A stretch of 35,215 nt of DNA, from the NCBI GenBank assembly GCA_030665585.1, contig DAOUZN010000003.1, positions 1 to 35,215 of the forward strand, in the 5' to 3' direction. Every line of letters starts with the position of its first letter. Within the stretch, counting starts at the first letter, position 1. The notes beneath the pieces were generated by a model. It saw only the letters and a program-made list of their open reading frames with translations. It searched no databases and had not been told where the DNA came from. Shown piece after piece: positions 1-35,215 of this stretch. Origin of the DNA: Deltaproteobacteria bacterium (GTDB taxonomy: Bacteria; Desulfobacterota; Desulfobacteria; Desulfobacterales; C00003060). The translations under genes and the position numbers were made by a program.

Positions 1-160
1 CGACATTGAACGTTTTGGGATAAAGGCACTTGAGATATTCTGCGTTAAAAAATGCTAACTGTTTGAGGGCGTTAGCCCGAGTTTTAGCATTTTAGCTGAA
101 TATCTTAAGGGCCCCCAAAATGTTCACGGAGTGAGTAAAATTGACTTTTTACGAAACCAT
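1..160 (+). repeat. Copy 1 of a ~175-bp palindromic MITE-like element, truncated by the left window edge
   Basis: Starts inside the element (CGACATTGAACGTTTTGGGATAAAGGCAC...) and ends ...GTGAGTAAAATTGACTTTTTACGAAACCATCA; near-identical to 6928-7087 and to the reverse complement of 27110-27272. Confidence 0.9.
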
Positions 161-180
161 CATATTTCCTTATTCAAAAA

Positions 181-1959
181 GTGAAATCCTACTCAAAACA
201 AGTGGATCAGCAATCTTCCGAAAAATACTCATTTTTCTATCGGTTAGTAACCAACGAACATGCCATAATGGCCATACTGGCGGCAATTGTAGGTCTGGCT
301 GGTGGTTTTGGGGCCATTGGTTTTCGCTATCTTATAGGCTTTTTTCAGACAGTCTCTTATGGATCTGCGGGCAATTTGCTTGAGCTGGCTCTGTCGACGC
401 CATGGTATTTCAGGGTGTGCATTCCCGCTCTCGGGGGTTTGGTGGTAGGGCCAGTTGTCTATTTTCTGGCCAGAGAGGCCAAGGGGCACGGTGTTCCAGA
501 GGTCATGGAGGCGGTTACGCTAAGAAGCGGGATAATAAGAAAACGGGTTGTTTTTATCAAGTGTATAGTATCTGCCGTCTGTATCGGCACGGGGGGCTCC
601 GTTGGAAGGGAAGGACCGATTGTCCAGATAGGATCCGCCATTGGTTCCAGTATAGGCCAGGTGCTCAGGGTTTCAGCCGATCGCATCAGGACCCTGGTGG
701 GCTGCGGGGCCGCAGCCGGTATTGCCGCTACCTTCAATGCCCCCATAGCTGGTTCCATGTTTGCCCTTGAGATCATCCTTGGTGATTTTGGCTTAGCTAC
801 ATTTAGTCCCATTGTTATCTCCTCTGTTGCTGCCACCGCTGTTTCGCGCCATTTCCTAGGGGATTCCCCAGCATTTATTGTACCTGCCTACCAACTCATC
901 AGCGCTTGGGAACTCCCTTTGTATGTAATCCTAGGTTTTTTCTGTGCTTTAGTTGCCGTAGCTTTTACCACCGCACTTTATCGGGCAGAAGACATCTTTG
1001 ATAAACTAAGAATGCCCGAACATCTGAAAGCTGTGCTGGGGGGATTGATACTGGGTGTTATGGGCCTTCTTTTTCCCCACATTTTGGGTGTCGGTTATCC
1101 AGCCATTGATCTGTGTCTCATGCAGAAGCTTTCTTGGTGGGTCCTATTCCTCTTAGTCGTGTTTAAGATCCTGTCAACATCCGTTACCCTTGGTTCAGGC
1201 GGATCTGGCGGTATCTTTGCTCCGTCACTTTTCCTGGGAGCCATGGCGGGCGGGTTCTTCGGGACTGCGGTTCACCATATCTTTCCTGAAGTGACAGCCT
1301 CTCCCGGGGCATACAGTATTGTGGGTATGGGAGCAGTGGTGAGCGGAACTACTCATGGACCCTTAAGCGCAATATTGATTCTGTTCGAGATGACTGGTGA
1401 CTACAAGATTATACTTCCACTTATGATCGCCTGTATTGTTGGCTGCTTGGCGAGTGGTCAGATATTGAAAGACTCTATCTATACTCTAAAGCTGGCAAGG
1501 AGAGGGGTAAACATTAAGGCAGGAAAAGAGGTGAGTGTTTTAAGGTCAATATCTGTTAAAGATGTCATGAATCCTGAAGTAGAAACCATACCTGAGAATA
1601 TAACTCTAGGAAAACTAGCCGAAAAGATATCTAGGAGCAAACATAACAGCTTTCCTGTTGTGAATAAGGACGGTCATCTAACAGGTGTTCTTACATTTTT
1701 CGATTATCATGATGTGGTCTTCGATGAGCATCTGAAAGATGTGGTGGTGGCCAGAGAGGTTGCCACTACAACGGTGGTTACAGTATCAGCTGATGACAAT
1801 CTCTACAATGCTATGGAAAAAATCGCCTTAAAGGATTTTTCTATTCTACCCGTTGTCTCCCCAAATAACCCATCCCTATTGTTGGGAGTTTTGAACCGCA
1901 GGGATATCTTTAGCGCATATAACAAGGCTGTGATCAAGAAGGCCATCTTTCCTGAATAG
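181..1959 (+). CDS. ClC-family chloride channel/antiporter with C-terminal CBS domain pair
   Basis: 592-aa ORF with GSVGREGPIVQIGSAIGSSIG and GSGGSGGIFAPSLFLGA ClC signatures; C-terminal CBS repeats (VKDVMNPEVETIPENITLGKLAEKI...). The start codon (GTG 181) is uncertain. Confidence 0.94.
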   Translation: MKSYSKQVDQQSSEKYSFFYRLVTNEHAIMAILAAIVGLAGGFGAIGFRYLIGFFQTVSYGSAGNLLELALSTPWYFRVCIPALGGLVVGPVVYFLAREAKGHGVPEVMEAVTLRSGIIRKRVVFIKCIVSAVCIGTGGSVGREGPIVQIGSAIGSSIGQVLRVSADRIRTLVGCGAAAGIAATFNAPIAGSMFALEIILGDFGLATFSPIVISSVAATAVSRHFLGDSPAFIVPAYQLISAWELPLYVILGFFCALVAVAFTTALYRAEDIFDKLRMPEHLKAVLGGLILGVMGLLFPHILGVGYPAIDLCLMQKLSWWVLFLLVVFKILSTSVTLGSGGSGGIFAPSLFLGAMAGGFFGTAVHHIFPEVTASPGAYSIVGMGAVVSGTTHGPLSAILILFEMTGDYKIILPLMIACIVGCLASGQILKDSIYTLKLARRGVNIKAGKEVSVLRSISVKDVMNPEVETIPENITLGKLAEKISRSKHNSFPVVNKDGHLTGVLTFFDYHDVVFDEHLKDVVVAREVATTTVVTVSADDNLYNAMEKIALKDFSILPVVSPNNPSLLLGVLNRRDIFSAYNKAVIKKAIFPE

Positions 1960-2077
1960 ACCCTGAAATTGGTGGAAGCTTGTCTTTTTCAAAGCAATTG
2001 CATTTTGATTCAATGTTTGGTACGGGATTCTTCGTTCAAGAGAAAAGCCTCAAACGAATAGATTAAGGAGGGTCATT

Positions 2078-3280
2078 ATGCTCATGTCCGAACGAATCAG
2101 GGCTATCAAACCGTCTCCGACCCTGGCGATCAACGCAAAGGCTGTGTCCATGCGTCAGGCAGGGGTGGATGTGATCAGCTTTGGTGTTGGAGAGCCTGAT
2201 TTCGATACGCCGAGACACATTCGGCAGGCCGCCGTGCGGGCTATCGAGGAAGGATTTACCCGGTACACGGCCGTCGGTGGTATCCCTGAACTCAAAGAGG
2301 CCATCATAGAAAAACTGCGGTGCGACCAGAACCTGAGCTACGAGCGTGAAGAGGTCATGGTCTCCTGCGGAGGCAAACACGTCCTGTACAACTTGGCCCA
2401 GGCGACCCTGAACCCCAACGATGAAGTCATCATTCCTGCACCTTACTGGGTCTCCTATCCTCCCATTGTGATCCTTGCAGGGGCAAGTCCTGTCATCGTG
2501 GAAACAAGGGAAGCCGAAGACTTTAAGCTATCTCCTGACGCCCTTGAAGAGGCCATCACGGCACGGACCAGGCTTTTGATTCTCAACAGCCCCTCCAATC
2601 CCACCGGATCGGTTTACAGCCAACAGGAATTGGAAAGGTTGGCCGAGGTTGTCCTGAGACATGATATCTCCGTGGTTTCAGATGAAATCTACGACAAACT
2701 CATCTTTGACGGCAAACCCTTTCGCAGTATCGCGCAGGTCAGCGAGGAGCTCAAAGGAAAGGTTTTCGTTGTCAATGGCGTGTCAAAAACCTACGCGATG
2801 ACCGGCTGGCGCATCGGATATGTGGCGGGAGCCCGCGAGGTGATTGCAGGGATGACAAAAATCCAGAGCCAGAGCACGTCAAACCCAAATTCCATAGCCC
2901 AGAAGGCTGCGATCGCTGCATTGACCGGCCCGCAGGATTCGGTCGGTAATATGGTCCGGGCCTTTGATGAACGGCGCAAATACCTCGTGGGACGATTGAA
3001 TGCCATGCCAGGGATCCATTGCAACATGCCGGCCGGCGCTTTCTATGCCTTTCCTGATTTTAGTCATTGTTTCAAGATAGATCAGGATGGGCGCGATATG
3101 AAAGGGTCCGGGAGTCTGTGTGATTATCTTTTGACCGAGGCTCGGGTCGCCCTTGTGCCGGGGATTGCCTTTGGCGCGGATGATTTTGTCAGGTTTTCTT
3201 ATGCAACAAGTCTCGAGGCCATCAGGGAAGGGGTCGATAGAATAGAGGAGGCACTCCAACGGTTGGTGTCTTCTGCCTAG
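2078..3280 (+). CDS. Pyridoxal phosphate-dependent aminotransferase (aspartate aminotransferase class I fold)
   Basis: 400-aa ORF with NSPSNPTGSVYS, SDEIYDKLIFDG and VNGVSKTYAMTGWRIGY (PLP-lysine motif); SD AAGGAGG upstream of ATG. Confidence 0.95.
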   Translation: MLMSERIRAIKPSPTLAINAKAVSMRQAGVDVISFGVGEPDFDTPRHIRQAAVRAIEEGFTRYTAVGGIPELKEAIIEKLRCDQNLSYEREEVMVSCGGKHVLYNLAQATLNPNDEVIIPAPYWVSYPPIVILAGASPVIVETREAEDFKLSPDALEEAITARTRLLILNSPSNPTGSVYSQQELERLAEVVLRHDISVVSDEIYDKLIFDGKPFRSIAQVSEELKGKVFVVNGVSKTYAMTGWRIGYVAGAREVIAGMTKIQSQSTSNPNSIAQKAAIAALTGPQDSVGNMVRAFDERRKYLVGRLNAMPGIHCNMPAGAFYAFPDFSHCFKIDQDGRDMKGSGSLCDYLLTEARVALVPGIAFGADDFVRFSYATSLEAIREGVDRIEEALQRLVSSA

Positions 3281-3361
3281 TCAGTGGTCAGTGATCATCG
3301 GAATCAGGTAGCCAGTCATTCGGACTCGTGCCCCACGACTGACGACCAATGACCACTGACT
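3279..3361. terminator. Long inverted repeat between convergent genes, possible bidirectional terminator or REP-like repeat
   Basis: Arms AGTCAGTGGTCAGTGATC (3279-3296) and GACCAATGACCACTGACT (3344-3361) are inverted repeats with 16/18 matches, lying between the ends of the aminotransferase (+) and the PxxKW ORF (-). Confidence 0.5.
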
Positions 3362-3371
3362 GAGGCTGACA

Positions 3372-3650
3372 CTAGCGAGCACTTCGCTTGGATGCCTTGA
3401 GCGGATTGACTTTAGCAACTTCGCTCTTGGCTGTATCCCTTACATGGGTTGCAAGGTTGCATTGGCCGTTTTTCCACTTGAGTGCGGGGTCCGGACAAGC
3501 CGTGCAGTACCATCCAGAAGGAAATTTGGTGCTGCGGTTGCATCCGTCGCAGTGGTCGACCGTGTGATGGCAGGTGCCGCCGTTAAAGGAACAGCCCTTC
3601 TTGGTCATAAACACGCATTTCGCGCCCGGCTTTACGGTTGTACAGTCCAT
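3372..3650 (-). CDS. PxxKW-type small cysteine-rich protein
   Basis: ORF MDCTTVKPGAKCVFMTKKGCSFNGGTCHHTVDHCDGCNRSTKFPSGWYCTACPDPALKWKNGQCNLATH; multiple Cys and the PALKW motif. SD AAAGGGGGTGA precedes ATG at 3650. Confidence 0.8.
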   Translation of the reverse strand: MDCTTVKPGAKCVFMTKKGCSFNGGTCHHTVDHCDGCNRSTKFPSGWYCTACPDPALKWKNGQCNLATHVRDTAKSEVAKVNPLKASKRSAR

Positions 3651-3723
3651 GGGAATCACCCCCTTTCTCAGTTCGTTATTGTATCCTCACCCGGTTTGGG
3701 AGGAATGAAAAGCACAACTCTAT

Positions 3724-3752
3724 ATAATCCTAGTATATGTACCTTTTGTCAA
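3724..3752 (-). promoter_or_regulatory. Candidate sigma70-like promoter for the PxxKW gene
   Basis: On the minus strand: TTGACA (3752-3747), 17-nt spacer, GATTAT (3729-3724). Confidence 0.45.
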
Positions 3753-3933
3753 CCACATTTTGCACCCGAATCCTTTTTGTGCATCCCTTTTTTCAGGAGC
3801 GCTGTTCGGCCTCTTGGCTCGAGTTTATGACATTGGAACGTCTTTTGCATATTTTTCGAAAGTTCATGATACCTACACAACGATTTTAGGTATCCAGCTT
3901 CTGCAAATCCTCAACAGCAAGGAGAGGTGACCT

Positions 3934-5145
3934 ATGCCGGTTTATGTGTGGCAAGGACAAGACAGGAGGGGCACAAACCAAAAGGGCGAAATAGAGGCTA
4001 TTGACGAGGCGGCCGTGGGTCTCCAGTTGCGCCGCATGCAGATCAAGCCTGCCAAGATAAAGAAAAAGCCTAAGGATTTGTTTGAGAACGTCTCCTTCCT
4101 TCAACCCAAGGTACGCACCCCTGACGTGGTGGTGTTTGCCAGGCAGTTTTCAACGATGATCAATGCCGGACTTCCGCTCATTCAGTGCCTTGACATCCTC
4201 CAGGCCCAGCAAGAAAACAAGACCTTTAAGAAGATGTTGAAACGGATCAAGGAGACTGTGGAGGGTGGTTCCACCCTTGCCGATGCGCTGGGCAAGTACC
4301 CGAATGTATTCGATGACCTTTTTGTCAACATGGTTGCGGCAGGAGAAACGGGCGGCATCCTGGACACGATTTTGAACCGCCTTTCCGAGTACATGGAAAA
4401 GGCGATGAAGCTTAAAAAGCGGGTCAAGTCGGCTATGACCTATCCCATTATTATCCTTTGTATTGCCGTTTTGGTAATCGGGGTCATCATGGTCTTCGTC
4501 ATCCCTGTTTTTGAAAAAATGTTTGCGGACTTCGGCGGCGCCCTTCCAGCGCCCACCCAGATAGTCGTAAACGTGAGCGACTTTATCAGAGATAATATCC
4601 TTTATATGATCGGCGCTGTCGTGGTTTTCTTCTTTGTATTCAAGCGATATTACAAGACTGAAAAGGGGCGTGCCCTCGTAGACAATTATTTGCTCAAGCT
4701 ACCCGTTTTTGGCCTGCTCCTGCGCAAAGTCGCCGTGGCCAAGTTTACCCGCACCCTGGGCACGATGGTCAGTAGCGGCGTGCCCATCCTGGATGCGCTG
4801 GATATCACGGCAAGGACTTCAGGCAACAAGACGGTTGAGGCAGCTATTTACAGGGTGCGAGTGGCCATTAGCGAGGGTCGGACCATCGCAGACCCCTTGG
4901 CTGAGAGCGGGGTGTTTCCGTCCATGGTCTGTCAGATGGTGGCAGTGGGAGAATCCACGGGGGCATTGGATGCCATGCTGTCAAAGATCGCCGACTACTA
5001 CGATGATGAGGTGGATGCGGCCGTTGACAGTCTGACCGCCATGATCGAACCCTTTATGATGGTCTTTCTGGGTGTCACCATTGGTGGGTTGGTAGTTTCC
5101 ATGTATTTGCCTATCTTCAAGATGGCAGGCATGGTTGGCGATTAG
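3934..5145 (+). CDS. pilC: Type II secretion/type IV pilus inner-membrane platform protein (GspF/PilC family)
   Basis: 403-aa ORF; FARQFSTMINAGLPLIQCLDIL, VAAGETGGILDTIL, VAVGESTGALDAML repeats and a C-terminal TM (MIEPFMMVFLGVTIGGLVVSMYLPIF) typical of PilC/GspF. Confidence 0.95.
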   Translation: MPVYVWQGQDRRGTNQKGEIEAIDEAAVGLQLRRMQIKPAKIKKKPKDLFENVSFLQPKVRTPDVVVFARQFSTMINAGLPLIQCLDILQAQQENKTFKKMLKRIKETVEGGSTLADALGKYPNVFDDLFVNMVAAGETGGILDTILNRLSEYMEKAMKLKKRVKSAMTYPIIILCIAVLVIGVIMVFVIPVFEKMFADFGGALPAPTQIVVNVSDFIRDNILYMIGAVVVFFFVFKRYYKTEKGRALVDNYLLKLPVFGLLLRKVAVAKFTRTLGTMVSSGVPILDALDITARTSGNKTVEAAIYRVRVAISEGRTIADPLAESGVFPSMVCQMVAVGESTGALDAMLSKIADYYDDEVDAAVDSLTAMIEPFMMVFLGVTIGGLVVSMYLPIFKMAGMVGD

Positions 5146-6850
5146 CGCAGTGACTGGGGTCGCTTCCAACACGTTGGGTCCAAGGCAATACTTGTCTAAG
5201 AGACTCCAGTGGTTAATGTTCCTGCGAGTCATCTTCACCACCGTTCTGCTCGGCTCCACCATCATTGTCCAATTCAAGGGTCGGGAATCCCTCATCGCCC
5301 CCCCCTTTTTGGTCCTCTACGGCCTCATCGGAACCATTTACCTCCTTACCTTTGTCTACATCCTGGTTTTCAAGCGGTTTCGACCAGCACTGAGCTTTGC
5401 CTACCTGCAAATTGGCCTGGACACCGTGTTCGTAACGTTGCTTATCTATGTAACGGGCGGCATTGCGAGTGTTTTCTCTTTTCTCTATCTCGTGGTTATT
5501 GTTTACGCCAGTATGCTTCTTTACAAGAAAGGGAGCTTTGTCATGGCCATCCTATGCAGTATTCAGTATGGGGCCATGATGGACCTGGAGTACTATGGAA
5601 TTTTGAGACCCTTTTTTACCCAAGCCAACCTGAGTATTCACACCTATGAGCCGGCGTACGTTCTTTACAAGGTCGTGATGACCATGGTGGCCTGTTTCCT
5701 GGTTGCTTTTTTGAGCAGCCACCTTGCACAACAGACCCTAAAATCCGAGGCGGAGCTCGAAGCCAAACAGCAAGACCTCAAACAGTTGGAGGCTTTCAAT
5801 GCGAGCATTGTCCACAGTATGGACAGTGGACTTCTGACATTGGGTTCTTCAAATACGATCACCTCCTTTAACCGGGCCGCCGAACAGATAACAGGATTTG
5901 AGGGTGAAGAGGTTCTGGGCAAATCCTTGGCCGCCATATTCCCAGGCGTGGTTGAGCATCTCACCGCCCCCGGCGAGTTTTCGCAAAAGAGACTGCAACG
6001 TTACGATGTGGAGTTCAAGAAAAAGAATGGAGCCGTTGGTTACCTGGGGTTTTCAGTCTCTTCACTCATGGAGCCTGATGGAAGGGCCATAGGTAAGCTA
6101 CTCATTTTTCAGGATCTAACGGCCCTCAAGATCATGGAAGCACATATTAAGCGGGTGGACAAACTGGCAGCCGTAGGAGAGATGGCTGCCGGCATCGCCC
6201 ACGAGATAAAAAATCCGCTGGCCTCCATGACCGGATCGATACAGCTCCTGAAAGACCAGATCAGCGAGACATCCGTTACGCAGAAGCTGATGCGGATTGC
6301 CTTGCGGGAAGCTGATCGCCTGAATGGGTTAACGAATGATTTCCTCCTGTTCGCACGCCCCAATTCAGGCAAGGCGGAGGCTGTAGAGCTGGGTACCGCT
6401 ATTGATGAGACCTTGGAATTGTTTCAGCAAGACGCCGTGCGCCACAACGGCGTCAGGGTGGTCCGGCATGTTGCACCTGATATTTGGACAAAGATGGATC
6501 CTAAACATATACGTCAGGTCCTGTGGAACCTCCTTTTGAACGCGGCTGAGGCGATTGACGGCAAGGGCACGATTGAAGTATCGGCGCAAATCATAAGAGA
6601 CTCGGTTCAATTGGCTATCAGGGACGATGGCTGTGGCATACCCGAAGAGACGCAAAAGACTGTCTTTGATCCCTTTTTTACGACCAAAGCTCACGGTACT
6701 GGTTTAGGCCTTTCTATTGTCCACAGGCTTGTGGAATCATACGGTGGGCGCGTGGACGTCCAGAGTAAAGAAGGCCAGGGAACCACCTTCATCCTACACC
6801 TCAAGAGAATAGACCCGCCAGGCCGCGCCCAAGCAGGCCTTTTACCTTGA
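5135..6850 (+). CDS. PAS-containing membrane sensor histidine kinase, PilS/NtrB-like
   Basis: Several N-terminal TM segments, PAS region (NASIVHSMDSGLLTLGSSNTITSFNRAAEQITGF), H-box (AAGIAHEIKNPLASMTGSIQLL), N/G boxes (NLLLNAAEAI, GTGLGLSIVHRLVESYGG). Confidence 0.92.
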   Translation: MAISAVTGVASNTLGPRQYLSKRLQWLMFLRVIFTTVLLGSTIIVQFKGRESLIAPPFLVLYGLIGTIYLLTFVYILVFKRFRPALSFAYLQIGLDTVFVTLLIYVTGGIASVFSFLYLVVIVYASMLLYKKGSFVMAILCSIQYGAMMDLEYYGILRPFFTQANLSIHTYEPAYVLYKVVMTMVACFLVAFLSSHLAQQTLKSEAELEAKQQDLKQLEAFNASIVHSMDSGLLTLGSSNTITSFNRAAEQITGFEGEEVLGKSLAAIFPGVVEHLTAPGEFSQKRLQRYDVEFKKKNGAVGYLGFSVSSLMEPDGRAIGKLLIFQDLTALKIMEAHIKRVDKLAAVGEMAAGIAHEIKNPLASMTGSIQLLKDQISETSVTQKLMRIALREADRLNGLTNDFLLFARPNSGKAEAVELGTAIDETLELFQQDAVRHNGVRVVRHVAPDIWTKMDPKHIRQVLWNLLLNAAEAIDGKGTIEVSAQIIRDSVQLAIRDDGCGIPEETQKTVFDPFFTTKAHGTGLGLSIVHRLVESYGGRVDVQSKEGQGTTFILHLKRIDPPGRAQAGLLP

Positions 6851-6906
6851 CACCCACAGGGGAAATAGGTTAGCAAAAATTTTCTGTTTCTGTAAGTTCG
6901 GCAGCT

Positions 6907-7087
6907 TCGTAAAAAGTGTTTTGCGAACGACATTGAACATTTTGGGATAAAGGCACTTGAGATGTTCAGCGTAAAAAATGCTAACTGTTTGAGGGCGTTA
7001 GCCCGAGTTTTAGCATTTTAGCTGAACATCTTAAGGGCCCCCAAAATGTTCACGGAGTGAGTAAAATTGACTTTTTACGGAACCATC
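6907..7087 (+). repeat. Copy 2 of the ~175-bp palindromic MITE-like element
   Basis: TIR-like ends TCGTAAAAAGT... / ...ACTTTTTACGG; internal imperfect palindrome; near-identical to copies 1 and 3. Confidence 0.9.
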
Positions 7088-7110
7088 AAGTTTCGGCGAG
7101 GTGCCCCTGC

Positions 7111-8592
7111 ATGATGGACGGATCAAGTGAGGTTATTCGCCAACGACGAGAAAAAGCAAAGGCTTTGACTGATCGGGGTGTTGATCTTTATCCCAACGAC
7201 TTCAAGGTTTCTCACAGGGTGGAGGACGTAAGACAGTCTATTGCCAGACAAGGGGAGGGCGTTGACGATACGGCCCCTTTTGCCATGGCGGGCCGGATCA
7301 TCATGCTCAGGTCTTTCGGGAAGGCGGCCTTCCTCCATTTCAGGGACCACACCGGACAGCTTCAAGCGTATGTCAAGCAAGACGAGGTTGGGGAGGAAGC
7401 CTATGGGTTGTTCAAACAACTTGACGTTGGCGACTTTATTGGAATCAGAGGAACCCTATTTCAGACTAAAACAGGTGAATGGACTCTTTTGGCCAAGAAG
7501 ATTCGTCTGCTTTGCAAGGCGATGAGGCCGTTGCCCGAGAAATTCCACGGGCTAAGGGACCCTGAGAAGCGCTACCGTCAGAGGTACCTTGACCTCATTA
7601 TGAATCCAAGTGTCCGTAAAGTCTTTGTCACCAGGGCACGGATTATCCAAGCCTTCCGGGATTTCCTGCTCGAGCGCGGTTTTCTGGAGGTAGAGACACC
7701 CATGATGCAGCCCATTCCTGGAGGGGCTGAAGCCACACCTTTTCAGACCTTTCATAACGCCTTAGGTATGAATCTTTTCTTACGGGTGGCACCGGAGCTT
7801 TACTTAAAACGATTGGTCATAGGGGGGATTGATCGCGTTTTCGAAATAAACAGAAGTTTCAGGAATGAGGGGGTATCAACCCGGCACAATCCGGAATTCA
7901 CCATGCTGGAATTTTACCTTGCTTATGCGACGTATGAAGATCTGATGACCTTGACCGAGGAGACACTTAGATTCGTCACCCAGCAAGTTTTGGGGGTGAC
8001 TCATTTTTCGTACCAGGGAAGCAACATTAATATGGATGGACCCTGGGCCCGCCTAACGCTGGAGCAAGCCCTGAATGAACTGGGTGGTGTTGATCCCTCC
8101 TTGTTGAATGATCGGCAGGGATTGCTCGCTCTTGCAAAATCCAAAGGGATTGAGATCAAAAAAGGACGGCGGCGAGGCAAGATCCTCACGAAGCTGTTCG
8201 ATGCGTTGGTGGAGCCCAAGCTGATTGCCCCTACTTTTGTTGTAGACTATCCGGTAGAGGTCTCGCCCCTTGCTAGGAGGAGCCGTTTGGAGCCCGACAT
8301 GGCGGAGCGATTTGAGCTCTTCATCGCAGGGAGTGAGATTGCCAACGGGTTTTCGGAGCTGAATGATCCGGTTGACCAAAAGAGGCGCTTTTTGGATCAG
8401 GTTGCAGACCGTCAGGACGGTGATGAAGAAGCCCACTACATGGACGAAGACTACGTGACGGCTCTCGAATACGGCATGCCTCCCACAGCAGGTGAAGGTG
8501 TCGGCATTGACCGATTTGTCATGTTGCTGACCGATGCGCCTTCCATCCGGGAGGTGATCCTTTTCCCTCTACTGAAGAATATTCGTCATTAG
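7111..8592 (+). CDS. lysS: Lysyl-tRNA synthetase, class II
   Basis: Class II motifs ([94 protein letters not shown]). ATG 7111 with SD-like GAGG is preferred over GTG 7057, which lies inside the repeat. Confidence 0.96.
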
Positions 8593-8714
8593 TTGGTGCT
8601 GCGGGTTACGTGGACAGGTGAAAATTTCGTATGTCATGAAAGCCGGTCGCCGACGCCTGCATCCACCTCAATGCACCAGACGCGCTCACCACGCCAAGTG
8701 GAGCAACTGCCATC

Positions 8715-9971
8715 ATGTCGTTTGAACTCTTTGTGGGCCTTCGGTACCTTCGGGCAAAACAGAGACAGGCCTTTATTTCAATCAACGCCTTGATATCTAT
8801 GGGAGGGGTCACGCTGGGCGTCATGGCTATGATGGTCGTGCTGGCGGTCATGACGGGGTTCAGCGTGGATATCAAATCAAAAATCCTGGGGATGAATGCC
8901 CATGTCCGCGTCATGAACCGAAGTGGCAAGCTGGAAGGGTATGGAGACGTCATGAGAAAAATTGAGGCCGTGGACGGCGTAGAGGCTGCAGCCCCTTTCA
9001 TTCACAGTCAGGTCATGCTTCGCAGCGGATCTTACGTTTCGGGCGCTATCTTGAAAGGCGTTGATCCTTCGCGGGCCGGACAGGTGTTGGATTTGGAAAA
9101 GAGTATGAAGGCAGGCGACTTACAAGCATTGGCGAACGGGAACGGGCCACGGACTGAAGGAGGCAAAGCCGTGCGTCCCGGGATTATCTTGGGAAAGGAG
9201 CTTGCCAGACTGCTCATGGCGAACCCAGGGGACGAACTATACGTGATCTCACCTTCGAGCGGAAGCCTTACACCGATTGGCGGTCGCGTCCCTCATATGA
9301 AAAAATTTAGAGTCGTGGGCCTTTTTGACTCGGGCATGTATGACTACGACACGTCTTTTGCCTATGTTTGCCTTGAATCAGCGCAGCAACTGTTAAGGCT
9401 CCCACGATCAGTCAATGGCATAGAAGTCAAGGTCAATGACATCTATGGTGTTCATCACATCTCTGAGGCCATCCTGGAGACCTTGGGGCCTGGTTACTGG
9501 ACTCAGGATTGGATGCAGATGAACAAGAATTTTTTTTCGGCCTTGAAACTGGAGAAGACGGTGATGTTTATTATCCTGGTGTTGATTATTCTAGTGGCTG
9601 CTTTCAACATTATCAGCACGCTGATGATGATGGTCATGGATAAGACCAAGGAAATTGCCATCCTTAAATCTATGGGTGCCAGGGGAAAGAACATCATGAC
9701 CATCTTCATGTTGGATGGTCTGATCATAGGCTTGGTGGGGACTGTGCTTGGCTTGATTGGGGGAGGCTTGCTTTGTTGTTTGTTGACGCGCTATGAATTT
9801 GTGAAGCTTCCGAGCGATGTCTACTACATTTCTACACTCCCTGTTAGAGTTCAATTGCTGGACGTGACTCTGATAGCCCTGTCGGCCGTAGCCATCAGCT
9901 TCTTGGCTACCCTCTATCCATCGTATCAGGCATCCAAGTTGGACCCAGCTGCAGCCATCAGATATGAATAG
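8715..9971 (+). CDS. lolC: Lipoprotein-releasing ABC transporter permease (LolC/LolE family)
   Basis: FVGLRYLRAKQRQAFISINALISMGGVTLGVMAMMVVLAVMTGF N-terminus and the FtsX-like C-terminal TM domain; followed by LolD. Confidence 0.94.
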   Translation: MSFELFVGLRYLRAKQRQAFISINALISMGGVTLGVMAMMVVLAVMTGFSVDIKSKILGMNAHVRVMNRSGKLEGYGDVMRKIEAVDGVEAAAPFIHSQVMLRSGSYVSGAILKGVDPSRAGQVLDLEKSMKAGDLQALANGNGPRTEGGKAVRPGIILGKELARLLMANPGDELYVISPSSGSLTPIGGRVPHMKKFRVVGLFDSGMYDYDTSFAYVCLESAQQLLRLPRSVNGIEVKVNDIYGVHHISEAILETLGPGYWTQDWMQMNKNFFSALKLEKTVMFIILVLIILVAAFNIISTLMMMVMDKTKEIAILKSMGARGKNIMTIFMLDGLIIGLVGTVLGLIGGGLLCCLLTRYEFVKLPSDVYYISTLPVRVQLLDVTLIALSAVAISFLATLYPSYQASKLDPAAAIRYE

Positions 9972-10653
9972 CCAGCAGCCATTGATCAGTGTGAGAGGCG
10001 TCCACAAGTCCTTCGTCACCAATGGCAACCGGGTGGACGTGTTGCGAGATGTGTCTTTAGATATTCAACAAGAGGAGATGGTTGCCATTGTCGGGGCCTC
10101 AGGGGTGGGCAAGTCGACCCTTCTGCATGTGCTGGGGACCCTGGAACGCCCAGACCGGGGAGAAGTCCTTTATCGAGGCAAGAACGTTTTCAGTTATGAT
10201 GATGAAAGATTGGCCTCTTTCCGCAACCAGACGATCGGGTTTGTATTCCAGTTTCACCACCTGCTGCCGGAATTTAATGCCCTGGAAAATACCATGATGC
10301 CCGCCCTGATCAAGGGCATGAGCGCTAAAGAGGCGTCTCAGCAGGCCGAAGCCATCCTGGTGCGGGTGGGCTTGCAGGATCGCTTCAGGCATCAGGTGGG
10401 CGAACTGTCAGGGGGGGAACAACAAAGGGTGGCGGTGGCTCGGTCTTTGGTGTTGAAACCGTTCGTCCTCTTGGCAGACGAGCCCACGGGCAATCTCGAT
10501 AGGAAGACCGGCGAAACCATCCATGATCTTTTAATGTCATTGAACCGTGATGACGGTATTACCGCTGTGATCGTGACCCACAACATGAAGTTGGCTGAAA
10601 GATTGTCCCGTCAGGTGACCCTGATTGACGGGCGGGCGGTGCCGGTGAATTGA
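9964..10653 (+). CDS. lolD: Lipoprotein-releasing ABC transporter ATP-binding protein
   Basis: Walker A GASGVGKSTLLHVLGTLERPDRG, signature LSGGEQQRVAVARSL, Walker B VLLADEPTGNLD; overlaps the permease end. Confidence 0.95.
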   Translation: MNSQQPLISVRGVHKSFVTNGNRVDVLRDVSLDIQQEEMVAIVGASGVGKSTLLHVLGTLERPDRGEVLYRGKNVFSYDDERLASFRNQTIGFVFQFHHLLPEFNALENTMMPALIKGMSAKEASQQAEAILVRVGLQDRFRHQVGELSGGEQQRVAVARSLVLKPFVLLADEPTGNLDRKTGETIHDLLMSLNRDDGITAVIVTHNMKLAERLSRQVTLIDGRAVPVN

Positions 10654-10683
10654 GTAGGGGTGAACCGCAAAAGCGAGCGCTTT

Positions 10684-10703
10684 CCCCGTAGCTTGCTGCG
10701 GGG
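10684..10703. repeat. Small hairpin CCCCGTAGC-TT-GCTGCGGGG
   Basis: 9-bp stem with one G-T wobble and 2-nt loop, in the lolD-bamA intergenic region. Confidence 0.7.
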
Positions 10704-10750
10704 TTAGCGAGCGTATCTAAAAAAGTCAGCGTTCCTTACGGTCGAAGATT

Positions 10751-10770
10751 CCCTGTAGCTTGCTACAGGG
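10751..10770. repeat. Small hairpin CCCTGTAGC-TT-GCTACAGGG
   Basis: Perfect 9-bp stem with 2-nt loop and flanking GAAG/CTTC, directly upstream of bamA; related to 10684-10703. Confidence 0.75.
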
Positions 10771-10794
10771 AGCTTCAATTGTCATGAGGTGTCT

Positions 10795-13440
10795 ATGTTG
10801 AGGCGATGGTTGGTCCCTTTTCTGATCTTGTTGCCGTTCCCAACCAGTCTCATCGCCCAAGAGACTGTGGAAGTGGTTGTTCTACCTTTTGAGGTCCAGG
10901 CCCCTGAAAGGGTTGAGACCTTGAAAGTCCAGATTCAAACGCTGCTTGCAAATGAACTCAAAGAGGAGGGCATCGTCGTCCTGGAATCGCCGCTGCCCCA
11001 TGAACCGCTGCTCAAGGCCGCGGAAGACACTGGCCTAAAGCATTTCCGCCGATTGGGGTCGGCTGTGGGGGCTGATTTTGTCATATGGGGAAGTCTGACC
11101 CAGGTGGGTCAACGTTACAGCCTGGATGCCAAGGTTGCAGAATCGTACGGGGAGAGGCCTCCAGAGGCCGTTTCTGCAGAAGGGGAACAGCTTGAGAACT
11201 TGCCCGATGGTGTTCGACGACTCGGGCGGGATATCAGTATGAAGATACTCAAGAGGGAACGGGTGGCGGAGGTGGTGATCACAGGGAACAAACGGATAGA
11301 AGCCGATGCCATCAAAAGGATCATCAAGACAAAGAAGGGTGACACCTATTCAGCCAAGTCCATCCAGGATGATGTGAAGTCCATCCATAAGATGGGCTAT
11401 TTTGACGACGTCCGCGTGGAGGCTGTCAGCACCCCTGAAGGAAAGGTGGTCACTTTTCGGGTGGCGGAGCTAGACACGATTCGAAACATCAGGTTCAGGG
11501 GCAACAAAAAGTTTGATGATGAGAAGCTCCAAGAAATGGTTCATATCAGACGGGGATCGGTCTTGAACGTCAACACGCTGCGTGGGGACCTGAAGGAGAT
11601 TGAGAAGCTTTACAAACAAAAGGGATACCATCATGTTGAAGTGACCTACGAGATCAAGCCTGTGGAAGAGAATCATGCTGATGTTGATTTTGTCATCGAA
11701 GAGGGTGACAAGGTTTTTGTCAAGGCCATTTCTTTTGAAGGGAACAGGGCCTATGATGACGACACGTTGAAGGACCTGATGAAGACGGAGGAGAAGGGGT
11801 TCTTGTCATGGTTGACGTCATCAGGGAATTTGGATCGCGAGGTCTTGGATCAAGATATATCTAAGATAGCTGCATACTACCACAATCACGGATATATTCA
11901 GGCCAAGGTTGCTGAGCCACAGATCACCTATGAGGGAGAGCGGATTCATATTGCCATCAAGGTAGAAGAGGGTCCCCAGTTCAAGGTGGGCAAAGTTGAT
12001 TTGGAAGGAGATCTGATTCACCCAAAGGAGGTATTGCTAAAGATGGGGATAAGGATTAACAAGGAAGAGGTCTACAACCGGGAGGTGATCAGAGAAGATA
12101 TCTTGGCTCTGGGGGACGTATACTCCGCTTCGGGTTACGCTTACCCAGACATCTCGCCGCGCATCGATCAGGACCTTAAGGCGTTTAAGGCCGATGTGAC
12201 CTATGTCATCCACAAGGGGCCCCTCGTTTATTTTGAAAAGATTATCATAGCCGGCAACACCAAGACCCGGGACAAGGTCATTCGAAGAGAGCTCGCCGTG
12301 CATGAGCAGGAACTCTTTAGCGGGAAGCGTTTGAAGAGGGGGGCACGAAACCTCTATCGCCTTGATTTTTTTGAAGACGTCAAGATAAACAATACTAAGG
12401 GGAGCGCCGATGACAAAATGATTCTCAAGATCGATGTCACGGAAAAACCAACCGGCGCATTCAGCTTTGGCGGTGGCTACAGTTCTGTGGACGACGCGTT
12501 CGGCATGGCTTCCATTTCACAGAGAAACTTTCTGGGAAAAGGGCAGACCTTAAACCTCAGGGCTCAGGTGGGCGGGAGGACTACCACTTACACATTCAGC
12601 TTCACTGAACCATGGGTTTTTGATACGCGGCTTACAGGCGGCTTTGATCTTTACAATTGGAACCGGGACTATGATACCTATGACAAGGAGAGCGTGGGGG
12701 GAACCCTTCGAGGTAGCTATCCGATTTTTGATTATACCCGGCTTTCTTTGTCTTATAACTATGATGAGAGTGACATCACAAATCTTTCGTATGATGCCTC
12801 CTCGGCGATCCGGGACCTCGAGGGGAGCAACGTGGCCAACACGGTGACAAGCATTGTGCGACGAGATTCGAGGGACCGGGTTTTCCAGACTACACGAGGC
12901 TCGGATAACAGCATCACGGTGGAGCACGCAGGGACGCCTTTTGGTGGAGATATTGGGTTTACCAAGTATGTTGGGGATTCTGGATGGTATTTCCCCCTTT
13001 TCTGGGGTACGGTTGGCATGTTACATGGCCGCGTTGGCTTTATCCATGGAGACCCCGTTGGCGATGAGCCTGTGTGGGAACGTTTTTACTTGGGTGGCAT
13101 GGGCTCGGTGCGGGGTTATGAATGGCGAGACATCAGTCCCAGGGACCCGGAAACAGGGGATGAGATAGGCGGGAACAAGATGTTACAGTTTAATGTCGAA
13201 TTTCTGTTTCCCATCATAAAAAAGGCAGGACTGCAGGGTGTTCTTTTCTACGATACAGGAAACGCCTATGACAATGGAGAAGACTTAGAGCTCGGGGTGC
13301 TAAGAAGGAGCGCAGGCTATGGTGTCCGATGGTATTCACCGATGGGGCCTATCCGTATGGAGTACGGCTACATTTTGGATGATGAACAGGGTCAGAAAGG
13401 TGAAGGGGGCTGGGAGTTTACCATGGGGTCAGCGTTTTGA
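10795..13440 (+). CDS. bamA: Outer membrane protein assembly factor BamA, with an extra N-terminal TolB-N/FlgO-like domain
   Basis: Successive POTRA-like repeats (VAEVVITGNKRIEADAIKRIIKTKKGDTYS..., IRNIRFRGNKKFDDEKLQEM..., VKAISFEGNRAYDDDTLKDLM...) and a C-terminal Omp85 barrel ending in ...EFTMGSAF. N-terminal signal peptide, then VEVVVLPFEVQ...GADFVIWGSLTQVG. The track start at GTG 10789 is 2 codons upstream. Confidence 0.95.
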   Translation: MLRRWLVPFLILLPFPTSLIAQETVEVVVLPFEVQAPERVETLKVQIQTLLANELKEEGIVVLESPLPHEPLLKAAEDTGLKHFRRLGSAVGADFVIWGSLTQVGQRYSLDAKVAESYGERPPEAVSAEGEQLENLPDGVRRLGRDISMKILKRERVAEVVITGNKRIEADAIKRIIKTKKGDTYSAKSIQDDVKSIHKMGYFDDVRVEAVSTPEGKVVTFRVAELDTIRNIRFRGNKKFDDEKLQEMVHIRRGSVLNVNTLRGDLKEIEKLYKQKGYHHVEVTYEIKPVEENHADVDFVIEEGDKVFVKAISFEGNRAYDDDTLKDLMKTEEKGFLSWLTSSGNLDREVLDQDISKIAAYYHNHGYIQAKVAEPQITYEGERIHIAIKVEEGPQFKVGKVDLEGDLIHPKEVLLKMGIRINKEEVYNREVIREDILALGDVYSASGYAYPDISPRIDQDLKAFKADVTYVIHKGPLVYFEKIIIAGNTKTRDKVIRRELAVHEQELFSGKRLKRGARNLYRLDFFEDVKINNTKGSADDKMILKIDVTEKPTGAFSFGGGYSSVDDAFGMASISQRNFLGKGQTLNLRAQVGGRTTTYTFSFTEPWVFDTRLTGGFDLYNWNRDYDTYDKESVGGTLRGSYPIFDYTRLSLSYNYDESDITNLSYDASSAIRDLEGSNVANTVTSIVRRDSRDRVFQTTRGSDNSITVEHAGTPFGGDIGFTKYVGDSGWYFPLFWGTVGMLHGRVGFIHGDPVGDEPVWERFYLGGMGSVRGYEWRDISPRDPETGDEIGGNKMLQFNVEFLFPIIKKAGLQGVLFYDTGNAYDNGEDLELGVLRRSAGYGVRWYSPMGPIRMEYGYILDDEQGQKGEGGWEFTMGSAF

Positions 13441-13483
13441 GTTAGTGGTCCGTGAGACATGACAAAAAAAAGGAGGTTTTTTC

Positions 13484-14056
13484 ATGAAGATGCGTCGTAT
13501 GTTTTTGACCTTTACCCTTTGTCTGTTTGGTTTAAGCGGCGTTGTTTACGGGGCGGAGGTGGCGAAGATAGGAATTATCGATTTCCAGCGCGTGATCGAC
13601 ACGTCAAACCCCGGCAAGCGGTCTGCTGTTGAGATCAAGAGTCAAGGCAAGAAGATGGAAGAGACCCTGAAAAAGAAAGAAGCCGAGGTTCAAGAGCTAA
13701 AGAAGAGCCTGGAGCAGAAGGCCCTCGTCATGAGCAAAGAGGCCCGTGAGGAAAAGGAGCGGGAACTGCGGATCAGGGCCAACGATTTTCAATCTCTCAG
13801 AAAACGGTACCTGGACGCCTTAAAGGAGGTAAACCTTAAACTTTCCAATAGGATCAAGAAAGATGTTTTTGGAATCGTTGAAGAGATGGGAAAGGATGGG
13901 GGCTACTTACTCATCCTTGAACGCCGGGTGGGGGGTGTGGTCTATGCCCCCAATGCGATTGACATGACGGACAAGGTGATAGAAGCGTATAATGCCCTGG
14001 ATGCGAAACGTCTCAAGAAGGAGGCGTCAAAGTCAGGATCGAAGAACAAGCCATAG
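13484..14056 (+). CDS. skp: Periplasmic chaperone Skp/OmpH family
   Basis: Signal peptide, AKIGIIDFQRVIDTSNPGK and a long charged coiled coil; located between bamA and lpxD; SD AAGGAGG. Confidence 0.92.
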   Translation: MKMRRMFLTFTLCLFGLSGVVYGAEVAKIGIIDFQRVIDTSNPGKRSAVEIKSQGKKMEETLKKKEAEVQELKKSLEQKALVMSKEAREEKERELRIRANDFQSLRKRYLDALKEVNLKLSNRIKKDVFGIVEEMGKDGGYLLILERRVGGVVYAPNAIDMTDKVIEAYNALDAKRLKKEASKSGSKNKP

Positions 14057-14117
14057 GGGGAACCGTGAAGGCGAATGGGGGATCAATCTGCAAGTGACGA
14101 ATGACGAATAAGGAAGC

Positions 14118-15140
14118 ATGGAACTGCCTATACATAAAATTGCAGCACTTGTTGATGGCGAGGTCGTGGGAGATGTCGATCGCGTCATTCGGGGTGTTGC
14201 TGGATTTGATGAGGCCGGCCCCGATGACATCACCTTTGCCACATCTCCAGAGTATAGGCAACGGATTGATGAGACCGGTGCCGCGGCAGTCATAGTCCCG
14301 TTTGAGGTTCGCCAATCCGAGAAGATCCTTGTGCGGGTTGAGAATCCCTATTTGGCCTTGGCAAAGGTGTCCAGCTTGTTCCATGGCGTTTTCCAGCCCG
14401 GGGCTGGTATCAGCCAACAGGCCTGGGTGGGCGACAACTTCAGGGGCGGCAAAGCCATCTCCGTATATCCGGGCGTGTTTATTGGAGACGACGTGACGCT
14501 GGGTGACCGTGTGACCTTGCATCCCGGCGTCGTGGTTGGTGAGGGCGTTGAGATGGGAGATGATGTCACGGTGCATCCCAACGCATCCGTTCTGGAACGT
14601 TGCCGAATCGGAAGCAGGGTTTTGATCCATGCGGGTTCTGTGATCGGCAGCGATGGCTTTGGCTTCGCGTCGGATGGAAATCAGTACCACAAGATTCCCC
14701 AGATCGGTATCGTCCAGATCGATGATGATGTGGAGATCGGGGCTTGTAACACGATCGACCGGGCCACGTTTGGACGAACCTGGATCAAGCGGGGTGTGAA
14801 GACAGATAATCTGGTTCACATTGCGCACAATGTGGTCGTGGGCGAGGATACGGTCCTTGTTGCCCAAGTAGGCATATCAGGCAGCGTGACGATTGGAAAC
14901 CGTGCCATCTTGGCGGGCCAGGCAGGGGTGGCACAACATGTCACCATTGGTCACCGTGTCACGGTCGGAGGCCAATCAGGGATTGTCAAGTCCATACCCG
15001 AGGGTCAGATTGTTTCCGGCTGTCCGGCCATGCCCCATCGGCTGTGGTTGAAAGCCTCGAATATCATACCCAAACTCCCGGATATGAAAAAGAAGCTGAA
15101 CGAGTTAGAGAGGCGAATTGAGAAACTGGAGAAGGCATAG
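14118..15140 (+). CDS. lpxD: UDP-3-O-acylglucosamine N-acyltransferase
   Basis: Left-handed beta-helix hexapeptide repeats, VIGSDGFGFASDGNQYHKIPQIGIVQIDDDVEIGACNTIDRATFG. Confidence 0.96.
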   Translation: MELPIHKIAALVDGEVVGDVDRVIRGVAGFDEAGPDDITFATSPEYRQRIDETGAAAVIVPFEVRQSEKILVRVENPYLALAKVSSLFHGVFQPGAGISQQAWVGDNFRGGKAISVYPGVFIGDDVTLGDRVTLHPGVVVGEGVEMGDDVTVHPNASVLERCRIGSRVLIHAGSVIGSDGFGFASDGNQYHKIPQIGIVQIDDDVEIGACNTIDRATFGRTWIKRGVKTDNLVHIAHNVVVGEDTVLVAQVGISGSVTIGNRAILAGQAGVAQHVTIGHRVTVGGQSGIVKSIPEGQIVSGCPAMPHRLWLKASNIIPKLPDMKKKLNELERRIEKLEKA

Positions 15141-15164
15141 AAAGTTGTTTGAGAGGAATGAGAC

Positions 15165-15611
15165 GTGGAAGTAGTATATGACATTCGAAAGATCATGGCG
15201 TTCTTGCCTCATCGGTATCCCTTTATTTTGGTTGATCGGATTGTGGAAATCGTACCCCATAAACGTATCGTCGGCCTCAAGAATGTGACCATGAATGAGC
15301 CGTTTTTCCAGGGACACTTCCCAGGAACGCCCGTCATGCCAGGGGTGCTGATTGTTGAAGCCATGGCCCAGGCAGGAGGTATCCTCGTTAATGTTTCTCG
15401 TTCGGAGGAGCAGCCGACAGAACTGATCTATTTCATGGGTATTGATAAGGCCCGTTTCAGAAAGCCTGTGATTCCAGGAGACCAACTCGTCCTTGATATA
15501 CTCTGGACTAAAAGGCGCGCAAACGTTTCCAAGATGAGCGGCAAGGCAACCGTGGATGGGACGCTGGTTGCGGAGGCTGAGGTCATGGCTATGACGGGAG
15601 AAAAGCCATGA
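15165..15611 (+). CDS. fabZ: 3-hydroxyacyl-ACP dehydratase FabZ
   Basis: [46 protein letters not shown]. Confidence 0.97.
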
Positions 15612-16381
15612 TACATCCCACGGCTGTGGTCGATTCCAGGGCTAAGATAGATTCTGATGTTGAAATCGGACCCTACGCTGTCATAGCCCGTGACGTCCAG
15701 ATACACGCCGGCACCATCATTGGTTCTCATGTGACCATTGACCAGGATACGACTATCGGTTCGGATTGTAAGATATTTCAGCATGCAGCCATAGGCGCCG
15801 TGCCTCAGGCTCTGAAATATCAAGGGGAAAGGACCTTCTTAAGGATCGGTCGTGGGACGACCATTCGAGAATTTGTGACGATTCACCGCGGAACCGCATT
15901 CGGCGGGGGGATGACCGAAATTGGAGAAGAGAATTTTCTGATGGCTTATACCCACATCGCCCATGATTGCTTTACGGGCCGAAAGGTGATCTTTGCCAAT
16001 GCGGCGAGCCTCGGTGGCCACATTAGGGTGGGAGATTGTGCGACGCTAGGTGCCTTTGTGGCGGTCCACCAATTTGTGCGAGTAGGAAATTATGCCTTTG
16101 TGGGAGCCATGAGCGGGGTGTCAAAAGACATTCCGCCCTACGTGCTTGCCTCGGGCTCACCCCGGGCAAAGCTTTACGGGCTGAACGTCATAGGGTTAAA
16201 GCGGCATGATTTTGTAAGGGAGACGATTGTTGCCCTCAAGAGGGCCTATCGTATCCTGTTTCGCTTTGGGTTGACCTTAAACGAAGCCATTGAAAGGGTC
16301 ACGGCGGAGGTGGATCAACTCCCAGAGATCGCTAATCTTCTGGCGTTTATCAAGTCCTCTGAGCGGGGGGTGACCAGATAG
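15608..16381 (+). CDS. lpxA: UDP-N-acetylglucosamine O-acyltransferase
   Basis: [37 protein letters not shown], LxA hexapeptide repeats, GLKRHDF; overlaps the fabZ stop. Confidence 0.97.
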   Translation: MIHPTAVVDSRAKIDSDVEIGPYAVIARDVQIHAGTIIGSHVTIDQDTTIGSDCKIFQHAAIGAVPQALKYQGERTFLRIGRGTTIREFVTIHRGTAFGGGMTEIGEENFLMAYTHIAHDCFTGRKVIFANAASLGGHIRVGDCATLGAFVAVHQFVRVGNYAFVGAMSGVSKDIPPYVLASGSPRAKLYGLNVIGLKRHDFVRETIVALKRAYRILFRFGLTLNEAIERVTAEVDQLPEIANLLAFIKSSERGVTR

Positions 16382-16418
16382 TCCCTCATCCCTGACCACC
16401 GTCTACTGACGAGTGACC

Positions 16419-17222
16419 ATGATCGAACGGATTGGACTCATTGCAGGGAGCGGGCAGTTCCCCATCATTTTTTCAAGGGCGGCAGCGAGAAAAGGCCTGA
16501 GGGTCTATGTGGTGGCCCATGAGGGAGAAACAGAGGCTCGTTTGGAAACCCTTGTGGAGGCGACAAAGTGGATCAAGCTCGGTCAACTGAAGCAACTCAT
16601 TGCATTCTTTAGGCACCATGGCGTGAAGGATGCCGTGATGGCGGGGGCCGTAACCAAGACCAAGATGTTTGCCGACGTGAGGCCGGATCTTAAGGCCCTG
16701 AAGGTCCTGGCCACGATGGACCACACGCAGGATGACGGTCTTTTGCGCGCGTTTGCAGGGGAGCTGGAAAAAGAAGGCATCACGATTCATGCCCCAACCT
16801 TTTTGGTGCCGGGCCTGTTGGCTTCGCAAGGATGCTGGACACGGCGCAGACCCTCCGTGTCGGAAATGGCTGATGTTCACTTCGGATGGCGCATCGTCAA
16901 GGAGATCGGAAAGCTCGATATTGGCCAGGCCGTCGTCGTTCGCAACGGGTCGGTGATGGCGGTGGAGGCGATTGATGGCACGGACGCCACCATCCGGCGG
17001 GGCGGAAAGCTCGGCAAGGAAAAAACGGTCGTTGTGAAGGCAAGCAAGCCCGGCCAGGACATGCGATTTGACATGCCGGCCGTCGGTGTTAAAACCATTG
17101 AGATCATGCGCGATGTTGGCGCCTCGGTCGTGGCTGTTGAGGCAGGCAAGACGTTGGCCTTTGACAAGGAAGAGATGGTCGCCCTTGCCGATGAGCATGG
17201 CATTGCCATCATAGGACTATAA
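16419..17222 (+). CDS. lpxI: UDP-2,3-diacylglucosamine diphosphatase LpxI
   Basis: IGLIAGSGQFPIIFSRAAARKGLRVYVVAHEGE..., GQAVVVRNGSVMAVEAIDGTDATIRRGG; located between lpxA and lpxB. Confidence 0.94.
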   Translation: MIERIGLIAGSGQFPIIFSRAAARKGLRVYVVAHEGETEARLETLVEATKWIKLGQLKQLIAFFRHHGVKDAVMAGAVTKTKMFADVRPDLKALKVLATMDHTQDDGLLRAFAGELEKEGITIHAPTFLVPGLLASQGCWTRRRPSVSEMADVHFGWRIVKEIGKLDIGQAVVVRNGSVMAVEAIDGTDATIRRGGKLGKEKTVVVKASKPGQDMRFDMPAVGVKTIEIMRDVGASVVAVEAGKTLAFDKEEMVALADEHGIAIIGL

Positions 17223-17234
17223 TCTGGGCGAGCT

Positions 17235-18209
17235 ATGAAACCATTACGTGTCGGAGTCATAGGGGTTGGATATCTCGGAAAGTTTCATGCCGAGAAATAT
17301 GCCCGCATGAAGGGCGTTGAGCTCGTGGGCGCGGTGGACGTCGTCGCTGAAAGGGCAGAACGTGTTGGAAAACGATTGGGGACCGAATCGTTTACCGATT
17401 ACAGGGATCTCATCGATCAAGTCGATGCCGTAAGCGTGGTTGTGCCCACGCCCCTTCATTTTCCCATTAGCCGTGATTTCTTGGAACATGGTGTCGACGT
17501 ATTGATCGAAAAGCCCATAGCACAGACGCTTGAAGAGGCGGAGGTCCTCATAGAGGTTGCTGCTTCCCGTGGCTTGGTGATCCAAGTGGGCCACCTGGAG
17601 CGATTCAATCCTGCTGTTGTCGCCCTGACCAACGTGATAGACCGACCCTTGTTTATAGAGTCTCACCGCTTGAGTGTTTTTAAGGAACGGGGGACCGAAG
17701 TAGACGTGGTTCTGGATCTCATGATTCATGACATTGATATCATATTAAGCCTTGTGAAGTCCCAACTGCAGCACATTCACGCAGCCGGGGTTCCGGTCAT
17801 ATCTTCACGTGTGGACATCGCCAACGCACGCTTGACGTTTGAAAACGGTTGTGTCGCCAATGTGACTGCCAGCCGTATTTCACTGAAGAATATGCGCAAG
17901 ATACGCATCTTTCAGAAGGACACATACGTTTCCGTAGATTATTCAAACCGCGACATTACCATCATCCGCAAAGATGGCCAGGGAATCGACCTTCCCATCC
18001 CGGGGATGTCCATGGAACGATCAATCTTTGAAAAAGCCGATGCCCTAGAGGCCGAGATCGGGTCATTTGTGGACGCGGTGAGGACTCGGCAGGCTCCATT
18101 GGTCTCAGGGCACGATGGGCGAAACGCTCTTGGTGTTGCCTTGGATATCATTGATCAGATTGAGGCAAGCAGGAAGAAGGTTCTGACGGAAGAGAGCCTG
18201 TTGAGCTAG
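17235..18209 (+). CDS. Gfo/Idh/MocA-family NAD(P)-dependent oxidoreductase
   Basis: Rossmann GVIGVGYLGKFHAEKYARM, VLIEKPIAQTLEEAE, VGHLERFNPAV. Confidence 0.92.
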   Translation: MKPLRVGVIGVGYLGKFHAEKYARMKGVELVGAVDVVAERAERVGKRLGTESFTDYRDLIDQVDAVSVVVPTPLHFPISRDFLEHGVDVLIEKPIAQTLEEAEVLIEVAASRGLVIQVGHLERFNPAVVALTNVIDRPLFIESHRLSVFKERGTEVDVVLDLMIHDIDIILSLVKSQLQHIHAAGVPVISSRVDIANARLTFENGCVANVTASRISLKNMRKIRIFQKDTYVSVDYSNRDITIIRKDGQGIDLPIPGMSMERSIFEKADALEAEIGSFVDAVRTRQAPLVSGHDGRNALGVALDIIDQIEASRKKVLTEESLLS

Positions 18210-18469
18210 TGCCGTGCGTGCCTCGTCTGTGGGTTGGGTCCTTTGTCAAGAATCTTTGCCGCAGACCGAACCTCGAAACAAGCCCCGAAACGACAACGAT
18301 TTCACGATACTGTTGCAGGTTCCAAGTTGGCTGCTCCCAGGGTTGGACGCACCCGAATGAATGCATTGAGACCTTTGAAAAACTGCTTCGCACTTATTCC
18401 TACGAACTTTTTGACCCATCTGCGGGCAGCCTTGGGCTCTTTACGGCCGGGCGAATCTACGGTTAGGTG

Positions 18470-19606
18470 ATGGACGGAACACGAAAGGTCATGATTATTG
18501 CCGGAGAAGCGTCCGGTGACATTCACGGTGCGCGCCTGGTGAAGGCGATGCAGGCACTCAGTCCCGGGCTTGAGTTTTTCGGCATAGGTGGCAGTGTCCT
18601 TCGCCAAGCAGGCGTCCGCATAAGCGTTGATAATTCTCAAATCGCTGTCGTCGGGATTTCGGAAGCCCTCTCAAAGCTTAGAATACTTCTCAGGGCCCTC
18701 AAGATTGCCAAAGAAGATTTGAAAAGAATCCGCCCAGATCTTCTCATTGTTATCGATTTTCCAGATTTTAACCTGCGCGTTGCCACGGTGGCGAGGAAAC
18801 TGGGTATCCCGGTGATGTACTACATTGGCCCTCAGATATGGGCATGGCGCACCGGGAGGGTGAAAAAGATTAAGAAGGTGGTTGACCACATGGTGGTGAT
18901 CTTCCCTTTCGAGGCAGCCTTTTACAGGACAAACCATGTGCCTGTGACCTTTGCAGGGCATCCTTTGCTGGACGGCATGGTGCCCATAAGATCCGGACAG
19001 ACGAAGGAGAATCTTACGGCGAACGGCTCCCTGATAGGACTGTTGCCTGGAAGCCGAAATGAAGAGATTAGACGTCTCCTTCCGACGATGGTTCAGGTCG
19101 CCGATATTCTGTCTGAACACATGCCGGGTATCCGTTTTGCGATACCCGTGGCCTCTTCGGTGGACAGGGCATTGGTGGAGACCATTGCCGAGGGGGGGGC
19201 GACACGGTTTCTGATCCTGTCAGATAGGCTTCGAAACATCCTGGATGAGGCCACGTTGCTTATCACGGCTTCCGGGACGGTGACCCTGGAGGCAGCCATA
19301 GCCGGAACGCCCATGATCATCGTGTATAAAGTGTCTCATTTGAGTTATTGGCTTGCAAAGCGTCTGGTACGGGTCAAACACATTGGCCTGGCCAACCTGG
19401 TCGCTGGTAAGACGGTGGTGCCGGAATTGATTCAGCGCGAAGCCTCGGCAGAGAAGATTGCTGGCCAGGCATTACAGTTGCTCAGAGATGAGAACAGGCT
19501 TGCTGAGATGCGGCACCAACTGAACCGTGTTGCCCAGAGCTTGGGCCCGCCCGGCGCTTCCAAAAGGGCCGCACAGGTTGCGATGAACCTGCTTTCGGGC
19601 AACTGA
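18470..19606 (+). CDS. lpxB: Lipid-A-disaccharide synthase
   Basis: MIIAGEASGDIHGARLVKAM, YYIGPQIWAWRTGRVKKIKKVVDHMVVIFPFE, GLLPGSRNEEIRRLLP, ASGTVTLEAAIAGTPMIIVYK. Confidence 0.97.
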   Translation: MDGTRKVMIIAGEASGDIHGARLVKAMQALSPGLEFFGIGGSVLRQAGVRISVDNSQIAVVGISEALSKLRILLRALKIAKEDLKRIRPDLLIVIDFPDFNLRVATVARKLGIPVMYYIGPQIWAWRTGRVKKIKKVVDHMVVIFPFEAAFYRTNHVPVTFAGHPLLDGMVPIRSGQTKENLTANGSLIGLLPGSRNEEIRRLLPTMVQVADILSEHMPGIRFAIPVASSVDRALVETIAEGGATRFLILSDRLRNILDEATLLITASGTVTLEAAIAGTPMIIVYKVSHLSYWLAKRLVRVKHIGLANLVAGKTVVPELIQREASAEKIAGQALQLLRDENRLAEMRHQLNRVAQSLGPPGASKRAAQVAMNLLSGN

Positions 19607-19618
19607 TGGGTCTTTCAT

Positions 19619-20296
19619 ATGGTTGGAGAATCCAATGCAAGGTCCGGGTTGAAGTGGTGGCTGGCCGGCTGGCTGGGGAAAGGTCTGGTAGACTTGATTT
19701 GCGGCACGATGCGGATCCGCGTTGTCGACTTCAACAAGGCCCGGGCGGAGATCGAGTCAAAGAGATTTATCCTAGCCTTCTGGCATTCGAGGATTGTGGC
19801 GATCAGCTACCTTTACCAGGGCTGGGGGGCCGCAATACTGGTCAGCAGCTCTGAGGATGGGGAGATCATGGCACAGATCCTTCAACGCCAAGGTCACGAG
19901 ACCATCCGCGGATCGACGTCACGTCACGGCGTTCGCGCCATGGCCAAGCTTATTAAGACGCTCAATGAAACGATTCGTCCTGGAGGCGTCGTCCCGGACG
20001 GTCCAAGAGGACCGCGGTTCAGGGTTCAGCCCGGCGTCATCACCCTGGCTCAGAAGACGGGCTGTCCTGTTGTGCCGATCAGCTACAGCGCCAAGCGGAT
20101 CAAGATCTTTGCAAGCTGGGATCGGTTTATTCTACCGTATCCTTTCACCGAGGGTCGCCTCATCTACGGCAGGCCCATATCCATGCCTTCTAAACTTGAT
20201 GTGGAGGAACAAGAGGTTTATCGCGTCAGGCTGGAAGAAGAACTTAATCGCATTACAAGGAAAGTAGACCATTACTATGGTCACGAGATAGCGTAG
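19619..20296 (+). CDS. Lysophospholipid acyltransferase family protein (DUF374)
   Basis: FWHSRIVAISYLYQGWGAAILVSSSEDGEIMAQILQRQGHETIRGSTSRHGVRAM...GGVVPDGPRGPRFRVQPGVITLAQKTGCPVVPISYSA. Confidence 0.92.
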   Translation: MVGESNARSGLKWWLAGWLGKGLVDLICGTMRIRVVDFNKARAEIESKRFILAFWHSRIVAISYLYQGWGAAILVSSSEDGEIMAQILQRQGHETIRGSTSRHGVRAMAKLIKTLNETIRPGGVVPDGPRGPRFRVQPGVITLAQKTGCPVVPISYSAKRIKIFASWDRFILPYPFTEGRLIYGRPISMPSKLDVEEQEVYRVRLEEELNRITRKVDHYYGHEIA

Positions 20297-20311
20297 CGTT
20301 ACGGTCAAAAA

Positions 20312-20348
20312 TCCCCTGTCCGCCTGAGGCGGACTGCGGGGGATCTTC
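20312..20348. repeat. Hairpin repeat ATCCCCTGTCCGCC-TGA-GGCGGACTGCGGGGGAT
   Basis: Inner arms TCCGCC/GGCGGA and outer ATCCCC/GGGGAT, between the acyltransferase and msbA. The 5' flank (GCGTTACGGTCAAAAATCCCC) resembles the flank of the 10751 hairpin (GCGTTCCTTACGGTCGAAGATTCCC). Confidence 0.65.
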
Positions 20349-20379
20349 AGTCCTTTCCTATTTTTCGTGTGGTGAGGTT

Positions 20380-22164
20380 GTGAGTGACAGAGACAACAGA
20401 GATTTAACGAAGATATGCCACCGGATTTTGGCACTTGTCAAGTCACAGTGGCCTCGCCTCGTCCTGGCCATGTTCTGTATGATGCTGGTAGCAGCGCTTA
20501 TTGCTGCCACGGCCTATCTTGTGAAACCCGTTTTGGACGAGATCTTTGTCAATCGAGACAAGAGGATGCTGCAGCTCCTTCCCCTTGCCATCATCATCAT
20601 CTATGTCCTCAGAGGGGGTGCGTATTTTGGCCAGGCCTATTTGATGAATTATGTGGGGCGTTGTATTATCAAGCGACTCCGTGACGACCTTTACAGTCAC
20701 ATTCAGATGTTGCCCCTGTCCTTTTTCCAGAAACATGAGACCGGTGTCTTGATGGCAAGGATCATGAACGACGTTAACCTTGTGAAGGGGATGGTCTCTG
20801 ATGCGGTCACGGGGGTGTTAAAAGATTTCTTTTCAATCCTAGGCCTCCTGTTTGTCATCTTTTACCGAGACTGGGTCCTGGCCTTGATTGCGATCACTGT
20901 TTTACCAGTGGCTGTGATCCCCATCGTAAAGTTTGGCAGGCGAATGCGGAAGTTGAGCACCCGGTGCCAGGAGGCCATGGCGGATATGAGCTTCCTCCTT
21001 CATGAAACCTTTACAGGCACTAGAATCGTAAAAGCCTTTGGCATGGAAGCCCATGAAAACCGCCGTTTTTTTGAAAAAACCGCTCGTTTGTTTAAATACG
21101 AAATCAAGGCCGTCATCGTCAGGGCCATGTCTTCGCCTGTCATGGAACTGCTGGGCGGCATTGGCATTACGTTTATTATTTGGTACGGCGGACACAAGGT
21201 CATTACAGGCACATCGACACCAGGGACTTTCTTTTCCTTTATGGCGGCCCTGATCATGTTGTATGAGCCGATCAAAAGGATCAGCAGACTGAATAATGTC
21301 ATTCAGGAAGGGCTGGCTGCCGCTGTTCGAATCTATGATATCCTCGACACCGATTCGGACATCCAGGAGTCGCTGGACGCTGTCGCGCTTAAGGGCGGGC
21401 GGCATTCCGTGGTTTTTCGCAATGTTTCTTTCAAGTACGAGGACCAGATGGTCCTCAGAAACATCAACCTTAGGGTTAAGAACGGCGAAATCGTTGCCTT
21501 GGTGGGCATGAGCGGCGGGGGAAAGACCACCTTGGTGAATTTGATTCCTCGCTTTTATGATGTCACCGAAGGGGCGATCCTCATTGACGGGCAGGATGTC
21601 CGGGATGTGAGCATTGCCTCGCTTCGCAGCCACATCGGGATCGTGACCCAAGACCCCATGCTTTTCAATGATACCATTCAAAACAATATTGCCTATGGAA
21701 GACTTGATGCCTCCGAGTCGGACATCGTTGCAGCTGCTAAGGCCGCCTATGCTTATGATTTCATACAGAATTTTCCGGACCGGTTCGGTACTGTGGTGGG
21801 CGAAAAGGGCGTGAGGCTGTCCGGGGGGGAAAAGCAGCGCATCTGCATTGCCCGTGCGCTCTTGAAGAATGCACCTATCTTGATCCTGGATGAAGCGACT
21901 TCTTCACTAGATACTGAGTCGGAGTTAGCCGTTCAGGGTGCCCTCGAAAACCTCATGAAGGGTCGCACGACCCTTATCATCGCCCACAGGCTCTCCACGA
22001 TTCGACACGCTGATCGGATCATCGTGATTGTGAACGGAAGGATTGTAGAAGAGGGCAAACACGAAGAACTCTTGGCTCTCCATGGCGAGTATTTTAAACT
22101 TCACGACATGCAATTTGAAAACAACAACGATCAAAAGGCACATGAAAGTCAACAGCACGGTTAA
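20380..22164 (+). CDS. msbA: Lipid A export ABC transporter MsbA (permease-ATPase fusion)
   Basis: TM domain plus ATPase (GMSGGGKTTLVNLIPRFYDV, RLSGGEKQRICIARALLKNAPILILDEATSSLDTESE). Confidence 0.95.
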   Translation: MSDRDNRDLTKICHRILALVKSQWPRLVLAMFCMMLVAALIAATAYLVKPVLDEIFVNRDKRMLQLLPLAIIIIYVLRGGAYFGQAYLMNYVGRCIIKRLRDDLYSHIQMLPLSFFQKHETGVLMARIMNDVNLVKGMVSDAVTGVLKDFFSILGLLFVIFYRDWVLALIAITVLPVAVIPIVKFGRRMRKLSTRCQEAMADMSFLLHETFTGTRIVKAFGMEAHENRRFFEKTARLFKYEIKAVIVRAMSSPVMELLGGIGITFIIWYGGHKVITGTSTPGTFFSFMAALIMLYEPIKRISRLNNVIQEGLAAAVRIYDILDTDSDIQESLDAVALKGGRHSVVFRNVSFKYEDQMVLRNINLRVKNGEIVALVGMSGGGKTTLVNLIPRFYDVTEGAILIDGQDVRDVSIASLRSHIGIVTQDPMLFNDTIQNNIAYGRLDASESDIVAAAKAAYAYDFIQNFPDRFGTVVGEKGVRLSGGEKQRICIARALLKNAPILILDEATSSLDTESELAVQGALENLMKGRTTLIIAHRLSTIRHADRIIVIVNGRIVEEGKHEELLALHGEYFKLHDMQFENNNDQKAHESQQHG

Positions 22165-23317
22165 CAGATATATTTTTGGGGAGATGATACCGCCCTTTGT
22201 CATCAGCTTGATCTTGTTCACTTTCATTTTTTTGATGGCCAGGATACTCCGTATTACCGATCTCATCGTGAACTATGGCGTCAGTCTGTCGTCCGTCCTC
22301 CTCCTGTTGATTTACGCCACGCCTTCTTTCCTGATTTTTGTTCTTCCGATGTCCATCATGATGGGTGTGCTCCTGGGTTTCCTGAGGTTGTCTCACGACA
22401 ATGAGGTCATTGCCTTGAAAGCAGGTGGGTTTAGTGTCTACTGGCTTCTTCCTCCTGTTTTTGTTTTTTGTCTCATCGGGTGTTTGTTGACCGGCTTTGT
22501 CTCTATATACGGCTCTCCGCGGGGAAGACTTTCTTCCAAGGCCTTACTGCTTAAAACCGCAACATCGAACATTGACATAGGGTTAAAAGAGAGGACGTTC
22601 ATCGACCGTTTTAGTGGTGTTATGCTTTATGTGAGTCAAATCGATACGCAGGACAAGACCCTCATCGATGTCTTCATTGAAGACCGGCAAACGCCGGGAA
22701 TGGTAAACACGGTTATTGCGCCCAGGGGGAAGTTTCTCTTCGATGCGGAAAGCCTTACCTTCCAGTTGTCACTGTTCAATGGGATGATCAATGAAGTCGA
22801 TCAGAAGAATGGGACCGTACATTCTATTAGCTTCGACACCTATGATTTTAACCTTAACCTCGCCCGGGTTCTGTCTGCAAGAGAGCAAGGCCAAAAGGGC
22901 AGAAAAGAAATGAGTTTGGTAGAATTACGCCAGAGTCTAGAGGCCGCTAGCAGGAAAGATGCAAAATACTACTTGACCTTGATGGAATATCACAAGAAAT
23001 TTTCCATCCCCTTTGCGTGTTTTGTCCTTGGACTGGTCGCAGTTCCCTTGGGGATTCAATCAAGATCTGCAAAGAGGTCTTTTGGCATGGTTCTGGGTTT
23101 GCTCTTCTTTCTCATTTATTATGTGTTGATGTCCGTGGGCATGGTTCTTGGTGAGACCGGGGCGTGTCCGCCCGTTATCGGCATGTGGGGCCCCAACTTG
23201 GTGATGGGCACGATTGGTATGTACCTTCTCCTCTCGAGCGCAAAGGAGCGCCCCCTAAAGGCCATTTCACTATTGCCAAGGATATTCATGTCACCTAAAT
23301 CAGCGTGCATAGAGTAA
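22142..23317 (+). CDS. lptF: LPS export permease LptF
   Basis: NRYIFGEMIPPFVISLILFTFIFL, VIALKAGGFSVYWLLPP, C-terminal TM bundle; YjgP/YjgQ family; overlaps the msbA 3' end by about 23 bp. Confidence 0.93.
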   Translation: MKVNSTVNRYIFGEMIPPFVISLILFTFIFLMARILRITDLIVNYGVSLSSVLLLLIYATPSFLIFVLPMSIMMGVLLGFLRLSHDNEVIALKAGGFSVYWLLPPVFVFCLIGCLLTGFVSIYGSPRGRLSSKALLLKTATSNIDIGLKERTFIDRFSGVMLYVSQIDTQDKTLIDVFIEDRQTPGMVNTVIAPRGKFLFDAESLTFQLSLFNGMINEVDQKNGTVHSISFDTYDFNLNLARVLSAREQGQKGRKEMSLVELRQSLEAASRKDAKYYLTLMEYHKKFSIPFACFVLGLVAVPLGIQSRSAKRSFGMVLGLLFFLIYYVLMSVGMVLGETGACPPVIGMWGPNLVMGTIGMYLLLSSAKERPLKAISLLPRIFMSPKSACIE

Positions 23318-23468
23318 TTTTCATCTGCAAGGAGCCGCTTGTCCGTCCACGCGCTTTTCCACTCCGAGACATGACATATTCCAGGATGGTTTATATTGAG
23401 GCCGGTTTCACCCGTATGGACTGCATGGCCCGGTGCGAGCAGTTTTCGCTCCAACATGATCGGACAGG

Positions 23469-24566
23469 ATGGGGATTGCAAAAGTGAGTCTTTCGACCAT
23501 CCACAGGTACTTGACCAAGGAATTGCTGAAGTACTTCTGTTTTGTACTCATGGCTGTTGTGGGCATCTATCTTGCCGTCGATTTCTTTGAAAAGGTAGAC
23601 GATTTCTTGGACGCCGAGGTGCCCCTCTCGAAGCTCGTTGTCTTTTTCGCACTCAGGATTCCTTTCATAGTGGCCCAGGTAACGCCAGTGGGCGTTTTAC
23701 TGGCTGTGCTCATCGTCTTTGGCCTCATGGTCCGGAATAACGAGATAGTGGCCTTGAAAAGCGGCGGAGTGAGGATCTCTTCCCTGTTCAAGCCTGTCCT
23801 TGTGACGGGATTAACATTTAGTGTCCTTGTTTTTTTCTTTAGCGAGGTGTTGGTCCCGATGACCATGGTGAGGGCAAATAAAATATGGCAAAGCGACGTG
23901 AGGAAAGGATCCGCGGTGGCTTCCAGGAAGAAGAATATCTGGATCAAAGGCAACCACGCCATTTTCCATATTACCTATTTCAATCCCTCGGATAAAACCA
24001 TATTCGGCGTGACGCTGAATTATTTTGACGGGCGCTTCCGCTTAGTCGGACGGGTGGATGCTGAAAAGGGTATTTACACGGGAGATAGATGGCGCTTATT
24101 CAATGTGGTTGAACAGGATCTGTTGACAGAGGATGGAAGCTACAAGGTATCGTGTCTAGAAGAAATCTCTGTAAAGCTCGAGTTTGTGCCAGAAGATCTG
24201 CTTACGGTTGTCAAGAAGCCTGAAGAAATGAGTTACAGCGAACTGGCTGCCTATATACAGAAGGTTGAAGAAGAAGGATACGATGCGACAAGCTATCGGG
24301 TTGACCTCATGGCCAAAATATCTTTTCCATTTGTTTGTGTGATCATGAGCTTGGTGGGGACTAGTTTAGCCTTCTGGAGAAAAAAGAAAGAAGGGTTCGC
24401 TGGGAGTATTGTTTACGGTATTGGGATGGCATTTCTCTATTGGACCCTTCACAGCTTCTGTTTGTCCCTGGGATATGGCGCGATGTTGCCACCTATCATA
24501 GCAGCATGGCTAACCAATGTGCTATTTGTATGTTTCGGCGTCGTCACATTACTCAAGGCCAACTGA
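23469..24566 (+). CDS. lptG: LPS export permease LptG
   Basis: TIHRYLTKELLKYFCFVLMAVVGIYLAVDFFEKVDDF, NNEIVALKSGGVRISSLFKPVL; YjgP/YjgQ family. Confidence 0.93.
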   Translation: MGIAKVSLSTIHRYLTKELLKYFCFVLMAVVGIYLAVDFFEKVDDFLDAEVPLSKLVVFFALRIPFIVAQVTPVGVLLAVLIVFGLMVRNNEIVALKSGGVRISSLFKPVLVTGLTFSVLVFFFSEVLVPMTMVRANKIWQSDVRKGSAVASRKKNIWIKGNHAIFHITYFNPSDKTIFGVTLNYFDGRFRLVGRVDAEKGIYTGDRWRLFNVVEQDLLTEDGSYKVSCLEEISVKLEFVPEDLLTVVKKPEEMSYSELAAYIQKVEEEGYDATSYRVDLMAKISFPFVCVIMSLVGTSLAFWRKKKEGFAGSIVYGIGMAFLYWTLHSFCLSLGYGAMLPPIIAAWLTNVLFVCFGVVTLLKAN

Positions 24567-24633
24567 GCGAACCTTAAGGCTTCGCCCCCATTGGAGCCAT
24601 GTCGTTTATGCAACATTAGGGTAGAGTCAGGTT

Positions 24634-25914
24634 GTGATTATTTTGTACAATATCTTGTTTTCGATAACCATCGTCTTGGCCCTTCCCTTCATTTTTGTGA
24701 AGGTACTGACCTCTGAGAAGAGGCAAAAAACGGTTATCCGGCGCTTGCGCCCGGAAGCTTGCATCAGGGCCTCTGGGGCAAGACCCGTCTGGATTCACGC
24801 CCTTTCCGTGGGTGAGGTTCTGGCTTCCTCGTCCCTAATAAAACAGATAAAGAAGATTTGCGCCCGGCGGCCAGTCGTACTTTCAGTTTCGACGCTTACT
24901 GGTCATGAGGTTGCCAAGAGGCTACTTAAAAGCGATGTGGATGCTATCTTCTTTTTTCCCTATGACTTGGTCTGGTCGGTTAGAAAGACCACTGGATCTG
25001 TCGACCCTGGCATATTCATCCTGGTGGAGTCAGATATCTGGCCAAATTTCACATATGAGATGAAACGACGGCAGATTCCCTTCATCCTCGTTAACGGGAG
25101 GGTCTCACCCAGGTCTTTTTCGGGATACATGCGGCTTTCTTTTTTTATGAAACGTGTGTTTTTTAATATCTCAAGCATTTGCGCTCAGACTGAGATGGAT
25201 GCCAGACGGTTTGTTGCCCTTGGTGCGGCGCCGGACAGGGTTCACGTGACCGGAAATATCAAGTTTGATCAGCCACTGATCTCTGTCTCAGAAGAGGAAG
25301 TCGGGGAGCTAAGAGCGTCCGTGAGGATTAGCCCAACGGCTCGGGTATTTGTGGCCGGAAGCACCCATGAGGGAGAAGAGGCGATTCTTTTGCGTTGCTT
25401 TGAAGCCCTGAAAAGGGACTACCCGGACCTCGTCTTGGTGGTGGTGCCGCGGGACCCCAGACGGGCTGGGAGCGTCCAAGGGATGTTTAAGCAGGCTGGA
25501 CTTTTTGCCCCTTTGAGAACAGAATTGGGCAAGATGGATGTCGGCTTTGCACCAGAAGCCATCATTGTCGATACGATCGGAGAGCTGAGAAGACTTTATG
25601 CTATAGCCCATGTCGTCTTTGTGGGGAAAAGTCTGATCAATCTCGGCGGGCAGAATCCTCTGGAGCCTGCGGCTTTGAAAAAACCCATCGTCTTTGGGCC
25701 GCATATGTTCAATTTTGGACTCATTGCCGAACGTCTTGTCCGACAGGGGGGGGCTTTGCAGGTGGCAAACGAGGAGGAACTGCTGCGAGCGGTCAAAAAC
25801 CTGTTGGCTGACCCCAAGCGTTCCAACGCCATGGGGAAGAAGGCATATAACGTGTTTCATATGAACCGAGGGGCGCTTGAGAAGACCCTCGCTGTGATTG
25901 AGGGCTTTCTATAA
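24634..25914 (+). CDS. waaA: 3-deoxy-D-manno-octulosonic acid transferase
   Basis: WIHALSVGEVLASSSLIKQI, LVNGRVSPRSFSGYMRL, VAGSTHEGEEAILL, VGKSLINLGGQNPLEPAALKKPIVFGPHMFNF. Confidence 0.96.
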   Translation: MIILYNILFSITIVLALPFIFVKVLTSEKRQKTVIRRLRPEACIRASGARPVWIHALSVGEVLASSSLIKQIKKICARRPVVLSVSTLTGHEVAKRLLKSDVDAIFFFPYDLVWSVRKTTGSVDPGIFILVESDIWPNFTYEMKRRQIPFILVNGRVSPRSFSGYMRLSFFMKRVFFNISSICAQTEMDARRFVALGAAPDRVHVTGNIKFDQPLISVSEEEVGELRASVRISPTARVFVAGSTHEGEEAILLRCFEALKRDYPDLVLVVVPRDPRRAGSVQGMFKQAGLFAPLRTELGKMDVGFAPEAIIVDTIGELRRLYAIAHVVFVGKSLINLGGQNPLEPAALKKPIVFGPHMFNFGLIAERLVRQGGALQVANEEELLRAVKNLLADPKRSNAMGKKAYNVFHMNRGALEKTLAVIEGFL

Positions 25915-25916
25915 CC

Positions 25917-27062
25917 ATGCATTCTCTCCGACCCAAGATAGAGCGGGTCATGATTGAAGGAGACGCGGCTTCTCCAGCCTTTTCATCAGCTTTTGAATGG
26001 ATGCTTTACGCCTGTTCCCAGCTGTACCAACTAGCGGTAAGCGTTAGGATTTATCTATATGAGCGTGAGATTTTTAGCCAGAACAGCCTGCCGTGCAAGG
26101 TGGTATCCATAGGCAATATAACCGTGGGGGGCACTGGGAAGACCCCTATGGTGTCCTATGTGGCAAATCTGTTGAGTGGGCTTGGTCTCAAGGTGGCGGT
26201 TATCAGCCGGGGATACGGGGGCCATGCCCAACGGTCGGGAGGCATTGTTTCAGACGGCAAGACCACATTGATGGGACCCCGGGCCTCAGGGGACGAGCCT
26301 CAGCTTCTAGCTTCAAGGCTCAAGGGAATCCCTTTGCTTGTTGGAAAGGACCGCTATCTGGCCGGCAAACAGGCCATGAGCAGGTTCGGGGCATCCGTCC
26401 TGGTCCTTGATGATGGTTTTCAGCACCTGGCCTTGAAAAGGGATGTGGACCTATTGCTTATTGACAGCGCCCGGCCTTTTGGAAACGGTCATTGCGTGCC
26501 AAGGGGGCCACTGCGAGAACCTGTGAGCGGGATAAAGAGGGCCAGTGCTTTCGTCCTGACCCGATGGACAGGGGACAGCCCGTTGAACCGACAGCGCGAT
26601 GTACTCGAGGCCCATGCCCCGGGACGTCCGATTTTCAAATGTATGCATGTGCCTGAGACGCTGTTCGTGGCCGGACAAGAAAAGCCGATCGACTTAGCCA
26701 CCTTGAAGGGGCAAAGGCTTTTTGCATTTTCGGGCATTGCGAGAAACGAGGCCTTTCGTGAAACCGTTTCCAGCCTTGGAGGGGACGTCATTGGCTTCCT
26801 TGAGTTTTCAGACCATCATCGGTATACGAAGGATGATGTGGAATCCATTTGGAAAGGCGCCACGGACAAGGGCGTCGACGGCATCATTACAACGGAGAAG
26901 GATCTGGTCAATTTGGGCACCGACACGCCATCCATGCCGCTACTGTTGGTGCTGGGAATTCGCATCTCCTTTGGGGATGATGCAGAAGCGTTTGCGAGCT
27001 ACTTGAAGACCAAAATGATGGGGAACCCTCATATCGGGCGAGCCCTTCGCAAAAAGGGGTAA
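25917..27062 (+). CDS. lpxK: Tetraacyldisaccharide 4'-kinase
   Basis: VVSIGNITVGGTGKTPMV (P-loop), VISRGYGGHAQ, LVLDDGFQHLALKRDVDLLLID. Confidence 0.96.
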   Translation: MHSLRPKIERVMIEGDAASPAFSSAFEWMLYACSQLYQLAVSVRIYLYEREIFSQNSLPCKVVSIGNITVGGTGKTPMVSYVANLLSGLGLKVAVISRGYGGHAQRSGGIVSDGKTTLMGPRASGDEPQLLASRLKGIPLLVGKDRYLAGKQAMSRFGASVLVLDDGFQHLALKRDVDLLLIDSARPFGNGHCVPRGPLREPVSGIKRASAFVLTRWTGDSPLNRQRDVLEAHAPGRPIFKCMHVPETLFVAGQEKPIDLATLKGQRLFAFSGIARNEAFRETVSSLGGDVIGFLEFSDHHRYTKDDVESIWKGATDKGVDGIITTEKDLVNLGTDTPSMPLLLVLGIRISFGDDAEAFASYLKTKMMGNPHIGRALRKKG

Positions 27063-27109
27063 CGAAGCCGCCCATGTTGAGCTGTAGGCTGCCGTGTATG
27101 CATAAAAGA

Positions 27110-27292
27110 TGATGGTTTCGTAAAAAGTCGATTTTACTCACTCCGTGAACATTTTGGGGGCCCTTGAGATATTCAGCTAAAATGCTAAAACTCGGGCTAA
27201 CACCCTCAAACAGTTAGCATTTTTTAACGCTGAATATCTCATGTGCCTTTATCCCAAAATGCTCAATGTCGTTCGCAAAACACTTTTTACGA
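27110..27292 (-). repeat. Copy 3 of the ~175-bp palindromic MITE-like element (inverted relative to copies 1 and 2)
   Basis: TGATGGTTTCGTAAAAAGTCGATTTTACTCACTCCGTGAACATTTTGGGGGCCC...GCTCAATGTCGTTCGCAAAACACTTTTTACGA is the near-exact reverse complement of 6907-7087. Confidence 0.9.
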
Positions 27293-27327
27293 GTCTGTCA
27301 AAGGTAGGCGGAGAAGGGGGGACAATT

Positions 27328-28269
27328 TTGAAGGCATTGGTGACAGGGGCAGCAGGGTTTATCGGGTCCCATCTGAGTGAATACCTGATTGAAAAGGGAT
27401 TGAGGGTCGTGGGTATCGATAGTTTTATGGATTACTATCCCAGATCTATAAAGGAAACAAATATTGCCGGGATGAGCAGCGATGAGCATTTTGAGTTCAT
27501 AGAAGGGAGTCTTCTAGACGTCGACTTGTCAAAGCTTTTAGATGGCGTTGATGTTGTGTTTCATCAAGCAGCTCAAGCCGGCGTGCGGGCGAGCTGGGGC
27601 CAGAGCTTCAAGATCTATACCGACAACAATATCCTTGCCACGCAGATGCTCCTTGAGGCGTGCAAAGAAAGCCCGGTCGAAAAATTCGTTTATGCCTCCT
27701 CCTCTTCCGTTTACGGAGATACAAGAGATCTGCCCATGAGGGAATCGTCCCTGCCGTATCCAGTCTCACCATACGGTGTTTCAAAGTTGGCTGCCGAACA
27801 CCTTTGCTGTCTATACTACAGAAATTTTGGGATACCAACGGTGTCACTCCGATATTTTACGGTCTATGGCGCCAGGCAGCGGCCGGATATGGCCTTCCAT
27901 CGTTTCCTGAGATGGGCGTTGGAGGGCAGCGCCCTTGAGGTATATGGGGATGGCCGTCAGAGCAGGGACTTCACTCATGTGGACGACATCGTGGAAGCCA
28001 ACTGGCTGGCCTTGGAAAAAGGTTTGCCTGGAGAAGTCTTCAATGTTGGAGGAGGCTCTCGGGTCACCTTAAACGAGGTCATCGAGATGATGAAAGCGAT
28101 GGTGGACCAGGAGCTTGAGGTACATTATGAGGGTGTACAAAAAGGGGACGTGCGACACACCTTCGCGGACATAACCAAGGCCGAGAACAAACTGGGCTAC
28201 AAGCCGAAGATGTCCATTCAGGATGGGCTCCAGAGGGAATATGAGTGGATTCAGAGTCTGGTCAAATAG
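27328..28269 (+). CDS. NAD-dependent sugar epimerase/dehydratase (extended SDR; UDP-glucose/UDP-glucuronate 4-epimerase-like)
   Basis: KALVTGAAGFIGSHLSEYLIEKG, YASSSSVYGD, YPVSPYGVSKLAAEHL. TTG 27328 with a purine-rich SD is preferred; the track's upstream extension is translated repeat copy 3. Confidence 0.92.
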   Translation: MKALVTGAAGFIGSHLSEYLIEKGLRVVGIDSFMDYYPRSIKETNIAGMSSDEHFEFIEGSLLDVDLSKLLDGVDVVFHQAAQAGVRASWGQSFKIYTDNNILATQMLLEACKESPVEKFVYASSSSVYGDTRDLPMRESSLPYPVSPYGVSKLAAEHLCCLYYRNFGIPTVSLRYFTVYGARQRPDMAFHRFLRWALEGSALEVYGDGRQSRDFTHVDDIVEANWLALEKGLPGEVFNVGGGSRVTLNEVIEMMKAMVDQELEVHYEGVQKGDVRHTFADITKAENKLGYKPKMSIQDGLQREYEWIQSLVK

Positions 28270-28366
28270 CTATGTGGTTGACTAGCTGCGTCGTCATTTG
28301 TGAATGGGCAATAGAGAATTTTGACCGCTCAACCAGTTAACGGTTTCTACGAAAGGAGGTCCAATC

Positions 28367-28540
28367 ATGACAATCAGCCAGGAGTTATTGGATATCTTGG
28401 CCTGTCCCAAGTGCAAAGGGGACATCTACCTGAATGAGACAAAAGATGGGCTTATCTGTGACAAGTGCAGACTCCTTTACGAAATCAAGGATGACATTCC
28501 CGTCATGCTCATCGATGAAGCAAAGCCGATAGAAAGTTGA
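28367..28540 (+). CDS. Trm112-family small zinc-ribbon protein
   Basis: Absent from the ORF track (57 aa): MTISQELLDILACPKCKGDIYLNETKDGLICDKCRLLYEIKDDIPVMLIDEAKPIES; CPKC/CDKC; SD AAAGGAGG. Confidence 0.92.
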   Translation: MTISQELLDILACPKCKGDIYLNETKDGLICDKCRLLYEIKDDIPVMLIDEAKPIES

Positions 28541-28660
28541 GAGGGGCTGGCTGGAAAGCCCAAAACAAAATGGCTTGCGGGATGCTCGGTGTGGAAGGTT
28601 TTCTACAACGGTCCTGAATGCCTGGAAGGCCTGTGATTTTCAGAAAGGCATGGCATTTTG

Positions 28661-29269
28661 TCAGCTTAGATAACGCTTTTTGAGGCGGTTAAATTCACTT
28701 AACTCTTGGGTTGAGATTTCAAGGGTGTCTGAAGTTTCTTTCTCTTCTTTCGGCAGAGGCTCTTCTTGTTGCCCATCCTTTTCCATCGGCTCACCCTGGA
28801 TAAGTTTTTCAGGGGTCAAGGGCTGAAAATATACGGCTGGCTCGTCAAGGCCGTCGACTTGTAAGACGGCGTACTTGATCAGGTGGATTTTGGACTCCGT
28901 CCCCAAGACATGCATCAGGTTGCAGATTGAGGCGGAAAAGTCATGAGAGAAAAGATACATATCCAACCCTATCTTTCCATTGGCAAACATTTCACCCACC
29001 GTGACAAATTGCTTCAGCCAGACATAGTAAGACATTGACGAAATAATAAACTTTTCAGTCTCCTCTGCATCATTTAGCCTGGCAACGGTTAAGTGCGTTT
29101 TCCCCTGGTTGACAAATAATAAATCCGACGAACCAAACTGTGGAGAGGCAATGTTGTCTCCGAGAACGACGTCTTGACGGGACCCGGAATGCAGCAAAAA
29201 CTTCTTGGCGGCATCCATCAATTCCTCTTGCGGAACCGCCGTGGAAACAGCGTCATTGATTATTTTCAC
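28661..29269 (-). CDS. Uncharacterised 202-aa protein, third gene of the ParA-CBM48 operon
   Basis: GTG start with SD AAAGGAG, overlapping the upstream gene by 17 bp. MKIINDAVSTAVPQEELMDAAKKFLLHSG...; acidic, low-complexity C-terminal tail. No confident family. Confidence 0.8.
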   Translation of the reverse strand: MKIINDAVSTAVPQEELMDAAKKFLLHSGSRQDVVLGDNIASPQFGSSDLLFVNQGKTHLTVARLNDAEETEKFIISSMSYYVWLKQFVTVGEMFANGKIGLDMYLFSHDFSASICNLMHVLGTESKIHLIKYAVLQVDGLDEPAVYFQPLTPEKLIQGEPMEKDGQQEEPLPKEEKETSDTLEISTQELSEFNRLKKRYLS

Positions 29270-30161
29270 CGTTGCCAGCTCCTTTCAGCAAAGTGTGATT
29301 TTTTTCGATCAGGCTGTCTGCCAGTTTCTTGATGGACTCAGAAAGGCGTGAATGTCCCGACTCCTGGAGCAAAGGTGTCTGTGTTAGGGTTGCCAGGGAC
29401 GGATGCGTCCCCTTGGGAATAGATCCCATGAAATGAATCTTGCACGAGAGAAACTTCTCGGCCATTTCCGACATGACCCTACACGCTGCCTCGGCCGGAG
29501 AGGAAACGTCTTCTTCCATGATCACGAGACCGACATCCGGACAAGACACATCTCGGGCGATTTGCTTGATGAGTTCATATGACTTCAAAAGGTCTTCTGA
29601 ACCCACGGTGGTGGGAACCACAAAAAAAGGATTGATAGCAGCGGTCACCTTCCCCGGGCCGAAGACGTCAGGAGATACGTTCATGATAAGAAAATCATTT
29701 GTACTCCTTAGTCTGTCCAAAATGGTCAAGAAATCTGCGGAATTAAGGTCTTTCTCCCAAAAGACGGCATTGATATTCTTGTAACCACCAAAGAGAAAGA
29801 AGGTGTTTGGGAGTCTGGCCGTCGTCTCAATGAGTCCTACGGAAAAGTCTCTTCTTGCCAATTCGAGGGCAAGATTGCAGGCAAGGAAGGACTTTTGCCC
29901 CGAAAGCCTCTTTGAAGCAGAAAAAAGGAGGCACAAATTCTCTTGGATTGGGGCCGTGCGGCCTGCGTTTTGGTGTGTTTCGGTTCGTGGAAGATCAACA
30001 GGCAATGGCGTGATGGCTTTACCATCAGCCTGGGCGACCTGCTTTCCGATGGCCTTTTCTCCTAGATTTTCGGGCCTTTCGCCGGACAGGAAGAAATGAG
30101 ACACTTCTTCCAGTGTCCTGCCCCTTTTTTCTCTATCTTCCATCGACGAGCAAGTAGACAT
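29253..30161 (-). CDS. MinD/ParA-like P-loop protein with degenerate Walker A
   Basis: NLCLLFSASKRLSGQKSFLACNLALELARRDFSVGLIETTARLPNTFFLFGG matches the MinD/FlhG layout, but the KGGxGKT loop is replaced by SKRLSGQKS. Start overlaps the ParA stop (TAATG). Confidence 0.75.
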   Translation of the reverse strand: MSTCSSMEDREKRGRTLEEVSHFFLSGERPENLGEKAIGKQVAQADGKAITPLPVDLPRTETHQNAGRTAPIQENLCLLFSASKRLSGQKSFLACNLALELARRDFSVGLIETTARLPNTFFLFGGYKNINAVFWEKDLNSADFLTILDRLRSTNDFLIMNVSPDVFGPGKVTAAINPFFVVPTTVGSEDLLKSYELIKQIARDVSCPDVGLVIMEEDVSSPAEAACRVMSEMAEKFLSCKIHFMGSIPKGTHPSLATLTQTPLLQESGHSRLSESIKKLADSLIEKNHTLLKGAGNGENNQ

Positions 30162-31240
30162 TACACGTTGATAACAGAATTTGTGCTCCCCAAGAGATTG
30201 TCCGCTCTTTTCTTGTTGCTCGGATCAGACACCCAACGGCCGTCAACCAGGTATTTGTATTGATAAAGGCCGGGGCTGAGGCGGATGGCTTTCTGCCACA
30301 CCGGTCTGCCATGGGAGTGAGTCAAATCAAGGCTCTCCGGTACCCAGTTATTAAAATCGCCAGCGATCTGCACCCCGGCGTCCTCGGGTGCCTCGATAAT
30401 GAACGCCACTTCTTTTTCCATGGGCTCTTTCACTTTTTCCTTGGCTTCCACAAAGGACTTCAGGGCGAAACCCTTGGCCTTCATCTTGGCTTCTTCCCTC
30501 AGGATCTCTTTCATCAACTGCTGATAATCCAGGAAGGCAGCGCAGTGTTGGTCGTATTCAGCTATGGGTTTCCCAGCGCTGGCAGCTTCTCTCAGGCGGG
30601 TGCATGTATTGATTTCGGTCTCAAAGCAGTTCCTGGGAAATCTGGCCCTGAGGGTCTCTACGACCCGGTTGCTGAAATTGGTCCTGCGGTCCATGTTGGT
30701 GGCCAGAATCCTGAAAGTGAGTTCGTGTCCAGCCTTGTCTTGAATGATCTGAATGGTTTCCAGAAGCTTTCCCAATCCGTTGAGAGAAAAGGAACTGGAA
30801 TCGACCGGAATGATGACCTCATCACATGCTATCAGCGCATTAAAGGTTAAGAGCCCCACGCTGGGAGGGCAGTCAATGATGAGGTAGTCGTAGTTGTCTT
30901 CAATCTCTTTAAGGCCCTGGGCAAGTGTAAATTCTCTCTCTGGGACGCCGGCCATGACTTGTTCAAAGGCGCTCAAGACGACGTTGCTGAAAACAGCATC
31001 AAGATTCTTTTCTAGGGTCTTTATGGCTTCAATTATTTGTATCTTACCTGACAAGACCTCATAGATGCTCTCTTCTATTTGATCAGGTTTCACGCCAAGA
31101 CCCAGCCCTGCATGCCCTTGGGGGTCTAGGTCGATCAGGAGCACCTTTCTGCCCTTTCCTGCTAGACAACTGGCTAGGTTTACCGCCGTGGTTGTCTTGC
31201 CGCACCCGCCTTTTTGATTAACGAGAGCCATTTTCCTCAT
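30161..31240 (-). CDS. ParA/Soj-family ATPase fused to a C-terminal AMPK-beta-like glycogen-binding module (CBM48)
   Basis: N-terminal MALVNQKGGCGKTTTAVNLASCLAGKGRKVLLIDLDPQGHAGLGLG and YDYLIIDCPPSVGLLT; C-terminal VQIAGDFNNWVPESLDLTHSHGRPVWQKAIRLSPGLYQYKYLVDGRWVSDPSNKKRADNLLGSTNSVINV. SD AGGGAGGA before ATG at 31240. Confidence 0.92.
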   Translation of the reverse strand: MRKMALVNQKGGCGKTTTAVNLASCLAGKGRKVLLIDLDPQGHAGLGLGVKPDQIEESIYEVLSGKIQIIEAIKTLEKNLDAVFSNVVLSAFEQVMAGVPEREFTLAQGLKEIEDNYDYLIIDCPPSVGLLTFNALIACDEVIIPVDSSSFSLNGLGKLLETIQIIQDKAGHELTFRILATNMDRRTNFSNRVVETLRARFPRNCFETEINTCTRLREAASAGKPIAEYDQHCAAFLDYQQLMKEILREEAKMKAKGFALKSFVEAKEKVKEPMEKEVAFIIEAPEDAGVQIAGDFNNWVPESLDLTHSHGRPVWQKAIRLSPGLYQYKYLVDGRWVSDPSNKKRADNLLGSTNSVINV

Positions 31241-31442
31241 GACGCTTTCCTCCCTTGTCATTGCTGGGCAGGAGAAAAAACCCCACATCTCCCCCCGGAT
31301 GGAGATTAGTTATCTAATATATTTGGGCACCTCCTCCTCGCGTATGATGGCTCAAACCGTTATGCGGCCCAGGTGACTGCCTACACCTCCCGATTGCCGT
31401 CTAAGCCCCTTGGGTTACAAGGATTGCAGCGAGAAAACGCTC

Positions 31443-31652
31443 TTATTTCGCTGTTCCATGGTTGTTGTTCAGCGATAGACAATCCCTTTTCCACAGGCAC
31501 GCTTGCTCCCCACAAGAGTCTACCCGCGTGGTGCCGAAGCAGTCGATATTGTTTTCTTTCCTTTGAATTGCCTGGATCATGTCCATCTTTTTCATTCTGA
31601 ACGTGTTAACGTCCATCTCTTTGGCCATTCTTTGAATCTCCTGAAATCTCAT
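31443..31652 (-). CDS. Small SAP/Rho-N-like protein with a four-cysteine C-terminal motif
   Basis: MRFQEIQRMAKEMDVNTFRMKKMDMIQAIQRKENNIDCFGTTRVDSCGEQACLWKRDCL: SAP-like helix-turn-helix plus CX8CX4CX5C; SD AAGGAGGG before ATG 31652. Confidence 0.75.
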   Translation of the reverse strand: MRFQEIQRMAKEMDVNTFRMKKMDMIQAIQRKENNIDCFGTTRVDSCGEQACLWKRDCLSLNNNHGTAK

Positions 31653-31817
31653 TTTGCCCTCCTTCACGTTGTAGGGTCATCGGCTATGGTATAACGCAAA
31701 AGTACAGGCCCCGATCCTCATAGGCCACTGACTTTTGTCGACATTTTCCCATTCAGCGACGAATCGAACAACAACCTCCTTTGTCTATATATTGCACCGA
31801 CTATTCTTTAGGCCACA

Positions 31818-31835
31818 ACATATGGCATATGTCAA
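31818..31835 (-). promoter_or_regulatory. Candidate operator palindrome overlapping a -35-like hexamer upstream of the SAP-like gene
   Basis: ACATATG-G-CATATGT (31818-31832) is a perfect 7-bp inverted repeat; minus-strand TTGACA at 31835-31830 overlaps it. No strong -10 is evident. Confidence 0.4.
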
Positions 31836-31913
31836 GGGAAAAATGTAAAAAAACACCGGGAAGGGATCGCCTTGACGCCTTGCTTCGAACAAAGGCAAAA
31901 GCCTTGGAAAGGA

Positions 31914-34900
31914 TTATTGGGAAGGCTGTCTAGGTCCCAGGTATGTCTTCAGGTGGCGGGCTGTGTGAGAGCCATTCGGGTGGGCGATGAGTTCCACGGG
32001 TGAACCTGCTGCCACCACCCGCCCTCCCTCATCTCCCCCTTCCGGGCCAAGGTCAATGATGTGATCGGCCTCTTTGATGATCTCCATGTTGTGTTCAATG
32101 ACCGCTACGGTATTTCCTTCATCCGCCAAGGCCTGCAGCACCTTCAACAGCCTCTGCACATCGGCCAAGTGCAACCCTGTGGTCGGTTCATCCAGGATGT
32201 AAAGGGTGCGGCCCCTAGAGGGCTTGGCCAGCTCTTCTGCCAACTTGACGCGTTGGGCCTCACCCCCGGAGAGCGTGGGGCTGGGTTGTCCCAGGTGCAG
32301 ATACCCCAGGCCAATGTCACAAACAAACTGGACGGGCCGGCGAATCGATGGCACGGCAGCAAAAAAGCCAGCAGCCTCCTCAAAGGTGAGTTCCAGGACG
32401 TCAGAGATGTTTTGCCCTTTGTAGGTGACGGCCAGGGTCTCCTGATTGAATCGTCGGCCCCTGCAAACCTCACAGTGAATATACACGTCAGGGAGAAAAC
32501 TCATGCCCACTTTTAGACTGCCGTGTCCCTTGCACGCCTCACATCGGCCCCCTGCCACGTTGAATGAAAACCGGCCGGCCTTGTATCCTCGAGCCCTGGC
32601 CTCCGGGGTCATGGCAAAGCGCGTCCGTATGTCAGACAGAAATCCCACATAGGAGGCTGGCACAGAGCGAGGGGTGCGGCCGATGGGTTTGTGATCCACC
32701 TCGAGTACCCGGTCCAGGGACTCCCAACCCTTGATCGCGTCACAGCGGCCGGCATCACGCTGTTGCTTTAAGAGCCGGTTGCGGACGCCTTTGTACAGGG
32801 TTTCTTTAAGAAGCGTGGATTTGCCGGAACCTGACACGCCGGTGACGCAGATCAAGGTACCCAGGGGGAAATCAACATCGATCCCTTTCAGGTTGTGTTC
32901 CACCGCCCCTTGAACCGTGATGAAGAGGCCGTCCTTGGGAGACCTGAGGCGGGAGGTGATGTGGTGGGGATGTCCGTCAAAACAAGTGCCTGTGACAGAT
33001 GCGGAGACTTTCTTTAAATCGGCCAACCGACCACTGGCAACCACACGCCCACCTTCCCGGCCGGCTCCGGGGCCCAGATCGATGATGTAATCAGCGGCTC
33101 GGATCGCCTCTTCATCGTGCTCCACCACCAGGATCGAGTTTCCCCGCGCCTTGAGCTCACCCAGAGCCTCCAGGAGCAAGCGATGGTCCTTGGCGTGAAG
33201 GCCGATCGTGGGCTCATCCAGGATGTAGCAGACCCCTGCCAGATTCGATCCAAGCTGGGCTGCGAGCCGGACACGCTGGGCTTCCCCACCAGACAGGGTG
33301 TCACCGCTCCGACTGAGGGCGAGATAGGACAATCCGAGCCGATTGAGCAGGGAGAGACGTGTCCGGATTTCATCCAAAATCGGCTCGGCGACAGGGGATT
33401 GCCGTGGGCTGAAAGCGAATTGCTTGAGCGTTTCTTGCGTCTGATGAACCGGCTGTTGCACCAGGTCCCAGATGGAATAGCCCTCGATTTTTACGGCCAG
33501 GGCCTCCCCTTTCAAGCGACTTCCATGGCACTCTGGACACGTCTTGTGTCCGTTTCTGCCGGAAGCCTCTACCTCACCCAGTCCATCGCACACAGGACAG
33601 GCCCCATGTTTGCTGTTAAAGGAAAAGAGGCGAGGGTCCGAGGCCTTCAATCCTATGCCGCAGGCAGGACAGATGCCTTGCAGACTAAAAACCTCTTCAG
33701 TCCCCTTGGGGTCTACGATCAGCAGGCTGCCATGGCCTTCTTTCAAGGCGCGGCCCACCACATCGTCAAGGTCTGGTGTGGGAAACCGTCCCACCAGAAG
33801 GTCAATGGTGTGCTCATGGTAACGGCTCAGGGCCATGTTCTTCTTGAGCGTTGCCAGTCGGCCATCAATTCGGGCTTTTTGATAACCCCTGCGCAGAGAC
33901 TGGGCCAGGACGTCCTTATGGAAACCTTTTCGTCCGGCCACCTTTGGGGCCAGGACAAGGGCGTGCTTTCTCCCGTAGCGATGCCGAATCTGATCCACGA
34001 TCTGATCCTGCGTCTGGACTGTCAATTGGCGGTCGCAGCCGATGCAGTGCTGAGAGCCAAGCTTGCTGTAAAGAAGTCTGAGGAAATGATAGATCTCGGT
34101 CAGCGTTGCCACGGTGGACCGGCGACTGGCATGGCTGATGCGCTGTTCGATGGCCACGGTGGGCGGAAGGCCGGACACAACGTCCACGTCCGGCCGTTCA
34201 AGGATCTTGACATACTGTCTCACGTATGGGGCAAGGCTTTCCAGATAACGTCGCTGACCCTCTGCAAAGAGAATGTCAAAGGCCAGGGTCGATTTGCCTG
34301 AGCCAGACACACCCGTGAGCACCACAAGCTGGTTACGGGGGATGGAAAGACTCAGGTTCTTGAGGTTGTGTTCCCGGGCCCCCCTGATGGCGATGGCCTG
34401 TGAGAAACCCTCAGCTGGTTCGGAAATGCTTGGGGGTGACGCCTTGCCGGGCCTTAACCGGCCCGGGTCACTCAGATACGCTGCGAGAAACCGGCCGGTA
34501 TGAGATTGGCGATGCCTGGCCACCTCTTCTGGTGGGCCGGCCACCACGACCCGGCCTCCATCATCCCCACCCTCGGGCCCCAGGTCGATCACCCAGTCTG
34601 CTGTCTTGACCACATCCATGTTGTGCTCAATCAAGAGCACGGAATTTCCCGCGGCAACGAGTCTGTCGAGACAGGCCAGGAGTTTTTCTATATCGTCAAA
34701 ATGGAGTCCCGTGGTGGGTTCATCAAAGATAAAGAGTCGCGCGATGTGATCCCCGGCCTTGAGATATCGAGACAGCTTGAGCCGTTGAGCCTCCCCTCCT
34801 GACAGGGTATTGATGGGCTGGCCAAGCCGCATGTAGCCGAGGCCGACATCAGCCATGGGCTGAAGGGCCCTTTGCACCTTGGGTTGATCGTCAAAAAAGT

Positions 34901-35215
34901 CGATGGCGTGATCTACAGTCATGGAAAGGATGTCGTATATGGTCTGCCCCTTGTAGGTCACCTCCAGGATCTCTTTCTTGTAGCGCTTACCATCGCATTC
35001 GGGGCAGGTGATGAAGACATCGGAAAGAAACTGCATCTCCACCTTTTCAAACCCTTCCCCCCGGCATGTTTCGCACCGGCCTCCTGCCACGTTAAAGGAA
35101 AAATGGCCCGGCCCAAAACCCCTTGCCCGGGCATCCGCGGTGTCGGCCAGCAGTCGGCGGATGGGATCTGCGGCCTTGGTGTAGGTTAAAGGATTGGCCC
35201 TGGGTGTGCGGCCGA
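31914..35215 (-). CDS. uvrA: Tandem (double-length) excinuclease UvrA, 5' end truncated at the window edge
   Basis: The reading frame is open to the window end (GRTPRANPLTYTKAADPIRRLLADTADARARGFGPGHFSFNVAGGRCETC...). The C-terminal half of one UvrA is followed in frame by a complete UvrA (IAIRGAREHNLKNLSLSIPRNQLVVLTGVSGSGKSTLAFDILFAEGQRRYLESL...). Confidence 0.95.
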   Translation of the reverse strand, partial: GRTPRANPLTYTKAADPIRRLLADTADARARGFGPGHFSFNVAGGRCETCRGEGFEKVEMQFLSDVFITCPECDGKRYKKEILEVTYKGQTIYDILSMTVDHAIDFFDDQPKVQRALQPMADVGLGYMRLGQPINTLSGGEAQRLKLSRYLKAGDHIARLFIFDEPTTGLHFDDIEKLLACLDRLVAAGNSVLLIEHNMDVVKTADWVIDLGPEGGDDGGRVVVAGPPEEVARHRQSHTGRFLAAYLSDPGRLRPGKASPPSISEPAEGFSQAIAIRGAREHNLKNLSLSIPRNQLVVLTGVSGSGKSTLAFDILFAEGQRRYLESLAPYVRQYVKILERPDVDVVSGLPPTVAIEQRISHASRRSTVATLTEIYHFLRLLYSKLGSQHCIGCDRQLTVQTQDQIVDQIRHRYGRKHALVLAPKVAGRKGFHKDVLAQSLRRGYQKARIDGRLATLKKNMALSRYHEHTIDLLVGRFPTPDLDDVVGRALKEGHGSLLIVDPKGTEEVFSLQGICPACGIGLKASDPRLFSFNSKHGACPVCDGLGEVEASGRNGHKTCPECHGSRLKGEALAVKIEGYSIWDLVQQPVHQTQETLKQFAFSPRQSPVAEPILDEIRTRLSLLNRLGLSYLALSRSGDTLSGGEAQRVRLAAQLGSNLAGVCYILDEPTIGLHAKDHRLLLEALGELKARGNSILVVEHDEEAIRAADYIIDLGPGAGREGGRVVASGRLADLKKVSASVTGTCFDGHPHHITSRLRSPKDGLFITVQGAVEHNLKGIDVDFPLGTLICVTGVSGSGKSTLLKETLYKGVRNRLLKQQRDAGRCDAIKGWESLDRVLEVDHKPIGRTPRSVPASYVGFLSDIRTRFAMTPEARARGYKAGRFSFNVAGGRCEACKGHGSLKVGMSFLPDVYIHCEVCRGRRFNQETLAVTYKGQNISDVLELTFEEAAGFFAAVPSIRRPVQFVCDIGLGYLHLGQPSPTLSGGEAQRVKLAEELAKPSRGRTLYILDEPTTGLHLADVQRLLKVLQALADEGNTVAVIEHNMEIIKEADHIIDLGPEGGDEGGRVVAAGSPVELIAHPNGSHTARHLKTYLGPRQPSQ

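Follow-up and report, generated by a model that had tools for sequence, protein, structure and literature searches.

The repeat present in three copies in the window, i.e. the whole 35,215-nucleotide stretch of DNA that was analysed, is, with a probability of about 90%, a high-copy non-autonomous MITE that would be moved in trans by the DDE transposase of an approximately 1.9-kb, IS1182-related insertion sequence (IS) carrying the same ends. The window corresponds to one entire contig (G000:C38) of a 1.88-Mb, 172-contig, 83%-complete MAG. A non-autonomous MITE had been proposed in a preliminary description of this DNA, and the proposal is supported by copy number, terminal inverted repeats (TIRs), target-site duplications, empty sites and the existence of an IS with the same ends. 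The element represents a new MITE family with a probable mobilising IS; it is ordinary in kind, and what is unusual is the end-swapped hairpin core that it shares with other MITEs. Abundant intergenic repeats of this order, for which no description was found in the open-access literature searched, are thereby tied to a specific candidate transposase, a link that makes their mobilisation directly testable. In addition, they provide a clear case of MITEs with unrelated ends and one interior, which bears on the origin of MITEs and on selection for hairpins.

Measured between the target duplications, the element is 188-189 bp long and is bounded by imperfect TIRs of approximately 19 bp, GAYRRnnYTCGTAAAAAGT(C), its outermost sequence being GACAGAC-TCGTAAAAAGT ... 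ACTTTTTACGA-AACCATC. The ends had rightly been described as TIR-like, but the TIR begins 7 bases outside TCGTAAAAAGT, and the element is slightly longer than noted, by approximately 7 bases on the left, giving limits of 6900-7087 for copy 2 and 27111-27299 for copy 3. Besides these outer 7 bp, the preliminary description omitted the duplication, the partner IS and the hairpin common to other end types. All three copies that it listed in the window were recovered.

Copy 1 (1-161, plus strand; 95% sequence identity to copy 2) is cut at base 1, its left part missing at the contig edge, a truncation caused by an assembly break at the repeat. Its right TIR was matched on the minus strand at 144-162 by scanning with the terminal-repeat pattern, and its right target duplication, ATATTT, was placed at 162-167 by analogy with the other copies, the left partner being absent from the assembly. 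Repeats coincide with many contig ends of the MAG; several contigs, for example, terminate 123 bp from a TIR.

Copy 2 (188 bp, 6900-7087, plus strand) is flanked by a histidine-kinase gene and lysS. Its left TIR, GGCAGCTTCGTAAAAAGT (6900-6917, plus strand), in which the initial bases have diverged from GACAGAC, is preceded by the target-site duplication AAGTTC (6894-6899). The right TIR (7070-7087, minus strand; ACTTTTTACGGAACCATC as read on the plus strand), identified by a pattern match with one mismatch, is followed by AAGTTT (7088-7093), identical to the left duplication at 5 of 6 positions. Using alignment and pair counts, the central core was delimited at 6975-7019 on the plus strand, where the stem AAAATGCTAA/TTAGCATTTT encloses CTGTTTGA-GGGC-GTTA-GCCC-GAGTT; the core covariance model matched at 6974-7020.

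Copy 3 (189 bp, 27111-27299, minus strand), with lpxK on one side and an NAD-dependent epimerase-like gene on the other, is bordered by the target duplications AAAGAT (27105-27110; left as read on the plus strand) and AAAGGT (27300-27305), again with 5 of 6 positions identical. The longest open reading frame of the epimerase-like gene (27241-28269) starts at an ATG within this copy, so that an automatic annotation may place the gene start too far upstream, within the MITE; the native start of the gene is likely a TTG slightly downstream, near 27326.

The whole element folded into one long hairpin with interruptions, with an energy of −82.3 kcal/mol and, relative to 200 dinucleotide shuffles, a z of −11.8. 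A long hairpin had been noted for the interior, and the claim that it encodes no transposase was borne out, as no transposase open reading frame is present inside it.

Following BLASTN against the source genome, at least 40 full or edge-cut copies with 92-97% identity were obtained, in agreement with the prediction of many genome copies (40 of 91 candidates were scored; genome copy counts are lower bounds from a limited number of scored places). With the TIR pattern TGAYNNNNTCGTAAAAAGT and at most one mismatch, 132 matches were counted in the genome versus 0 for the reversed pattern. All 28 mapped copies were intergenic, none lying within a longer open reading frame. Related copies were present in 25 of 60 relatives, other families included, and the exact end pattern TGAYRRNYTCGTAAAAAGTC occurred in 92 of 146 genomes of the order, with a maximum of 553 ends per genome. 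Named contigs bearing an end of this type, hereafter type A, were mostly from Desulfobacterota MAGs; a search of the plasmid collection with the element gave no match.

Target duplication was analysed in 152 elements with paired ends, the 6-bp duplication being defined as stopping immediately before GA... and resuming immediately after ...TC. It was exact in 64 of these elements (shuffled mean 1.8, maximum 7). At the 29 copies scored in the source genome, the duplication was exact in 12 (shuffled mean 0.5, maximum 4) and mismatched at two or more of the six bases in 11. The preferred target was ANNNNT (A first, T last), and given this A/T preference, ends of the form TGA...TCA with a 4-bp duplication would appear identical to a 6-bp duplication. 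Five elements deviating from A....T deviated identically on both sides (AAACAA, ATGAAA, TTGTTT, AATTAA and TTCTTT), which sets the duplication at 6 bp. A duplication of 4 or 5 bp, the first estimate, was dropped after this test on deviating copies.

At the site of copy 2, upstream of lysS, the element was missing from 18 further species of the genus, 13 of which also kept the neighbouring histidine kinase, and in L294 and L295 the lysS intergenic sequence aligned on either side of the insertion point. Similarly, the lpxK-epimerase site of copy 3 was empty in 8 relatives having both neighbours. Wherever other species of the genus allowed an assessment, both sites were empty, which excludes fixed regulatory elements at these two positions. 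The checks suggested by the preliminary description thus yielded a significant 6-bp duplication and two window sites that are empty in relatives; copies restricted to the window and an orthologous position in all relatives, which it had named as arguments against mobility, were both looked for and neither was observed. In another species (G015), a different MITE with GAGACCTTTGCATAAC ends and the same core (L304, approximately 60-320 bp upstream of lysS) occupies the lysS intergenic region in which copy 2 lies in the window. In three relatives (L387, L389 and L390, from G020, G011 and G018), the lpxK match crosses one in-frame TAG.

A transposase with matching TIRs, for which a search had been recommended, was found on an approximately 1.9-kb IS in related bacteria outside this genus. 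By scanning end-rich genomes for DDE_Tnp_1, a locus (L248) was obtained in which a 577-aa transposase with an intact frame is bounded by GACAGCTTCGTAAAAAGTC...GACTTTTTACCAGCGTGTC and the duplication AACCTT. A MITE with the same ends directly adjoins this IS, with AACCTT at all three borders. The two stand in tandem at one AACCTT site (L248:414-2450), and this MITE lacks the core, having a GTCATTCCCGCGAAAGCGGGAATCC-type palindrome as its interior. Homologues of the L248-type transposase were present in 69 of 390 genomes of the order. Full-length loci measured 1.88-1.92 kb and mostly had the same ends as the MITE; exact 6- or 7-bp duplications were found at 14 loci.

The partner transposase is of the DDE type, distantly related to IS1182 and approximately 530-600 aa long, and contains the domains PF13751, PF01609 and PF05598; residues D152, D356 and E481 were invariant across 12 homologues. 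Against the NCBIfam IS1182 model (NF033551) it scored 158 bits, below the cut-off of 270, and it was therefore named IS1182-related and not IS1182; the match to ISNCY_1 was weak (71 bits, cut-off 325). The 1.9-kb IS is the probable autonomous partner of the MITE, and the L248-type transposase is its putative mover. IS1634 was rejected as partner: 30 loci were without MITE ends, and the IS1634 ends differ.

The L248-type transposase was not found in the source genome, an 83% complete MAG, and a full-length version was not found in the other members of the genus searched, so that the MITE is only putatively mobile there at present. TIR pairs 0.5-4 kb apart were also inspected on the 115 TIR-bearing contigs of the genome; the long pairs enclosed housekeeping genes and no transposases. 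We infer that the partner transposase has been lost from this genus or is unsampled in it; the MITE may now be stranded there, or the MAGs of the genus may simply not include the IS.

In the proposed mechanism, the transposase would bind the GAYRRnnYTCGTAAAAAGTC ends, cut, and then join the element ends to AT-rich intergenic ANNNNT sites, where a 6-bp, sometimes 7-bp, stagger would give rise to the target duplication. The long hairpin interior would be a passenger, swapped between elements of different ends.

The centre of this interior, the apical core ACTGTTTGAG-hairpin-CGAGTTT, was matched by its covariance model in 44 of 146 genomes of the order, some of which had no or almost no type-A ends. 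The 27-nt core, (A/G)CTGTTTGAG-SS..GTTA..SS-CGAGTT(T/C), lies within an 8-10-bp stem and forms a conserved hairpin module, in which an internal loop of constant sequence (CTGTTTGA...GAGTT) surrounds a stem and tetraloop that covary. It occurred inside elements of at least five unrelated TIR types, namely type A and at least four others (ends GAAGCYRTTTCAAAACC, GAGGCTGTCGAAAAACTC, GAGACCTTTGCAYAAC and GGCTCTTATGGCTTCCG), with GGTCTCGCGGGAGGCC and GTAACTATTCAG as further candidate core-bearing ends. For the GTCGAAAAACTC ends (TIR-D), a separate IS1182-family IS with matching ends was found in the same genus (L244; 311 bits, above the cut-off). The inner 105 nt were 93% identical between the type-A elements L060/L359 and L046, which has TIR-D ends, and the outer parts were 54-58% identical, not far above background (shuffled baseline of 47%, inner part). 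From such near-identical interiors between near-background outer parts it follows that ends have been swapped around a common interior.

The core stems covaried strongly: among 33 distinct cores, 97% of the cells were paired and 9 of 14 pairs had changed on both sides, compared with at most 56% paired and 3 two-sided pairs in slid controls. In L053, L180 and L380, the GGGC/GCCC apical stem is swapped for non-pairing sequence (e.g. GGGGCCTGCGAC), the flanking loop and outer stem being kept. In L070, L073, L304 and L033 (minus strand), an extra GC-rich hairpin (AGCGCAA...) follows immediately 3′ of CGAGTTT, at a constant position.

Type-A ends also occur on elements lacking the core. In G040, 553 type-A ends were counted with zero core matches, and type-A MITEs of 83 bp and 154 bp were without it, so type-A ends can spread in the absence of the core. 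G040 is a relative of the source genome in which core-less elements have expanded to an extreme degree, its 553 exact TIR ends being spread over 4.3 Mb. The 83-bp minimal elements, with the same TIRs and a GTCCCGACNNGTCGGGA hairpin, were located in the relative G001 at L065:501-583, L066:509-591 and L067:293-375.

Stability of the fold and covariation of the core stems between element families would also be compatible with fixed regulatory or RNA elements, such as a terminator, an RNase III site or a structured 5′ leader, maintained at their positions because selection acts on the folded transcript. This explanation is nevertheless very improbable, and as the main account of the copies it is largely refuted. 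The sites are empty in relatives and target duplications are present; moreover, a scan of copy 2 detected no terminator-like or promoter-like site, an Rfam search of the window gave no match, and the orientation of the copies relative to neighbouring genes was inconsistent. An excess of G:U over A:C among single stem changes in the source genome (26 to 11, p = 0.02) initially spoke for it, but was not replicated in three other groups (23/23, 28/29 and 17/9; pooled 68/61, p = 0.6), and strand-specific RNA selection on the core was withdrawn since the excess failed in these groups. Mobilisation of a REP/BIME-type element by a Y1 (RAYT) transposase can be given hardly any weight at all. The genome does hold three Y1_Tnp genes, and the apical hairpin resembles REPs in its shape, small size and many copies. 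However, none of the three genes had a core or TIR within 1.5 kb, no RAYT adjoined the copies, and REPs are without the TIRs and 6-bp duplications found in this element; the duplications refute Y1/RAYT as mover of the whole element. An integron attC site (GTTRRRY/RYYYAAC boxes) was likewise considered and rejected; the hairpin reads GTTAGCC, and its loop varies (GTTA, GTAA, CTTA).

A further possibility supplements the MITE reading and does not replace it: the inner hairpin may be a separately selected module that was acquired by unrelated MITE families, the TIRs being vehicles and the core their cargo. Hypothetically, such a module might bind a factor of the host or of the transposon, or serve as a hairpin in the processing of transcripts. 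The spread of the core over 44 genomes and at least five end types, the contrast between inner and outer parts in the TIR-A and TIR-D elements, and the combination of a fixed loop sequence with covarying stems all speak for such a module. Against this, strand-specific RNA selection was not seen within families, the core is dispensable for amplification in G040, and the covariation could reflect palindrome-correcting mutation or descent from few source elements. Selection of the hairpin as a separate module is hence only tentatively entertained, and it is equally doubtful that the core is a transferable cargo of at least five unrelated TIR types across the order that is useful to the elements or their hosts.

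The element resembles bacterial MITEs/MICs derived from IS in being short, in having TIRs and a target duplication and no open reading frame, and in its high copy number, intergenic location and the existence of an IS with the same ends. It differs from them in its interior, a long hairpin of several parts with a core that also occurs in MITEs with other ends. ERIC/IRU, Correia and NEMIS are also intergenic repeats of more than 100 bp with inverted ends, a long hairpin and many copies. They differ from the present MITE in ends, host and duplication, and here a partner transposase was identified.

The partner IS presumably fits best in the ISDol1 group of ISfinder, including its 6-7-bp duplication. 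It shares with IS1182 and ISNCY/ISDol1 a length of approximately 1.9 kb, an occurrence mainly in Desulfobacterota and the matches to IS1182 and ISNCY_1. ISDol1 is listed by digIS as an ISNCY subfamily (PMC8147514), and a 4-bp duplication has been reported for ISPse1, an IS1182 element of Paracoccus (PMC3281130). The partner IS departs from IS1182 in scoring below the 270-bit cut-off and in generating a duplication of 6-7 bp and not 4 bp.
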